Origin: Candidatus Brocadia sinica JPN1
GTDB taxonomy: Bacteria > Planctomycetota > Brocadiia > Brocadiales > Brocadiaceae
Direction: 5' to 3'
Assembly: GCF_000949635.1 (NCBI RefSeq)
Contig: NZ_BAFN01000001.1
Span: 1,364,001 to 1,428,000 of the forward strand
DNA: 64,000 nt
The translations under genes were made by a program, and so were the position numbers. Position 1 is the stretch's first letter; every line of letters starts with the position of its first letter. Shown in pieces: positions 1 to 64,000 of the stretch. The notes below the pieces were generated by a model. It was not told the DNA's origin and ran no database searches. It saw nothing but the letters and a program-made list of their open reading frames with translations.

Positions 1-743
1 GAGGTCACGAACCGTATTCTTTCGAGCCCGTCTAAATCATTCAATTCGGAAAGCAGGTCGCCCAGTGTAACGTTTCCACTCAAACCTTTCCCGTAAGAAT
101 TTATATTTTGCCCCAGCAAGGTTACTTCTTTACAACCATTCGATACAAGGGCCTGCGCCTCTTCTTTTACATCGGCGATTGTCCGGCTGATCTCCCTGCC
201 GCGTACATAGGGCACAATACAATAGGAACAAAAGTTATCACAACCCCGCATAACCGTGATAAATGCCTGATACATATTTGCCCGGTAGGCCACTGCCCTC
301 TTTACATTAACGATTTGATCCTCATCTATGGCAAGGACATGTGAGCCATGATTTCTGATACTTAAAAGCAGCTCCGGCAATCGTGAAAACATGCGTGTTC
401 CGCAGACCAGGTCCACATGAGGCATACGTTTGAATATAGCCTCACCATCTTTTTGGGCCATGCACCCAAGAACACCCACAATAATCTCCGGGTGTCTTTT
501 CTTGAGTTTTTTTAATGCTCCCAGATGGGAATATACCTTATCCTCGGCATGCTGGCGCACGCTGCACGTATTAAACAGGATGACATCGGCTTCGTCAGCC
601 TTGTCAACAATTCTATAGCCTTCTTCCTGTAATAGCCCTAACGAAAGCTCGGCATCGAGCTTGTTCATCTGGCAACCGAAGGTTTCAAAAAAAACGGTCT
701 TGTATTGTTGGTCTTTATGAGTAAAAATAATAGAATCCATCAT
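1..743 (-). CDS. miaB: tRNA-2-methylthio-N6-dimethylallyladenosine synthase, N-terminal part (runs off window)
   Basis: Radical-SAM methylthiotransferase that adds a methylthio group to i6A37 of tRNAs. The reverse strand reads about 247 codons from an ATG at 743 (a second ATG follows at 740) and is open at the window edge, so the C-terminal part is outside. The UPF0004 domain carries its three cluster cysteines in FETFGCQMN, FNTCSVRQ and VGVLGCMAQ. The radical-SAM motif CDNFCSYC follows at about residue 165 in the setting RGCDNFCSYCIVPYVRG, typical of MiaB rather than MtaB or RimO. It is transcribed away from the two-component system. The family call is secure; separating MiaB from close paralogues rests on these motifs only. 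Confidence 0.93.
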   Translation of the reverse strand, partial: MMDSIIFTHKDQQYKTVFFETFGCQMNKLDAELSLGLLQEEGYRIVDKADEADVILFNTCSVRQHAEDKVYSHLGALKKLKKRHPEIIVGVLGCMAQKDGEAIFKRMPHVDLVCGTRMFSRLPELLLSIRNHGSHVLAIDEDQIVNVKRAVAYRANMYQAFITVMRGCDNFCSYCIVPYVRGREISRTIADVKEEAQALVSNGCKEVTLLGQNINSYGKGLSGNVTLGDLLSELNDLDGLERIRFVT

Positions 744-948
744 GGCGCTGATCTATACAAACGGTAAATGCATTTTCATATTTGAGTTCCGTTTTAAAAG
801 CAAACACAAATCCTGTAAGCGGCAGCTATCAGTTGTCAGCAATCAGCATCTGTCTGACTGCACAAGGCTGGCAGTTAGGCGCTTAAAGTTGTAATTGTAA
901 CGAACCTCGGAATGTAATCCAAGTATTTTTTGGGGTGAATAAAAAAAG

Positions 949-977
949 CCCCCTCTTGGGAGGAGATTCAGGGGCGG
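949..977. repeat. short C-run/G-run inverted repeat in the miaB / response regulator gap
   Basis: The gap 744-1018 holds no gene. It contains a short run of imperfect TCAGC-type repeats near 826-848 and a C-rich/G-rich inverted repeat (CCCCTC facing GAGG and AGGGGC). This looks like a degenerate dispersed palindrome. Either strand could form a weak hairpin, but no T-tract marks it as a terminator. Confidence 0.35.
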
Positions 978-1018
978 GTAAAAATAGCGGAAAATTCGAC
1001 TTTATAGAATAATACTAT

Positions 1019-1696
1019 ATGAGAATATTAGTCGTAGAGGATGAAAAAAAATTAGCCGCCTATATTAAAAAGGGACTGGAAGAAAACCACTTTGCCATTG
1101 ATGTGAGTCATGACGGAGAGGAATCTCTCTTTATGCTCAATACCAATGAGTACGACCTTGTTATCCTGGATATCATGCTTCCAAAGAAAAACGGCCTTGA
1201 GATATTGCGCGAGGCAAGAAAAAACGGCAAGGATATGCCGGTCCTTTTCCTGACGGCAAAGGATGCTGTTGAAGACAAGGCGTACGGATTAGATCTTGGG
1301 GCAGATGATTATCTTGTAAAACCCTTTTCTTTTATAGAGCTGATGGCACGGATACGGGCATTAATCCGAAGAGGAAAGGTTCATTACCAAACACGATTAA
1401 CGGTTGCAGGCCTTTCTCTGGATGTCGGAGCGCACCGCCTCTATAAAAATGGGCAGCCTGTAGAGCTTACCAACAAAGAATTTGCCCTGTTGGAATTTTT
1501 CATGAGAAATCTAAATACCGTACTAACCCGCACCCAGATCGCAGAACATGTATGGGATTATAATTTTGATAGCCTTACCAATGTAATTGACGTCTTTGTA
1601 AATCGCCTGAGAAATAAAATAGATAAGGACCGTACCCATAAACTGATTCATACCATTAAGGGTGTAGGGTATATCATGAAGGATGAAAAATCATGA
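1019..1696 (+). CDS. OmpR/PhoB-family response regulator
   Basis: Two-component DNA-binding regulator of 225 residues, the normal length for the family. The receiver domain (about 1-115) has the acidic pair E7-D8, the phospho-acceptor D51 in [12 protein letters not shown], the T/S residue in FLTAKD and the lysine in LVKPF. The winged-helix domain (about 127-222) ends with the usual [11 protein letters not shown]. The stop overlaps the start of the kinase gene by 4 bp (ATGA), so the two are cotranslated. Closest style is CusR/PmrA-type regulators. Nearby sugar-modification genes make a PmrA-like envelope-stress role conceivable, but the sequence does not prove it. Confidence 0.92.
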
Positions 1697-3081
1697 ATTC
1701 ATGGACAATCCGCACAAAACTTACCTTCTGGTATACCAGTATTTTCGGAGGAACGCTTGTTCTCTTTGTTTTACTAACATACCTTGCATTCTCTTACACA
1801 AATAATAAACGCATCGATGTTGGGCTTAAAGAAGAGGCCGACGGTATAGCTCATTATGAACGAATGAGCGAGAATTCCTTCAAGAAGTATGTGGAGCGTA
1901 TATCGAATGAAAGAGACGAAGAGTGGGCTTCAGGAAAATATGTTGCTATACTCAATCATGCAGGAAATCTTCAATTCCGGTCAGGAAACTTAACGGATGC
2001 TTATCTGTCCTTAAATAGCCACCAACGAAAAGAAATCATTTCAGGAAAGACCTATTTTAAGACAGTAAGGACGTCAAAGGGGCGTCTTTTACGCATTATT
2101 ACGATATCCAAGAAGGATACCCAACAGTTAATCCAGATTGGGATTGTTGTTAAAAATGACAGCACCCTCAAACTCTTTTTACTTACACTCACGGCTTTAG
2201 GGGGCATTGCAATTATCGGTAGCTGGTTTGGTGGTCGCTTTATGGCAAAAAAGGCCCTAAAACCCATAAATTGCATGGTAAAAGAACTTCAGAAGATCGA
2301 AACCGAACACTTGAGAAAAAGACTAACACTCCATCCTGCAAAAGACGAAATCAATGAGCTTTCAGAAGTTATTAACGAAATGTTATCCCGCTTAGAAAAT
2401 TCCTTTAACCAGATTCGCCAGTTCACGGCAAATGCATCTCATGAATTGCGCACTCCCCTTGCCATTATGAAGGCCGGGATAGAAGTTTCTTTGTCTAAAG
2501 AAAGAGATCTTCGCGGTTATCAACAAGTGCTTGCTAATAATCTTGAAGACCTTGGGCGACTTTCAAAAATTATAGAAAACCTGTTTATCCTCACACAGGC
2601 CGATGCAGGACGATATGAATTACATAAGCAGCGGATGAATCTTTACCCTGTTATTGCGGAAATTGCAGAACAATTAAAGCTTATTGCTGAACCGAAAAAC
2701 ATCTTTGTATCAATGGAAAAGATGGAAGAGGCATTCATCGAGGGTGATGAGCTGCTTATCCGGATGATGCTCTTAAATTTAATAGACAACGCCGTAAAGT
2801 ATACTCAGCCCAATGGAACAATTCAGCTGTCCCTTTGCAAAGACAATGGATGTGTAAAGATTGCTATACGGGATAATGGTATTGGCATTCCGCAGGAAGA
2901 TATTGCTTATATATTCGAACGGTTTTATAGGACAAGCAATGCCCGTGCTGCCGACCAAGCCGGTGGAGGACTTGGCCTCAGCATCTGTCAATGGATCGTC
3001 AAATCTCATCATGGTACAATAACGGTAAAAAGTGAACTGCGTCAGGGAAGCACCTTTACAGTACTACTACCTACCTGCTGA
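1693..3081 (+). CDS. Membrane sensor histidine kinase (heavy-metal/PmrB-like type)
   Basis: Partner of the upstream regulator; 462 residues. Transmembrane segments lie at about 13-35 and 160-180, bracketing a periplasmic domain of about 120 residues. HAMP follows at about 180-235, the H-box at H250 (ASHELRTPL), and the N, G1 and G2 boxes of HATPase_c at about 365-455 ([24 protein letters not shown]). The periplasmic part has an acidic E-x-x-E stretch (residues 73-76, in NERDEEW), reminiscent of the metal-sensing ExxE motifs of PmrB; this is only suggestive. The 4-bp overlap with the regulator gene indicates one transcript. The inducing signal is unknown. Confidence 0.92.
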
Positions 3082-3112
3082 ATTCTCCAAGATTACAAAA
3101 AATTAATTTTGC

Positions 3113-3146
3113 GTTCATCTCACGTTCATCTGCCACAGGGTATAAT
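3113..3146 (+). promoter_or_regulatory. Promoter with 11-bp-phased direct repeat at the -35 region
   Basis: GTTCATCT occurs at 3113-3120 and again at 3124-3131, one helical turn (11 bp) apart, followed by a perfect TATAAT at 3141-3146. The expected -35 position (about 3118-3123) holds no TTGACA-like hexamer and is covered by the repeats. Such an arrangement is typical of promoters activated by OmpR-family regulators. It lies directly behind the two-component operon and drives rightward towards the gene at 3458. Confidence 0.55.
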
Positions 3147-3191
3147 GTACCTATAAAAAACAGAAGGGAAGAATATACTCAGACAGTGCAA

Positions 3192-3246
3192 ACAGGTAAA
3201 ATACTTTTTGTAATAATTACAATTATTCATTGTAAATATTACCTGT
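3192..3246 (+). other. Inverted repeat in a ~300-nt untranslated leader
   Basis: ACAGGTAA (3192-3199) is perfectly complementary to TTACCTGT (3239-3246). The intervening AT-rich DNA can pair further (GTAATAATTAC). It sits in the long leader between the promoter at 3113-3146 and the gene at 3458. Apart from this hairpin the gap 3082-3457 shows no gene. Confidence 0.4.
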
Positions 3247-3457
3247 TATTACAGTAGCAATCGGTATTACAGGCAAAGAAACAAAAACTTATTTAATTCT
3301 AATACTATTACATTTCTTGTACTTACAGCACACGCCTGCATTAATTTCTGTTTTCATGCCTGTCCGGCACTTCCTTTGTATATTTAGCTTCCCCTGATGA
3401 AAGATGTGGAAATATTTATGTTTTTGTTGAAAAACCCAATTAAGAAGGAGCTTATGT

Positions 3458-3823
3458 ATGCATTGTAATATTGCACGTGCCATCACGTGGTTTGGTCAGG
3501 AGCATCGCCTGTTCGGGTTAAATTGGAGCTACCTCACGATTCTTGGATTTATTGGTAACGCGATATTTTCCACCCGGTTTTTAATCCAATGGATAGCCTC
3601 TGAAAAGAAAGGAAAAAGCGTGATTCCTGATTCATTTTGGTACTGGAGCATAGCGGGAAGCGTAATTATGTGTGCCTATTGGATCATGGAACGCAGCCCG
3701 GTTGGGATACTGGCCTATCTGCCAAACTCACTCATTTATATGCGCAATTTACATTTAATCAGGAAACACAGATTCGCAGAAACTGCACCAGCACCAATCC
3801 AGGTACCTCTTGAAAAAATTTGA
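3458..3823 (+). CDS. LAB_N (lipid A biosynthesis N-terminal) domain membrane protein
   Basis: A 121-residue integral membrane protein matching the stand-alone LAB_N domain fused to LpxB in some bacteria. Hallmarks are WSYLTILGFIGNAIFSTRFLIQW (about 23-46), SFWYWSIAGS (about 60-70) and LPNSLIYMRNLHLI near the end. It probably has three membrane segments. Stand-alone LAB_N proteins commonly sit beside envelope glycosyltransferases; a transporter-like role for lipid-linked sugars has been proposed but not proven. The start is set by AAGGAG seven bases upstream of the ATG; a closer upstream ATG hits a stop at once. It overlaps no gene if the next one starts at 3840. Confidence 0.85.
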   Translation: MHCNIARAITWFGQEHRLFGLNWSYLTILGFIGNAIFSTRFLIQWIASEKKGKSVIPDSFWYWSIAGSVIMCAYWIMERSPVGILAYLPNSLIYMRNLHLIRKHRFAETAPAPIQVPLEKI

Positions 3824-3839
3824 ACTAAGGTGTTCGCCC

Positions 3840-4565
3840 GTGTCAAAAGACGAGATATTCAAGGAAAATATGACTACAATAGCAGACTTTAATTTTGGGG
3901 AGAAAGTCGCTTCAGTATTTGACGACATGCTGGACCGCTCAGTTCCGTTTTACCGGGAAATCCAAAGAATGATTGTGGAGATGGCAGTAGATTTTGCCGT
4001 TGAAGGAACAAATATCTATGATCTTGGATGCTCCACGGGCACTACCCTGCTCAATTTAGGTCAAAATATCCCCGGTAAAGTAAAATTCATTGGCGTCGAT
4101 TATTCACGGGACATGCTTGCCAGGTGCAAACAGAAACTCAGTGCACTCCATTTCTTCCGGGAACACGAACTGATCTGCGCCGATTTGAATCAAGGTGTAC
4201 ATATCGAGAATGCCTCGGTCGTCATTATGATTCTTGCGCTTCAATTCATCAGGCCGTTAAATCGGGACAAATTAATCGGCAGTATTCTGAGGGGATTGAA
4301 TGAGAACGGATGTCTGATCCTTGTGGAAAAAATCCTGGGGGAAGACTCAGTTTTTAACCGGCTCTTCATAAAGTACTACTATGACTTCAAGAAACGAAAT
4401 GGGTACAGCGAATTAGAAATCGCACAGAAACGAGAGGCGCTCGAAAACGTATTGATCCCTTACAAGTTATTGGAAAACAGGGAACTCATGATCAAAGAGG
4501 GATTCCGGTATTGTGATGTATTTTTCAAGTGGTACAACTTCTGTGGGATGGTGGCCGTAAAATGA
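3840..4565 (+). CDS. cmoA: CmoA-like carboxy-S-adenosylmethionine synthase
   Basis: SAM-dependent Rossmann enzyme closely resembling CmoA, which makes carboxy-SAM from SAM and prephenate for cmo5U34 tRNA modification. Shared blocks in order: DFNFGEKVASVFDDML, DRSVPFY, YDLGCSTGTTLLNL (SAM motif I), GVDYSRDMLARC, NASVVIMILALQF, DFKKRNGYSELEI and QKREALENVL. Length of about 241 residues fits the family. A GTG at 3840 is preferred: AAGGTG lies eight bases upstream, whereas the further upstream in-frame start is a TTG inside the previous gene; ATG 3870 is also possible. No cmoB lies nearby, so the tRNA role is inferred from family resemblance. The stop overlaps the next gene (ATGA). Confidence 0.82.
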   Translation: MSKDEIFKENMTTIADFNFGEKVASVFDDMLDRSVPFYREIQRMIVEMAVDFAVEGTNIYDLGCSTGTTLLNLGQNIPGKVKFIGVDYSRDMLARCKQKLSALHFFREHELICADLNQGVHIENASVVIMILALQFIRPLNRDKLIGSILRGLNENGCLILVEKILGEDSVFNRLFIKYYYDFKKRNGYSELEIAQKREALENVLIPYKLLENRELMIKEGFRYCDVFFKWYNFCGMVAVK

Positions 4566-5284
4566 TCGTCAAGACAGGCAACTTCTTTTTCCGGTACCGG
4601 AATGCCCTTTTCCCCATAGTTTTTGCCTTGCTTTTTTTCGAGGGGACATGGCCGTTGTTTGACAATCATCTCATTGAGATGTGGGAAATTGTCGTCGGCA
4701 CTACCATAGCGGTGTGTGGTCAGACATTGCGGGCGCTTACCATTGGACTTGCCTATATCAAACGCGGCGGTAAAAAAAAGAAGGTGTATGCGGAAACCCT
4801 TGTTCAGGACGGAATTTTTGCACATTGCAGAAACCCCCTCTATTTAGGAAATATTTTGATCCTTCTTGGAGTGGGAATTGCCGGAAATTCACTCTTATTT
4901 GTTTTGTTTGGAATTCCGCTTCTCCTCTTTGCTTATTTAGCGATCATACATGCCGAGGAAAACTATCTGGGAAAAAAGTTTGGACAGGAGTTCAAGGATT
5001 ACTGTAGACGAGTCAACCGCATTATCCCTGACTTTTCAGGTATAGGAAACACTATCAAAAGTATGGAATTCAAATGGAACCGATTAGTTGTCAAAGAATA
5101 TGCTACACCCTTTGTATGGATAACGGGACTGACGTTTTTAATCATGAAGGATACATACCTGGACTACGGCTATGATGCCAGTAAATACACGTTGTGGCCT
5201 CTGTCAATTTTATCCATGGTCATCACCTGTGCATTTTTTGTTGCGTGGTATCTGAAAAAAAACAAATTTTTGCGAGCGAAATAA
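4562..5284 (+). CDS. Isoprenylcysteine/phospholipid methyltransferase-family membrane protein
   Basis: Membrane methyltransferase of the ICMT/PEMT superfamily, 240 residues. Its SAM-binding half has the signature CRNPLYLGNILILLG (about 91-106) and the distal HAEENYLGKKFGQEFKDYCRRV block (about 136-158). At least five hydrophobic segments are visible, two of them (about 185-200 and 215-232) in the C-terminal part. The start was placed at 4562, giving a 4-bp ATGA overlap with the CmoA-like gene, rather than an in-frame GTG 33 bases upstream. The substrate is unknown; neighbours suggest a lipid or lipid-linked envelope component. Confidence 0.75.
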   Translation: MIVKTGNFFFRYRNALFPIVFALLFFEGTWPLFDNHLIEMWEIVVGTTIAVCGQTLRALTIGLAYIKRGGKKKKVYAETLVQDGIFAHCRNPLYLGNILILLGVGIAGNSLLFVLFGIPLLLFAYLAIIHAEENYLGKKFGQEFKDYCRRVNRIIPDFSGIGNTIKSMEFKWNRLVVKEYATPFVWITGLTFLIMKDTYLDYGYDASKYTLWPLSILSMVITCAFFVAWYLKKNKFLRAK

Positions 5285-5313
5285 GAATACAAGATCACGG
5301 AAGTTCCACGTTA

Positions 5314-5584
5314 TACTCAAAGGGTTCACAAGTAGTGAATATGTAAATTGATACACAGGGTGGCACGGACAAACGGAGTTTGTCCGTGCTGAACTTGCAC
5401 AACGTTGTTTATAAATCATTCATTTTGAATTTAGGATAGACAATACAAGTGAGACTATTGCAAGCACAAAGCATTAATCAGTATTACAGAACCACGGACA
5501 AGCATAGCTTGTCCGTGCCACCCCGGTAAAATGGTTGCTATTTGTATCGGATTGATAAATCGCAAATTGTGAGCCACTCGATTA
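5314..5584 (-). mobile_element. MITE copy 1 (~271 bp, TA-flanked)
   Basis: Non-coding element with terminal inverted repeats starting TACTCAA and a TA on each side (5312-5313 and 5585-5586). Inside, two copies of a GGTGGCACGGACAA... stem-loop face each other near the ends (the stem pairs GGACAA with TTGTCC). It is inverted relative to copies 2 and 3, and its right terminus has drifted. There is no coding capacity. The TA duplication suggests mobilisation by an IS630/Tc1-mariner type transposase, which is absent from this window. With the short flank to 5761 it fills the gap between the ICMT-like gene and the next glycosyltransferase. Confidence 0.85.
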
Positions 5585-5761
5585 TATCTCTCCGGTGTTG
5601 CCATCAAAACGGTAAACCCTTAGTTATAGTATTACTTTGTAAAAACTTCTTTTTGTGCAAGTTTTTACATCCCCACCATCCCCTCCTTGCGGAGGAGGAG
5701 AAAGAGGGGTGGTCAATTTGGTTGCGGCTATGCTGCGCCAGGTAATTTAAGCATTTGAAAA

Positions 5762-7399
5762 ATGGAAACAAAACTGAATCGGCATTCTACGGAAAGGTTA
5801 ACAAAAAAGGACATTCCTTTTCTCTTAGGCTTAATCGTAATTGGCCTTGTTCTGTTCCTATTTTATACATGGTCGATGCCGCTCATTGATCCAGATGAAC
5901 CTCGTTATGCCTCTACAGCGAGCGATATGGTGATGAACAACAACTGGATTGTGCCGCACTTTAATGGAGCTCCGCGTATTAATAAGCCTCCGCTTTTTTA
6001 TTGGGCCATTGCCATATCCTATAAAATATTCGGGATAAGCGAATTCAGTGCACGATTACCTGCAACACTGGCAGCCATAGGCACGGTATTGATTACCTAT
6101 CTATGGGGGAGGCAACTTGAAGACCGTAAAAATGGATTTTGGGCTGGAGTGATGCTGATGGTCAGCCCACTGTTCTTTTTCGTTTCCCGGTTATGTATTA
6201 CAGATATGCTATTAACCTTTTTTGTCAGTGCCAGCCTTTACCTTTTCTTCATTGAATATACGGAAGCTAATAAAAACAACCTCAGGAGGTTATTCCTTTA
6301 CTTTCTCCTGAGTATGGTTTTTCTGGTAAAAGGGCCGGTAGGTCTCTTGTTGTTTATCCTGATCGCCATTGGTTTTCTCTTATGGATACGCGATTTTCAA
6401 TCTATCAGGAGGCTTTGGTATCTGCCAGGATTCCTGCTTTTCCTGGGTATTATTTGTGCGTGGGGTATTCCCTTCTGGTTATCCCTTGGCACAAAACAAA
6501 TCTTTACATTACTCTCGCAGGAGATGTCAGGCAGATTTGTCAGCGGCTATGCCCATCCACAACCTTTTTATTATTATGTACCGGTATTTTTCATGGGATT
6601 TTTCCCCTGGTCGCTGTTTGTATTTATTCCTTTTCTACATATCCAAAAACAAAGACAAAGTATGCCGGCAGAAGAAAAAAGACAGGTGTATTTTTTCTGT
6701 TCCTGGTTCATACTTACCTTAATCTTTTTTTCTCTGTCTCACTCGAAATTGATGACCTATATCCTTCCCGTTTCCCCTTCCATTGCATTGCTGACCAAGT
6801 CACTTTCCCGATGGGAAACGAAAGACACCTTTGGAAACAGCTACTTATGGACATTGTGGCTTGCGCTATTCGTGTCCGCAACGATTCCCCTTGCACTAAT
6901 TTTTATCATGCTAAAATGGACGCCAACGGTGAGCGGTTTATCCACAATTCATATGGTCATTCCCATTGTTGTGCTTTTCGTTGGGACATTGGTGTCACTC
7001 TACACTTTCTTCAGGAGGAGGCATTTTCTCCAAATCATAAAGGTCTTTTGTTTCACCAATTGTTTAATCCTTGGTATCACCATGGCATATTCAGTGAAAT
7101 ACTTAGGAACCTTTCGGTCCACAAAGGATATTGTGGAACACTGTCTTTCAGACAAGAAGAATTATGTGCTTTTCAGTTACGGAAGAATTAAACCGAGTCT
7201 TGTCTTTTACAGTGGGAAAAATGTGCTAGAAATAGAGGCAGATACCAGATTAGAAAAACTTATTTCTGCTCAGGAATGTCCTCTTTATGTCGTGATGAGC
7301 ATACATGATTATCAAAAAAAACAGGAATGGATTCATAAAAATAAATTACATGCCGTATGTCAGAATAATACGCATGTTATATTAGAAAATACCTTATAA
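5762..7399 (+). CDS. ArnT-like membrane glycosyltransferase (PMT/GT-C family), paralogue 1
   Basis: Integral membrane GT-C glycosyltransferase of 545 residues, related to ArnT (undecaprenyl-phosphate-Ara4N transferase to lipid A). The first periplasmic loop has the expected DPDEPRYASTASDM (about 41-54) and NGAPRINKPPLFYW (about 67-80), with the acidic catalytic-type residue in DEPRYA and the K-P-P-L-F-Y-W block. About eleven hydrophobic segments follow, then a short soluble C-terminal domain. Codon use is AT-leaning, like the surrounding chromosome and unlike the next gene. The donor could be Ara4N or another polyprenyl-linked sugar. Confidence 0.85.
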   Translation: METKLNRHSTERLTKKDIPFLLGLIVIGLVLFLFYTWSMPLIDPDEPRYASTASDMVMNNNWIVPHFNGAPRINKPPLFYWAIAISYKIFGISEFSARLPATLAAIGTVLITYLWGRQLEDRKNGFWAGVMLMVSPLFFFVSRLCITDMLLTFFVSASLYLFFIEYTEANKNNLRRLFLYFLLSMVFLVKGPVGLLLFILIAIGFLLWIRDFQSIRRLWYLPGFLLFLGIICAWGIPFWLSLGTKQIFTLLSQEMSGRFVSGYAHPQPFYYYVPVFFMGFFPWSLFVFIPFLHIQKQRQSMPAEEKRQVYFFCSWFILTLIFFSLSHSKLMTYILPVSPSIALLTKSLSRWETKDTFGNSYLWTLWLALFVSATIPLALIFIMLKWTPTVSGLSTIHMVIPIVVLFVGTLVSLYTFFRRRHFLQIIKVFCFTNCLILGITMAYSVKYLGTFRSTKDIVEHCLSDKKNYVLFSYGRIKPSLVFYSGKNVLEIEADTRLEKLISAQECPLYVVMSIHDYQKKQEWIHKNKLHAVCQNNTHVILENTL

Positions 7400-7409
7400 T
7401 TTTCTTCAT

Positions 7410-9185
7410 ATGAATAGAAAACAGAACGGATTTGCTGAAAGATACGAGCGGCTCGATATAGTAATACTCGTCCTGTCCTGCGTGCTCGTATTCTATGCCC
7501 TCGGCGACCGCGCGCTTTGGGGCGCAGAGGGCCGGTGGGCCGAGATAACGAGAGAAATGCTGCTCACAGGCGACTATTTCCACCCGACCATCAACGGCGA
7601 GCCGTATTTCGACAAGCCGCTGGTTACCTACTGGTTTATTGCCGCGATATCCCTTATTTCTGGCACACTGAACGAGTTTGTAGTCCGCCTGCCGAGCGCG
7701 ATTGCTGGCATAGCTGCGGTGTGGGCAACCCTTAGGCTTGGCCGACGGCTGTGGTCGCCCGAGGTCGGCCGTATTGCCGCGATGATACTGCTGACAAGCT
7801 ACGGCCTCATATCCCAGTCGCGCATGGCTGCGGCCGACACGGAGAATCTCGCAACCGTTATGCTAGCAATACTCTGGTACTGGTCGAGGCGTGATAAACT
7901 CAACTTCACCACGTTTTTAGTACTCTACCTAATTACCTTCGCCGGTTCGCTCTGCAAAGGTCCGGTGGCGGCGGTCGTAACTGCCATAGGTATCTTACCC
8001 GACGCCATAGCCGGCAAGAGATGGAAGGCGTTCCTCCGTCCTGCGTCGCTCTTTGCCCTTGCCATAGGCATTGCAATTTACTTTGCCCCCTTCATTTGGT
8101 CGTCAAAGACTAACCCAGTATCTTATACTTCCAGCGGACTGGTCCTCGTTTGGCAGGAGAACATCCAGCGGTTCTTCTCGCCCTTCGACCACAAGGCGCC
8201 CATGTACACGTATATTCATTCGGTGCCCATGCTCATCCTGCCGTGGGCGCCAGTCTTCATCACAGCCCTCATTGCCGGAGCGAAGTACTTCGCGAGACTG
8301 GACAAGAATGCACACTGGCTGATCAAGGTCATTGTCCTGATATTTGTTTTCTTCACCCTTTCCGGTTCGCGGCGCAGTTACTATATCCTGCCTATCATCC
8401 CTTTCTGCGCACTTCTGACCGCCGTCATTCTGACGAGCATGAAGGAGTTTAGTCCTTCCCGCATTATTCCTGTGGGGTTCAATATCCAGAAGGGAATCCT
8501 CTTCGGTGCAGCAGTCCTTGAGCTTGCAGTCTTCCTGGTGCTTCTTATAGTTCCACCCAGGAGTGCCGGGGTTTCGCTTGTTGGTATTTCTCTTGTCGGT
8601 ATACTCGTAGCCCTGGCAGCGATAGCGGCTGCATTAGTTACATCAAGAACCGCTCGCCTCCTGACAGTGCAGCCGGAGGAGAAGGCATTCATACCCCTGG
8701 CAGCAGTGGCGTTTGTTGTGATGGGCGGATTCTTCTGCGTGCAGCAAAATACCCTTGAGGAATGCAGGTCAGAACGTCAGTTTATCTCCGAAATTCAAAG
8801 CGCTATGGCATGGATACCGTCCGACCGCATCGTCCTGATGTATAAAGGAGAGGTCGATGCAAAAATGGTATTCTATCTGGGTAAAGGATCACCCGTAACA
8901 CTTCTTAGATACAAGGACAAGTACGCTGGCGAACCGGACCCTGACAAAATGGCCATCATGTCGTTCCTGCAAAGCGACCGGCTTGGGGCGCTTATCGCTC
9001 AGGTGAGATATGTGGCGGCACTTCCCACAGAGTTATCACGCCTTTTGCCTGCCGTGCCAACATTCGAAGAAAAGCCCCTGCCGTTTGAATCAAAGGATTC
9101 GCGGCAGGAAAGATGGGGGGTATGGCTCCTGAACAGTCAAAATACAACGCCAAGTAGAGGAGACAAGACGACCAATGAGAAGTAA
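7410..9185 (+). CDS. arnT: 4-amino-4-deoxy-L-arabinose transferase (ArnT-type glycosyltransferase)
   Basis: GT-C membrane glycosyltransferase of 591 residues, predicted to transfer Ara4N from undecaprenyl phosphate to lipid A in the periplasm. The first loop carries WGAEGRWAEITREML (about 33-47) and NGEPYFDKPLVTYW (about 60-73), matching the DEPRYA and KPPL regions of the family. Many transmembrane helices follow, then a soluble C-terminal domain from about 470. It starts the G+C-rich block; the stop overlaps arnB by 11 bp, which ties it to the arn pathway and makes it the best candidate for the true ArnT among the three paralogues here. The base-composition jump from the gene ten bases upstream is abrupt. 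Confidence 0.85.
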   Translation: MNRKQNGFAERYERLDIVILVLSCVLVFYALGDRALWGAEGRWAEITREMLLTGDYFHPTINGEPYFDKPLVTYWFIAAISLISGTLNEFVVRLPSAIAGIAAVWATLRLGRRLWSPEVGRIAAMILLTSYGLISQSRMAAADTENLATVMLAILWYWSRRDKLNFTTFLVLYLITFAGSLCKGPVAAVVTAIGILPDAIAGKRWKAFLRPASLFALAIGIAIYFAPFIWSSKTNPVSYTSSGLVLVWQENIQRFFSPFDHKAPMYTYIHSVPMLILPWAPVFITALIAGAKYFARLDKNAHWLIKVIVLIFVFFTLSGSRRSYYILPIIPFCALLTAVILTSMKEFSPSRIIPVGFNIQKGILFGAAVLELAVFLVLLIVPPRSAGVSLVGISLVGILVALAAIAAALVTSRTARLLTVQPEEKAFIPLAAVAFVVMGGFFCVQQNTLEECRSERQFISEIQSAMAWIPSDRIVLMYKGEVDAKMVFYLGKGSPVTLLRYKDKYAGEPDPDKMAIMSFLQSDRLGALIAQVRYVAALPTELSRLLPAVPTFEEKPLPFESKDSRQERWGVWLLNSQNTTPSRGDKTTNEK

Positions 9186-10326
9186 GTTTCTACCATTTTC
9201 AGTGCCGACTATTACCGAAGATGACATCGCCGCAGTGGCGGAGGTCTTTCGTTCCGGCTGGATAACCACCGGCCAAAAGGCGGCCGATTTTGAAAAGAAG
9301 TTCGCGGAGTACATTGGCTGTCCTGCCGCGGTCGCTCTTACATCGGCAACTGGTGGCATGCACGTCACTTTCAATGCCCTCGACATAGGCCCGGGTGATG
9401 AGGTCATTACGCCCTCAATGACATGGGTATCGACCGTGAATCTGGCGGTTTTGGCAGGGGCAAGGCCGGTCTTTGTTGACGTAAATCGCGACACACTGAT
9501 GGTTTCCGTCACATCCATCGCGGCTGCGATGACATCGAGGACAAAGGTGATAGTTCCCGTTCATTTCGCCGGCTCTGCAGTCGATATGGACCCCATCCTG
9601 GAGTTGGCAAAGAAGCACGGTGTGGCTGTCGTCGAAGATGCAGCCCATGCAGCAGGCACATTCTACAAGGGCCGCCATGTCGGCAAGACCGGCACCTCGA
9701 TATTCTCTTTTCACCCGATAAAAAACATGACTACCGTCGAGGGCGGGATGTTCTGCTCTGACGATGCGGCACTGGTCGAACGTATCCGACGGCTAAAGTT
9801 CCATGGACTTGGCGTAGACGCGTTCGACAGGCAGATGCAAGGACGCTCTCCGCAGGCGGAGGTGCTGGAGCCTGGGTATAAGTACAACATGACGGACATC
9901 TCGGCTGTGCTGGGACTGAGGCAGCTTGCCCGGCTGGAAGAGTTCAATACCAAACGCACTGACCTTGCGATGCTGTATCGCAAGCGTTTGGCGGAGATAG
10001 ATGAATTGCTTCCTCTTGCGGACGTGAAGTATCCCGTCAGGCACGCATGGCACCTCTTTATTGTGCGCCTCGATACGGACAAGGCAGGTATGAGTCGCGA
10101 TGACTTTATGAAGGAACTGAAGGCACGCAATATCGGCACGGGCATTCATTTTCGTGCCGTACACCTGCAGAAGTATTATCTCGAAAAGATGGGAATGCGC
10201 CGCGGCATACTTCCCAATACCGAATGGAATTCCGACCGTATCTGTTCGCTGCCCCTTTTTCCCAATATGACCGGGCAGGATGTTGACGATGTGGTTAACA
10301 CCATCAAGGAAGTTCTGAGGAAGTGA
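9175..10326 (+). CDS. arnB: UDP-4-amino-4-deoxy-L-arabinose aminotransferase
   Basis: PLP-dependent DegT/DnrJ/EryC1/StrS aminotransferase, 383 residues, the usual ArnB length. It converts UDP-4-keto-arabinose to UDP-Ara4N with glutamate. The PLP lysine is K183 in SFHPIKNMTTVEGG; the PLP-phosphate and ring contacts lie in TSATGGMH (about 56-63) and VVEDAAHAAG (about 152-161). The N-terminus FLPFSVPTITEDDI and the GWITTGQKAADFE block are ArnB-like. It overlaps arnT by 11 bp. The next arn gene is separated by MITE copy 2, so arnCAD may now depend on read-through or a new promoter. Confidence 0.93.
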   Translation: MRSKFLPFSVPTITEDDIAAVAEVFRSGWITTGQKAADFEKKFAEYIGCPAAVALTSATGGMHVTFNALDIGPGDEVITPSMTWVSTVNLAVLAGARPVFVDVNRDTLMVSVTSIAAAMTSRTKVIVPVHFAGSAVDMDPILELAKKHGVAVVEDAAHAAGTFYKGRHVGKTGTSIFSFHPIKNMTTVEGGMFCSDDAALVERIRRLKFHGLGVDAFDRQMQGRSPQAEVLEPGYKYNMTDISAVLGLRQLARLEEFNTKRTDLAMLYRKRLAEIDELLPLADVKYPVRHAWHLFIVRLDTDKAGMSRDDFMKELKARNIGTGIHFRAVHLQKYYLEKMGMRRGILPNTEWNSDRICSLPLFPNMTGQDVDDVVNTIKEVLRK

Positions 10327-10335
10327 TGCATACTA

Positions 10336-10603
10336 TACTCAAGAGGCTCACAATTTGTGATTTATAGACTTGATACGGAGTCGCCATAATCTAACGGGGT
10401 GGCACGGACAAGCTATGCTTGTCCGTGTTTTTGCAATACCGCTTAATGACTTGTGCTTGCGTGGTCTGCCTTGTATTGTCTATCCAAATGTTAAAATGAA
10501 TACTTCGTAAACAATGTTGTGTAAGTCCAACACGGACAAACGGAGTTTGTCCGTGCCACCCTGTTACCAATTTAAAATTCACCTTTTATGAACATCTTGA
10601 GTA
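10336..10603 (+). mobile_element. MITE copy 2 (~268 bp) inserted between arnB and arnC
   Basis: Full-length member of the same family as copies 1 and 3. The terminal inverted repeats start and end TACTCAAGA / TCTTGAGTA. TA dinucleotides flank it (10334-10335 and 10604-10605). The two internal GGACAAGC/GCTTGTCC and GGACAAAC/GTTTGTCC hairpins are both present. It fills almost the whole arnB-arnC gap; arnC's Shine-Dalgarno GAAGGAGAGG begins just after the right end. Confidence 0.9.
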
Positions 10604-10621
10604 TATGAAGGAGAGGTAGAG

Positions 10622-11608
10622 ATGGACTCGTTAGTTTCTGTCGTCATCCCCGTGTATAACGAGGAACACAACCTCGAAGATCTGGTCAGGCGGTGTCTTG
10701 CTGCCTGCTCGCAGATGAAAAGACCATTCGAGGTCATACTTGTGGACGATGGTAGTCGTGACAAATCTGCCTCGATGATCTCGGAAGCAGGCGTAAGACA
10801 CGGTGGCAAGATAGTTGGTGTGCTCCTCAACAGAAACTACGGCCAGCATTCAGCCGTCATGGCGGGCTTTTCCGAGTCACGGGGAGAGGTCATAGTAACA
10901 CTTGATGCTGACCTGCAAAATCCGCCAGAGGAGATACCCAGGCTCGTCGCCAAAATGGATGAAGGCTACGACGTTGTCGCCAGCCAGCGGGAGAACCGTC
11001 AGGACCCGCTTTTTCGCAAGATCGCATCGAAGCTCATCAACAAGGCTGCCCAGAAGTCAACCGGTGTAACGATGACTGATTACGGCTGCATGCTCCGCGC
11101 ATATCGCCGCCATATCGTTGATGCCATGCTCCAGTGCCATGAGCGAAGCACGTTCATCCCCATCCTTGCCAACAGCTTTGCCCGCAGGACGGCGGAGATA
11201 CCTGTCGGGCACTCCGAACGCATGAAGGGTGAGTCGAAATACAGCCTCTGGAAACTCATCAATCTGCAGTTTGACCTGTTGACGAGCATGACGATGTTCC
11301 CTCTTCGAATGCTCAGCATAATAGGCATAGTAGTTGCCGCTCTTGGCATAGGTTTCGGTATCATGCTGCTGGTAATGCGTTCAGTGCATGGGCCTGAATG
11401 GGCTGCACAGGGCGTCTTCACGTTGTTCTCAATTCTCTTCATCTTCATCGGCGCCCAGTTCGTAGGAATGGGGCTGCTGGGGGAGTATATCGGCCGCATT
11501 TACAGCGATGTCCGCGCCAGACCGCGCTACTTTGTGCAGCAGGTCGTCGGCAGAGAAAAAGACAGTGACGTCCCGCGCGTCAAGAAAGGATCTGATGTGA
11601 AAATATGA
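10622..11608 (+). CDS. arnC: Undecaprenyl-phosphate 4-deoxy-4-formamido-L-arabinose transferase
   Basis: GT2 glycosyltransferase of 328 residues that loads formyl-Ara4N onto undecaprenyl phosphate on the cytoplasmic face. The N-terminal GT-A domain shows [16 protein letters not shown] (about 6-21), LVDDGSRD (about 40-47), [15 protein letters not shown] and the metal-binding [13 protein letters not shown] (about 92-104). Two transmembrane helices lie near the C-terminus (about 227-253 and 262-286). The AGGAGAGG ribosome site sits right beside the MITE end. It overlaps arnA by 4 bp (ATGA). Dolichol-phosphate-mannose-synthase-like GT2 enzymes are the alternative, but the operon settles the call. 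Confidence 0.92.
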
Positions 11609-13614
11609 AAGCAGTTGTCCTCGCATATCACAACATCGGTTGTATCGGCATCGAGGCATTGATGAGAAACGGCATCGAGATAGTCGCCGTCTTCACTCAT
11701 AAGGAAGACCCGGCAGAGAACATCTGGTTCAGTTCGGTGGCAGAGTTGGCTGCTTCGAAAAATATCTCCGTCTTTGCCCCTGACGACATCAACCATCCCA
11801 TCTGGGTGCACAGGATACGGCAGTTCAAGCCCGATATCATTTTCTCGTTCTACTACCGCAACATGGTCAAGCCAGCCATTCTCGATATCCCCTCCCAAGG
11901 CTGCCTGAACCTGCATGGCTCTCTCCTGCCAAAGTATCGTGGCCGCTGCCCTATCAACTGGGCACTCATCCACGGCGAGCAGGAGACCGGCGTTACGCTC
12001 CATTACATGACCCCAAATCCCGATGACGGCGATATCGTCTGCCAGAAGAAATTTGCCATCACCGTGGACGACACACCAAAGAGCCTCTTCGAAAAGTCCG
12101 CCGCGGCATCGGCCGCTCTGCTCGATGAAATACTGCCCAAGTTAGAGAACGGCAATGCCCCCCGCTATCAGCAGGACCATTCGAAGGCAACCTATTTCAG
12201 CGGCCGCCGCCCTGCCGACGGCGAGATAGACTGGAAGAAGCCAGCGCACGACATAAGGAATCTCATCCGCGCTGTCACTCACCCGTACCCCGGGGCATTC
12301 AGCTACATCGGCGAGAGCAAGTACGTCTTCTGGGCAGCCTCGGAAATAAAACAACGCCGCAGCAGCAAGGTCGTGCCAGGAACCATCCTCTCTCTTGACC
12401 CGCTGGTGGTTGCCTGCGGCAAGGATATCCTGCGTATCGACTACGGCCAGATCGATGGCGGTATCTATATGAGTGGCGCCCAGATGGCTCGCGACCTTAA
12501 TCTCGTTGAGGGTCTCAAGTTCGGACCCAGCGCCAGCCGCCGTGCCGAGATGACGACGAAAAAGAAGGTGCTCATCCTCGGCGTCAATGGCTTCATAGGC
12601 AACTTCTTCAGCGAGCGGCTCCTGCAGGACGGCAGGTATGAGGTCTACGGCATGGACCTCTATTCCAACCACATTCAAAATCTTTTGAACAGGCCGGGCT
12701 TCCACTTTGAGGAAGGCGACATTTCCATCCACGGCGATTGGATAGAGTATCATGTCAAGAAATGCGATATCGTATTGCCTCTGGTGGCCATCGCTACGCC
12801 CATAGAATACACGCGCAACCCGCTACGGGTTTTTGAGCTTGACTTTGAGCAGAATCTCCGCGTCGTCAGGTACTGCGTCAAGTATAAAAGACGCATAATC
12901 TTCCCCTCGACATCCGAGGTTTACGGCATGTGCGACGATCCGGATTTCGACGAAGATGATTCCCGTCTTATCCTGGGGCCCATCCGCATGCAGCGATGGA
13001 TATACTCCTGCTCCAAGCAGCTTCTGGACCGCGTCATCTGGGCCTATGGCGCTAAAGAGGGCCTGAAGTTCACACTCTTTCGCCCGTTCAACTGGATAGG
13101 GCCGAAGCTCGACAGCCTTAAGAGCGCCCGCATTGGCAGCTCCCGGGCCATCACGCAGCTCATCCTCAATCTCCTGCAGGGCACGCCCATTCAGCTCATT
13201 GACGGCGGTCTCCAGAAACGCTGCTTTACGGATGTCTCCGATGGCATTGAGGCCCTCTTCCGCATTGTAGAGAACAAGGACCACAACTGTGACGGCCGCA
13301 TAATAAACATAGGGAACCCGGAGAACGAGGCAAGCATCAAGGAGCTTGCAGAAATGCTGCTTGAGAAATTCGAGAAGCATCCGCTGCGGTCCAAGTTCCC
13401 ACCGTTCGCCGGTTTCCGCATCCTCGAAAGCGCCTCGTACTATGGTGCTGGATACCAGGATGTGCAGCACCGCAAACCCAGCATCAAGAACGCCAGGAAG
13501 CTGCTTGGCTGGAACCCTGTCGTAATGCTGAATGATTCCGTTGAGAAGACGCTGGATTTCTTCATCAGGGAATCTGTCGAATCAGGTGAAATAGATACGG
13601 GCAATGGCGACTGA
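11605..13614 (+). CDS. arnA: Bifunctional UDP-Ara4N formyltransferase / UDP-glucuronate decarboxylase
   Basis: Two-domain enzyme of 669 residues, as in enterobacteria. The formyltransferase half (about 1-305) has N102, H104 and D140 ([13 protein letters not shown] and TPNPDDGD), the residues that transfer the formyl group from 10-formyl-THF. The decarboxylase half (about 317-660) begins with the NAD-binding [10 protein letters not shown], has the catalytic-region STSEVYGM, the [10 protein letters not shown] tyrosine/lysine pair, and [14 protein letters not shown] near the end, with the arginine needed for decarboxylation. The oxidative decarboxylation and the formylation steps are thus both supplied. 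Start overlaps arnC by 4 bp. Confidence 0.95.
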
Positions 13615-13656
13615 GGTTGAGGACCAGAACGAGCGGACTGCCGTGTTGCCTGGGAT

Positions 13657-14592
13657 ATGAATATGACGACAAAAGTTGGCCTCAGAGTTGATATTGACAC
13701 GTTCCGGGGGACGCGACTCGGCGTCCCGGCTCTCTGCAAGCTCTTCGATGAGCGCGAAGTCAAAGCATCGTTCTTCTTCTCGGTAGGCCAGGACAACATG
13801 GGTCGTCATCTCTGGCGGCTGCTCAGACCTGCATTCCTTTGGAAGATGCTGCGGACGCGGGCTGCGAGTCTTTACGGCTGGGACATTATCTTTCAGGGTA
13901 TCTTTTGGCCAGGCCCCATCATTGGAAAGAAGCTGGCTCCCCAGATTCGCCTTGCCGTCCGGCGTGGCCACGAAATCGGTCTGCACGCATGGGACCATCA
14001 GGCATGGCAGGCCCACATCGATACCATGACTGCGGAGGATATCCGTCTTGTTCTCCGCAGGGGCTTTTATATGCTCACCGACATAACAGGCACACCGCCG
14101 ACCTGCTCGGCTGTACCGGCGTGGAAGTGCACGGATAACGTCCTGCTGGCAAAGGCAGAATTTCCATTCGTGTATAACAGCGACTGCCGGGGCACCAGCA
14201 TCTTCCGGCCTGTCGTGGATGGCAAAGCTCTCTCACAACCGCAGATACCCGTCACCCTGCCGACCTATGACGAGGCCATCGGCAAGAATGGCATCACCCC
14301 CGCCAACTATAACGAGTTCATGCTTTCGCAGATTAAGCCCGGCGGCCTGAATGTCCTGACCATACACGCCGAAGTCGAAGGCATCGCCTGCGCCATGCTG
14401 TTCGCGGACTTTCTTGAGGCTGCTAAAGGGCGGGGCATATCATTCGTTCCTCTCGGGGATCTTCTCAAGGATGCGAGGCATATCGTTTCCGGAATGATGA
14501 CCAGGTCTCCTTTTCCTGGCCGCGAAGGCTGGGTCTCTTTCCAGGGCGATCTGCAACGAGAGAAGCCCGCCTGCCATGACCGGAGACAGTGA
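13657..14592 (+). CDS. arnD: 4-deoxy-4-formamido-L-arabinose-phosphoundecaprenol deformylase
   Basis: NodB-type polysaccharide deacetylase of 311 residues that removes the formyl group from undecaprenyl-phosphate-Ara4FN, making flux through ArnC irreversible. Visible features are GLRVDIDTFRGTRLGVPAL near the N-terminus (catalytic-type Asp pair), EIGLHAWDHQAWQAH (about 107-121, the metal-binding histidines), SAVPAWKCTD and a final TIHAEVEGIACA block (about 237-248). It lies 42 bp after arnA and is the last intact gene of the G+C-rich arn set. Confidence 0.92.
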   Translation: MNMTTKVGLRVDIDTFRGTRLGVPALCKLFDEREVKASFFFSVGQDNMGRHLWRLLRPAFLWKMLRTRAASLYGWDIIFQGIFWPGPIIGKKLAPQIRLAVRRGHEIGLHAWDHQAWQAHIDTMTAEDIRLVLRRGFYMLTDITGTPPTCSAVPAWKCTDNVLLAKAEFPFVYNSDCRGTSIFRPVVDGKALSQPQIPVTLPTYDEAIGKNGITPANYNEFMLSQIKPGGLNVLTIHAEVEGIACAMLFADFLEAAKGRGISFVPLGDLLKDARHIVSGMMTRSPFPGREGWVSFQGDLQREKPACHDRRQ

Positions 14593-14595
14593 GAC

Positions 14596-14667
14596 ATGGG
14601 GCAGGTGAAAAAGCACGCACTGATAGTTGTACCCCACTTTGTGGCGGTCTATAGCGCAGACGCATAA
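14596..14667 (+). pseudogene. Truncated gene start behind arnD
   Basis: Three bases after the arnD stop an ATG opens a 23-codon reading frame beginning MGQVKKHALIVV. It keeps the G+C-rich style of the arn block, then ends at TAA, and the DNA turns AT-rich before MITE copy 3. It reads like the 5' stump of a further operon gene whose remainder was lost. It is too short to identify. Confidence 0.4.
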
Positions 14668-14737
14668 CCATAAAAAGAAGATGTATCCGATATCCTCCGG
14701 TGATAACACCCGCTAAAAGCAATCTGCAATAATTTTA

Positions 14738-15007
14738 TACCCAAGAGGCTCACCAGTTGTGATTAACAACTTGATAGATATTACCATAATCCCACGAGGT
14801 GGCACGGACAAGCTATGCTTGTCCGTGTTTTGTAATACTACCTAATGCAGTGTGCTTGCAATGGTCAGAATGGTATAGGTCTATCTGACAACGTTCAAAA
14901 TGGATAATTCGTAAACCATGGTGTGCAAGGTCAACACGGGCAAACGGAGTTTGTCCGTACCACCCTGTTATCAATTTAACAGTCACATTTTATGAGCATC
15001 ATGAGTA
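14738..15007 (+). mobile_element. MITE copy 3 (~270 bp) downstream of the arn genes
   Basis: Full-length copy in the same orientation as copy 2, with TACCCAAGA / ATGAGTA termini, TA on both sides (14736-14737 and 15008-15009) and both internal stem-loops. It lies between the arn block and the GT87 gene. No coding content. Confidence 0.88.
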
Positions 15008-15098
15008 TAAACAAGGAAATATTTGCAACAACAGACAAAATATGCTACAAATCTATTCCTATCAATTCAGGAACGAAGCAAAATGGAGCAATGATGAG

Positions 15099-16349
15099 AT
15101 GAATCTAAAAGCCAATCCACAGAATCGCACCTATAAACTCCTTATCGTAATATTTGCAGTTATTATCCTGGTGTTTTCCATATTACCTGTTTGTAACTAT
15201 TTTCGCGGCAGCACCAAGGACTACGACAGGTTTTATCAAACAGGACAGAGTGTGCTTTCCGGCGGGGATATTTATGTCAAGGGAGGTCAAACATTCCAGT
15301 TTATGTACCCACCGACCGCGGCCATTCTTTACGCTCTTATGAGTATGTTTGGTTTACTCCCAATGATTGTGATTTTTGTCATTGCAAATTCGGCGTTATG
15401 GATGGTGAGTATTTTTTTGTCAGTGTATCTGACGACCGGAAAGATATTGCAGCAACATCCCCTTCTCTATCTGGCGCCAACCGCATGCTGCATCCCGTTT
15501 GTCTGGGATATTTATCAATTGGGACAACCAAATCTGTTGCTGCTGGTATGCATGCTCGGTGCATTTGTTTACCTTCAATTGAAAAAGGAGTGGCATGCCG
15601 GCGTTTTCATCGCTTTTGCAGCTTCACTTAAGGCATTCCCCATCCTTTCCCTGGTATATCTGCTCTATCGGCGACGCTGGAAAGCGGCATTATCTACCGT
15701 GGTGTTTCTGGTCTTTTTTCTCGTTGTATTGCCTATTCCGTTTCGTGGCTTCCAACGCAACCTTCAGGATCTTATAACCTGGAACAAAGGCATGGTTTTG
15801 CATTATGATACCGATTCGATTGCCCAACGTCCCGGCCGCGGGTACAGTTGGAAAAACCAATCCCTCATTGCCGTTGCAAACAGGCTGTTACGTCCTGTAG
15901 ACGCTTTTCACTCAAAAACCAGGCCTGTTTACGTAAATCTAGCAACTCTTGAATTTAAATACCTTAATGTAATTATCATAGCTACGGCTCTTGGTCTTTG
16001 TCTCTTTTATATCACCTCAATGCCGCACTCTGCACAGCGAACTATGCACACCGATTCGATTGAATATGCTATGCTGCTGATATTAATTTTGATCTTTACG
16101 CCGCTTTCATTTACGTACTTTTATGTTTGGCTTTTATATCCGCTCATGGTCGCTGTCCATATCCTGCTGGCCATGCCCTACCCGTCCCGGGCAAGGAATT
16201 TGACGCTCATCTGGTTTTTGGTGTGTCTCCTGCTCCTCAGCTTTATGTTGCCAATACCAGGATTTCGCTGGCTTGCGGCAATCGGCAGTACCTTGTATGC
16301 GTGCGTGTTATTGCTGGGAGGGCTTGGCTGGAAGCTGAGGCAGTTATGA
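15099..16349 (+). CDS. GT87-family (DUF2029) polyprenyl-phosphate mannosyltransferase-like membrane protein
   Basis: Multi-pass GT-C protein of about 416 residues resembling the GT87 alpha-mannosyltransferases (PimE-like) that use polyprenyl-phosphate sugars. An early soluble loop has STKDYDRFYQTGQSVLSGGDIY with the conserved acidic residue, then MYPPTAAILYALMS. Later blocks are QLGQPNLLLLVCMLGA and AASLKAFPILSLVYLLYRRRW; about ten membrane helices are visible. ATG 15099 has a closer ribosome site than ATG 15042, which would add 19 residues. Substrate unknown. Codon use is again AT-leaning, unlike the arn block. Confidence 0.75.
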   Translation: MNLKANPQNRTYKLLIVIFAVIILVFSILPVCNYFRGSTKDYDRFYQTGQSVLSGGDIYVKGGQTFQFMYPPTAAILYALMSMFGLLPMIVIFVIANSALWMVSIFLSVYLTTGKILQQHPLLYLAPTACCIPFVWDIYQLGQPNLLLLVCMLGAFVYLQLKKEWHAGVFIAFAASLKAFPILSLVYLLYRRRWKAALSTVVFLVFFLVVLPIPFRGFQRNLQDLITWNKGMVLHYDTDSIAQRPGRGYSWKNQSLIAVANRLLRPVDAFHSKTRPVYVNLATLEFKYLNVIIIATALGLCLFYITSMPHSAQRTMHTDSIEYAMLLILILIFTPLSFTYFYVWLLYPLMVAVHILLAMPYPSRARNLTLIWFLVCLLLLSFMLPIPGFRWLAAIGSTLYACVLLLGGLGWKLRQL

Positions 16350-16418
16350 AAGCGCGTCTCCGGAATGTATGCACACAGGTATCTGAGTAATCTGAAATTT
16401 GTGGTTACTTTTTAAGAA

Positions 16419-18044
16419 ATGAATTCAACAACTCCAGTGAACAATACCCGCATAATAGCAGCGTGTATCATACTGTTTACGGCTGCTCTCTTCCTGTTCA
16501 ATACAGGGAAAAGGGACCTGTGGGCGCCCGATGAGCCGCGTTATGCACAGGTTTCCAAGGAAATGAGGGAAACCGGTAATTTTATCGTCCCTCATTTAAA
16601 CAGTGCGCCTTATCCTGATAAACCCCCGCTCTTATTTTGGCTCATCAATGTATTTTCACTTCCTTTCGGAAAGATTACGGCATTATCTTCCCGCCTGCCT
16701 TCAGCCTTTACAGGTATCGGTTGCTGTCTGGCAATATTTTATTTTGGTAAAAGATTATATCAAAACACACGAATAGGTCTGCTGTCTGCCCTCATTCTTG
16801 CCACCAGTTCAAAGTTCCTCTGGATGGCCCATCGCGTGGCATTTGATGTCCTCCTTACGTTTTTTGTAACAATGGCGATACTGTGCTTTTATAAGGGATA
16901 TACAGAACAAAAAAGCAGGGGAAAAAATTATACACTTTTTTATATTTTCATGGCCCTGGGAGTCCTTACGAAGGGGCCTGTTGGTTTTATCCTTCCTTTT
17001 TGTGTTGTATTAACGTATCTCCTCTTGAAGAGAAATATGGGGATTTTAAAAGAAACATATCCCTGGACAGGTGGGTTGATATTTGTCTTTATTGTATTCA
17101 CGTGGGTCTGTCTGGCAGGTATCTACGGTGGTAAAGAATATACTTATCAAATCCTTTTTAAACAGAATGTCGGGAGATTCGCCAGTTCATTTGCCCATAA
17201 AAGGCCAATGTATTATTATTTCATCTATTTTCCGGTTAACTTTTTACCCTGGGGTGTCTTTATCCCAAGCATTGCAATATATCTGTTTTCAAAAAAAAGG
17301 AAAGGAAAAGATCAGGAGTATTCTGTTGCCTCTTGCTTGGTTTGCCGTTATTTTTGTTTTTTTTCCGTTGTATCAGGAAAAAGGGATATCTATGTACTTC
17401 CTCTTTACCCTGGCGCAGCCTTGCTTACTGCCTGGTTTTTGAATGAATTTGTTGAACAATTCCGGGAGAAACCTTTTAAAAAAATAGGTTATTATCCATG
17501 CTATACCCTGTGTATCGTATCGCTGGCATCTGGAATTATTTTACCGGTCGCAGTGTACAAAATCTTTCCTCAGTATACGACCACAACAATTCCGTTTGTA
17601 ATAATTCTCCTGATCGGCGGCTTTGCCATGTTACGTTTTGTAAAGTACGCCAGGATAATTCCTTTCCTGTTTACCCTCATTTTTGTTATTTTTGCCGTTT
17701 TTACCATGAGTACCTTGCAGGCTATTCCTGTTATGAACCAGTATAAATCAGCAAAAGAAATTTGCGATAAGGCCAATTCTATGATAAAATCCGGAGATAA
17801 ATTGGCCATGTACAATTTCTTCAGAGACCCTTACCTGTTCTACACAAACAGGAATTACATAGAAGTTATAAATGGGCTGGATGCCTTAAAACAATTTCTG
17901 AATACAACCGAACGGGTGTTTCTTTTTATTCAGGAGAAGGATTTCAGGGAGGTATCAAAATCTCCTGAAATGCCTCTCTTTGTGCTGGGAAAAGATTCCG
18001 TAGGACACAGAAACATCCTTTTCATCTCAAACAAGGAGAAGTAA
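16419..18044 (+). CDS. ArnT-like membrane glycosyltransferase (PMT/GT-C family), paralogue 2
   Basis: GT-C glycosyltransferase of 541 residues. The first loop has WAPDEPRYAQVSKEMRETG (about 32-50) and SAPYPDKPPLLFWLI (about 61-75), the same arrangement as the paralogue at 5762, with which it also shares GRFASSFAHKRPMYYYF (about 247-263). It has about twelve hydrophobic segments and a short C-terminal soluble domain. Base composition matches the general chromosome. Together with the gene at 5762 it brackets the arn block; the two may be old duplicates. It could transfer Ara4N or a different lipid-linked sugar. Confidence 0.83.
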   Translation: MNSTTPVNNTRIIAACIILFTAALFLFNTGKRDLWAPDEPRYAQVSKEMRETGNFIVPHLNSAPYPDKPPLLFWLINVFSLPFGKITALSSRLPSAFTGIGCCLAIFYFGKRLYQNTRIGLLSALILATSSKFLWMAHRVAFDVLLTFFVTMAILCFYKGYTEQKSRGKNYTLFYIFMALGVLTKGPVGFILPFCVVLTYLLLKRNMGILKETYPWTGGLIFVFIVFTWVCLAGIYGGKEYTYQILFKQNVGRFASSFAHKRPMYYYFIYFPVNFLPWGVFIPSIAIYLFSKKRKGKDQEYSVASCLVCRYFCFFSVVSGKRDIYVLPLYPGAALLTAWFLNEFVEQFREKPFKKIGYYPCYTLCIVSLASGIILPVAVYKIFPQYTTTTIPFVIILLIGGFAMLRFVKYARIIPFLFTLIFVIFAVFTMSTLQAIPVMNQYKSAKEICDKANSMIKSGDKLAMYNFFRDPYLFYTNRNYIEVINGLDALKQFLNTTERVFLFIQEKDFREVSKSPEMPLFVLGKDSVGHRNILFISNKEK

Positions 18045-18076
18045 ACCCGATGCGGCGCAGCCGCAACCAAAAATGA

Positions 18077-18096
18077 GTTACCTGGTACCAGGTAAC
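18077..18096. repeat. Perfect 20-bp palindrome GTTACCTGGTACCAGGTAAC
   Basis: A fully symmetric 20-mer lies between the glycosyltransferase and aprA, next to a second palindrome (TGCGGCGCAGCCGCA, just before it). A related TTGCGGCTATGCTGCGCCAGGTAA string occurs near 5723-5746. It could be a REP-type unit, a terminator stem without a U-tract, or a regulator site for the apr operon. The rest of the gap 18045-18266 is AT-rich promoter-like DNA. Confidence 0.5.
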
Positions 18097-18266
18097 AAAT
18101 GCCATCGTTTGTTTTTTGACTAATTCAAAATTCAAATACTGAAATCCGGAAATACCCCTCTTCAATTCCTTTCTTATTTTTCTTTTCTCTAATTCGTTTT
18201 AAAATTGACATGGGAATAAAATATGAGTAGTATAATTTTTTTTATAAAATTCTTGATTTTACCTCT

Positions 18267-19943
18267 ATGAGTATTTCACATATAGACACCGATATATTAA
18301 TTATCGGCGGTGGAGCGGCAGGATGCTTTGCCGCTGTGGAGATTTACAAAAAATCCCCTACCTGTAATGTTGTTGTAATGGAAAAGGCGCATATCGAGCG
18401 CAGCGGTTGTCTGTCCATGGGGTTAAATGCCATCAATGCCTATTTACATGCCGGACAGACCCCTGAATCATACGTTGCGTTTATAGAGCGGCAGTTTGAG
18501 GGCATTATAAGAAAAGATCTGGTTTATAGCATTGTAGAAGGACTCAATGAGGCCGTCAAGGATGTAGAAGGGATGGGGCTTCCCGTTGAAAAGAATGAGG
18601 ACGGCACATACAAGATGCGCGGAAAACGCAGTATCCGTATTTTTGGTGAACGGTTAAAACCCATCCTTGCAGAGGCTGTACAAAAAACCTCAGCCCTGGT
18701 GTTAAATCGTGTTGTAGCAACAAATTTTATTTACGATGGCAACCGTGTTTGTGGAGCATTTGGATATGGAGTAAAAAACAGTACGTTTTACGTAATCAGG
18801 GCAAAAGCTGTTATTGTGGCGACTGGCGGCGCTTCGGGTATCTATAAACCAAGCAATACCGGGGAGGCACGACATTTAATATGGTATTGCCCCTGGAATG
18901 CGGGAACGGGATATGCCATGGGAATACGTATCGGAGCGGAAATGACGAGTTTTGAGAATCGGTTTGTTGCTTTGCGGGTAAAGGATGTAAATGCGCCAAC
19001 TGGTACCATTGCCGTAGGCGCGCGTGCGAAACAGATCAATGCGCGCGGAGAGGATTATCTGGAACGCTATTACAAACACCTGGGGGGAAACAAGTGTCTG
19101 ACACAACACAGACTTCTGGCAACAGTAGAAGAAAAGAAAATGGGTCGGGGCCCCTGCTATCTGGATACAACTACTATGAACGAGTCCGATGAAAGAAGAT
19201 TAAAAGAAGATTTTTTGAATATGAATCCTCAGATTATCCTTTTGTGGGCGAGCAAGGGCATGAATCCCCGGCATAAGCCTGTAGAAATTCAGGGAACAGA
19301 ACCTTTTATTGTGGGTGGCCATTGTCAGGCAGGATATTGGATTGATAAAGAAAGAAGGACAACCATTCCTGGTCTTTACGCTGCCGGGGAGGTAGCGGGA
19401 GGCGCGCCGAAAAAATACGTAAGTGGAAGCTGGGTTGAAGGACGCATTGCGGCAACGACGGTCATGAAAGACATAAAAGATGTAACATTAAAAAATATAG
19501 ACAGCGGGGTGATCCGGGGAGAAAAAACCCGAGTCCTGGCCCCTTTAACGAAAAAAACAGGCACATTACCCCTGGAGGTACGGGAACGACTTCAAAAGAT
19601 CATGGATGAATATGCCGGGGGCATTTCCATGAATTACGCGCTTCATGAGGAAAGGCTGCTGGAAGCAAGACGATTGTTAAAATGCCTAAAGGACCGCATG
19701 AAAGACGTGGCAGCCGTAAATAATTATCATCTGGTTGAGGCCTTAGAATGTATAGACAGAATTGATGTTGCAAGGGTGCTGGTAGAACATCTGATCTACC
19801 GCAAAGAGTCGCGATGGGCATGTTATCAGACCAGACTGGATTATCCACAAAAAGATAATAGCCGGTGGCTTACCTTTGTTAATTCCATTTATAATTCAAC
19901 TATGGACGAAATAAAAATGGTGGAAAGGCCTTTGTGCTCATGA
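18267..19943 (+). CDS. aprA: Adenylylsulfate reductase alpha subunit (AprA-type flavoprotein)
   Basis: FAD-containing subunit that interconverts APS and sulfite. The FAD-binding N-terminus reads DILIIGGGAAGCFAAVEI (about 9-26). AprA-like blocks are EKAHIERSGCLSMGLNAINAYL (about 41-62), ATGGASGIYKPSN (about 188-200) and WYCPWNAGTGYAMGIRIGAEM (about 209-229), and the active-site arginine/histidine region follows. At 558 residues it is shorter than the ~640-residue AprA of classical sulfate reducers. It forms an operon with aprB (4-bp ATGA overlap) and sat. Direction (sulfate reduction, sulfite oxidation, or sulfate assimilation-like use) cannot be told from sequence; no dsr or qmo genes lie in this window. 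Confidence 0.88.
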   Translation: MSISHIDTDILIIGGGAAGCFAAVEIYKKSPTCNVVVMEKAHIERSGCLSMGLNAINAYLHAGQTPESYVAFIERQFEGIIRKDLVYSIVEGLNEAVKDVEGMGLPVEKNEDGTYKMRGKRSIRIFGERLKPILAEAVQKTSALVLNRVVATNFIYDGNRVCGAFGYGVKNSTFYVIRAKAVIVATGGASGIYKPSNTGEARHLIWYCPWNAGTGYAMGIRIGAEMTSFENRFVALRVKDVNAPTGTIAVGARAKQINARGEDYLERYYKHLGGNKCLTQHRLLATVEEKKMGRGPCYLDTTTMNESDERRLKEDFLNMNPQIILLWASKGMNPRHKPVEIQGTEPFIVGGHCQAGYWIDKERRTTIPGLYAAGEVAGGAPKKYVSGSWVEGRIAATTVMKDIKDVTLKNIDSGVIRGEKTRVLAPLTKKTGTLPLEVRERLQKIMDEYAGGISMNYALHEERLLEARRLLKCLKDRMKDVAAVNNYHLVEALECIDRIDVARVLVEHLIYRKESRWACYQTRLDYPQKDNSRWLTFVNSIYNSTMDEIKMVERPLCS

Positions 19944-20269
19944 GTATCTACATCGATGAAAACATTTGTAACGGATGCAAAGGATTGCCAGAGGCACGAT
20001 GTGAACGCATTTGTCCCGGAGACTTATGTTATCGCAAGGAAAATACGAAAGCGGCGATTCGTGACCAGTCTGCATGCTGGACCTGTGCATGCTGTGTGAA
20101 GGAATGTCCGGTGCAGGCAATTGAACTGAGGCTGCCTTTCCAGGTGTGCAGCGACGGATCTTCTTTAAAAGCGCGACTGAAACGTGACAAAACGATTTGG
20201 ACAATATGGGATGCCGAAGGACATCAAGAAGAATTTATTATTCAGGCAAAATGTTTGAAAGGAGATTAA
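19940..20269 (+). CDS. aprB: Adenylylsulfate reductase beta subunit, short form (ferredoxin-like AprB)
   Basis: Iron-sulfur subunit with two [4Fe-4S] sites that pass electrons to AprA's FAD. The clusters are seen as CNGCKGLPEARCERICPGD (about 11-29) and CWTCACCVKECP (about 46-57). A family-like segment ending in DKTIWTIWDAEG follows. The protein stops at 109 residues, whereas classical AprB has about 150-165 with a C-terminal tail that wraps around AprA; that tail is missing here. The start at 19940 (ATGA overlap with aprA) is preferred over a TTG two codons upstream. Confidence 0.87.
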   Translation: MSIYIDENICNGCKGLPEARCERICPGDLCYRKENTKAAIRDQSACWTCACCVKECPVQAIELRLPFQVCSDGSSLKARLKRDKTIWTIWDAEGHQEEFIIQAKCLKGD

Positions 20270-20272
20270 AGA

Positions 20273-21445
20273 ATGGCAGTAAAAAACATTGCCCCGCATG
20301 GGGGTAAACTTGTCAATAGAATTGTTTCTATGGAAGAACGGGAAATGTTGCTGGATAAAGCCACTCACTACGACATGAAAAAAATCCAGCTCAATTCTCG
20401 TGAGATGTCAGACCTCGACATGATTGCGGTCGGGGCAATGAGTCCGCTGGAGGGATTTATGTGCAAAGCGGATTATGATAATGTGGTGGACAACATGAGG
20501 TTAGCCAATGGATTACCATGGTCAATCCCGATTGTTCTCGCAGCCACAAAGGAGGAGGTCGAAGGACTCAAACCAGGCAAGGATGTTGCCCTTATGGATC
20601 AAGCTAACGAGGTGATCGCTATTTTACATCTGGAGGAAATCTTTCATCACGACAAACCGAAAGAATCCTTAGAAGTCTATGGCGTTGATGATAAAAAACA
20701 TCCTGGCGTGGATTATGTTTATAAAATGGGAGAATATCTTTTGGGTGGTAAGGTTAGTGTAGTCAACCGAACAAAACCCTCCGATTTTTTATCATATCGG
20801 CTGGACCCACTTGAGCTGAGGGCATTGTTTGTGAAAAAGGGCTGGAGGCGCGTGGTTGGATTCCAAACTCGTAATCCTGTACATCGCGCTCATGAATATA
20901 TCCAGAAATCCGCCCTGGAGATCGTGGATGCCATCCTTTTGCATCCTTTGGTAGGAGAAACAAAAAGCGATGATGTGCCTGCTGATGTGCGGATTAAGAG
21001 TTATGAAATTCTTTTAGAGAAATATTATCCAAAGGACAGGGCAATGTTATCTGTTTTTCCCGCAGCTATGCGGTATGCGGGGCCTAGAGAGGCCATCTTC
21101 CATGCCCTCGTGAGAAAAAACTATGGCTGTACACACTTTATTGTGGGGCGAGACCATGCGGGGGTAGGAAATTATTACGGAACATTCGACGCCCACTATA
21201 TCTTTGATGAATTTGATCCGCATGAGATAGGAATTACACCGTTATTTTTCGATCATACGTTCTATTGTAAGGCCTGTAACGGTATGGCTTCCTATAAAAC
21301 ATGTCCTCATGATTCATCCAATCATGTCATTTTGAGTGGCACAGAAGTCCGTAAAATGCTGAGTACAGGGCAAGCTCCGCCACCCACCTTTACAAGACCA
21401 GAGGTTGCAAAAGTACTGAGTGAATATTACCAGAAGTTAAAATAG
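20273..21445 (+). CDS. sat: Sulfate adenylyltransferase (ATP sulfurylase)
   Basis: Homomeric ATP sulfurylase of 390 residues, joining ATP and sulfate to APS or running in reverse to make ATP. Motifs: [17 protein letters not shown] (about 197-213, containing the first active-site R-N and H-x-x-H), [18 protein letters not shown] (about 288-305), [18 protein letters not shown] with a cysteine-rich zinc-type cluster, and the [10 protein letters not shown] block. This is the type found beside AprAB in dissimilatory organisms rather than CysDN. It follows aprB by three bases, so the three genes are one operon. Confidence 0.95.
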
Positions 21446-21528
21446 CTTTCGTAATTATTTTGCCCAAAAGCCGGAGTGGTATAGGTGATAGAAACCATGA
21501 TTAATGAGGCCTTCGGCTATTTTTCAAT

Positions 21529-21624
21529 GTAGAGCGAAGAGGATCTTCGCTCTACAACTGCACCTTTGAAATTCCTATACAGCAAAAGTACAGGGGCGAA
21601 CGACTGTTCGGCCCCTGTACTTTT
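21529..21624. terminator. Two inverted repeats between convergent genes (bidirectional terminator)
   Basis: A first hairpin pairs GTAGAGCGAAGA (21529-21540) with TCTTCGCTCTAC (21544-21555). A second pairs AAAAGTACAGGGGC (from 21584) with GCCCCTGTACTTTT (to 21624), with A-tract and T-tract on either side, so it can end transcription from both directions. It separates sat (plus) from the S41 protease gene (minus). The first stem resembles a dispersed repeat. Confidence 0.65.
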
Positions 21625-21656
21625 GACAATACTGAATCACAGGCATTTAAGTTTGT

Positions 21657-24600
21657 TTATAACCCTTTCGCAACGGTAATGCCTCTCGTCGCAACAAATG
21701 ATTTGACGGTCACAAGGTCATGATCGTCCCGTGCAACAATCGTTACTATATTAGGTCCTTCCTTCAAAAGCAGGTTTGTATTAATTTCCAGCCGGCTCTG
21801 TTCTTTCTGTGCAGGAAATTTATTGGATTTGAAAAAAACCTTATCGTTATTAATCAGGACGTAGGCATGTTTCACATAGATATCGTCTTCTATGGTGACT
21901 GATAGTGGTAATTGATCATTTCCAAATAATACATTCGATAAGGATTTGCTCATGGTAATTACTGGCGGCACTCGTTGCAGAAAAGGTTCTAAAGCGCTCG
22001 GTTCGGTCCGTGCACCATTCGATTCAACAACCCCTTTTGCTGATACCCACCCGTACCGATCACCTGGAAGCGTTATCCGGAACCATTCCGGGTTTTTTGC
22101 ATCATATGTCAAACAAGTTCCATCCTTCATCATTGATAACACCGGCGAATCAAAAGACGTTCCCCCATACAGTGGGGTATGATTTCTCCGCACCTTCACA
22201 AGACCGGAAGACGGGGTCATTTTCGACTTGCTTGCTACGACGGGGAAGGTGAGTTTGTTGGTTACGAACGTCCCGAAAATCATCTCGGAGATAACCACAT
22301 CGACACTGAATTTGTCCAAAGGCATTATTTCCTTTACAACGAAAGACAGTTTTACTTCTTTTGTTTCTCCAGGACTTAATGTCCCGATTTCCGCCCTGCC
22401 GTTCTTTATGAAAACTTCCTTATTACTTAAATCTTTTAAGGTGACTACATTTTTTTCAGCAGTCCCTTCTCCAATGTTTTTTACGAGGACAAGGAGGTCT
22501 ATATCCTCTCCTGTCTGTATTAATCCATCCCCATTATTTTTTGAGGAGTTCTTTACCGTATCCAGAATCTGATATGAATAAGCAAAAAGTGGCCGCAGAA
22601 GCGCCTCGGTAACTATATTAAATTTGATATCCTTGGGATTACGGCTATTCAATTCTTCAAACTTGATAGAGATTTCGTCTTCTCTGTCGAGAGAATTTTT
22701 GGGGATTTCTATTGTTGTAGAATATGACTTAGTACTTCCCGGATCTATTTTGCCGAGGATAAACTCGAGTTTGTCGAAGAGTCCGTTTTTGCTTGATGAT
22801 ATGCCGCGCAACTGATGCAATGGCGTTTCTCCGACGTTTGCCACGTTTATGGTAAGCGTAATCTTATCGCCGGCCTTTACTCGTCCGTTTGCAGGATTTG
22901 TGGAAAAAGAAACATTCGTTTTTGCCGTTCCAGTGCTTGTACCAGCAGACCAATCAATATCAAATTTTTGAAGCACTTGGGCAATTTTCTTTTCCTCCGA
23001 CCTGGCAGTTTCCTCTATAATGGACGAAGAATTTCGCAAAAATGCTTCCCGCTGCCAGGCTGTTGCATTCGTAAGTAATTTTTTGGCAAAAATGACATGA
23101 AAGTCCGTGTTAAAATCCGGCAGTTTATAGGGATCCTCCGCCTCCTCCTCCGATTCTTCGGTTTTCTCCTTTTCCTTGGTTTCTAAATAGTACTTGAGGA
23201 TGGCATAAGGAGTTTCGTCTTTGCGATGTTCATCAAGATGTTGTTTGAGGTCTTCTTCGCGGAGGGCAACAATGCCCCGGAAAAGGTTAATAGTATCTTT
23301 TGCAACGGTCACAGGGACTAGTTTAATGTCGGGTGTAATACCCACCGACTGAATATCAGTAGACAATGGGGTGAGATATTTAGCGATGGTTAATTTTAAT
23401 GCCGAACCATCCATAAGTTCAATGAGCTGCTGTACAGAACCCTTGCCAAAGCTTCTGTCACCAACAATTACCGCACGGTCATTTTCTTTCAGCGCCCCGG
23501 CAACAATTTCAGCGCCTGAGGCGCTTCCAGCATCGACAAGCACCACGATTGGATAAAGCGCTTCGTCTGTATCAGTTTTTCTCGCTTCTTGTACCTCTTT
23601 TGGATGTCCACTCGGACCGACCGTGATAACAATGGCACCTTTCTCGAGAAATTTATCGGCAACCTCTATGGCTTGGTCCAAGAGCCCCCCGGAGTTATTT
23701 CTCATGTCAATAATCAACCCCTTTAATTTATTATTGGATGTTTTCAAACGTTTTAAGTGTTCGTTCAGACATTGAGAGGTATCGTCCTGAAAGTTTCTTA
23801 TCTTTATATAGCCTAAATCACCTTCCAGAGATGCGGATTCTACCGTTGGAATAACAATAATTTCCCGTTTGAGAGTAACCAGCTTGGGCTGGGCTGCCTT
23901 TTCGGTGAAAACTGAAAGCGTAACTGCAGTTCCGGGATCCCCGCGTAATTTTCCAACGGATTCCGTAAGGTTCATGTTAACGGTTGACTCTCCGTCAATT
24001 TCAATGATTCTGTCTCCAGCCTTCATGCCGGCCCTTGCTGCTGGAGTGCCCTCAATCGGAGATATTACCGTAAGTACGCCTTCCCGCAAACCGACGACCA
24101 TCCCCAACCCACCAAACTTGCCTGTAGTGCCTATCTTAAACTCATTAAACTCCTTGGGTGGCAGAATAACGGAGTGTGGGTCCAGTTGTGTAAGCATACC
24201 GTTAATTGCAGTGTATTCAATGTCGTTTGCGGTAAGAATTTCCAAGGGTTGACGATTCGTATTGATAAAGGCAAGAGCGTCCTGAAGAATCTCAATCATA
24301 TCTTTAGAACGGTGAATTTTAGAAAGATCGTATGTTTTTGAAACATCATCGACAGTAACCTTTCCTGTGGTGGTACTTTCTGAAAAGTCTACCAATACTT
24401 CCGGTATAATCCTTTCCTCCCACGAAAGCGCCTCTTTAAGCATTTCCACTGTTTTGATACGCTCAGGGTCCACATACAATCTATTCACATAGGAACTAAC
24501 TATCCCTGATAACCGAAACTTGTAATTCGTATCTTCCTTTGCTGCCCGTTTTTCAAAGTGCGGTTCCAATCCAAAGGTTGTATTAAAGCCTGTGAAAAAG

Positions 24601-24665
24601 CAGAAAAAAGAAGGCAAGGATAGGAATATTGTCAGCAAACAGGTAAAGGTAATTTTTGATTTCAT
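21657..24665 (-). CDS. S41-family C-terminal processing peptidase with long C-terminal extension
   Basis: Exported tail-specific serine protease of 1002 residues, about twice the usual CtpA length. Order: signal/anchor segment (1-33), PDZ domain (about 183-260), S41 core with the Ser-Lys dyad S383 (DAGSASGAE) and K408 (SFGKGSVQQL), then an acidic linker (about 488-512). The extension has two CARDB/Ig-like domains (about 590-690 and 700-815), an SH3b-like domain (about 827-885) and a final Ig-like domain. SH3b suggests binding to the cell wall. It lies behind anmK and a TPR lipoprotein on the same strand, so a periplasmic wall-related role is plausible. Confidence 0.88.
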   Translation of the reverse strand: MKSKITFTCLLTIFLSLPSFFCFFTGFNTTFGLEPHFEKRAAKEDTNYKFRLSGIVSSYVNRLYVDPERIKTVEMLKEALSWEERIIPEVLVDFSESTTTGKVTVDDVSKTYDLSKIHRSKDMIEILQDALAFINTNRQPLEILTANDIEYTAINGMLTQLDPHSVILPPKEFNEFKIGTTGKFGGLGMVVGLREGVLTVISPIEGTPAARAGMKAGDRIIEIDGESTVNMNLTESVGKLRGDPGTAVTLSVFTEKAAQPKLVTLKREIIVIPTVESASLEGDLGYIKIRNFQDDTSQCLNEHLKRLKTSNNKLKGLIIDMRNNSGGLLDQAIEVADKFLEKGAIVITVGPSGHPKEVQEARKTDTDEALYPIVVLVDAGSASGAEIVAGALKENDRAVIVGDRSFGKGSVQQLIELMDGSALKLTIAKYLTPLSTDIQSVGITPDIKLVPVTVAKDTINLFRGIVALREEDLKQHLDEHRKDETPYAILKYYLETKEKEKTEESEEEAEDPYKLPDFNTDFHVIFAKKLLTNATAWQREAFLRNSSSIIEETARSEEKKIAQVLQKFDIDWSAGTSTGTAKTNVSFSTNPANGRVKAGDKITLTINVANVGETPLHQLRGISSSKNGLFDKLEFILGKIDPGSTKSYSTTIEIPKNSLDREDEISIKFEELNSRNPKDIKFNIVTEALLRPLFAYSYQILDTVKNSSKNNGDGLIQTGEDIDLLVLVKNIGEGTAEKNVVTLKDLSNKEVFIKNGRAEIGTLSPGETKEVKLSFVVKEIMPLDKFSVDVVISEMIFGTFVTNKLTFPVVASKSKMTPSSGLVKVRRNHTPLYGGTSFDSPVLSMMKDGTCLTYDAKNPEWFRITLPGDRYGWVSAKGVVESNGARTEPSALEPFLQRVPPVITMSKSLSNVLFGNDQLPLSVTIEDDIYVKHAYVLINNDKVFFKSNKFPAQKEQSRLEINTNLLLKEGPNIVTIVARDDHDLVTVKSFVATRGITVAKGL

Positions 24666-24848
24666 GCGCTGTCCCTTTTGGAAAAAATGGTATTCTCGTG
24701 ATTATTTTGAAGAAAAAGCAAAACGCCTTTTTTTCTCGCTGATCCAGTATGACGAGAGGATTTTTCTATACTTTTTCTTCTAACGACTTTACAGTTTTTC
24801 TTTTACTCTTAAGTATAAAAAGAGAGGAAATATTTATCAAGGAAATAC

Positions 24849-26096
24849 TCATGGTATAATCTTTCCCATAATCACCGGCTCCTTTGCCCCTGTAGCGGAG
24901 GGGATATTATTTCGGTTTCCGGAAATCGTTTCATTGGCCAGGATGGCAAAGGCGAGGGCTTCCTTAACGTTGGGTGCGATACCAAAGGTATTGATGGAAT
25001 ATATTTTCATGGAAGGAGGAAAATATTGAATAAGAAATTTTATAAGGGTGGCATTATGGACTCCACCGCCTGAAACGATTATTTCAGATATATGATGCTT
25101 CGGTAAAATCCACTGCTTGTAACTGTCTGCAATGGTGCGCGCCGTAAACATGGTAACGGTTGCCAGGATGTCCCGGCCTTCGATGCCGGAACGTACAGCA
25201 TTTTTGTACAGATTGTCCGCAAACGGTCTCCCGAACACTTCCCTTCCGGTAGTCTTTGGGGGAGACTCTATCAGATACGGGTGCGCAAGAAGGGCGGTCA
25301 AAAGCCTGTGATTTACCGATCCTGTTGCAGCGAGTCTGCCGCCCTGATCGAAGTGAGATGCATTATTTGTGACAAGCTCCGTAATGCGATCAATCACCAT
25401 GTTGCCCGGCCCTGTATCGAAGGCGATTACGTCATCAATACCGCAGTCACGGGGCAGAAAGGTAACATTGGCAATTCCCCCGATATTTTGCAAGACACGC
25501 CCCCTTTCCTTATCTCTAAAGAGGATGAAATCAACATACGGAATAAGAGGCGCGCCTTGCCCGCCAGCCGCTATATCCCTCGGACGAAAATCGGCAACGG
25601 TAGTAATACCTGTCTCCTGGGCAATGACAGAAGGTTCACCAATTTGCAGCGTCGAAGAACTATACTGAGTATTGATAGAATCATCGAATATACCCTTTTT
25701 TCCTGAAAAGGGATTCGCCACAGAGGGAATAGAAGGATTGGGCAAGTGATAGATAGTCTGCCCATGCGAACCAATAAGGTCAATATCCGTGACAGGAACG
25801 CGTCCCTTGTTTGCAACGGATTTCGCTGCTTCCGCAAAGAGTTTCCCAAGGTAAAAATTGAGCTGGCAGACCTTATCAACTGTGCCCGTTTCGCGATTGC
25901 TGGTTTCAAGGATGGCGTTGCGAGTTGTCTCGTGATACGGATAGGTCTCAAAGTCCAGAATGTTTGCCTTTGTATCTATTCCATTCCCGGTAATTTCCAC
26001 AAGGCAGGCGTCTATACCATCGGCAGACGTTCCCGACATGAGACCAATGACTTTTTTGGGGTCTTTCTGCCGTAACCGCAGGAGTTTATTTAACAT
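24849..26096 (-). CDS. anmK: Anhydro-N-acetylmuramic acid kinase
   Basis: Converts 1,6-anhydro-MurNAc, a peptidoglycan turnover product, to MurNAc-6-phosphate. The protein has 415 residues, near the family's ~370-400. The N-terminal ATP/sugar motif GLMSGTSADGIDACLVEI (about 18-35), IGSHGQTIYHLP (about 107-118), DFRPRDIAAGGQGAPLIPYVD (about 168-188) and DTGPGNMVID are all present. Its presence implies that the cell recycles or scavenges peptidoglycan. Eight bases separate it from the TPR lipoprotein gene upstream on the same strand, and the S41 protease follows 183 bp downstream. Confidence 0.94.
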   Translation of the reverse strand: MLNKLLRLRQKDPKKVIGLMSGTSADGIDACLVEITGNGIDTKANILDFETYPYHETTRNAILETSNRETGTVDKVCQLNFYLGKLFAEAAKSVANKGRVPVTDIDLIGSHGQTIYHLPNPSIPSVANPFSGKKGIFDDSINTQYSSSTLQIGEPSVIAQETGITTVADFRPRDIAAGGQGAPLIPYVDFILFRDKERGRVLQNIGGIANVTFLPRDCGIDDVIAFDTGPGNMVIDRITELVTNNASHFDQGGRLAATGSVNHRLLTALLAHPYLIESPPKTTGREVFGRPFADNLYKNAVRSGIEGRDILATVTMFTARTIADSYKQWILPKHHISEIIVSGGGVHNATLIKFLIQYFPPSMKIYSINTFGIAPNVKEALAFAILANETISGNRNNIPSATGAKEPVIMGKIIP

Positions 26097-26104
26097 TTTT
26101 GGGT

Positions 26105-27046
26105 TTAATGGTGAGGACTGGACCGGCTTTTATAGAGTTCTGCCTCACGATCAGCGTCACCAAGCATTCCCTTGGAACGGTACAATTCTTCGAGTACCTT
26201 GTGCACATCTACCATGTCAGGATTAACCTCAAGCGCTTTTTTAAGAGACGACTCGGCGTTGTTGAAGTCCCCTTTTTCTTTATATACCAGGCCAATGGCG
26301 TAATGAAAGTCTGCCATGTCCGGACGTACCGTCAATGCCTTTTGCCACACAGAAATAGCGTCATCCATTTTCCCGAGTTTCGTATAGGCAATACCCAAAT
26401 TGTAATATATCTCTATTTTTTGCGGGTTAATTTCAATGGCCTTTGTCCATTCTGCAACAGCATCATTGAATTGTGCCTTTTTTGTATAAAGAATACCCAG
26501 ATTGTATCGTGAATTTACTAAACCCGGATTCAGATCAATGGCCTTACTGAATGATTTGATCGCATCCTCCTCCTGCTTTTTGTGGACATACACAAGCCCC
26601 AAACCTTCGTGTGCCTCTGCATAATGGGAGTTAATGTCAAGGGCTTTTTTGAAGAAAGAGATCGCTTCGTCTGATTTCCCTTTTTTGTTGAGGATATTCC
26701 CTTGCCCAACAAGAGCTTCTACCATCGAAGGGTTCAGTTCCGATGCCTTTTTGTAAGCTGCAAGAGATTCATCAAGCATGCCCTTTTCATCGTATAAGAG
26801 ACCCAGATTGTAATAGACCACTGCATCGTTTGGATTGGCTTCCAGAAGTCTTTTGTTCCTTTCAATTTCTTCATCTGCCATGGTTTTCTTGTGGACGGCA
26901 GGCACTTCTCCCTCAAACCTGATAGAGGCAGCATGTTGGGTTTCGGGTTGTGTGTCAGATTCTTTTTTTCCACAACCAAGGCTACAGCAAAAGAGAAACG
27001 TTATAACAGGAAGCAATGAAAGAATATATTTTCTAAAATGCACCAT
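26105..27046 (-). CDS. TPR-repeat lipoprotein
   Basis: A 313-residue exported protein with a type II signal peptide; the lipobox lies in CCSLGCGKK (cysteine at about 25). At least six tetratricopeptide repeats follow from about residue 70, with repeated patterns such as YYNLGLLYDEKG, YNLGILYTKK and YYNLGIAYTKLG. Such repeats bind other proteins. The position at the head of the anmK-S41 protease set hints at a scaffold for periplasmic wall enzymes, which is inference. The function cannot be read more exactly. Confidence 0.85.
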   Translation of the reverse strand: MVHFRKYILSLLPVITFLFCCSLGCGKKESDTQPETQHAASIRFEGEVPAVHKKTMADEEIERNKRLLEANPNDAVVYYNLGLLYDEKGMLDESLAAYKKASELNPSMVEALVGQGNILNKKGKSDEAISFFKKALDINSHYAEAHEGLGLVYVHKKQEEDAIKSFSKAIDLNPGLVNSRYNLGILYTKKAQFNDAVAEWTKAIEINPQKIEIYYNLGIAYTKLGKMDDAISVWQKALTVRPDMADFHYAIGLVYKEKGDFNNAESSLKKALEVNPDMVDVHKVLEELYRSKGMLGDADREAELYKSRSSPHH

Positions 27047-27201
27047 AAAAATCCTTTTCTTTAATATATTTTATAAGGTATCTTGATAAAGGACATTGTT
27101 TCCGGATTTCCGCTTTCAGAGGAATGCTAATTATTTTATTATATAGTGTAATGGCCATTCGTCAATCTGAAATTATGAATCGTTAACGAAAGCACTCTCA
27201 T

Positions 27202-28503
27202 ATGCAAAATCATGGTCTAACAAGGGCTTTGGGATTTTTCGATGTAATTTGTTTAGGCATTAATAGCGTAGTGGGCGCCGGTATTTTTTTATTACCAGGG
27301 CAACTTTCCAGCCTGGCCGGAAGAGATGCTTTATGGGTGTTTCCATTATGCGGTATCCTTTGCTTCGCTATTGCCCTGTGCTTTGCAGAAATGGGCGGCA
27401 TGTATAATGAAACCGGCGGTGCATACCTTTATGCCAAAGACGCCTTTGGTCCATTTGTGGGTTTTTTCGTGGGCTGGATGATATGGCTTTCATCGATCAT
27501 TGGATGGGCCTCGGTTGCGAGCGGTTTTGGCCTTTATTTGGGTTATTTTCTCCCAACAGAAAATGCGTGGGCAAGCAAAATAATTGTTACCATCCTGATT
27601 GTAGGGTTAAGTACCATTAACTATTTTGGGGTAAAACCAGGGGCAAGGACGATTAATTTCTTTACCATAGGAAAACTCTTGCCTTTGCTTATCTTCATTG
27701 GTGTGGGATTATTTTTTATCCGCAAAAATAATTTTTCTTTATTAAAGGGGAATGAATGGGAATTCATGAGGAAAGAGGGACTGGCAGTATTTTCTCATGA
27801 AAATTTTAGTGCAGCAGCCATTATGGCTTTGTATGCCTATACCGGGTTCGAGTTTGTCGTAGTACCTGCCGGAGAGATGCGGTGTCCCCAAAAGGACATT
27901 CCGCGTGTACTGTTTTTTGTACTGATGCTCGTTACCGGTTTGTATGTTACCATTCAGATCGTAGCCACAGGGACGTTTCCCGGACTTGCCTCATCAGACA
28001 AACCTTTGGCAGACGCTGCGAGATATTTTATGGGGGCGATGGGTGGCGTCATTATTGGCACCGGGGCTTTGCTTTCTATTGGGGGTATCAATGCCGGGAT
28101 TGCCCTGACCAGTCCCCGGAGTCTTTATGTGCTTTCTGTCGATGGATTTCTTCCCCGAATATTTTCCAGTATACATCCGACATATCATACCCCTTATTGG
28201 GCCATTATCGTCAACACGGGTTTAACGCTTATATTAAGCTTAACAGGCAGTTTCAAATATCTGATTGCGGCAAGTGTTATGGTAAGTATCCTCCAGTATA
28301 TTCCCACCTGTTTGGCTGTCATTATACTGAGGAGACACAAACCAGAGTGGGAGAGGAGTTACAAGATACCTGGTGGGTACTGTATTCCCATCTTAGCATT
28401 GGTGATTTGTGGTTGGCTGATATGCCATGTGGAGCCGAAAGTAATAGCGGCAACGGCTGTAGCGATTGTTGTATCGTTGCCGTTTTATTTTAAGAGAAAA
28501 TGA
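27202..28503 (+). CDS. APC-superfamily amino acid permease
   Basis: Polytopic transporter of 433 residues with about twelve hydrophobic segments. Helix 1 carries the substrate motif GINSVVGAGIFLLPG (about 19-33), followed by ALCFAEMGGMYNETGGAYLYAKDAFG (helix 3 region), and the helix 6 segment YAYTGFEFVVVPAGEM (about 211-226). It resembles the basic amino acid/polyamine (APA) subgroup; the substrate is unknown. It is divergent from the TPR lipoprotein gene, with a promoter-sized gap of 155 bp. Confidence 0.85.
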   Translation: MQNHGLTRALGFFDVICLGINSVVGAGIFLLPGQLSSLAGRDALWVFPLCGILCFAIALCFAEMGGMYNETGGAYLYAKDAFGPFVGFFVGWMIWLSSIIGWASVASGFGLYLGYFLPTENAWASKIIVTILIVGLSTINYFGVKPGARTINFFTIGKLLPLLIFIGVGLFFIRKNNFSLLKGNEWEFMRKEGLAVFSHENFSAAAIMALYAYTGFEFVVVPAGEMRCPQKDIPRVLFFVLMLVTGLYVTIQIVATGTFPGLASSDKPLADAARYFMGAMGGVIIGTGALLSIGGINAGIALTSPRSLYVLSVDGFLPRIFSSIHPTYHTPYWAIIVNTGLTLILSLTGSFKYLIAASVMVSILQYIPTCLAVIILRRHKPEWERSYKIPGGYCIPILALVICGWLICHVEPKVIAATAVAIVVSLPFYFKRK

Positions 28504-28587
28504 GTAAGATGAATTCATTTGAAAGATACCATAAATATTTATAAAATATTTATGCTGATACATGCAATAAATTTGTGGAGAGAATAC

Positions 28588-28797
28588 ATGTCTAGAACAA
28601 CCATAACATTGCCCAATTCATTGTTGGACGAATTGATGTCAGAAGTTGAGGCAAAAAGCAAAACCGAGGCCGTTGTAAAAGCCATTAAAGATGAAATACG
28701 GATGAAAAAGATGGAAAAAATAAAGGCAATGGCTGGCAAGATGGAATTCACAAAATCCGCAGACAAACTCAGGCACGAAGATGAAAGACTCAGGTAA
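28588..28797 (+). CDS. Ribbon-helix-helix antitoxin (VapB-like)
   Basis: A 69-residue antitoxin: the N-terminal RHH strand SRTTITLPNSLLDELM binds DNA, and the basic/charged C-terminal half would wrap the toxin. The start at 28588 has GGAGAG seven bases upstream; a longer in-frame reading from a TTG is not needed. Its last codons overlap the ATG of the PIN toxin gene at 28781. The pair should be autoregulated. Family assignment is by size, motif and partner. Confidence 0.8.
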   Translation: MSRTTITLPNSLLDELMSEVEAKSKTEAVVKAIKDEIRMKKMEKIKAMAGKMEFTKSADKLRHEDERLR

Positions 28798-29181
28798 GAT
28801 TCTGGTTGATACATCGGCATGGATTGAGTTTTTTAAAAAAAAGACCCCTATTATAGGGGTGTTTTGGAGTTAATAGATAATGCCAGGATTTGTTGTGTGG
28901 GGATTGTGTTTGCTGAGTTGTTACAGGGTGCAAAGTCCCAAAAGGAGCTTGACGTCTTAAAGGAGTTTTTGTATGTATTTGATTTTCTTCCCGAAACTAC
29001 GGAAATGTGGAGAAAAGCTGGCGAGTTGTCTTATTTACTCCGGCAGAAAGGCAAGGTGGTTGGACTTTCGGACTGTTACATTTCTGTAACTGCAAGTTCA
29101 AATAATGCAAAACTTTTAACTCTGGATAGACATTTTGAGGTCATTGGAAAAGAAACCGGGTTGAATTTATATGAATTTTAA
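28781..29181 (+). CDS. VapC-type PIN toxin split by a -1 frameshift
   Basis: PIN-domain ribonuclease toxin in two frames. The first frame (ATG 28781, stop 28873) gives ILVDTSAWIEFFKKK with the first catalytic Asp. The rest (LELIDNARICCVGIVFAELLQG, then the later acidic LSDCYISVTA and LLTLDRHF) runs in the -1 frame to 29181. A -1 shift at the A-run 28835-28842 would give one continuous PIN domain of about 133 residues. The A AAA AAG heptamer (28837-28843) is followed immediately by a perfect hairpin. It may be programmed frameshifting, a real inactivating mutation, or a missing A in a homopolymer. The remaining catalytic acids look intact. Confidence 0.75.
28837..28860 (+). promoter_or_regulatory. 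Candidate -1 frameshift signal (slippery A AAA AAG plus hairpin)
   Basis: The slippery heptamer 28837-28843 is in the correct register with the toxin's first frame. The stem ACCCCTA (28844-28850) pairs perfectly with TAGGGGT (28854-28860) across a 3-base loop. The hairpin starts directly behind the heptamer, closer than the 5-9 bases usual for stimulatory structures, which weakens the case. Confidence 0.4.
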
Positions 29182-29195
29182 GCACCCATTTGATC

Positions 29196-31196
29196 ATGAT
29201 AAGGATTTTACACATACTACTCGTTAGTGCACTGGCGGTTATCACTTTTCTCAATTCACTGGACAACGCCTTCGTCTATGATGATGTCTTTACCATAACC
29301 AATAATTATTTCATCAGAGATTGGGGGAATTTTCCGGCCTTATTTACTCATGATTATTTTAACAGCTCTGGAGAAGTTACCTATCGTCCTGTCGTTACCC
29401 TTTCTTATTTCATCGATTACTCGATATGGCGACTCAACCCCCTTGGGTTTCACCTGACCAATATCCTGCTTCATACCATCAGTGCAATACTTGTTTACAC
29501 GCTACTTTCCCGCATAGTCAGGAACCGTGTCGTTCCGTTTCTGACAGGTATCTTATTTGCCGCACACCCTATATTAACAGAGGCTGTAAATGCAGTTAGT
29601 TACCGGGAAGACCTTTTAGCCGCTGTCTTTTTTCTTGTTTCCCTTTTGTTGTTTATTCAATCAACATTCCGAAATCTGCACTCTAAAATCCGCAATTACC
29701 TGTATCCCCTTTCCCTGTTTTCATACCTTCTGGCACTGTGTTCCAAAGAAATGGCAATTACCCTGCCTTGTATTATCATTCTTTTTGACTGGGTCTTTGG
29801 TGGTACTAACAGGATAAAGAAAAATGCTGTAAAATTTTATCTGGGATTTATGCTTATCAGCGGTTTTTATCTCTTTTTAAGATTCGTCTGGCTTCACAAT
29901 CCTGTAGAGAAACAGTTGATGCATCCCGGTAATAGTTTTCTGGTAAACCTGCTAACCATGCCAAAGATTCTTGGGTCATATATAAAACTATTATTCTTTC
30001 CCGTCTGTTTTAATGCTGACTATATTGTACCGCACACCAAAAATCCGCTTGCAGCGACTTTTATTTGTAGCATTGCGCTTTTGAGCGCAATCGGGGTAAT
30101 TACCTACAGATTGTATAATCATGCAAGGCATCTCTTTTTCTTTCTCCTCTGGTTTTTTGTTACCCTGGTTCCCACCATGAATATTATCCCTATAGCCAAC
30201 ATTATGGCAGAGAGATACCTTTATCTCCCCTCGGTAGGATTTTGTACGGTACTATCATGCATTTTAATAGGAATCCGGAGACAGGCATGCGCTTTTGTGC
30301 TACGGAAAGATGGGAAAATGGGAAGAGGGAAAAATGGGAGTCTCAACTTCACTGCCCCATACCTTCCCAATCGCTCAAATTCTAACCCCAACAGGGCGCT
30401 TTCCGTATTCACAACGTGTCTGATATTAACCCCGGCTGTCCTTTATTCACTATCCTCAATTAAGAGAAATGAAATCTGGAGAGACCAGCTTACGTTCTGG
30501 TCAAAAACCATAGAGGCTTCCCCTGATAGTTCCAGGGCTCGTAATAATCTGGGTATGATTTACCTCCAGGAAGACAAAACAGATTCAGCAATTCGTGAGT
30601 TTCAAACGGCAATAGCTATTGAGTCAGATCCTGAATATCATCACAATTTAGGGATGGCTTACCAGAAGAAAGGCAGGGGAGAAGAAGCACTGGAAGAATA
30701 CCGTCATGTTTTAGCAGTAAATCCGAACTCTGCCATTACCCATAATAATATGGGCAATATCTTCATTGATAAAGGAAATCTTGATGAAGGCATTTCAAAA
30801 TTCAAAGAGGCCATTCAATTAAAGCCAAATTACTACGATGCCCACTTCAATTTGGGACTTGCTTATTTCAAGAAGGGACTTTTGGACGCTTCCATGGATG
30901 AATTCAAGCTGGCCATCCATTACGAACCAGATCATGCCGAAGCACATAGCTGCCTTGGTACAGTCTATGCCAACAAGGGCTTATTTGATAACGCAATTAA
31001 GGAAATTGAGGAGGCCTTACGACTAAAACCCGATTATCCCAATGCATATAAAAACCTGGGGATAATCTATCTCAATTATAAAAAAGATGTTCAAAAGGCT
31101 TTGTACTTTTTCCACGAATTTCTGAGGTTGGATCCTAAGAATAAGGAGGCGGATGCGATAAGAAAGACTATTGAAGAACTTCAGGTATCGCGCTAA
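29196..31196 (+). CDS. PMT/TMTC-like membrane protein with C-terminal TPR repeats
   Basis: A 666-residue protein. The N-terminal half has about ten transmembrane segments resembling DUF1736/TMTC and PMT-type glycosyltransferases, with the loop acidic motif NAFVYDDVFTITNN (about 24-37), the SREDL-like SYREDLLAAVFFL block (about 134-146) and NIMAERYLYLPSVGF (about 334-348). The C-terminal half (about 440-650) consists of at least six TPR units. A low-complexity stretch (KMGRGKNGS, about 375) interrupts the membrane part. Such proteins are frequent in planctomycetes and are suspected to glycosylate exported proteins. The start at ATG 29196 is preferred to a TTG two codons earlier. Confidence 0.8.
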   Translation: MIRILHILLVSALAVITFLNSLDNAFVYDDVFTITNNYFIRDWGNFPALFTHDYFNSSGEVTYRPVVTLSYFIDYSIWRLNPLGFHLTNILLHTISAILVYTLLSRIVRNRVVPFLTGILFAAHPILTEAVNAVSYREDLLAAVFFLVSLLLFIQSTFRNLHSKIRNYLYPLSLFSYLLALCSKEMAITLPCIIILFDWVFGGTNRIKKNAVKFYLGFMLISGFYLFLRFVWLHNPVEKQLMHPGNSFLVNLLTMPKILGSYIKLLFFPVCFNADYIVPHTKNPLAATFICSIALLSAIGVITYRLYNHARHLFFFLLWFFVTLVPTMNIIPIANIMAERYLYLPSVGFCTVLSCILIGIRRQACAFVLRKDGKMGRGKNGSLNFTAPYLPNRSNSNPNRALSVFTTCLILTPAVLYSLSSIKRNEIWRDQLTFWSKTIEASPDSSRARNNLGMIYLQEDKTDSAIREFQTAIAIESDPEYHHNLGMAYQKKGRGEEALEEYRHVLAVNPNSAITHNNMGNIFIDKGNLDEGISKFKEAIQLKPNYYDAHFNLGLAYFKKGLLDASMDEFKLAIHYEPDHAEAHSCLGTVYANKGLFDNAIKEIEEALRLKPDYPNAYKNLGIIYLNYKKDVQKALYFFHEFLRLDPKNKEADAIRKTIEELQVSR

Positions 31197-31249
31197 ATAT
31201 AATACGTTTTCTGCGGTCTTTGTAATAGGACGTCTATTTCCTTCTTTCT

Positions 31250-31465
31250 CTGTTCAAATTCCTTGTTGCCAGTTTAACGATATCGAAAAGACCTGAGAAT
31301 CTAGCCGGGGCGTGTTGCCAAAGACAAAGATACGCCGGGGAGCGCCCCGTTCTTCTTCACCTAGGATATTGTAAAAAGGATAGTTTAAGGCCGTATGGAT
31401 AGCGATATTGCCTAATGCAGAGCCATCGATGCCCACAACGACAAGGTTTTTAATTTTCTTTGATG
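31250..31465 (-). pseudogene. pgi: Remnant of glucose-6-phosphate isomerase (pgi)
   Basis: The reverse strand reads KNLVVVGIDGSALGNIAI followed by HTALNYPFYNIL and EEERGAPRRIFV. This matches the sugar-phosphate-binding region of Pgi (usual motif GIGGSALGN; here the second Gly is Asp). Only about 60 codons remain; what follows is out of frame. It abuts the 3' end of the UDP-sugar pyrophosphorylase gene, so a former pyrophosphorylase-pgi neighbourhood was probably deleted. Too short to be functional. Confidence 0.6.
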
Positions 31466-31467
31466 CT

Positions 31468-32946
31468 TTATAAGTTTAAATTCCCGTTAAACTGCAGACG
31501 TCTGTCAACCTTATTTCTTAATTCATCTTCATCCAGGGCAAAGGAAGGGCAAATCTCGATTAAACCAATAACATTGCCTTGCGAGTCTGTGGGAATAGAA
31601 ATGCCTGCCTCTCGCAGCCATCGTCCAAACAAATTAACCATATCCTGTCGCGATGTAGCCGGAGAGTTTTCCCCCTCCATATTTTTTACGGGTGAAAACT
31701 CATCTTCCCGAAGAACTTCCATGATCACGCTTTTCTGTACGTGTTTTAGTATATCAAAGATGAAACTCTCGAATTTAATGGCATTGTTCTTCTCCGGAAT
31801 AATGGTCATACCATTTTCATTCAGATATGGTACCCTTTTTATCGCGGCATGATAAGGAGGCGTCTCTCCTCTCTGGTGTACTTTCTTAAGAAACTCAATG
31901 TTCATCATATGTACCGCAATATTCGCGGCATTAAACGTTAATGTGCCATCCTCTTTTTTTGCATACATATCCTCCCGGCTCAGTTCACTGTATTCAATCA
32001 CCTGTAAATGCCCGTTGATGTTCACTACAATTCCCACCTTTTCTTCGGGGTGGCATTTTTTTACAATTTTCAATGACATCTCTGCATGGTTCATGAGATG
32101 ATAGCCAACAAAAATGGGATCGGCAATCTTTATCAATACGTTATCCACCTGATGATAGAAGATATGCTTAATACCCCGTCTCTCCATGTCGTCAAGAATG
32201 CCTTTTTCTCCGAGAGCAATGATTGTTCCCCCATGACCATTAGGACTCATTACAATATTTGATTTAGAATCCATGAGTAAATTTCCCTGAAGGTCCACAA
32301 CAGGGAGCATACCCTGGGTAAAAAAGCACACCTGTTGAGGGTCTAACCCAAAGAACCGGTGCGACTGAAAGAAACCTTGAGTCGTAGGGCCATTGTTTTC
32401 ACTCGTCATGATATACCACGGAATGCAGATGCTGTACCTTTGTTGAATTGCACGTATCTTTTCTGCATGCAGTTGAAAGATGCTCTTTCTGACAATTGGC
32501 GTAATGGGAAACGTCCCCTTAGGGCCATTGATTCCTAATCTTGTTCCATCTCCACCAGCGACGGTAAGGATGGCAACCTCGCCTTTCCGTAAAGAACCTT
32601 CTCCAATCTGTTTCGCCCTTTGTGCAGTTCCTTTTTCAAAATCGTTTTTGGGAATGGGTATAATGTGTGGCGGAGTTATATTACCCCGAACTGGTTGTGG
32701 GGTCTTCAAAAGGGCATCGTTGACAAGATCCTTTATCAGGCAGAAATCAATAGAGGCTGTCTGGCTGATCAGCTTCTTCTTTTCTGAAGGGGTTATTTCA
32801 TTCCACCATCTGAAGATATGGGCTTGTCCCGCATCAAAGGCATTCTTAATATAACTTTTGTAGGCTGGATACTCTTTTTCCGGTGTTTTTCTCTGTAAGG
32901 TTTTATTATTAACCGGAGAATCAATAAGAGAATTAGGAAGATTCAT
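31468..32946 (-). CDS. UDP-sugar / UDP-N-acetylglucosamine pyrophosphorylase (eukaryote-like UDPGP family)
   Basis: Nucleotidyltransferase of 492 residues making a UDP-sugar from UTP and a sugar-1-phosphate. The signature VAGGDGTRLGINGPKGTFPI (about 130-149) and YIMTSENNGPTTQGFF, CFFTQGMLPVVD, MSPNGHGG, VDNVLIKIADP and FNAANIAVHMM (about 180-350) resemble the UAP/AGX1-type enzymes of eukaryotes more than bacterial GlmU or GalU. The substrate could be GlcNAc-1-P, GalNAc-1-P or Glc-1-P. AGGAGA precedes the ATG. Its leader carries a promoter, a GEMM-type aptamer and a terminator, which suggests c-di-GMP control of UDP-sugar supply for matrix or cell-surface polysaccharide. Confidence 0.85.
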   Translation of the reverse strand: MNLPNSLIDSPVNNKTLQRKTPEKEYPAYKSYIKNAFDAGQAHIFRWWNEITPSEKKKLISQTASIDFCLIKDLVNDALLKTPQPVRGNITPPHIIPIPKNDFEKGTAQRAKQIGEGSLRKGEVAILTVAGGDGTRLGINGPKGTFPITPIVRKSIFQLHAEKIRAIQQRYSICIPWYIMTSENNGPTTQGFFQSHRFFGLDPQQVCFFTQGMLPVVDLQGNLLMDSKSNIVMSPNGHGGTIIALGEKGILDDMERRGIKHIFYHQVDNVLIKIADPIFVGYHLMNHAEMSLKIVKKCHPEEKVGIVVNINGHLQVIEYSELSREDMYAKKEDGTLTFNAANIAVHMMNIEFLKKVHQRGETPPYHAAIKRVPYLNENGMTIIPEKNNAIKFESFIFDILKHVQKSVIMEVLREDEFSPVKNMEGENSPATSRQDMVNLFGRWLREAGISIPTDSQGNVIGLIEICPSFALDEDELRNKVDRRLQFNGNLNL

Positions 32947-33302
32947 GAGTACTTCTCCTGATAGTGAGTTAATAAAACAAAGATAACTATCTGATTTTTT
33001 ATTGAATATCTATGCTCTTTCATTCCAATGTATGATGTTGATCTACATTTTTTCTTTAATGTTATACCACAATGTTATACCACCTTTTGCCTCTTGAGAT
33101 GTTATTAATAGCTCACTTTTTCAAAAAGTCCACAAGACAGATTAAAATCTTTAAACTTATCAGACCGGTTAAGTATTAAAAAGCTTTTTGGTGATTAGAG
33201 GAATTATCGACAAAAATGCTAAGAATTTTATAAGAATGAAATGATTATAGGTCTAAATTATTTACAGTTACACGTAAAACACCTTTGCAAACATCCTTTA
33301 AA

Positions 33303-33358
33303 ACAAAAAAGCCTTACTGCAAAGATATTTATTTAAAAACATCTTCGGCAGTAAGGCT
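33303..33358 (-). terminator. Intrinsic terminator of the riboswitch expression platform
   Basis: On the minus strand AGCCTTACTGC pairs perfectly with GCAGTAAGGCT (positions 33358-33348 and 33320-33310), extended by AAGAT/ATCTT inside, and is followed directly by TTTTTTG. No T-tract follows it on the plus strand, so it acts leftward only. The 5' arm of the stem is also the 3' end of the aptamer, so aptamer folding and terminator formation should compete. Confidence 0.85.
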
Positions 33359-33443
33359 ATCTTACAACACGTCCTTGTAAGTTTAAAGACCCTTTACTTT
33401 GCGCCCCCTGATCGCTCAGGGTTTGCCTTTGTCGTAATGTCTC
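33346..33443 (-). promoter_or_regulatory. GEMM / cyclic-di-GMP-I-type riboswitch aptamer
   Basis: Read on the minus strand: the conserved GGCAAACC (about 33430-33420), then a perfect stem CCTGA-GCGA-TCAGG closed by a GNRA tetraloop, then GGGGCGCAAAG and AAGGGTC, a second hairpin region (CTTACAA...TTGTAAG), and the 3' segment GATAGCCTTACTGCCG. This order and these strings follow the GEMM-I consensus, including the CGCAAAG block. GEMM-I RNAs bind c-di-GMP; a minority bind cGAMP. An upstream promoter and a downstream terminator complete a switch for the UDP-sugar pyrophosphorylase gene. Because the terminator reuses the aptamer's 3' end, ligand binding probably turns expression on. Confidence 0.82.
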
Positions 33444-33464
33444 TTTTATTTTAGAATTGCTTGT

Positions 33465-33493
33465 CTTATACCATTTATAAAATCATCTGTCAA
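33465..33493 (-). promoter_or_regulatory. Sigma70-type promoter driving the riboswitch leader
   Basis: On the minus strand TTGACA (33493-33488) and TATAAG (33470-33465) are separated by exactly 17 bases. Transcription should begin near 33458, about 15-20 bases before the aptamer. This is one of the best canonical promoters in the window. Between the terminator and the ATG at 32946 lie about 350 AT-rich bases without a gene. Confidence 0.8.
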
Positions 33494-33684
33494 ACAAAAA
33501 TTTAAACATTTTTAATCATAGGTCAATTCATAATCTATGGAATTATAACTAATTTCTCTTCAATAACAAGGATTTTTGCATCTAACATATTTAACCCTTT
33601 TGGGAATTTACCCTTGAAATAACTCTGGAATAACAGTAACCTTAAGCGTAATACTTATAATCGGAAAAAGAGAAAATATTTTTA

Positions 33685-36018
33685 ATGAAAAAAACAGTAA
33701 TTATTATCGCGATCATTGTCGGTTTTGTAATCGGAATAACAGCAACTGCTTACATCCTTATCAAACGGGCAACCTCTGATGAAGCAATAAAGGGCCGTTT
33801 GTTAAGCATGTTGAGAGATTTTGGAGAGGCTAAAATTGATCACGCGCATATGGATTTTTTAGAAGGGATTGAAATCGATAATCTATCGTTTGTTGGGACA
33901 TCGGAGGATGTCCGGGGTAAGTCTCTTAAAATCCCCAAGATCGTATTAAAATACAGTCCCAAAAGTCTTTTCAAAGGCAAGCCCGTCATTATCAATGCTA
34001 TTATTATTGCCCCCGAATTGACCGTAGAAAAACCAACAGACATTTGGTCACTCCTTGATGCCATCAAGGCAAACTTTGATAAGCTGGAAATGCCTGCCTA
34101 TACGGACGCATTAAGGCAAGGCATAGAGATCCGGAACCTGAAGATCCATATCAAAGAAGACCCTCAGGCAAATAGCCCGGAAATCAAGCTATCGGGAATT
34201 GATATCACGTTTCTCCCATACGCTGGCTCTTTTCAAGACCTTTTGATCAAAGGAGATATCAGTGATGAATTTTTGGGGAATTACTCATTTACCATGAAAC
34301 TGTATCCCGGCATCCCCAAACTTGATGTTGAGGCCTATGCAAATAATATTGAGATGAACGAGGACTTTTTGAGTAGATTTCCTTATATTGGCAAGATGCT
34401 CTGGAACGATTATAAACCCACGGGAAAGGTCAGCGTATCCTGTAACGCGAGTTTTCATAATCGGGATCAGCAAAAAAAGATGGACTATGGAATCAGCATC
34501 CACATCAACGGACTGGAGGCTATGTATACAGATTGGCCGATCCTGATTTATAATCTGAATGGCGAGGTAGAATTGAATCCAGAAAAGCTGTATCTTAAGG
34601 GGCTTGTGGGTTATATCAAATGTGGAAACTATACCTCTCAGGCCGAATTCAAAGGAGAGTTTAATCTCTATGGCCCTCAAAAAACCTTTGTAATAACGAT
34701 TCCTAATTTATATGTAAATCAGGAACTGCTGGAAAATATACCTGAATTCGGCAAACAGGTATGGTCAAAGGTGCAGCCTATTGGTTTAGTAGGCCTGACC
34801 CTTCAGCATAACGAAGGGGAAAATCAGGAACGTAATTATTTCCTGACGGTGAATTGCAAGGGATTAGAAATAAAACCTCAGGATTTTTCCCGGCCTATAT
34901 CGTATGTGAATGGAGAGTTCAAGTTAGCCAATAACGTCATCGTGTTTAAAAATACCAGTGGTTTTATCCAATGCGGGGATCAGTCTGTTTTTGCTGAAAT
35001 GAATGGCGTTTACGACATGAATAGCGGCCGAAAGATATTCAATCTCCATGCCCCGCACCTATCCATCACAGAGTCCTTTTTGAAGGACCTCCCCAACAAG
35101 GAAATTGGTGAAAAGCTTTGGACAAATTTGCATCCAGCAGGAACGGCAGATATTAGCGCCAATTTTCAAGGTTTCGGCGAAAAGAAGGCCGATGATTATA
35201 CCATGGAGATCAACCTCAAGGATTGCGAGATTTTGGCCGGCGCATATAACATCCCTCTTTGGGGGGTGTCAGGAAGACTGGAGATCAATAAGAGGGGATT
35301 TTTCAGCAAGCACATCGACGCCAAATGCTGTGGAGGACATGTAGAAGGGACGCTATCTATCCAAACAGACACTAACCCGCATCAATACAAGGGAGAATTA
35401 AATTTTTCAAGGGTTGCGCTGGAAGAACTGTCTCAAAAGGTCACAAAAACAGAAAATTCGTTGTCCGGGTTGCTTTACGGCAACATAAAATTTCAGGGAA
35501 ATGGCACAGATCCCAAAAATTTTCACGCTGAGGGACAAATCAATGTAAATGAAGGGTATCTCACTGAGGTACCTATCATCCTGAGCGTTTTTGACTTTCT
35601 AAACCTCAGTTTATCTAAAAAGGAAAGTTTTCACAGTGCAAAAGCAAAGTTTATGGTCAAAGATGGCATAATTCATATTGAGGACGGAAGGGTCTTTAGC
35701 GATACAATAGAACTCAATGGTCGTGGAAATATCAATTTTGACGGTAATATTCACATAGATGTTGTTGCCGGATTCAACAAGGGCTTATTTTCTCAGCTTC
35801 CTATTGTGGGGAAGTTTTTTGACTTAGTGGTGGGTGGCGTGCGAAAACAGCTAACGATGGTAGAAATCAAAGGCACATACTCAAATCCAGAAAGCCATTC
35901 AGTCCCTTTTAAGCCCCTCACCCAGTCAATCAAGAACATGTTCGAGGTACTACCGAAGGAAAATCATGAAATTACAAAAGCCACCGAAGGCAGGAAAATA
36001 GAGAACGACTCTCTTTGA
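33685..36018 (+). CDS. AsmA-like / DUF748-type envelope protein
   Basis: A large exported protein of 777 residues with an N-terminal membrane anchor (about 4-27, VIIIAIIVGFVIGITATAYIL) and a long repetitive beta-rich body with repeated ISGDG-like turns and phrases such as LWNDYKPTGKVSVS and LWTNLHPAGTADISA. The C-terminal part (about 600-740, including IELNGRGNINFDGNIHIDVVAGF) matches the AsmA_2 / AsmA-like C-terminal domain. Family members form bridges that move lipids between the membranes or affect outer-membrane assembly; the exact role here is unknown. It lies three bases before the acyl-CoA synthetase gene. Confidence 0.78.
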   Translation: MKKTVIIIAIIVGFVIGITATAYILIKRATSDEAIKGRLLSMLRDFGEAKIDHAHMDFLEGIEIDNLSFVGTSEDVRGKSLKIPKIVLKYSPKSLFKGKPVIINAIIIAPELTVEKPTDIWSLLDAIKANFDKLEMPAYTDALRQGIEIRNLKIHIKEDPQANSPEIKLSGIDITFLPYAGSFQDLLIKGDISDEFLGNYSFTMKLYPGIPKLDVEAYANNIEMNEDFLSRFPYIGKMLWNDYKPTGKVSVSCNASFHNRDQQKKMDYGISIHINGLEAMYTDWPILIYNLNGEVELNPEKLYLKGLVGYIKCGNYTSQAEFKGEFNLYGPQKTFVITIPNLYVNQELLENIPEFGKQVWSKVQPIGLVGLTLQHNEGENQERNYFLTVNCKGLEIKPQDFSRPISYVNGEFKLANNVIVFKNTSGFIQCGDQSVFAEMNGVYDMNSGRKIFNLHAPHLSITESFLKDLPNKEIGEKLWTNLHPAGTADISANFQGFGEKKADDYTMEINLKDCEILAGAYNIPLWGVSGRLEINKRGFFSKHIDAKCCGGHVEGTLSIQTDTNPHQYKGELNFSRVALEELSQKVTKTENSLSGLLYGNIKFQGNGTDPKNFHAEGQINVNEGYLTEVPIILSVFDFLNLSLSKKESFHSAKAKFMVKDGIIHIEDGRVFSDTIELNGRGNINFDGNIHIDVVAGFNKGLFSQLPIVGKFFDLVVGGVRKQLTMVEIKGTYSNPESHSVPFKPLTQSIKNMFEVLPKENHEITKATEGRKIENDSL

Positions 36019-36021
36019 TAT

Positions 36022-38148
36022 ATGCTGGAACATTTCTTTTCACCAGGAACAGTTGCTGTCATTGGCGCCTCCCGCGAAGAGGGGAAGGTAGGATACGATT
36101 TACTCAAAAATCTGGTCACGTATGGGTACAAGGGGAAGGTCTACCCGGTAAATCCCCATGCAGAGAATATCCTGGGCATCAAGACCTACACAAGCCTTAA
36201 GGAAATCAACGACACGATTGATCTCGCGGTAATTGTTGTGCCCGCTCCACATGTGCTGAAAGTGGTGGACGAATGCAGCGCCAAAGGGATTGATTCGATC
36301 ATTGTTATCAGCGCCGGCTTTAAAGAAAGTGGTATTGACGGGGCATCGAGGGAGCGGGAATTACATCAGAAAATCAAACAACATTCGGTACGTATGCTCG
36401 GACCAAACTGCCTCGGTTTGATCGATACGCAATCATTCCTCAATGCCTCTTTTGCCGCCGATATGCCAGCACAGGGTAATATCGCGTTCATTTCCCAGTC
36501 AGGGGCGCTTTGCACTTCAGTCTTGGACTGGGCAGTGAACGAATGTATCGGATTTTCCAAATTTATCAGCATGGGAAATAAAACCGACATTGATGAGGTA
36601 GACCTTATACAAGTTATCGATGAGGATATCCATACGAAAGTTATTCTTGGGTACTTAGAAGGGGTAAAAAACGGAACGGCATTTATGAATGCCGCAAAAA
36701 AAATCACGAAAAAAAAACCCGTGATTGTAATAAAATCCGGGGGTACAATGGCAGGCGCAAAGGCAGCCTCATCGCATACGGGAACATTGGCTGGCGCAGA
36801 AAATGCTTTTGATACGGCATTTAAACAGTCAGGAATTTTGCGTGCAAAAACAGCTGAAGAACTCTTTGACTATGCCAGAATATTCAGCCATCAGCCGCTA
36901 CCCAAAGGACCACGCATAGCATTGATCACAAATGCCGGCGGACCAGGAATTATTGCAGCAGATGCGGTGGAACGGTCGAAACTGGAAATGGCGTCATTTT
37001 CAAAGAATACCATAGACCTCCTCCGCGCCGCCTTACCGGCTATGGCAAATATATATAACCCCGTCGATGTGCTGGGAGATGCAAAGGCAGACCGGTATAA
37101 ATTTGTTATCGAAAAAGTAATAGAAGACCCCAATGTAGACACAATTCTTGTCATTTTGACGCCTCAAACCATGACGGAAATAGAAAAAACGGCAGAAGTA
37201 ATAGGCGAGATTGCAAACCGTACCGACAAGCCCATCGCAACCTCCTTTATGGGCGGCAAACGGATTGGAACGGGCTTAGAGGTTATGCGACAGAGAAAAG
37301 TGCCCAATTATCCATTCCCTGAGCGTGCAATATCAGCCGTCGAAGCTATGTACAAACACACCTTATGGCAAAAAAAACCTGCGTCAAAAATAAAAAAATT
37401 CATTATTCAAAAAGAGAAGGCAACATCAATCGTTGAGAAAATAAGGCAAATGGGACGTCAATATTTGTGCGAAGATGAGGCAAAGCAGGTTATTGCGGCC
37501 TATGGCTTCAGGATTCCCCAAAGCATCCTTGCTTCCACAGAAGCAGAGGCAGTGCAGGCCGCGGAAGAGATTGGATACCCGGTTGTCGCAAAGATTTCTT
37601 CACCGGACATCCTTCATAAATCTGATTTTGGCGGAGTGAAAATCGGAATAAAAGATGCGGCAGAGATCCGGAGGTTTTTTTCTGATGTTACCCAAAAGGC
37701 GCAAAGGCTTATGCCATCAGCCGAAATAAAAGGCGTCCTGGTGCAACAGATGATTACAGGCGGCAAAGAGGTAATCCTCGGGATGTCCCGCGATCCACAG
37801 TTTGGTCCCTTGTTGATGTTTGGCCTCGGTGGTATTTATATAGAAGTGCTAAAAGACGTCACGTTCCGGATAGCGCCCATTGGGCCAAATGAAGCAGAAG
37901 AGATGATTCATGAGATTCGGTCTCTTCCGCTGCTAAAAGGTGTGCGTGGTGAAAAACCTGTGGATATAAATGCCCTTGTTGATGCTATTTTAAGGCTTTC
38001 TCAGTTGGTGACAGATTTTCCCGATATTCTGGAAATGGATATAAATCCCTTGATTGTTTTCCCTGAGGGAGGAGGCGCCATGGCCATAGATGCGCGCATG
38101 ACGATATCGCAGACAGCAAATTATACTCAAAATGCTCACAAAATGTAA
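36022..38148 (+). CDS. ADP-forming acetate/acyl-CoA synthetase, fused alpha-beta subunits
   Basis: Makes ATP from acetyl- (or acyl-) CoA plus ADP and phosphate, or the reverse. The protein has 708 residues: CoA-binding domain (about 5-135, with FFSPGTVAVIGASREEGKVG), succinyl-CoA-ligase-like domain (about 145-300, IAFISQSGALCTSVLDWA and the phospho-histidine-type SSHTGTLAGAENAFD), a middle domain, and an ATP-grasp domain (about 480-700, GYPVVAKISSPDILHKSDFGGV, QQMITGGKEVILGMSRDPQFG). The last eight codons and the stop lie in the left end of MITE copy 4, so the native C-terminus was replaced. A BioD-like/DRTGG protein follows. The preferred acid is not clear from sequence. Confidence 0.88.
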   Translation: MLEHFFSPGTVAVIGASREEGKVGYDLLKNLVTYGYKGKVYPVNPHAENILGIKTYTSLKEINDTIDLAVIVVPAPHVLKVVDECSAKGIDSIIVISAGFKESGIDGASRERELHQKIKQHSVRMLGPNCLGLIDTQSFLNASFAADMPAQGNIAFISQSGALCTSVLDWAVNECIGFSKFISMGNKTDIDEVDLIQVIDEDIHTKVILGYLEGVKNGTAFMNAAKKITKKKPVIVIKSGGTMAGAKAASSHTGTLAGAENAFDTAFKQSGILRAKTAEELFDYARIFSHQPLPKGPRIALITNAGGPGIIAADAVERSKLEMASFSKNTIDLLRAALPAMANIYNPVDVLGDAKADRYKFVIEKVIEDPNVDTILVILTPQTMTEIEKTAEVIGEIANRTDKPIATSFMGGKRIGTGLEVMRQRKVPNYPFPERAISAVEAMYKHTLWQKKPASKIKKFIIQKEKATSIVEKIRQMGRQYLCEDEAKQVIAAYGFRIPQSILASTEAEAVQAAEEIGYPVVAKISSPDILHKSDFGGVKIGIKDAAEIRRFFSDVTQKAQRLMPSAEIKGVLVQQMITGGKEVILGMSRDPQFGPLLMFGLGGIYIEVLKDVTFRIAPIGPNEAEEMIHEIRSLPLLKGVRGEKPVDINALVDAILRLSQLVTDFPDILEMDINPLIVFPEGGGAMAIDARMTISQTANYTQNAHKM

Positions 38149-38266
38149 ATTTTATACAGGGGGGTGGCACGGACAAACTCCGTTTGTCCGTGTTGAACTT
38201 GCATACGTTACCTATGAATCATCCATTTTGAAACGTAGATATACAACACAGTGTAATTATTGCAAG
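38124..38266 (-). mobile_element. MITE copy 4, truncated to about half length
   Basis: Begins TACTCAAAATG after a TA (38122-38123), contains one GGTGGCACGGACAAAC...GTTTGTCCGTG hairpin and the central region up to about ATTGCAAG, then similarity stops. It has the same orientation as copy 1. Its left end supplies the final codons and stop of the acyl-CoA synthetase gene. The remaining gap to 38568 contains the palindromic repeat listed separately. Confidence 0.75.
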
Positions 38267-38401
38267 TCTAAATGGAAAGTGAAAATGCAAACTGTAACAC
38301 AGGGGCTGGGTAACCCCGCCCTTACCTTTTTGCTGTGCTGTCAGGAGTTTCCTCCTGACAGTTTATAATATGTTTTTAGTTATGTATTTGGCACGAAAAT
38401 A

Positions 38402-38502
38402 CCTCTCACCCTAACCCTCTCCCACAAGGGTCAAGGGAACTTTCCCTCCCTTGGCTTCGTCGTGAGCTCTGTCGAACGATGGGAGGGATTAAGGAGGGTG
38501 AT
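38402..38502. repeat. CCCTCTCCC/GGGAGG palindromic dispersed repeat
   Basis: C-rich CTAACCCTCTCCCACAAGGG followed after about 60 bases by GATGGGAGGGATTAAGGAGGG. It belongs to the same kind of widespread 'CCCTCTCCC...GGGAGAGGG' repeat as the one inside the methyltransferase gene near 43.4 kb. No coding function seen. Confidence 0.5.
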
Positions 38503-38568
38503 ATATTTTCATGCCCTTTTGCGAGCTATTATGGCTCATGAATGTTTACTGTATAAAAGGGGGTTATT

Positions 38569-39639
38569 ATGATACCCGTATTTATTGCCTCTGTTTCGCC
38601 CTTTTCCGGAAAGAACTTAATTTGTCTCGGCTTAGGATTAAAATTCAAGAGGGACGGCTACAAAGTCGGGTACTTTAAACCCGTCGGATTTTCACCCGTT
38701 CTTATTGAAGACATACTTACTGACGAGGACGCCGCCTTCCTTTCAAAGGCGCTGGAAGTTGATGGGCCGCTCCAATCCATTTGCCCTGTGGTGTTAACTG
38801 ATGAAATTATTGGACGCCTGATACGTGGAGAGGAACTGAATATTCGCCAGAAGACGTTGACTGCCTTCAATCTTGCATCACAGGGAAAGGACATCATGGT
38901 TACGCGGGGGGTGGGAAGATTGTCGGGTGGCACGTGTCTGCGGTTTTCAGAATTGGATTTTATCAAGGAAACACATGCAAAGGTAATCTTTGTGGATAAA
39001 TTCCAATCTTACATTGATACCCTTGACGGATTTATCTACGCATCAAAGATGTTAGGGGATCAATTGCTGGGTGTTGTGTTTAATTTGATCCCCTCAACAA
39101 AGATAGGTTATATACGGGAACTCCTAGTTCCCTTTCTCAAAAACCATGGTATTACTACCTTGGGAATTATCCCAAAAGACCCGATCCTTGGCGCAGTGCC
39201 AATCAGAGAAATTGTCGACACCCTTAACGGAACCGTTCTCTGTTGCGAGGATAAAACAGATGAATTGATTGAACATTTCATGATTGGAGCCATGAATGTC
39301 GAGAGCGCCTTGAGTTATTTTCGAAAGGTACCAAACAAGGCCGTCATTACCGGAGGCGACCGGAGTGACATTCAACTGGCAGCCCTCGAAACCCCCACAA
39401 AGTGTCTCATCCTCACGGGTGAACTGTATCCAAATGCCTCTATTTTGGGTCGCGCACAGGGGATTGGCGTACCGGTTGTTGTGGTGAGATCGGATACCGC
39501 AGCGACACTTGAGGCTTGCGAAAACCTTTCAGGGTACGTGAGCCTGCATTCGAGGTCTAAGGTACAGCGCGCCGCTGAAGTGGTAGCGCGGGAAATAGAT
39601 TTTAAGACCATTTATGCTCAATTGGGGTTATCGAAATAA
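38569..39639 (+). CDS. BioD-like P-loop protein with DRTGG domain
   Basis: A 356-residue cytoplasmic protein. The N-terminal half is a BioD-like P-loop domain, with SVSPFSGKNLICLGLGLKFK (about 7-26) in place of the Walker A loop and GYFKPVGF as in dethiobiotin synthetase. A DRTGG domain lies at about 205-320 (LGAVPIREI, AVITGGDRSDIQLAALE). The same domain pair forms the N-terminal regulatory part of long phosphate acetyltransferases. It follows an acyl-CoA synthetase, so a sensor or regulator of acetyl-CoA/acetate metabolism is plausible; no catalytic role can be claimed. GGGGG upstream of ATG serves as ribosome site. Confidence 0.75.
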   Translation: MIPVFIASVSPFSGKNLICLGLGLKFKRDGYKVGYFKPVGFSPVLIEDILTDEDAAFLSKALEVDGPLQSICPVVLTDEIIGRLIRGEELNIRQKTLTAFNLASQGKDIMVTRGVGRLSGGTCLRFSELDFIKETHAKVIFVDKFQSYIDTLDGFIYASKMLGDQLLGVVFNLIPSTKIGYIRELLVPFLKNHGITTLGIIPKDPILGAVPIREIVDTLNGTVLCCEDKTDELIEHFMIGAMNVESALSYFRKVPNKAVITGGDRSDIQLAALETPTKCLILTGELYPNASILGRAQGIGVPVVVVRSDTAATLEACENLSGYVSLHSRSKVQRAAEVVAREIDFKTIYAQLGLSK

Positions 39640-39827
39640 ATATGACTTCAGTTATGGGAAATGCCGTAAGTAAGCTGCCATGCTTTTGTTGTAGCGGGAC
39701 TGACCAAAAAGTTCCCAAATTCGATTTCTTTATACAACCATTTGCTCTGTTGTTTGCCAGAGATACACACTACAAGCCATGCCAAAATCTGCGAAGCCAC
39801 AGATACATATCCCTGCTTACTACCCCT

Positions 39828-39880
39828 CCCGCTTACTATTGCAGGTGTCGGGCTCTGCTGGGACAAGTTTAAAGGTTATT
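39828..39880 (+). repeat. Left copy of direct repeat flanking a toxin-antitoxin cassette
   Basis: About 53 bases starting CCCGCTTACTATTGCAGG and ending GTTTAAAGGTTATT, about 80 percent identical to 40825-40876. The gap 39640-40008 otherwise shows no intact gene. Confidence 0.65.
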
Positions 39881-40008
39881 CCCCCGTCAGACATCAATTT
39901 CTAGCGGGGCTTGTCATGAGGGACAGGCCTTGGGCGAAAAGCCTCAATCTGTTTTTTCCTAAAACAGATGGTTGATTAACAACTACACTTGTAGTATATT
40001 GTAAACAT

Positions 40009-40500
40009 ATGGAAATAGTTTTTGATTCTTCCACGCTGATACTTCTGGCAAAGATAGAAATATTGGGGATTGTTTCCGGAGATGTTCATATAATAATTCC
40101 CGAAATGGTAAAGGCTGAATGCGCCCGCAAAGATAGCCTTGATGCCAAATTGATTTCTGCTCTTATTGGTAACCATAAAATTGAGATAGTTACAGCAAAT
40201 AAAAAGGCCGTTGGCATGCTGTGCAGAGATTTCAGAATTCACGCCGGTGAGGCTGAATCTCTTGCTGTTGCGTTAAAGAGACAATTATCGCTCGCAGTGG
40301 ATGACTTGCCGACTATAAAAGCGTGCAAGATACTGAACATTCAATTTACAACAGCAATACACTTTTTAGTAAATATTGCAGAAAAAGAGAAAATTGATAA
40401 AGAAAGGGCAATCGTGAAACTTGAGAAGCTATCTTTATACGGACGATACAGTAAAAGAATAATAGATAATGCTACTAAAAGGCTGAAAGGAGACAAATAA
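40009..40500 (+). CDS. DUF3368-type PIN-like toxin
   Basis: A 163-residue PIN-fold nuclease-like protein of the DUF3368 group. It has the first acidic site IVFDSSTLILLAKI (about 3-16), an HAGEAESLAVALKR block (about 79-92) with the second acid, and LAVDDLPTIKACKIL with the distal acidic residues (about 95-109). Such proteins are the toxin half of modules with UPF0175 partners. The toxin comes first; its stop overlaps the antitoxin ATG by one base. An ATG start at 40009 is preceded by a weak ribosome site. The cassette lies between two direct repeats. Confidence 0.8.
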   Translation: MEIVFDSSTLILLAKIEILGIVSGDVHIIIPEMVKAECARKDSLDAKLISALIGNHKIEIVTANKKAVGMLCRDFRIHAGEAESLAVALKRQLSLAVDDLPTIKACKILNIQFTTAIHFLVNIAEKEKIDKERAIVKLEKLSLYGRYSKRIIDNATKRLKGDK

Positions 40501-40784
40501 TGTCGGTAATAAGTTTAAGACTGAAAGACAGGGAGATAAAGAGAATCAACGAACTAGCCAGAATGGAACATAAGGATAAGTCCACAGTTGCGAGAGAACT
40601 GATAGATTACGGCTGGGAATTTCTGATGCTCAAACTTTACAGGGAGGGCAAGCTGTCTTTAAGCGCTCTGGCAGATAAGCTTGAACTTTCGGTAAGCGAG
40701 ACAGTAGATTTATTGTCAGAATTCGGAGTTGAATCTCCCATAGATTATGACGATTATTTAAAAGGATTTGAGGTATTCAAATAA
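40500..40784 (+). CDS. UPF0175-like antitoxin with ribbon-helix-helix start
   Basis: A 94-residue protein. The N-terminal third (SVISLRLKDREIKRINELA) is RHH-like. The rest has the UPF0175 pattern, with LKLYREGKLSLSALADKLELS (about 49-69), a small helix-turn-helix of the kind seen in these antitoxins. AAAGGAG lies six bases before the ATG inside the toxin gene, giving translational coupling. Probably binds the upstream PIN-like protein and represses the operon. Confidence 0.78.
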   Translation: MSVISLRLKDREIKRINELARMEHKDKSTVARELIDYGWEFLMLKLYREGKLSLSALADKLELSVSETVDLLSEFGVESPIDYDDYLKGFEVFK

Positions 40785-40824
40785 ACATACATGCCGGAAA
40801 CAAGCAAGGTGACGGATACAGATA

Positions 40825-40876
40825 CCCGCTTACAACTGCAGGTTCAGGCATTGCAGGGACACGTTTAAAGGTTATT
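40825..40876 (+). repeat. Right copy of direct repeat flanking the toxin-antitoxin cassette
   Basis: About 52 bases, starting CCCGCTTACAACTGCAGG and ending GTTTAAAGGTTATT; matches 39828-39880. The two enclose exactly the DUF3368/UPF0175 pair, as if the cassette had been inserted into, or had been swapped within, an older sequence. Confidence 0.65.
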
Positions 40877-40970
40877 AATCCGCAATTTGGCTGAAAGCGG
40901 GAGATACTTTGCTCTATCAGATGGAATATAAAAGATTAAATTTTTAGAATTTCTTAAAAGGTAACAACCG

Positions 40971-43760
40971 ATGCCAAAGAGAAAAGGGAAAAATGCCGAA
41001 ACGACAAATCAATCTGAAGCGAAGGCATATCGTCATGCTGAGGCGGATTCTCCTTTACGTCCGGATGTAGGCATTCAGGCGCAGTTCAGGAAGAAAAAAC
41101 CTCCCAAAACTTACCGATATGATTCTTCACTTTCTCCTGCTCTGGATTGGGACGGACAAAACTCAACACGAGAGTTGGGTGAGTGGCTTATTGCCATGAT
41201 TGAAAAGGCGGCTGTGCTTCCAGCGCCACATACCTTTGACAAGCCCCAGGAGTTTAATAATTCTGCAGGACATGTTATTTCATCCGTCAGAGGACTGAAT
41301 GACGCCGTGGAGCAGTTGAAACGTCTCCAAAAACCTTTTCTTAACTGGACAGGCAAGGCCGAGCGGCTTTCATTTGACGTGCCGACGCTACCACTCTTTG
41401 TCCACGAGCGTCTCTCCACGAAGGCGATTATTGAAACCCTGAAAGGACACAGGAAACAAGAGAGACCCAAACAATTGTCGTTGTTTGATCTCTTTGGCGA
41501 TGAACAGAGATCGGTTACCGACCAGGTGTTGAAGGCTTATGAATACCGGGACAAGTGGGTAAACCGTATGATTCTCGGCGATTCCCTTGTGGTGATGAAC
41601 TCCCTCCTGCACTACGAAGGACTTGGCGGTCAGGTGCAGATGATCTATTTTGACCCGCCCTATGGCATCAAATTCGGCGTCAACTTCCAGCCGTTTATTC
41701 GCAATCGTGTAGTAGATCATAACAAAGATGAGGACATGACCCGTGAACCTGAGATGGTAAAGGCTTACAGAGATACATGGGAACTTGGATTACATTCATA
41801 CCTTACTTATTTACGTGATCGTTTATTAATAGCACGTTATCTCCTTTCTCCGACAGGAAGTATTTTTGTTCAAATAAGCGATGAAAATTTACACCATGTT
41901 CGAGAAATAATGGATGAAGTGTTTGGCGAGAAAAATTTTGTAGCAGTAATCCCTTTTAGGAAAACCGGCAGTCAAGACAGTAAATATATTGGTATAATCA
42001 ATGATTTTTTGCTGTTCTACTCAAAAGATATAGACCAATTGAAGTTCAATAAACTGTTCGCTAAGAAGAACGTCGTTTTAGATGATCAATACAACTCCAT
42101 CCTCTTGCCCAATGGGGAAACTCGAAAACTGACTAAAGAAGAAAAACTAAATCTTGAATTGATACCAAAAAGTGCAAAAATCTTCCAGGCTACATCACTT
42201 CAATCTGATGGACGTTCGGAAAATGTAGATTATCGTTTTGAATTTCAAGGTTCGATTTATGAACCCAACCCTAAGAGCCATTGGAAAACTTCTCTTGATG
42301 GACTAAGAAAATTAGCGGAAAAGGGGAGAATCATAAAAATTGGGAAAGGTATCCGTTACTTGAGGCTTTTAAGCGACTTTTCTTTTACAGAGTTGACAAA
42401 CTTTTGGGACGATACTTACGCTGCTGCGGATATGGAATATGTGGTACAAACATCAATGGAAGTTATTCAACGGTGCATGTTGATGACAACTAAACCGGGT
42501 GATCTCGTGCTTGATCCAACTTGTGGAAGTGGAACAACGGCTTATGTTGCAGAGCAATGGGGCAGGCGCTGGATTACCATTGATACAAGCCGAGTTCCAT
42601 TTGCGCTTTCACGGCAAAGATTACTTACTGCTACATATCCCTATTATCAGCTTAAAGATGAATCCAGAGGCCCTTCAGGTGGATTTGTTTATGTGCGTAA
42701 ACAGAATAAAAAGGGTGAAGAAATCGGTGGTATTGTCCCGCATATAACTCTTGGAAGCATTGCCAATAGTGAACCGCCCGCCGAAGAAGTGCTTGTTGAC
42801 CGGCCTGAAATAGACAACAAAGTTATCCGTGTAACAGGCCCATTCTGTGTTGAGGCGACAATCCCAACGCCTGTTGACTGGGAGGGCGATGGCGTAGAAG
42901 ACTCTGGTGCTGGTACTGTCGAACAATACGGTTCATTTATTGATCGTATGCTTGAGATATTGCGCAAATCGCCAGTGCTTCATATAGGAGGCGGTAAGAG
43001 CGTTACCCTTAAAAACATCCGTCCCCCTGCAAAAACATTATCACTATCCGCAGAAGCAATAGTTGTAAATGGAGATGAAAAACCTGTAGCGTTGCTCTTT
43101 GGCCCTGAAAATGGCGCTGTTAGTGAAAAGCTTGTACACGAGGCGCTGAAAGAGGCGAACTTGAGAGGTTACACCCATTTGTATGTAATTGGGGTTGGCA
43201 TTCAATCAAACGCCAGGATACTGATTGAGAATGCTGTAAATATGGATCTTATTCCGGCAACTTACGTTCAGGCAACTCCCGATATTATGATGGGAGACCT
43301 CTTGAAAAACATGCGTTCCAGCCAGATCTTCAGCGTCTGTGGGCTGCCAGAGGTAAGGCTTACAAAGGTAAAACCCAGCGCTCCTTCACCCCAGCCCTCT
43401 CCCACAAGGGGAGAGGGAGTCTCTATGTATCAGGTAGAGTTGCTTGGGCTTGACGTCCTCAATCCCGTGACTATGAACATTTACAAACGAAGCGGAAATG
43501 ACGTGCCGGCATGGTTTCTGGATACGGATTACAATGGTCTCTGTTTCCACGTCTGTCAGGCATTCTTTCCACGCACCAGTGCATGGGATAACCTCAAGCG
43601 TGCATTAAAGGGTAGTTATGATGAAGGCGTATGGGATCACCTGGCAGGAACGAAAAGTGTTCCATTTGAGGCTGGTGAACATGGACAGATTGCGGTAAAG
43701 GTGATTGACGATCGCGGGAATGAGCTAATGGTTGTGAAGAATCTGAAGGAATCTGTATAA
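40971..43760 (+). CDS. Type III-like site-specific DNA methyltransferase (Mod subunit)
   Basis: Beta-class N6-adenine/N4-cytosine methyltransferase of 929 residues. Motif IV FDPPYGIKFG (about 227) comes before the SAM motif DPTCGSGTTA (about 515), with a variable, probable target-recognition region between. An extra C-terminal domain (about 580-929) is present. It modifies host DNA and would specify the sequence cut by the nuclease encoded at 44490. A C-rich palindromic repeat has inserted in frame near residue 805 (peptide SPQPSPTRGEG). An IS200-type element now separates it from its nuclease partner. GGTAAC is its only ribosome-site-like signal. Confidence 0.88.
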   Translation: MPKRKGKNAETTNQSEAKAYRHAEADSPLRPDVGIQAQFRKKKPPKTYRYDSSLSPALDWDGQNSTRELGEWLIAMIEKAAVLPAPHTFDKPQEFNNSAGHVISSVRGLNDAVEQLKRLQKPFLNWTGKAERLSFDVPTLPLFVHERLSTKAIIETLKGHRKQERPKQLSLFDLFGDEQRSVTDQVLKAYEYRDKWVNRMILGDSLVVMNSLLHYEGLGGQVQMIYFDPPYGIKFGVNFQPFIRNRVVDHNKDEDMTREPEMVKAYRDTWELGLHSYLTYLRDRLLIARYLLSPTGSIFVQISDENLHHVREIMDEVFGEKNFVAVIPFRKTGSQDSKYIGIINDFLLFYSKDIDQLKFNKLFAKKNVVLDDQYNSILLPNGETRKLTKEEKLNLELIPKSAKIFQATSLQSDGRSENVDYRFEFQGSIYEPNPKSHWKTSLDGLRKLAEKGRIIKIGKGIRYLRLLSDFSFTELTNFWDDTYAAADMEYVVQTSMEVIQRCMLMTTKPGDLVLDPTCGSGTTAYVAEQWGRRWITIDTSRVPFALSRQRLLTATYPYYQLKDESRGPSGGFVYVRKQNKKGEEIGGIVPHITLGSIANSEPPAEEVLVDRPEIDNKVIRVTGPFCVEATIPTPVDWEGDGVEDSGAGTVEQYGSFIDRMLEILRKSPVLHIGGGKSVTLKNIRPPAKTLSLSAEAIVVNGDEKPVALLFGPENGAVSEKLVHEALKEANLRGYTHLYVIGVGIQSNARILIENAVNMDLIPATYVQATPDIMMGDLLKNMRSSQIFSVCGLPEVRLTKVKPSAPSPQPSPTRGEGVSMYQVELLGLDVLNPVTMNIYKRSGNDVPAWFLDTDYNGLCFHVCQAFFPRTSAWDNLKRALKGSYDEGVWDHLAGTKSVPFEAGEHGQIAVKVIDDRGNELMVVKNLKESV
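43382..43424 (+). repeat. Palindromic repeat in frame inside the methyltransferase gene
   Basis: CCAGCCCTCTCCCACAAGGG followed by GAGAGGGAG: the CCCTCTCCC and GGGAGAGGG arms pair. It encodes SPQPSPTRGEG within an otherwise family-like C-terminal domain and keeps the frame open. Related repeat DNA lies near 38.4 kb. Confidence 0.7.
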
Positions 43761-43764
43761 CGAC

Positions 43765-44418
43765 CTCTGTCATAAATGGCAGAATTATAACGCTGTCTTT
43801 CAGTTTGACAAAAGGAGAAGAACCTCGAATAACTCTGCACTACAAAACAGAGACAAAAAAACCTATCGTAACCCCAGCCTTCAGGCTGGGGGCTAAAAAC
43901 GAACAAAACCGGGCTTTAGCCCTGATCCAGGGGGGAAAATATGGCATTCGTTAAAATAATGATCCATGCCGTATGGGGTACAAAAAATAGAGAGCCTTAT
44001 CTAACGAACGATATCAGGACGGTAATCATGAACCATATCAAAGAGAATGCGAAAAATAAAGAAATCTTCATTGATACCTTGAATGGTTATACAGAGCATT
44101 TACACTGTCTCCTTGGATTAAATGCGGATATGAGTATTTCAAAAGCAATGCACCTGATAAAAGGTGAATCGTCTTTCTGGATAAACAAACAAAAAATCAC
44201 ACCGTATACGTTCGAATGGGCAGATGAATATTTCGCAGTTTCCGTGAGTGAATCAATACTTGATAAGGTAAGATTATACATCAGTAACCAGGAAGAACAT
44301 CACAAGAAGGTTACCTTTAACCAGGAATATGAGGAATTCATCAGGAAATACCATTTTGGAAATCACGGCTAAAGCCGTATTTGATCGATATTAATGATCT
44401 CCGCCATAAATGGCGGAG
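43765..44418 (+). mobile_element. IS200/RAYT-type element between mod and res
   Basis: Bounded by matching stem-loops with TAAA loops: TCTGTCATAAATGGCAGA on the left (from 43766) and CTCCGCCATAAATGGCGGAG on the right (44399-44418). Further palindromes (CCAGCCTTCAGGCTGG, GGGCTTTAGCCC) lie before the transposase gene and GGCTAAAGCC after it. Exact termini are uncertain because IS200-type elements make no target duplication. Confidence 0.6.
43941..44372 (+). CDS. IS200-like / REP-associated tyrosine transposase
   Basis: Y1-type HUH transposase of 143 residues. The HUH metal site is EHLHCLLGL (about 53-61), and the candidate nucleophilic tyrosine lies in RLYISNQEEHHK (about 111-122). The length fits single-domain IS200 TnpA or RAYT proteins. 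Palindromic REP-like hairpins on both sides support a RAYT-type or IS200 origin. AGGGGGG serves as ribosome site. It appears intact. Confidence 0.85.
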   Translation: MAFVKIMIHAVWGTKNREPYLTNDIRTVIMNHIKENAKNKEIFIDTLNGYTEHLHCLLGLNADMSISKAMHLIKGESSFWINKQKITPYTFEWADEYFAVSVSESILDKVRLYISNQEEHHKKVTFNQEYEEFIRKYHFGNHG

Positions 44419-44489
44419 TTATACAGGATGTCCCAGAATATATCTACACAGACGATGCTATCCTAAAGGAGCTTGAAAACAAAGAAACT

Positions 44490-47400
44490 ATGAACAGCTA
44501 TGAAGTTGAACAACCTATCCTGAATTCACCCTATGATGAACCTGCCGAACATTGGCATATTGAGGAAGGAAGACTGCCAGAGATAAGAGCGGGACGCCGT
44601 CAGGCAGGGTATTTTTACCGTGACCCAAAAGCGCCCATATCTTTAGGAGAACACGAGGCGCGGGGACAGTGGGTTGAGTTAGCGCTTGTAAACCTGATAC
44701 GCAAACAGATGAAGGATTGGCGTACAAAGAACTATCCTGGCGTGACAGGGACAACCCTTGAGCTTTTAAAATACTGGCAGCGTGAGGGCAGGCAGCACCG
44801 GCTTTTCTTTGCACAAATAGAAGCCGCTGAAACGATCATCTTTTTAAACGAGGCGCGTACAGACTATCTTCAGGGAATTGAAATACCGCTTGACGAGATA
44901 AGCGACGAACGAAAAGCCGAAGGCTACATTGCTTTCAAAAGGTATGCCTGCAAGATGGCCACCGGCGCTGGAAAGACAACCGTAATGGGGATGCTTGCTG
45001 CATGGAGTATTCTGAATAAGGTCAATGACAGGGGTGACGGAAGATTCTCAGATGTGGTGCTTGTGGTCTGCCCCAATGTCACTATCCGCAATCGTCTTCA
45101 GGAACTTGACCCGACAAGAGGCGAAGCAAGCCTATACCGCACGCGTGACCTGGTTCCGCAACACCTCATGTCAGACCTGATCAAAGGCCGGGTACTGGTA
45201 ACAAACTGGCATGTGTTTGAACCGCAGGGGATTCAGGTAGGAGGTGTGAGCGCCAAAGTCAGTAAGGCAGGTGTGCCTGTACGGATCAAAGGGACGATAA
45301 CCATAGGACCAAAGACAACCATTGCACGGGGCAAGCGGTATCTGACATCGGATGAATTAGATCGCCAGGTCGCTGCAGGGTTAATTACAATTTTGAGTGA
45401 AGAGCGGGACAAACAGGGGAATCTTAAGAAGGTTGCTGTTGAGTCTGTCAAATATGTTGAGAGCGATACGGCTATGGTAAGCCGTGTGCTTGGAAAAGAA
45501 ATCGGTGGAAAGCAAAATATCCTCGTATTCAATGACGAGGCACATCACGCCTACCGTATTCGCAAACCCGAACCGGATGAAACAGAAGAAGATATTTTCG
45601 GCGAAGAAGAGGAAATCGAAGAATTCTTCAAGGAGGCAACTGTCTGGGTTGACGGTCTGGACAGGATACATAAGCTGCGGGGTATTAATTTCTGTGTAGA
45701 CCTTTCTGCAACCCCGTATTATTTAGGCCGTGTCGGTCAGGAGACAAACCGTACATTCCCATGGGTCGTGAGTGATTTTGGCCTTACGGATGCGATTGAA
45801 TCCGGACTGGTAAAAATCCCTCAACTAGCAGTTCGAGATACTACAGGCGCTGAAATTCCCGGATACTTCAACATATGGCGTTGGATACTTCCACGCCTTA
45901 CTCCCGCCGAGCGCGGCGGCAAGAAGGGAACTCCTAAACCTGAGGCGATTCTTAAATGGGCAAACACACCTATTGCAATGTTGGCAGGACTCTGGGAAGA
46001 ACTAAGGCAGGAATGGACAGAACACAGCCAGGACACCCGCCCCCCTGTTTTTATCCTTGTCTGTAAAAACACTAAAATAGCAAAGGTGGTTTATGAATGG
46101 CTTGCGGAAGACAAACCACCGACCGGCATACCTTCTTCTGGAATCGATGGGTTTCTCAATCGTAATGGAAATATACTCACCATCAGGGTGGATTCAAAAG
46201 TAGTGCATGAAACCGACACTGAAGGCGCAAAAAGTGACGAATCACGCTGGATGAGATTTACCCTTGATACCGTGGGAAAGACAGATTGGCCCCGTGATAA
46301 TCAAGGACGCGTAATTTATCCGGAAGGGTTTGAAGAACTGGCAAAGAAACTTGGTCGGCCACTTCATCCACCGGGCAGGGATGTGCGCTGTATTGTAAGC
46401 GTTGGTATGCTAACAGAAGGTTGGGATTGCAATACAGTTACTCACATTGTCGGGCTGAGACCGTTTATGTCACAGCTTTTATGTGAGCAGGTAGTAGGAC
46501 GGGGACTGAGGCGTTCAAATTATGAAGTCGGAGAAGACAGCATGCTCTCTGAAGAGGTTGCTAAGGTCTTTGGAGTCCCTTTTGAGGTAATTCCCTTCAA
46601 GCAGAACAAGGCTGGCACTCAAACTACTCCAATAAAGCGATATCATATAACAGCCGTACCCGGAAAGGCTCAATATGAGATAAAATACCCACGTGTTGAA
46701 GGCTATCAGCAGGCTATCCGCAATCGTATTACGGTGGACTGGAATGCTGTTGCACAATTGCAGCTTGACCCAATGAACATCCCACCGGAAGTGGAGATGA
46801 AAGCGGGCATTCCCAATAATCAAGGACGTTGCGCGCTTACAGGTCCAGGAAGAATTGAGAATGTGGATCTAAACCCGTATCGTGCAGGACGGCGTTTTCA
46901 GGAACTGGTCTTTGAACTGGCACGTGACCTGGCGAGGGATTATACAAAACAGCCTGGATGCACAATACCTGCACATATCCTTTTCCCACAGATAGCAAAA
47001 ATTACAGATAAATATCTTAAGGAAAAGGTTCGACCTATTCCACCAGCAAACATCCTGGATGTGTTCCTGTCTCCTTATTATGGGTGGGTGATTGAACGAC
47101 TGGTGGAGGCCATAAAGCCAGATGCATCGCAGGGAGAAGCCCCAGAGATACCACGATATGAAACAAGTCGTGGACCTGGCTCTACGGCTGAGGTGGATTT
47201 TTGGACAAGCAGGGATGTTCGCGAAGTCATGCACTCCCATGTAAATTATGTTGTTGCCGATACAAAGAAATGGGAACAGGCTGCCGCGTATATTATTGAT
47301 AAGCATGAGAAAGTTGATGCATTTGTCAAAAACGCCGGACTTGGTTTTGCCATTCCATATTTACATAACGGTCAACCTCATGACTACATGCCCGATTTTA

Positions 47401-47600
47401 TCATTCGCTTGAAATGTGAACCCCCTATTCAGCTTATCCTCGAAACAAAAGGATTCGACGAACTCGCAGAAATAAAGTCACAGGCTGCAAAAAGGTGGGT
47501 GGATGCAGTTAATGCTGAAGGTAGCTATGGAATATGGAAGTATGCCGTTGCCAGAAAACCGGAAGAAGTTTCAAAGAGGATTGAAGAAGCGGCGGTGTAA
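44490..47600 (+). CDS. Type III-like restriction endonuclease (DEAD-box helicase + PD-(D/E)XK nuclease)
   Basis: Restriction subunit of about 1036 residues. Superfamily 2 helicase core: Walker A KMATGAGKTTVMGM (about 153-166), DEAD-type box VFNDEAHHAYR (about 345-355), motif III DLSATPYYLG, and motifs V/VI MLTEGWDCNTV with EQVVGRGLRRS (about 665-677). The C-terminal nuclease shows MPDFIIRLK...LILETKG, a PD-(D/E)XK-type arrangement (about 968-990). The reading frame continues upstream to 44394 into the right end of the IS200-type element, so the true start is uncertain; ATG 44490 is a conservative choice. Partner of the methyltransferase at 40971. Confidence 0.85.
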   Translation: MNSYEVEQPILNSPYDEPAEHWHIEEGRLPEIRAGRRQAGYFYRDPKAPISLGEHEARGQWVELALVNLIRKQMKDWRTKNYPGVTGTTLELLKYWQREGRQHRLFFAQIEAAETIIFLNEARTDYLQGIEIPLDEISDERKAEGYIAFKRYACKMATGAGKTTVMGMLAAWSILNKVNDRGDGRFSDVVLVVCPNVTIRNRLQELDPTRGEASLYRTRDLVPQHLMSDLIKGRVLVTNWHVFEPQGIQVGGVSAKVSKAGVPVRIKGTITIGPKTTIARGKRYLTSDELDRQVAAGLITILSEERDKQGNLKKVAVESVKYVESDTAMVSRVLGKEIGGKQNILVFNDEAHHAYRIRKPEPDETEEDIFGEEEEIEEFFKEATVWVDGLDRIHKLRGINFCVDLSATPYYLGRVGQETNRTFPWVVSDFGLTDAIESGLVKIPQLAVRDTTGAEIPGYFNIWRWILPRLTPAERGGKKGTPKPEAILKWANTPIAMLAGLWEELRQEWTEHSQDTRPPVFILVCKNTKIAKVVYEWLAEDKPPTGIPSSGIDGFLNRNGNILTIRVDSKVVHETDTEGAKSDESRWMRFTLDTVGKTDWPRDNQGRVIYPEGFEELAKKLGRPLHPPGRDVRCIVSVGMLTEGWDCNTVTHIVGLRPFMSQLLCEQVVGRGLRRSNYEVGEDSMLSEEVAKVFGVPFEVIPFKQNKAGTQTTPIKRYHITAVPGKAQYEIKYPRVEGYQQAIRNRITVDWNAVAQLQLDPMNIPPEVEMKAGIPNNQGRCALTGPGRIENVDLNPYRAGRRFQELVFELARDLARDYTKQPGCTIPAHILFPQIAKITDKYLKEKVRPIPPANILDVFLSPYYGWVIERLVEAIKPDASQGEAPEIPRYETSRGPGSTAEVDFWTSRDVREVMHSHVNYVVADTKKWEQAAAYIIDKHEKVDAFVKNAGLGFAIPYLHNGQPHDYMPDFIIRLKCEPPIQLILETKGFDELAEIKSQAAKRWVDAVNAEGSYGIWKYAVARKPEEVSKRIEEAAV

Positions 47601-47676
47601 CCTTTCACCGGCAAACAAAAGATGGACATGAAAAAGATCGGGAACCTGACGCTAAAAAAGATATAGAAACTCGTAA

Positions 47677-47804
47677 GGATAATTTTCATCAACACTTGAT
47701 CGCGATAAATGCTTTAGAAACCGTGTTGCTTTTACGGCAAAAAAACAGAAAGGCGTATTGAGCGGATAATTACCAAGGTGTGGAGAGAAGATGAAAAACT
47801 ATGA
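47677..47804 (+). pseudogene. Recurrent gene-tail remnant, copy A
   Basis: Reads (with one extra A in an A-run) as the end of a protein: LETVLLLRQK, then RRIERIITKVWRE, with its stop overlapping the kwaA ATG (ATGA). Similar tails recur near 53.0, 53.8 and 55.1 kb. The rest of the gap 47601-47800 shows no gene. Parent family not recognised. Confidence 0.5.
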
Positions 47805-48358
47805 AGCTTAGGTTATTTCCATCGATAGTGATTTTTCTTAGTTCTTACTCACCCTTAGCATTAATATTAATAGTTAAAGATTTCGATTTGAATTCATACC
47901 CTTTTAAGCATCCTTATTTTGCTTTTGGGGTTTTAATTATTGCTATTTTAAGTGTAGTTGCTTTATTTTTTGTCATCAAAAATATCAAAAGTGGTTTTCA
48001 CATAAAAATAGAAAAAATCAGTAATTGTTCAAACGAATTAATAAACTACACAATTCCATATATAGTATCCTTTTTAGGACTCGATTTAAGCAGATTGCAT
48101 GATATAGCGGCCTTTTCCATTTTTATGATTTTACTTTGTCTTCTCACTATTAAAACACAAAGCCTGTTTATTAACCCCATATTGGCGGTTTGGGGGTATG
48201 GGTTATATGATATCCAATTTACAGAAAATAATGTTTTAAAAAATGGCATATTCTTATCAAAACATGACTTGAGTATTGGCAAGTCTTATAGAATACAAAA
48301 ATTATCAAAATTTATGTACATCATTACTGGAATAATAGAGGAGGGGCAAAATGAGTAG
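47801..48358 (+). CDS. kwaA: Kiwa defence membrane protein KwaA
   Basis: A 185-residue integral membrane protein with four hydrophobic segments (about 5-26, 38-60, 75-92, 100-120). Sequence alone is weakly diagnostic, but size, topology and an 8-bp overlap with a DUF4868 gene identify it as KwaA, the membrane partner of KwaB in the Kiwa anti-phage system. The DNA is strikingly AT-rich compared with the restriction gene before it, which suggests separate acquisition. The start ATG overlaps the stop of a gene-tail remnant. Confidence 0.75.
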   Translation: MKLRLFPSIVIFLSSYSPLALILIVKDFDLNSYPFKHPYFAFGVLIIAILSVVALFFVIKNIKSGFHIKIEKISNCSNELINYTIPYIVSFLGLDLSRLHDIAAFSIFMILLCLLTIKTQSLFINPILAVWGYGLYDIQFTENNVLKNGIFLSKHDLSIGKSYRIQKLSKFMYIITGIIEEGQNE

Positions 48359-49286
48359 CACTCCGAAGGGAAAGCTTAAAAAAATGAAGTCTTTGGATTT
48401 GGATAACGCCAGTGTATTCTTATGGATAATAAAAAGGAAATTAAAAGATAAAAAAGCTGATTATAGTGTTTTGAATGCTGAAATTGAAAATAAACTGTCT
48501 GAAAAACTTAAAAAGATAGTAAAGGAAAAATTTGGTAGTTGTAATCAACTAAGAGATTATTCCCACCTTACTGAAGATCAAGACGATGATGTGTTAACGT
48601 TAAATTATAAAGAAACTGATTTTCCACAGATTTTTTTAAAAATACAAAAGGGAAGCGATAATCCCAAAGTAGAAAAAACAGAAGATTTATTTGGCACATG
48701 GGCTTATGTTATTGAGATAAAACATGATTTTCAGCTTTTAACTTTTACGAAAGTACCAGAAACCTGGGATTTAAAGAAAAAGAAAGGCTTGATGAATTTA
48801 ATTTTTATAGAGAATAAATTCAAGGATTTAGAAGACAACTCGATTTTTAGAATTCAGAGAAAGATAGACTTCTTCTGTTTTGAGGATATCATTTTTGTTT
48901 TGGACAAGAAAAAATTTGAAACGGGTTTAAATTTTAGAGAAGGAATGAAGGCAAATAGAGACGAAGTATTAAAGGATTTCGAAGCATTTGGAATAATTGA
49001 TGATATAGAAAAACTAAGAGAACGAGTTGGCGAAAACATGAAATACTTACGCAAAATATCGATGATAAAAAATAACGGCTATTATAAAAATGAAGACTTC
49101 ATAACAAGATTAATTCAAGTAAATATGAAAGAAAAGTGGGGATTAAAAATAGAAGCTAACAAAATTATTATAACCGAGGATAATTTCAATGATGTCTTAA
49201 CAATACTTAATAATGATAGATTGAAATCCCCAATTACAGAGGAGACTTTTGATGTGCATGTAAAAAGATCTTTAGGAAGGGGCTAG
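48351..49286 (+). CDS. kwaB: Kiwa defence effector KwaB (DUF4868 protein)
   Basis: A 311-residue DUF4868-type protein. The recognisable part is the second half: FRIQRKIDFFCFEDIIFVLDKK (about 163-184), then a helical region with FEAFGIIDDIEKLRERV and a C-terminal domain (about 225-305). KwaB is the soluble DNA-binding effector recruited by KwaA. GGAGG lies about ten bases upstream of the ATG. The overlap with kwaA gives coupled translation. Identification is from family memory without a profile search. Confidence 0.78.
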   Translation: MSSTPKGKLKKMKSLDLDNASVFLWIIKRKLKDKKADYSVLNAEIENKLSEKLKKIVKEKFGSCNQLRDYSHLTEDQDDDVLTLNYKETDFPQIFLKIQKGSDNPKVEKTEDLFGTWAYVIEIKHDFQLLTFTKVPETWDLKKKKGLMNLIFIENKFKDLEDNSIFRIQRKIDFFCFEDIIFVLDKKKFETGLNFREGMKANRDEVLKDFEAFGIIDDIEKLRERVGENMKYLRKISMIKNNGYYKNEDFITRLIQVNMKEKWGLKIEANKIIITEDNFNDVLTILNNDRLKSPITEETFDVHVKRSLGRG

Positions 49287-49322
49287 GTGATAATTGCGCT
49301 AACAATAAAAGGAGAGAATAAA

Positions 49323-49868
49323 ATGAAAGCTAATTTTGAAGAGTTAAACGAAGTGACAAGAAAATTTATGCTAGAAGAATTTGAATTAGAACAGAGATCA
49401 GGAATTCCTTATATTAGTCCACGTTTATCAGATACGGGTAGAATAATATTTCCAGAATTGATGAGAAAATCAATCACATCAGGAGATCCCGAGTCTCTCG
49501 AAATATCTTTAAAACATCAAGAATATTGGAATGAAAAGGAGGAATATACGCGCAATGGTATAACAAGAGAACGAAAAATAAATCTCAATCAAGTAGCAGA
49601 GCAGTTAGCATTTTCTGAATTCAATACTTGGTATGTTCGGGGATTAGTAAAAAGACTCATCGGAGAAGGGATAGAAAAGTGCCAGATATATAGGGTAAAA
49701 GACGCAAAATGGGAGCCAAGCGAATGTAGTAAACATGAAGGACAGATTGTTGATACAAAAGTTATATATAAAGGCCATAGAGCTAAATATTGGCCCGTAA
49801 TTAATGAATCTGTTTTTTCTATTCCAGCGCAGGCGGGATGTCATCATTCAATAAGAAGAGTAAGATAA
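49323..49868 (+). CDS. Conserved protein of unknown function, first gene of a four-gene operon
   Basis: A 181-residue soluble protein. I do not recognise a named domain. Visible features: an acidic N-terminal helix (FEELNEVTRKFMLEEFELE), PYISPRLSDTGRIIFPELM (about 26-44), AEQLAFSEFNTWYVRGLVKRLI (about 96-117) and a basic C-terminal end. The AAAGGAGAG ribosome site seven bases before ATG 49323 decides the start against a GTG at 49287, which abuts the kwaB stop. The stop is directly followed by the next ATG. Its company suggests a nucleic-acid-related or regulatory part of a defence module; that is inference. Confidence 0.7.
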   Translation: MKANFEELNEVTRKFMLEEFELEQRSGIPYISPRLSDTGRIIFPELMRKSITSGDPESLEISLKHQEYWNEKEEYTRNGITRERKINLNQVAEQLAFSEFNTWYVRGLVKRLIGEGIEKCQIYRVKDAKWEPSECSKHEGQIVDTKVIYKGHRAKYWPVINESVFSIPAQAGCHHSIRRVR

Positions 49869-50342
49869 ATGCAATTATTTAAGATCAATTTTGACAAACA
49901 TCAAGATTTTGAACTTAGGAATATCAAGCCTTTAATGGGTATATGTGGTCTTTATTTTATCTTCTTGAAGGAGACCGAAATACCATATCCTTTTGGGAAG
50001 TCGAGGTTGATATATATCGGCATGAGTGAAAAGAAGACTAACAGTATAGGCAAGAGGCTTGCAGATCACTTCGAGGGTACATCTGGCAATGAAGGAATTG
50101 TTAATTACAAGAATACGGAAGGGCTTTATTTTACCTATCTGAACTTTGAAATGCTGAAGCAGATATGGAAACACCGGATAGAAGATTTGGAAAGTTATTT
50201 TATTCTTGATTTTGTAGATAAATACGGCGTTTACCCAATCTGCAACAATAAGAGTAGTTTTGAGATTAAAAAACACGATGTGCCAATAGTTTTAGAGATA
50301 AACTGGAAGTACTTTGAAAAAGAGGGCATAGAACATGGCTGA
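49869..50342 (+). CDS. GIY-YIG-type nuclease-like protein
   Basis: A 157-residue protein. The order GICGLYFIFL (about 20-29), SRLIYIGMSEK (about 40-50), SIGKRLADHFEG (about 55-66, the conserved Arg) and IEDLESYFILDFVDKYG (about 103-119, the conserved Glu) follows the GIY-YIG fold. It would cut DNA as a single metal-dependent nuclease domain. The start abuts the previous stop and the end overlaps the next gene by 8 bp, so it belongs to one tight operon with the SMC-like ATPase. Confidence 0.72.
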   Translation: MQLFKINFDKHQDFELRNIKPLMGICGLYFIFLKETEIPYPFGKSRLIYIGMSEKKTNSIGKRLADHFEGTSGNEGIVNYKNTEGLYFTYLNFEMLKQIWKHRIEDLESYFILDFVDKYGVYPICNNKSSFEIKKHDVPIVLEINWKYFEKEGIEHG

Positions 50343-50523
50343 ACAAATCAAGAGTGGACAGGAAATACTTGATGAATTCTTCTCACAAATAGGGAACATT
50401 GAGGGGGTGGATCAGGATGTTGCCCAAACTGTTTTGAGGTTATATCAAGAAGGCAAGCTGACAAATACAAATCTATCAAATGATTTGAGCACAATAAGGG
50501 AAAAGGAAGAGCATGAAACTTAA
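50335..50523 (+). CDS. Small acidic protein, 62 residues, between nuclease and ATPase
   Basis: No recognised domain. Predicted mostly helical, with DEFFSQIGNIEGVDQDVAQT and a C-terminal ...IREKEEHET end. It overlaps both neighbours (8 bp and 11 bp), has AAGAGGGC upstream as a ribosome-site-like signal, and keeps the AT-rich codon style of the operon, so it is probably a real gene. It may be an adaptor or inhibitor of the neighbouring nuclease or ATPase; this is a guess. Confidence 0.6.
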   Translation: MAEQIKSGQEILDEFFSQIGNIEGVDQDVAQTVLRLYQEGKLTNTNLSNDLSTIREKEEHET

Positions 50524-52939
50524 AAGCCTTGAAATAAGCGGATTTAGAGGAATCAGAAAAGATATTAGTATCGATCTTGATTCATCCAGGTCAATCCTTA
50601 TTTACGGGGATAATGGCAGCGGAAAGAGTTCTATTGCCGATGCCTTTGAATGGTTCTATTACGACAAGATAGAGCATCTTTCATCAGAAGAAATAGGAAC
50701 TAAGGGTGTTTCCGCTTTAAGAAATATTTTCCTATCAGATAGCAATGATGCTTACGTTGAATTGAACTACTCTGATTCAAAATGTGATTCCAGAAAGAGA
50801 TTATTTTATAAGAAATCAAAATTAACCAGTGAGTATTCAAACGCTTCACAAAATTTTAATGATTATCTAACCACGTCTTTAAAAGAAAATCTTATTCTCA
50901 GATACAAGGATTTATTGAGGTTTATTTTATCTACCAAGGCGGAGAAGCTTGAGGAAATTTCACAAATAATAGGTTTTTCAGAGGTTTCAAAGATAAAAGG
51001 TATTCTAAAAAAGGCTGTCAATGATCTAAAGAAAGAACTCAAGCTGAAAAATTTTGACTATCATATAAATACCAAGCAAGCCCATATAATAGAGCAAATC
51101 GGTCAAAATATTACGGATGATGAACAATATCTGGGTGCTATAAGAGAATTAGTCATACATCTGAATCTCCCTATTGAAGTTAAGGACAATTCAAGCATAG
51201 ATACTATTTTAGGGCTTCTCAAGAAACCAGAGGATAAAGAAGCGGTTACACTGCAAATATCCTATGAAAAAGTTATTGAGAATTTAAGTAGCTTTAAGGT
51301 TTCTTTCAACAGTATATGCACATCTTATAAAGCATTCTATGAAAAGTGTCAGCAGATTGCACAAAATCAAGAAACGTTCAAAAAAATAAGTCTTGAACCA
51401 TTATTGTCACAGGGACTTTCGATTCTTGAGAAGAGGTTATATGAAGATGATAAATGCCCACTTTGCTTGCAGGATAAAAGCAGAGATGAATTAATTGATG
51501 AGTTAAGAAAGAGGATTGAGGAATTATCCATTTTTAAAAAGGAAAAAGACGCTGCAGAAGAGGAAAAAAATTTAACACAACGGCTTATTCAGGGTGGCTT
51601 AACGGAGATAGAAAATGTCTTAAAAGAGAAAAGTTTACTTTTAGAGGAAAATTCTGCCTTAAGAAGAGAAATTGAACAGATAAAAGAAACAATTTCAACA
51701 GCTTTAGAAAAAATCAGAAAGGCATCTCTTTCAGAAGTTGAACTAATCAATAAGCTAGAGGATTTTATCAGTTTAGATATAACCGCTCTTCAAAACTCAA
51801 TTTCCGCTCTTACCTCAAAAAAAGAAAAAATAATTACGGGAAAAAAAGATGACATCATATTTACGGTTTATAGCAAGATTATATCTGTCGGGCAGTCGTA
51901 CAGTGAGATTAAATCTTATCAAAAGGCTTTAAAAATTCTTACACAACAGCAACAATCTATGGAGCTTATTTATAATGAATTTGTAAAAAGGCAAAGAGAA
52001 GGGCTTTGCTCGTTTTTAGAATCTATATCTAAGGATATCAACGATCTCTATTTATTTATGAACGTCTCTGAAAATGTAAGCGAAATCGAGCTTATCCCGA
52101 TTGACGAGAATGAAGAGTTTGTAGGAATAACCCTGCAATTTAAATTTCACGGCAAACCGGAATCGCCACCCCATAAGTATCTCAGTGAATCACATTTGAA
52201 TTGTCTTGGGATATGCTTGTTCTTAGCGTCTGTAAAAGCCTTTAACAAGCTCAACAAGTTTATTGTCCTCGATGACGTAATATCCAGCTTTGATACAAAT
52301 CATCGTGCTCGCTTTGCAAGACTTCTGGTAGAAAAATTCAATGATTACCAGATATTCCTTTTTACTCATGAAAAAGACTGGTTTGAGATTGTCTCGAATA
52401 TGGTTAAAGGGAAAAATTGGCTGATTAAAAAACTGAAATGGGATCATGAAGATGGAGTATATATAGAAGTACCACTATCTGCTCTTATAGAAGAAATTGA
52501 AAGCAAGATAAAAAAACCAGACGTTAGCGGCTTGGGTAATCTGATTCGCAAATATCTTGAACGGCTTTTGAAGGAGATTTGTTTTAATCTTGAGGTAAAG
52601 GTGAGATTTCTTTTTAACGAACATAATGAAAACAGAATGGCCAATGAATTGCTGTCAGAATTAAAAAGCAAACTGAAAGATAGGAAATGTGAATTAAAAG
52701 ATCAGACTGTCTTTGGAAGGCTTAATGCCTCAATGTTTCTCGGCAACAGGACCTCCCATGATAGTACATTTACTGAAAGCATTGATGACATGAAAATGTT
52801 TTACGGTGACGTTTTGGAGTTGGAAGGGCTTTTCAGATGTGATCAGTGTAACAATCTTATTTCCAAAAAGCATTATGACGCTGTTGAAAATACAGTAAAG
52901 TGTTCTTGTGGCAAAATTAAATATAGTTGGAAAAAATAA
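50513..52939 (+). CDS. SMC/RecF-like AAA ATPase with zinc hook and C-terminal zinc ribbon
   Basis: An 808-residue ABC-type ATPase of the Rad50/SMC kind. Walker A GDNGSGKSS (about 32-40) follows LEISGFRGIRKDI. Long coiled coils run from about 150 to 290 and 325 to 520, bent at a CPLC zinc hook (about 316). The signature region is LSESHLNCLGICLFLAS (about 558-574), and Walker B with D-loop is IVLDDVISSFD (about 582-592). A C-terminal zinc ribbon has CDQC and CSCG (about 776-800). Similar ATPases occur with nucleases in Lamassu- and Gabija-like defence systems; here the partner is a GIY-YIG protein. Confidence 0.85.
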   Translation: MKLKSLEISGFRGIRKDISIDLDSSRSILIYGDNGSGKSSIADAFEWFYYDKIEHLSSEEIGTKGVSALRNIFLSDSNDAYVELNYSDSKCDSRKRLFYKKSKLTSEYSNASQNFNDYLTTSLKENLILRYKDLLRFILSTKAEKLEEISQIIGFSEVSKIKGILKKAVNDLKKELKLKNFDYHINTKQAHIIEQIGQNITDDEQYLGAIRELVIHLNLPIEVKDNSSIDTILGLLKKPEDKEAVTLQISYEKVIENLSSFKVSFNSICTSYKAFYEKCQQIAQNQETFKKISLEPLLSQGLSILEKRLYEDDKCPLCLQDKSRDELIDELRKRIEELSIFKKEKDAAEEEKNLTQRLIQGGLTEIENVLKEKSLLLEENSALRREIEQIKETISTALEKIRKASLSEVELINKLEDFISLDITALQNSISALTSKKEKIITGKKDDIIFTVYSKIISVGQSYSEIKSYQKALKILTQQQQSMELIYNEFVKRQREGLCSFLESISKDINDLYLFMNVSENVSEIELIPIDENEEFVGITLQFKFHGKPESPPHKYLSESHLNCLGICLFLASVKAFNKLNKFIVLDDVISSFDTNHRARFARLLVEKFNDYQIFLFTHEKDWFEIVSNMVKGKNWLIKKLKWDHEDGVYIEVPLSALIEEIESKIKKPDVSGLGNLIRKYLERLLKEICFNLEVKVRFLFNEHNENRMANELLSELKSKLKDRKCELKDQTVFGRLNASMFLGNRTSHDSTFTESIDDMKMFYGDVLELEGLFRCDQCNNLISKKHYDAVENTVKCSCGKIKYSWKK

Positions 52940-52965
52940 TGGGACAAAACATTTAAAAATAAATA

Positions 52966-53106
52966 AGTCCAGCGACTCTTTTAAAAAAATTCGTTGCCAA
53001 ACTTGACAAAGAGATGGAGGCATTTGAAAGTGTAAAGCTTTTACGGCAAAAGGTAGAAATGTGCATTGGACGCATCATTGCTGAAGTGTGGAGAGAAAAT
53101 AAATAA
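52966..53106 (+). pseudogene. Recurrent gene-tail remnant, copy B
   Basis: Reads LLKKFVAKLDKEMEAFESV, then LLRQK and GRIIAEVWRENK, ending at TAA. There is no start; it begins in the middle of a gene. It lies directly behind the SMC-like gene. The rest of the gap to 53163 holds the ribosome site of the next antitoxin gene. Confidence 0.55.
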
Positions 53107-53163
53107 AATGATACATGGGTAATAATACAAACCAAGAAACAAATTAATAACGGAGGTCAATAT

Positions 53164-53388
53164 ATGAAGGCGGTAAAGAAATTCATTGAAGTAAAAAAAG
53201 ACAAGAGTGTAACAGTCAAATATCTTCCTTTTAAACCGGGAAGTAAGGTTGAAGTAATAGTGATCCAGACCGAAAGCAAAGAAGATGTTTTTGATTATAT
53301 GAATACTATCGTAAAAAAGAAGAAAATAAGTCCCAAGAGTTTAAAAGAAGTTGAAAGAATTGTGCATGAGGCTAGAGGGCTGAAGTGA
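53164..53388 (+). CDS. Putative antitoxin of a COG1569 PIN module
   Basis: A 74-residue protein, GGAGG ribosome site eight bases upstream. The N-terminal half is beta-rich (VKKFIEVKKDKSVTVKYLPF, then KVEVIVIQ), and the C-terminal half is helical and basic (SPKSLKEVERIVHEARG). It overlaps the toxin gene by GTGA. No named domain is certain; the antitoxin role rests on position and size. Confidence 0.7.
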   Translation: MKAVKKFIEVKKDKSVTVKYLPFKPGSKVEVIVIQTESKEDVFDYMNTIVKKKKISPKSLKEVERIVHEARGLK

Positions 53389-53789
53389 TACAGAATTTGG
53401 TATTAGATACCAATATCCTTATTTCAGGGTATTTATGGGATGGAAAACCCCGCCAGGCAATAAGGCTTGTCAAATCGACTGATTTCAGGCTTTTACACTG
53501 CAAAGATTCTATAACTGAACTGGTTAGAGTTTTATCGGCAAAATTTCAACTTAGCGCACCAGAAATACATGCAGTTGTTTTAGACATAAAAGGCATGGGA
53601 AAAAGCATTCGTGTATTCTCAAAAGAATGTCCTATAAAAGAAGACCTTACAGATAATGTATTCATAAATCTTGCAATTGACGGTAATGCAAAAATTATTG
53701 TTAGTGGGGATTCGCATCTTTTAAATCTTAAAGAATACAAAAAAATCAAAATTATTACAGTTTCTGAATTTTTAAGCCGCTATTCATAA
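53385..53789 (+). CDS. PIN-domain toxin (COG1569 type)
   Basis: A 134-residue PIN nuclease: VLDTNILISGYLWDGKPRQAI (about 6-26, first acid), ITELVRVLSAKF (about 43-54, second acid), DNVFINLAIDGNAKIIVSGDSHLL (about 95-118, third and fourth acids), then KIKIITVSEFLS. All catalytic acids look present. It starts with GTG overlapping the antitoxin stop. Putative RNA-cleaving toxin. Confidence 0.85.
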   Translation: MIQNLVLDTNILISGYLWDGKPRQAIRLVKSTDFRLLHCKDSITELVRVLSAKFQLSAPEIHAVVLDIKGMGKSIRVFSKECPIKEDLTDNVFINLAIDGNAKIIVSGDSHLLNLKEYKKIKIITVSEFLSRYS

Positions 53790-53914
53790 AAATCGTTGCC
53801 AAACTTAATAAAGAAATGGAGTCGTTTGAAGGTGTAAGACTTTTACGTCAAGAGGCAGAAAACCGCATCGAGAATATTATTGCTGATATTTGGGGAAAAG
53901 AAATTTATCAGTAA
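53788..53914 (+). pseudogene. Recurrent gene-tail remnant, copy C
   Basis: Reads KIVAKLNKEMESFEGV, then LLRQEAENRIENIIADIW and a stop. It joins the 3' end of the PIN gene directly, at the same residue at which copy B begins. The following 53915-54203 is AT-rich and shows no gene. Confidence 0.55.
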
Positions 53915-54203
53915 AGGTGATAAAAAGGCCTTTTGGAGATTAAGACAATGATTATAATGATAAAGCTATTTGTTACAGATGATTGTAAACACCTTCATTT
54001 GTGTGTTGTTCAATGCTATAAAAAAGTTTAATGTCGCTAGTAAATACGCTTTTTATTGAATTCGTTTCTCTTGATATTAAGAATTTTTTTAATAATAGAG
54101 AATAGATACTAAATAAAATTCCAATTTATCTTGAAACTGTGTTTTAATAATTAGATGGCGATTGTATAAAATACTTCACTTTCAATATGGAAGGAAAATC
54201 ATT

Positions 54204-54476
54204 ATGCCTCTAGCACAAAAAACAAAAAAACATCCCTACATTGTTTCTCTGAAAACCCATTGTGGTGGAAGTCCTGTTATTGCGGGTACTAAGTTTCCTG
54301 TGCGGTCTGTTGTATTTTATATTCTCAGACAGGGTATGACACCAGAAGAGCTTGTAAAGGAGTTTTCGCATCTTACCCTTTCACAAGTCTATGACGCACT
54401 TTCCTATTATTGTGAAAATAAAGAAAAAATAGATAAAGAATTAGCCATTAAAGAATCTGATTTAAGGCAAAAATAG
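54204..54476 (+). CDS. DUF433-family antitoxin
   Basis: A 90-residue protein with the DUF433 pattern: CGGSPVIAGTKFPVRSVVFYILRQGMTPEELVKEF (about 20-54), then LTLSQVYDALSYY (about 57-69). DUF433 proteins have a winged-helix-like fold and act as antitoxins to DUF5615 PIN-like toxins, which is the gene that follows. ATG 54204 has GGAAGGAAAATC upstream and is preferred to an upstream TTG. Confidence 0.82.
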   Translation: MPLAQKTKKHPYIVSLKTHCGGSPVIAGTKFPVRSVVFYILRQGMTPEELVKEFSHLTLSQVYDALSYYCENKEKIDKELAIKESDLRQK

Positions 54477-54479
54477 CAT

Positions 54480-54638
54480 ATGTCTGACGTATCGTTATAC
54501 CTTGATGAGGACGTTAGAGTACTTTTAGCAGAAGTGTTACGCAATAGAGGTTATAATGCCTCGCATGTTCTTGAAGTTGGAAGAACTGGCAAAAGTGATC
54601 CGAATATTAATTTTCAAAGATATTCAGACCATCCTTGA
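54480..54638 (+). pseudogene. Truncated DUF5615 PIN-like toxin
   Basis: Starts MSDVSLYLDEDVRVLLAEVL (first acids of DUF5615/Mut7-C type) and reaches VLEVGRTGKSD by about residue 40, then leaves the family and stops after 52 codons. The later catalytic half is missing. Its 3' end runs into the DUF1016 remnant. The DUF433 antitoxin upstream is therefore an orphan. Confidence 0.7.
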
Positions 54639-55070
54639 AAAGGCCCGTTCAAAGTCTTTCAAGGCTGTTAATACGGCAAGGCTCTTCTTGAAGGGCTTTC
54701 CGAAAAACTCAGCTGAGAGTACGGGGAAGGCTTCAATATAACCAATCTCAAATATATGCGTCAATTTTATCTTGCCTTTCCAATTCGTCACACACCGCGT
54801 GGCGAATTGACCTGGACGCATTACAGACTGTTATTAAAGTTAGAAAAAGCAGAAGCACGAGAGTTTTATGTAAACGAGCCAATCGGAATACTTCTCTGTG
54901 CCCGAAAGAATGATACCGTAGTGAAATTCACGCTTCCTGAAGGGCAGAAACAGATATTTGTCTCTAAATACGTCCCCTACCTGCCCACCGAAGATGAGCT
55001 AAAGGCCGAGTTGCTCCGCGAGAAGGAGATTGTTGAGATGGAATTCAAGCTGAAAAAGGATATTTCATAA
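54600..55070 (+). pseudogene. Decayed DUF1016/YhcG-type PD-(D/E)XK nuclease gene
   Basis: Parts of a DUF1016 (YhcG-like) gene: KARSKSFKAVNTA, then in another frame LLEGLSEKLS (in-frame TGA) EYGEGFNITNLKYMRQFYLAF, then RGELTWTHYRLLLKLEKAEAREFYVN joined directly to NEPIGILLCARKNDTVV and LPTEDELKAELLREKEI. The whole middle of the gene (nuclease core) is deleted. A 104-residue open piece (54756-55070) remains but lacks the catalytic region. Such genes are common passengers of restriction islands. Confidence 0.75.
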
Positions 55071-55071
55071 A

Positions 55072-55163
55072 AAATAGAAGGCGTGCGCTTCCTGTGGCAA
55101 GAAGCGAAAAGGTGGATTGAGAGGATTATTGCAGAGGTGTCGGGAGAGGAAAATATCACATGA
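55072..55163 (+). pseudogene. Recurrent gene-tail remnant, copy D
   Basis: Reads KIEGVRFLWQEAKRWIERIIAEV to a stop overlapping the next ATG (ATGA), the same kind of junction as copy A with kwaA. It is fused to the end of the DUF1016 remnant. Confidence 0.5.
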
Positions 55164-55300
55164 AACTTTTCTCAATAGAAGGCATCATTGAACTTCTCCA
55201 GCAGCTTAATGAAAAGCAGGCGGATGAGCTTGAGGGCCAGCATCATGATTTTAAAGAGTGGAAAGGTCATGGCAGGAGCGCAAAATGGTACAAAGTTTAA
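55160..55300 (+). pseudogene. Remnant of an AlbA_2/Schlafen-type DNA-binding gene
   Basis: A 46-codon reading frame with IEGIIELLQQLNEKQADELEG and HHDFKEW, resembling the start of AlbA_2-domain proteins (the D-x-x-F-K motif). It ends in a stop and no continuation was found. Weak identification. Confidence 0.35.
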
Positions 55301-55768
55301 CAAGATGAATTGCGTCATATTTGCGCCTGGTGCAAATATATTGCTAATGGAAAGTTATTACTTAACAAATTCTTACTAAAAAATTTAGTTTTCTACTGTT
55401 TAAGACACAATATATGAGGTATGATAGTTTTTTTACAATAACTATGCAGGTTGGTGTCGTATTGCAAAACCCTGCAATTCCATAGATATTTGCCGTTTAT
55501 TATCCTGTTGAAGATAAGCATGGGCTGGAATGATTATGAACAAACTTTATCAACATTATGAAACTTCTTTTGAGTGATGTAGCTCTTTTTGCTAAAATAA
55601 TCTATGTCAATTATCGAGGTATATATACAAAGGGCTTTTAAACTCATTTCAGGGACGGTATCTAAAAAAGATTGGCATGGAGTGAAATGGAATTTTCTTT
55701 GCCAGAGTGAGAAAATGAGATATATCCCTAAATATTTAAAAAGTGTGCTTTCTATCTAAGGAGTTTTT
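55301..55768 (+). other. AT-rich gap before ftsH
   Basis: No gene was found in about 470 bases. A GG-N10-GC pair (55689-55702, ending TTTGCC) about 70 bases before ftsH recalls a sigma54 -24/-12 element, but the -24 half lacks the usual CAC. The island appears to end here. Confidence 0.4.
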
Positions 55769-57640
55769 ATGTTCAAGGATTTCAAAAAAATACCGTTTAA
55801 AATGCCAAAGAAGTTTTCCATCTGGCATATTATTATCACCTTTGGATTCTTTATCCTGCTGCAGATGTATTTGATGAATCCCGGAGTAAGGGATATCACG
55901 TACAGCGATTTTAAAAAGTTGATCAAAGAGGGAAATGTCCTGGAATGCCGTATTACCCATACGATGATTCGTGGCAAACTGAAAGAGATTGAACGTGGCA
56001 CCACAAAAAATGCCATCTTCATTACAGCCCGCGTGGAAGACCCGGAGCTGGTAAAAGACCTGGAATCCATGGGTGTGAGGTATGCGGGGCATTATGAGAG
56101 TCCATGGTTCAGGACGTTCTTTTTCTCCTGGGTGATGCCACTATTAATCTTATTTGTGATCTGGCGCTTTGTTTTTAAACGGTTCGGTCCCGCCAGCAGT
56201 ATCATGACCTTTGGCAAAAGTAAAGGGCGCCTCTATGCGCAGGAAGACCTGAATGTTACCTTTGACGACGTAGCGGGAATCGACGAGGCCAAGGAAGAGC
56301 TACAAGAGATTATTGAATTTTTGAAGACACCTGAAAAATTTCGCTCCCTGGGGGGGAAAATACCGAAGGGCGTTTTGCTCGTGGGCGCCCCCGGAACAGG
56401 GAAAACCCTCCTGGCGAAGGCTGTGGCTGGCGAGGCAGGAGTGCCCTTTTTTAATATGAGCGGTTCAGAATTTGTTGAGATGTTTGTCGGCGTAGGCGCT
56501 GCGCGGGTGAGGGATCTGTTTAATCAGGCGGATCAGAAAGCGCCATGTATTATCTTTATCGATGAACTTGATGCCCTTGGCAAGGCACGCGGCTCAAATC
56601 CTATGGGCGGACACGATGAGCGGGAACAGACATTAAACCAGTTGCTGGTGGAGATGGATGGATTTGATTCCAATAAAGGGGTAATTATCATGGGCGCCAC
56701 CAATCGTCCCGAGATGTTAGATACCGCTCTTTTACGGCCAGGAAGGTTTGACCGTCAGGTGGTCGTTGACCGGCCCGATCTTCATGGTCGTGAAGCAATA
56801 CTGAAAGTGCACGTAAAGGATGTAAAATTGGAAAAGGAGATTAATTTGCATTCCATTGCCGCCATGACACCGGGGTTTGTCGGCGCAGACCTTGCCAATC
56901 TCGTGAACGAAGCAGCCCTGCTTGCAGCGCGAAGAAATAAAAAGGCAGTGGGTATGCCGGAATTTGAAGAGGCGATTGACCGCCTTATGGCAGGCCTCGA
57001 GAAGAAGAAGCGCCTGATGAATAAGAAGGAAAAGGAGATCGTTGCCCATCACGAATCAGGCCACGCGCTGGTTGCGTGCTCGGTGCCGCATGCAGATCCC
57101 GTTCGCAAGATATCAATGATCCCCCGTGGCATCGGGGCGCTGGGATATACCTTGCAAAAACCGACCGAAGACCGATATCTTATGACCAGGACGGAACTTC
57201 TGGACCGGATAGCAATATTACTTGGAGGGAGGGTTGCAGAGGAAATTACTTTTAACGAAATATCGACAGGCGCACAGAACGATTTAGAAAAGGCCACAGA
57301 GATTGCCAAGTTGATGGTCAAGGAATACGGTATGAGCGATAAGATGGGTTTGGTGACCTTCGAGCAAGGCGACAGGCCGCTCTTTTTGGGCGGAGGATTT
57401 GCCGCCAGTAAGGAATATAGCGAGGAGACGGCACGGGAAATAGATTTGGAGATTAAGAAGATCATGGACGAATCGTTCCATCGTGTAAAAGCATTATTGA
57501 CTGAAAAAAAGGAAATTTTACGGGGTATGGCAAAGACGCTTATGGAACAAGAGGTGATTGAGGGAGAAGAGCTGAAAAAACTCCTGGAGGAACTTCACAA
57601 GGCCAATGGAAAAAATGCGCCTGCTACACAGTCATCTTGA
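55769..57640 (+). CDS. ftsH: ATP-dependent zinc metalloprotease FtsH
   Basis: Membrane-anchored AAA+ protease of 623 residues. Transmembrane segments lie at about 18-36 and 115-135 around a small periplasmic domain. AAA module: Walker A GAPGTGKT (206-213), Walker [10 protein letters not shown] (about 261-269), [22 protein letters not shown] (about 311-329). Zinc protease: HESGH (428-432) with the third ligand Asp in the [12 protein letters not shown] region (about 500). It degrades membrane and regulatory proteins. AAGGAG lies seven bases before the ATG. It heads a row of stress genes (GGDEF cyclase, Lon, UspA). Confidence 0.97.
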
Positions 57641-57692
57641 GTCTTTTTTGGAATAGCAACTGGATTTTATGATATTCTCGGGGAAATAAAGA

Positions 57693-58835
57693 ATGGCGTT
57701 GAAGACATTTATCAGCAAATATAAGTATTGCGCTATTGGGATTTTGATTGCCATGAATTGCTCCGCGGTAACTGTTTTTAAACTGAACGGCCTCGCTTTC
57801 GGCCTGGTAGTTCTGGCCTTTTGCTGTACCCTGCAGTTTCTGATTAATGACGAAGAACCCGACAAATCGACCGAAAAGGAATTGGATGCCATTTCCGAAA
57901 GATTATTCCACAGGGTCATGAATATCGTTCCGGAGATTGTTTACGTCTCCATGTTTGACGGTTCTGTAAAATATATCAGCGATGGGATAGAAAAGCTGAT
58001 AGGATACAAACCGGATGAAATTTACAAAACACGAAATTTGTTACTCCATCTGGTGCATCCCGATGATAAAGAAAAGGTGTCGAAACAGATACAAAACCTG
58101 CAAAATGGAAGTGAGGCAACGATAGAATATCGGTTATTAAAAAAAGACAGGACATATGTTTGGGTCTCCGATTATCTGAATACCATCAAAAATGAATGGG
58201 GCAATGTAACCCACTACAACGGCATTCTGGTTAATTTTGATGAGAGGAAAATAACCGATAAGAATTTGCAAAGCCTGAACGCCAGGATACACCAATTAAA
58301 TGACATGGTCAATCATCATGCGGTGCGAGATAGCCTAACGAATATCTACAACAGGCGATATTCACTCGTAATCCTGCAGAATGAATTTAACCGGGCACGC
58401 GCACAAAATAAGGCATTGTCCTGTCTGCTGATGGATATCGACCATCTTGAACCGATCAACAATCGATATGGATATTTCATTGGAGATCGTATTATTACAG
58501 AAGTCTCAAAATGTCTCCAAAAACATATCAGATCATCTGATGTGGTCTCCCGGTTTGGGGAAGACGAGTTCCTGATTATATTGCCGGAAATTGATAGTGG
58601 AGAATTGGACAGGATATCAGGTCTCTTGGTAAATGCAGTAGAAAATTGTCTCGTAAAAGACGAGGAAAAGAATCTGAATATTGATTTTAGGGTAACGGTA
58701 GGGACAAGTTCTGTCACTACGCTGACAAAAAACATCACCGATTTAATTGAACAGGCAGGCAAGGCGCTCTATGCTGCCAAGGTGTCGAAGAAGGCGCGTT
58801 CGAAAGGGCGGCCGGTCGCTGAACTGAAAAGATGA
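57693..58835 (+). CDS. PAS-GGDEF diguanylate cyclase
   Basis: A 380-residue protein that should make c-di-GMP. Two membrane segments (about 10-27, 32-50), a PAS domain (about 68-185, with MFDGSVKYISDGIEKLIGYKPDE), a short coiled coil, and a GGDEF domain (about 210-375). The active-site loop is GEDEF (about 288-292; a functional variant of GGDEF). An I-site R-x-x-D (RSSD) lies five residues before it, so product inhibition is probably retained. The stop overlaps lon by ATGA, tying it to the protease genes. A predicted c-di-GMP riboswitch lies in the same window. Confidence 0.92.
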   Translation: MALKTFISKYKYCAIGILIAMNCSAVTVFKLNGLAFGLVVLAFCCTLQFLINDEEPDKSTEKELDAISERLFHRVMNIVPEIVYVSMFDGSVKYISDGIEKLIGYKPDEIYKTRNLLLHLVHPDDKEKVSKQIQNLQNGSEATIEYRLLKKDRTYVWVSDYLNTIKNEWGNVTHYNGILVNFDERKITDKNLQSLNARIHQLNDMVNHHAVRDSLTNIYNRRYSLVILQNEFNRARAQNKALSCLLMDIDHLEPINNRYGYFIGDRIITEVSKCLQKHIRSSDVVSRFGEDEFLIILPEIDSGELDRISGLLVNAVENCLVKDEEKNLNIDFRVTVGTSSVTTLTKNITDLIEQAGKALYAAKVSKKARSKGRPVAELKR

Positions 58836-61183
58836 GAAAGACAAAAGTTTCTTTTCACAAACGGGGCGATGGAACTCTGCCGGAAATCATTACCATTATC
58901 CCGCTGAAGGACGATGTGGTTTTCCCGCACCTGATTCTTCCGTTAGACCTGACCGGAGAAGGGTTGGTAAAGGCTATAAACGACGCCACCATCAAGAACG
59001 AATTTATTGGCGTTGTAGCATTAAAGTACGGTGTCGATTCGCCAAAACCCAATGACTTTTACGAAGTTGGAACCGCCGTTAAGGTCGTTCAGGTATTAGA
59101 AGCTACTTCAGACAATGTAAAAGTCCTTATAGAAGGCGTGATGCGAATCAAGGTCATGGATTATGTGCAAACAGAGCCGTATTATAAAGCTCGGGTGGAA
59201 GAAATTCGTGAATTTACGGAAAAATCTGAAACGATCGATGTACTTGTGCAGAGTGTTATCACACTCTTTAAGCTGAGCGCCATGCTGGGAAAGACCTTGC
59301 CTAAAGACCTGATTTCTATGATCGATACAGTCAATAATCCATCAATACTGGCAGATCTGGCAGCCATTTATCTGGAATTGCCTGTGAATGAAAAGCAGAA
59401 ATTACTGGAGATGATTGATCCCCAGAAGCGATTGAGGGTCGTATTCCACTACCTGAACAAAGAAGTCCAGTTGAAAGAAGTTCGGGGGAAGATTGATGAA
59501 GAAGTCGCCAAAGAAATGTCAAAGACCCAGCGGGAATACTTCCTGAGAGAACAGTTAAGAGCTATTCAGAAGGAATTGGGACAGGAAGACTCCCATATGG
59601 AAGAACTCAATAAACTGGAAGATAAGATTAAAGAGGCAAAGATGCCCAGGGAGGTAGAAGATGTGGCTATGAAAGAACTAGAAAGATTAAGGGACATTAA
59701 TCCCGCATCGGCAGAGTATCCGGTTTCCCGGACATATCTGGATTATCTCATTAACATTCCCTGGAACAAAAAGACGATCGATAACCTGGAGATCAATCAA
59801 GCAGAGCGGATTTTGAATGAAGACCATTACGGTCTGGAGAAGGTTAAAGCGCGTATCCTTGAATTCTTGGCTGTACACAAATTAAAGGAAAAGTTGAAAG
59901 GTCCTATACTCTGCTTCTGTGGCCCTCCGGGAACGGGGAAAACATCATTAGGAAAATCGATTGCACGTTCTCTGGGCAGAAAGTTTATTCGCATCTCTTT
60001 GGGGGGCATTCGCGATGAAGCCGAGATCCGGGGGCACAGACGTACCTACGTGGGCGCATTGCCCGGACGCATTATGCAAGAAATCTGCCGTGCGGGATCT
60101 AGTAATCCTGTATTCATGCTGGATGAGATTGATAAAATCGGTGCAGATTTTCGGGGAGATCCTGCTTCCGCCCTATTGGAAGTCTTAGACCCTGAACAAA
60201 ACGTTAGTTTTGTGGATCATTATCTCGATGTTTCTTTTGACCTTTCCCATGTGTTATTCATCACAACGGCAAATATCCTTGATACCGTTCATACTGCACT
60301 GAGGGATCGGATGGAGGTCATATATCTCCCCGGATACAGTGAAGATGAGAAATTGAAAATAGCACACCAATTCCTGATCCCAAAGCAAATCAAAGAAAAT
60401 GGATTAGAAAACCATCCTGTCATATTCCAGGATCAATCCATTTATAAGATCATTCGGGAATATACCCGGGAGGCAGGGTTGAGAAACCTCGAACGTGAGA
60501 TTGGGTCGATCTGTAGAAAGATTGCCAAGGAGATAGTTGCCGGCAAACAGGTCACAAAAGAAATAGCGCCGGAGATAGTAGAAAAATTTCTTGGCCCAAG
60601 AAAATACTTCTATCAGGTCGCCGATGAAGAAGACAGGGTGGGAGTAGTTACGGGTCTTGCCTGGACAGAGACAGGCGGAGATATAATCTTTGTAGAGGCA
60701 TCCCGTATGAAGGGAGAGAAAGAGCTGACTCTTACGGGACAATTGGGCGACGTCATGCAGGAATCGGCCATTGCCGCACTCAGTTATGTCCGCAGTAATG
60801 CAAAGCGACTGGCTATTGACGAGAATTTCTATGATACTTCAGAAATTCATATCCACGTCCCTTCCGGCGCTATACCGAAAGACGGGCCTTCTGCGGGCAT
60901 TACCATGTGTATGGCGCTGATTTCGCTCCTGACAGGCAGACACGCCAGGAGAGAAGTGGCGCTTACCGGTGAGGTCACATTGACGGGAAATGTGTTGCCG
61001 ATTGGAGGGGTGAAGGAAAAGGTGCTTGCGGCCATAAGGGCCGGGGTAAAGACGATAGTACTACCCTTAAAAAACAAAGACGACTACGAAGAAATTGATA
61101 AGGAAATCCGTGACAAAATCCGGTGTGTTTATATCCAAAAGATCGATGATGCCATAGATACGGTACTAATTCAAAGGCAATAG
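58832..61183 (+). CDS. lon: ATP-dependent Lon protease
   Basis: Cytoplasmic AAA+ serine protease of 783 residues, the normal LonA length. LON substrate-binding N-domain (about 14-210, IPLKDDVVFPHLILPLDL), AAA core with Walker A GPPGTGKTSLGKS (about 363-375) and Walker B PVFMLDEIDKI, and a C-terminal protease domain with the catalytic Ser in PKDGPSAGI (about 685) and Lys in the LPIGGVKEKVLAA region (about 728). It is translationally coupled to the diguanylate cyclase gene by an ATGA overlap, an unusual pairing. Confidence 0.97.
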   Translation: MRKTKVSFHKRGDGTLPEIITIIPLKDDVVFPHLILPLDLTGEGLVKAINDATIKNEFIGVVALKYGVDSPKPNDFYEVGTAVKVVQVLEATSDNVKVLIEGVMRIKVMDYVQTEPYYKARVEEIREFTEKSETIDVLVQSVITLFKLSAMLGKTLPKDLISMIDTVNNPSILADLAAIYLELPVNEKQKLLEMIDPQKRLRVVFHYLNKEVQLKEVRGKIDEEVAKEMSKTQREYFLREQLRAIQKELGQEDSHMEELNKLEDKIKEAKMPREVEDVAMKELERLRDINPASAEYPVSRTYLDYLINIPWNKKTIDNLEINQAERILNEDHYGLEKVKARILEFLAVHKLKEKLKGPILCFCGPPGTGKTSLGKSIARSLGRKFIRISLGGIRDEAEIRGHRRTYVGALPGRIMQEICRAGSSNPVFMLDEIDKIGADFRGDPASALLEVLDPEQNVSFVDHYLDVSFDLSHVLFITTANILDTVHTALRDRMEVIYLPGYSEDEKLKIAHQFLIPKQIKENGLENHPVIFQDQSIYKIIREYTREAGLRNLEREIGSICRKIAKEIVAGKQVTKEIAPEIVEKFLGPRKYFYQVADEEDRVGVVTGLAWTETGGDIIFVEASRMKGEKELTLTGQLGDVMQESAIAALSYVRSNAKRLAIDENFYDTSEIHIHVPSGAIPKDGPSAGITMCMALISLLTGRHARREVALTGEVTLTGNVLPIGGVKEKVLAAIRAGVKTIVLPLKNKDDYEEIDKEIRDKIRCVYIQKIDDAIDTVLIQRQ

Positions 61184-61203
61184 AGAGAAGGAGGGAGAAA
61201 TCC

Positions 61204-61665
61204 GTGATCAACATAAAAAATATACTCTGCCCAATTGACTACTCGGTATATTCTGAAATGGCTTTAAAATATGCAATCGAATTTGCCGAAAAATACCTGG
61301 CAAAGCTCTACCTGATACACGTCCTAGATATTCGTATTTATGACATTAATGATCCGGATCTCTATAACGTTACTATAGTAGACGCAGAAATGATAAATAA
61401 GTTGCGGGAAAGGTTGCTCAAGTGTGTGAATGAAGATACGAAAGGCAGGATATCGGTTGAGGCTGTTATTATCCAGGGGATCCCTTTTGCCGAGATCATC
61501 AAGGCATCAAAAGAGTATAAGATTGACTTGATTGTGATCGGCACGCACGGTAGGACAGGTCTCTCCCATGCCATTATGGGCAGTGTGGCAGAAAAAGTAG
61601 TCCGCAAGGCCCCCTGTCCGGTGCTTACGATAAGACATCCTGAGCATGATTTTATCATGCCGTAG
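61204..61665 (+). CDS. Universal stress protein (UspA family)
   Basis: A 153-residue single-domain Usp. N-terminal ILCPIDYSVYSEMALKYAIEFA and the C-terminal nucleotide motif GTHGRTGLSHAIMGSVAEKVV (about 114-134; the G-x2-G-x9-G-S pattern of ATP-binding Usps) are clear, ending PCPVLTIRH. GGAGGGAGAAA lies just upstream of the ATG. It lies 20 bp behind lon, probably in the same transcript. Confidence 0.93.
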   Translation: MINIKNILCPIDYSVYSEMALKYAIEFAEKYLAKLYLIHVLDIRIYDINDPDLYNVTIVDAEMINKLRERLLKCVNEDTKGRISVEAVIIQGIPFAEIIKASKEYKIDLIVIGTHGRTGLSHAIMGSVAEKVVRKAPCPVLTIRHPEHDFIMP

Positions 61666-61717
61666 TGTGTAGGTTTTTAAAAGAAAGCGGAAAATGAGCT
61701 TATAACTTGAGCACTTT

Positions 61718-62134
61718 ATGACTAAATATATACTTATAGACCACACCGCGGATATCGGGATCGACGTGTTCGGGGCCACATTACAGGAAATATTCGCAAA
61801 TGCGGCGTTTGCATTATTTGATATCATTACGGACTTATCGAAAGTGGAAGGGACGATCGAATATACAATAAGCATTTCCGGGATAGATAAAGAACAACTC
61901 CTCGTCAATTGGTTAAGTGAATTATTGTACCTGCATGAAGTAAAAAATCTCCTATTCAAGGATTTTTATGTTGCAGACGTTCAGGACACTCAATTAAACG
62001 CATCAGCGCGGGGTGAGATATTTGCCGAAGATAAACATGTGATTAAAACGGAGATCAAGGCCGTTACCTATCATTGCTTATCGATCGTCCAGGAAGATCA
62101 CCAATGGAAGGCTCGGATTATATTTGATATATAG
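61718..62134 (+). CDS. Archease (RtcB activator)
   Basis: A 138-residue archease. Family blocks are YILIDHTADIGIDVFGATLQEIFANAAFALFDI (about 4-36, with the metal-binding Asp/His), LLVNWLSELLYLHE (about 67-80) and EIKAVTYHCL (about 110-119), then a C-terminal Asp. It helps RtcB to become guanylylated. The next gene is rtcB, which supports the call. Confidence 0.93.
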   Translation: MTKYILIDHTADIGIDVFGATLQEIFANAAFALFDIITDLSKVEGTIEYTISISGIDKEQLLVNWLSELLYLHEVKNLLFKDFYVADVQDTQLNASARGEIFAEDKHVIKTEIKAVTYHCLSIVQEDHQWKARIIFDI

Positions 62135-62230
62135 GTAAGCAGTAGGGGCAAAACGTCTGTTCGCTCCTATATCGTTTATCCATTTAGCTGAATGCTAAAT
62201 GCTTATGTTTATGAAAAGGGGTTTTGTTTT

Positions 62231-63682
62231 ATGACAGATGACAAATATAAAATTCAGAAGATAGATGACTATCGCTGGCGAATTCCAAGGGAAGGCAAGA
62301 TGCGGGTAGATGGCATTGTGTACGCCGATGCGCACATGCTGGAAGATATTCAAAAAGACGAAAGTTTGCAACAGGTGATTAATGTCTCTTTTCTTCCGGG
62401 GATTATAAAACATTCGCTCGCAATGCCAGACATCCATTGGGGGTATGGTTTCCCTATCGGAGGCGTAGCGGCATTTGATATGGACGAGGGTGTGGTTTCC
62501 CCCGGCGGCGTGGGCTATGATATCAACTGCGGGGTAAGATTACTGAGAACCGGGTTGTATCGTGTTGAGCTTGTCAATAAGCTGGAATCTGTAGTGAATA
62601 CCCTATTTGCCAATATCCCATCTGGGGTAGGGTCCCATCGCAAAGATTTGAAACTTTCTCAACAGGAAGTAAAAAACGTGCTCAAGAACGGCGCGCGATG
62701 GGCGGTCTCGCTGGGTTACGGCACAAAAGAAGATTTAGAACATATCGAGGAAAAGGGATGCATTGCGGGGGCTAACCCTGAACTGGTTTCAGGGCGGGCC
62801 ATTGAACGTGGCCTGGCTCAATTGGGCACCCTTGGTTCCGGAAATCATTTTGTGGAGGTTGGCTACGTATCAGAGGTTTATCATGTGGAGATTGCACGTG
62901 TGCTGGGACTCGAAAAAGATGGCATTACCATCGTGGTGCACACGGGCTCAAGAGGATTGGGTTATCAGGTTTGTGACGACTTCCTTCGGGTCATGATAAA
63001 TGCAGCTCGAAAATATAGCATAGAACTTCCGGACCGGCAACTCTGCTGTGCCCCGATTAACTCTCAGGAAGGGCGGGAATATCTTGCCGCAATGGCCTGC
63101 GCGGCCAATTATGCATTTGCCAACCGGCAGATGATTACCCACTGGGTTCGTGAATCCTTTGAAAGGGCATTACACATTGGTCCAAAGGAGTCCAAAATTT
63201 CCCCGGTCTATGATGTGTGTCATAATATTGCCAAATTTGAAGATCATATCGTGGAAGGTGAGAAGAAGCGGTTGTGTGTGCATCGGAAAGGGGCAACACG
63301 TGCGTTTCCACCTAATCATCCCGATACCCCCGATGCATATAAAGCAGTGGGTCAACCCGTTTTGATACCGGGGGATATGGGTCGTTGTTCCTATGTGCTT
63401 GTGGGCACTGAGAAGGCATATGCTGATACCTTTGGGAGTACCTGTCACGGGGCAGGAAGGGTGATGAGCAGAGGTCAAGCGACGAGGACGGCCAAAGGCC
63501 GAAGCATTGCCCAGGAGCTGAAGGAAAAAGGCATCCTTGTCCGTGCCGACAGCCGTGCCACGCTGGACGAAGAGATCCCAGAGGCATACAAGAATGTAAC
63601 TGAAGTTGTGGATGTCGTCGAACACGCCGGTATCAGTAAAAAAATTGTCCAGTTAAAGCCGTTGTGTGTTGTTAAAGGGTAG
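62231..63682 (+). CDS. rtcB: RNA-splicing ligase RtcB
   Basis: GTP/Mn2+-dependent ligase of 483 residues that joins 2',3'-cyclic phosphate and 5'-OH RNA ends. Signatures: GGVGYDINCGVRLLRTGL (about 94-111, metal-binding Asp and Cys), GSGNHFVEV (about 199-207), VVHTGSRGLGYQV (about 235-247), and the guanylated histidine in VHRKGATRAFPP (about 353-364). The first ATG (62192) would add 13 residues; ATG 62231 has AAAAGGGG nine bases upstream and starts like the family (KYKIQKIDDYRWRIP). With archease it forms an RNA-repair pair. Confidence 0.96.
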   Translation: MTDDKYKIQKIDDYRWRIPREGKMRVDGIVYADAHMLEDIQKDESLQQVINVSFLPGIIKHSLAMPDIHWGYGFPIGGVAAFDMDEGVVSPGGVGYDINCGVRLLRTGLYRVELVNKLESVVNTLFANIPSGVGSHRKDLKLSQQEVKNVLKNGARWAVSLGYGTKEDLEHIEEKGCIAGANPELVSGRAIERGLAQLGTLGSGNHFVEVGYVSEVYHVEIARVLGLEKDGITIVVHTGSRGLGYQVCDDFLRVMINAARKYSIELPDRQLCCAPINSQEGREYLAAMACAANYAFANRQMITHWVRESFERALHIGPKESKISPVYDVCHNIAKFEDHIVEGEKKRLCVHRKGATRAFPPNHPDTPDAYKAVGQPVLIPGDMGRCSYVLVGTEKAYADTFGSTCHGAGRVMSRGQATRTAKGRSIAQELKEKGILVRADSRATLDEEIPEAYKNVTEVVDVVEHAGISKKIVQLKPLCVVKG

Positions 63683-63919
63683 CTTGGTAGTCCTGAAGTG
63701 CATTTTGGCAAACCATACAGAGTTGGTGCAAGAAAACTGTACGCATTGGACTTAATTAGAAAAAAAGAGATATATGCGACTGAAAAGATTTGAAGACAAC
63801 TTTTTGTGTTGTCGAGCCCTACAGGTATCGCATCCGTCATATTGACAAATAATGTTTTAGAACGGTACACTTTGGATACTTCACAAAACATTGAGATATA
63901 TGCAGCACAAAGGTTTCAG

Positions 63920-64000
63920 ATGGTGCAGTACCAGCTCGTAAGCCGTGGTATTCAGGACGAGCGCGTGCTAAAGGTGATGTCGGAAGTGCCCAGACATCTT
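63920..64000 (+). CDS. pcm: Protein-L-isoaspartate O-methyltransferase, N-terminal fragment (runs off window)
   Basis: Only 27 codons are visible: MVQYQLVSRGIQDERVLKV then MSEVPRHL. This matches the start of Pcm (M-x-x-Q-L-x-x-R-G-I-x-D-E-R-V-L and a V-P-R-H-x-F block). It would repair isoaspartyl residues in damaged proteins. AAAGG lies six bases before the ATG; the frame also extends a little upstream without a better start. The gap 63683-63919 shows no gene. Confidence 0.7.
   Translation, partial: MVQYQLVSRGIQDERVLKVMSEVPRHL

Follow-up and report, generated by a model that had tools for sequence, protein, structure and literature searches.

A c-di-GMP-I-GGC riboswitch predicted before a UDP-N-acetylhexosamine pyrophosphorylase gene of Candidatus Brocadia sinica, one of more than 50 copies of a genomic module

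The leader of a sugar-nucleotide gene in Candidatus Brocadia sinica JPN1 contains a c-di-GMP-I-GGC aptamer that shares one strand with an intrinsic terminator. With a probability of roughly 0.6, we read this element as a transcription-attenuation ON switch, which adds a c-di-GMP-gated transcript to a basally expressed gene; the ligand, the direction of switching and the dual-promoter control are the parts of this reading that we infer. The locus by itself is an added member of a known riboswitch class. The larger finding is an expanded regulon, as the switch in the window (the whole 64-kb stretch of DNA analysed) is one of about 55-58 copies of one module, which together would make up a c-di-GMP regulon spanning the genome, with many secreted and cell-surface proteins.

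Infernal matched the Rfam family RF03167 (c-di-GMP-I-GGC) to the minus strand at 33436-33343 with 67.7 bits, compared to a gathering score of 59 (E 7.4e-14), and this was the sole gathering-level Rfam match within the window. RF01051 (c-di-GMP-I), a sister family of the same clan, matched the same aptamer with 64.9 bits at a cut-off of 35. The preliminary description had noted a GEMM-like aptamer and proposed a search against RF01051; the RNA exceeds the curated gathering scores of both families, and the match is far above chance level. RF03167 is matched over the entire model, and the RNA has the cis-regulatory place in a 5' leader known for this family. The aptamer itself shows no difference from RF03167; unusual here are the 58 copies in one genome and an almost fixed terminator sequence. 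With RF01051 it shares the GNRA-capped stem, a G at position 20 and the shared-strand terminator, differing in that it scores slightly better with the GGC sister family. The GNRA-capped stem, P2, had likewise been seen earlier, and other genomic copies contain the paired variants CCCAGA/CTGGGG and CTCTGA/CAGAGG. In the RF03167 alignment the ligand-pocket motifs are intact. Judged by its sequence, the window RNA is a genuine c-di-GMP riboswitch and an additional member of the known class.

The 5' arm of the terminator (GCCTTACTGC, 33357-33348) lies inside the aptamer, where it forms the 3' strand of helix P3. The 3' arm (GCAGTAAGGC) is located at 33320-33311, followed by U6 at 33310-33305. Hairpin search and folding both confirmed that the terminator begins in the 3' end of the aptamer, as had been proposed, and the promoter TTGACA-17-TATAAG, the aptamer elements and the U-tailed terminator were all found in place. 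The arrangement is that of an expression platform: the terminator reuses the 3' strand of the aptamer, the element is located in a 5' leader and a co-oriented gene lies downstream. The features of the locus are listed in Table 1.

Table 1 Features of the riboswitch locus in window coordinates. G021 is a sister species that carries the riboswitch at the same gene.
Feature	Coordinates	Strand	Basis and remarks
P1, promoter-like TTGTTA-16-TATAAT	33542..33569	-	Upstream of riboswitch; 10/12 consensus bases; also in orthologues without riboswitch
Riboswitch promoter TTGACA-17-TATAAG	33465..33493	-	TTGACA 33493-33488, 17-nt spacer, TATAAG 33470-33465; 26/29 bases kept in G021
c-di-GMP-I-GGC aptamer (GEMM-I type)	33343..33436	-	RF03167 and RF01051 matches; G at Vc2 position 20
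GNRA (GCGA)-capped stem CCCTGA-GCGA-TCAGGG	33406..33421	-	RF03167 alignment; compensatory variants in other genomic copies
Helix P3, 5' strand GTAAAGGGTC	33388..33397	-	Competes with terminator 3' arm for shared strand; RF03167 alignment and folding
Shared strand GATAGCCTTACTGC (aptamer P3 3' strand and terminator 5' arm)	33348..33361	-	Alignment, hairpin search, folding
Intrinsic terminator, ~21-bp hairpin (-29 kcal/mol) and U6 tail	33305..33357	-	Hairpin search; conservation in G021
Leader block P2, promoter-like, conserved TATAAAATTCTTA...GTCGATAATT	33197..33239	-	Below terminator; conservation 0.83 vs intergenic mean 0.40; 86% to G021
Leader block P3, conserved TGTGGACTTTTTGAAAAAGTGAGCTATTAATAA	33096..33134	-	15-nt palindrome at 33129-33115; 91% to G021
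UAP/AGX1-type UDP-N-acetylhexosamine pyrophosphorylase gene (predicted), 492 aa, monocistronic	31468..32946	-	ORF; PF01704; RBS AGGAG 32959-32955

The protein encoded downstream matches PF01704 with 163 bits. Its nearest solved relatives are the UDP-N-acetylglucosamine diphosphorylase 8yp3 (322 bits) and human AGX1 (316 bits), with likeness over most of the protein, whereas the best match to a UTP-glucose-1-phosphate enzyme (UGP) reached only 62 bits; full-length homology thus favours UAP over UGP. The UDP-sugar enzyme of the preliminary description can therefore be refined to a UAP/AGX1-type UDP-N-acetylhexosamine pyrophosphorylase, its activity being predicted from homology. In difference to the UAP1/AGX1 family at large, the gene is prokaryotic, its substrate is a prediction, and it resides in a genome with an additional GlmU-N-like gene. 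Since this separate GlmU-N-like ORF (292.8 bits, below the cut-off for a full-length glmU) is present, the UAP-type gene may offer the cell another way to make UDP-GlcNAc or UDP-GalNAc. Elsewhere in the window, at 28519-29181 (+), two small adjacent ORFs of 92 and 105 aa appear toxin-antitoxin-like by eye.

A UAP-type gene was found in 30/33 genomes of the family and is universal in the genus Candidatus Brocadia. The riboswitch precedes it in two of the 11 Brocadia genomes, namely B. sinica and its sister species G021, and in no other family member with a readable leader, some loci being cut by contig ends. Between these two genomes, 89 of 94 aptamer positions (95%), 55 of the 59 bases of 33301-33359 covering the terminator (93%) and 26 of 29 positions of the riboswitch promoter (90%) are identical, in comparison to 62-74% in spacers and 64% at third codon positions. 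Because aptamer, terminator and promoter are far more conserved than these baselines, the alignment indicates that purifying selection maintains the switch in place between the two species. As the simplest history, a promoter region already in place would have received the module in the common ancestor of B. sinica and G021. In most cases that allow comparison of both relatives, G021 is closer to B. sinica than a further relative, G018. The identity of the UAP protein runs opposite (80% to G018, 77% to G021), so the riboswitch may instead have been lost in G018.

A loose consensus scan of the AT-rich leader, which requires a final T in the -10 element and hence excludes TATAAG, returned sigma-70-like sites no more frequently than in shuffled sequences. 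The riboswitch promoter alone is not beyond chance, and its support thus consists in its conservation in the sister species. Leader blocks P2 and P3 are likewise termed promoter-like by conservation and not by consensus scans. In an alignment of ten Brocadia leaders, P1 and both lower blocks are conserved in the eight leaders that lack the aptamer; the TATAAT of P1 is invariant in 10/10, and the best 20-nt stretches of the three blocks score 0.78-0.83 compared to an intergenic mean of 0.40. Towards G021 the two lower blocks are conserved to a similar degree as the riboswitch parts. By these comparisons, block P2 appears ancestral in the genus and is a candidate promoter, and leader block P3 is a possible promoter or operator.

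The presence of the lower blocks in orthologues without the riboswitch lends weight to an alternative in which both aptamer and terminator are functional, yet nearly all expression of the gene stems from its own promoters below the terminator. The upstream RNA would then be short and terminated, and c-di-GMP would have only a slight effect on UDP-sugar supply. Such a scenario would also account for a gene that is universal in the genus while so few of its leaders carry the switch, and for the gap of 358 nt between terminator and start codon, which is longer than at most genomic copies. What it leaves unexplained is why promoter, aptamer and terminator are so much better conserved in this species pair than neutral spacer, and the direct position of nearly all genomic copies before a co-oriented gene fits read-through control; we consider it unlikely, although it is a serious contender. 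Since the switch parts are conserved and so are the lower blocks, we favour dual control, in which the lower blocks would drive a basal level of transcription and the switch upstream would add a c-di-GMP-gated share. The switch probably governs only part of the expression of the UAP-type gene, because older conserved promoter-like sequences sit between the two. The proposed c-di-GMP control of UDP-sugar supply thereby survives in part: the switch is conserved in place, but it is rare before this gene in the genus and conserved blocks intervene. Transcription starting downstream of the terminator, which had been named as an argument against the proposal, is what these same blocks would in part suggest.

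The base that distinguishes c-di-GMP from cGAMP types lies in AAAGGCAAACC, which has a G, the c-di-GMP-type base, at what we take to be position 20 in the numbering of the Vc2 structure. GEMM-I variants of the cGAMP type have an A at position 20. Among the 58 genomic copies, 56 carry G at this position, the exceptions being L105, a weak copy with A, and L103 with T. The genome encodes 17 GGDEF-domain and nine PilZ-domain matches; one of the 17, a GGDEF diguanylate cyclase domain, is located in the window at 58320-58793 (+). Sensing of 3',3'-cGAMP instead of c-di-GMP would have a precedent in the cGAMP-preferring GEMM-I riboswitches of Geobacter (PMC8683041), and the A in L105 shows the variant base within the same genome. 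The overall fold of the Geobacter variant is alike, but the window copy has the G of nearly all other copies, and we regard cGAMP as its ligand as very improbable. L105 (aptamer G000:C1:568047-568159, -) precedes a putative lipoprotein gene.

In the preferred reading, with c-di-GMP as ligand, a transcript from either TTGACA/TATAAG or the older P1 promoter would enter the aptamer. Without ligand, GCCUUACUGC would pair with GCAGUAAGGC to form the terminator, and transcription would end about 160 nt out. Upon binding of c-di-GMP, helix P3 would retain GCCUUAC, blocking the lower terminator stem and permitting read-through into the UAP-type gene (ON). The older promoter-like blocks below the terminator would supply a basal level, to which the switch would add a c-di-GMP-induced supply of UDP-GlcNAc/GalNAc. 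As helix P3 and terminator share one strand, a ligand-stabilised P3 must oppose termination, and the model predicts a ligand-ON switch, in line with what folding competition had suggested before.

Folding of the predicted 162-nt leader yielded -55.8 kcal/mol for the terminator state and -44.5 kcal/mol for an aptamer state with P2 and P3 forced. In the growing transcript the shared strand is predicted to keep an upstream partner up to about 140 nt and to have moved into the terminator by 146 nt. Tight ligand binding together with co-transcriptional kinetics could overcome the gap of 11 kcal/mol. In the ligand-free partial transcript, the partner assigned to the shared strand is nt 31 and not the native P3 strand; the energy model alone is therefore no proof of the aptamer fold, which is supplied by the covariance model. 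This missed P3 fold might point to an OFF switch or to a copy that is decaying and without function, but either is highly improbable given the strand shared by P3 and terminator, the selection visible between B. sinica and G021 and the intact ligand-pocket motifs.

In the genome of 4,077,002 bases (3 contigs), RF03167 has 58 matches at E up to 0.001, of which 34 exceed the gathering score, and 55 copies lie above the RF01051 cut-off. Ten other genomes of the genus carry 22-46 RF03167 copies and other genera of the family 1-28; outside the order, copies were found in 1/13 genomes only. Nearly all copies in B. sinica carry one terminator sequence that overlaps the aptamer and precedes a co-oriented gene. 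The copies resemble one another from about 15 nt ahead of the aptamer up to the U-tract, and other genera, as well as another family of the order, have the same terminator arms. A three-way pairing constraint on the P3 5' strand, the shared strand and the terminator 3' arm would explain the frozen sequence, since compensatory change is hard where three strands share one pairing, and the platform offers a useful case for riboswitch evolution. Concerted evolution within one genome as the sole cause of the near-identical terminators was rejected because the arms recur in other genera and another family, and co-mobilised promoters because of the boundaries of inter-copy similarity. We also considered an orphan or antisense role, to which the co-oriented genes directly downstream of nearly all copies are opposed.

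Although the hairpin search called terminators at 58/58 copies, the calls at L051 and L055 (G000:C1:4031779 and 10558) are T-rich artefacts. Both represent a shorter, terminator-less form, also found in other genera, that precedes giant LamG proteins; being close to the start codon and without terminator, they are probably translational. Of 57 downstream genes, roughly 20 have a clear equivalent next to a module in G021, and fewer do in G018; with so few shared placements, module placement evidently turns over.

Many modules stand before genes for regulators, exporters and adhesin-like secreted proteins. According to Pfam, the first downstream genes include several with domains or repeats (LamG/pentaxin, RCC1, carboxypeptidase-regulatory repeats, SBBP beta-propellers, PKD, beta-helix and DUF11), as well as cell-wall amidases, sigma-54 activators, a LuxR regulator, an ABC-2 exporter and cytochromes. 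Further examples are a phage-sheath-like protein, a caspase-domain protein and a GGDEF-EAL enzyme, and many first downstream genes have no Pfam match. By these annotations the target list reads as a cell-surface and signalling regulon, into which a sugar-nucleotide enzyme would fit well.

Granule and biofilm formation underlies anammox reactors, and its control in anammox bacteria is poorly known. In the literature collection that we searched, no paper on c-di-GMP riboswitches in these organisms was found. We tentatively propose, as an idea with rather less than even odds, that in Brocadia one fixed aptamer and terminator module of about 160-200 nt has come to stand before over 50 genes unrelated to each other, with some insertions, such as the one in the window, going into promoter regions already present. 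A principal c-di-GMP output would then lie in RNA switches and not in proteins, and these switches would jointly activate surface adhesins, exporters and the supply of sugar nucleotides as granules form. A regulon of this size would supply about 50 candidate targets of c-di-GMP, and through the window locus UDP-GlcNAc/GalNAc supply would become linked to this signal.

Several individual copies deserve mention. At L106:785-5221, a weak copy (28 bits) lies before a GGDEF-EAL multi-PAS protein, which suggests feedback on c-di-GMP. At L061:1124-3073, another copy precedes a phage-tail-sheath-like gene, possibly of a contractile injection system; this gene also adjoins a copy in G018, with 95% identity. 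Close same-strand copies at G000:C1:2849513 and 2849993, 792405 and 793158, and 3404999 and 3406618 raise the possibility of tandem control, and copy pairs about 120-220 nt apart are found in the relatives G015 and G021. Finally, the copies at G000:C1:13663-20499 recur some 22 kb away at 35984-42155, and since their flanks are almost identical, a segmental duplication is indicated.
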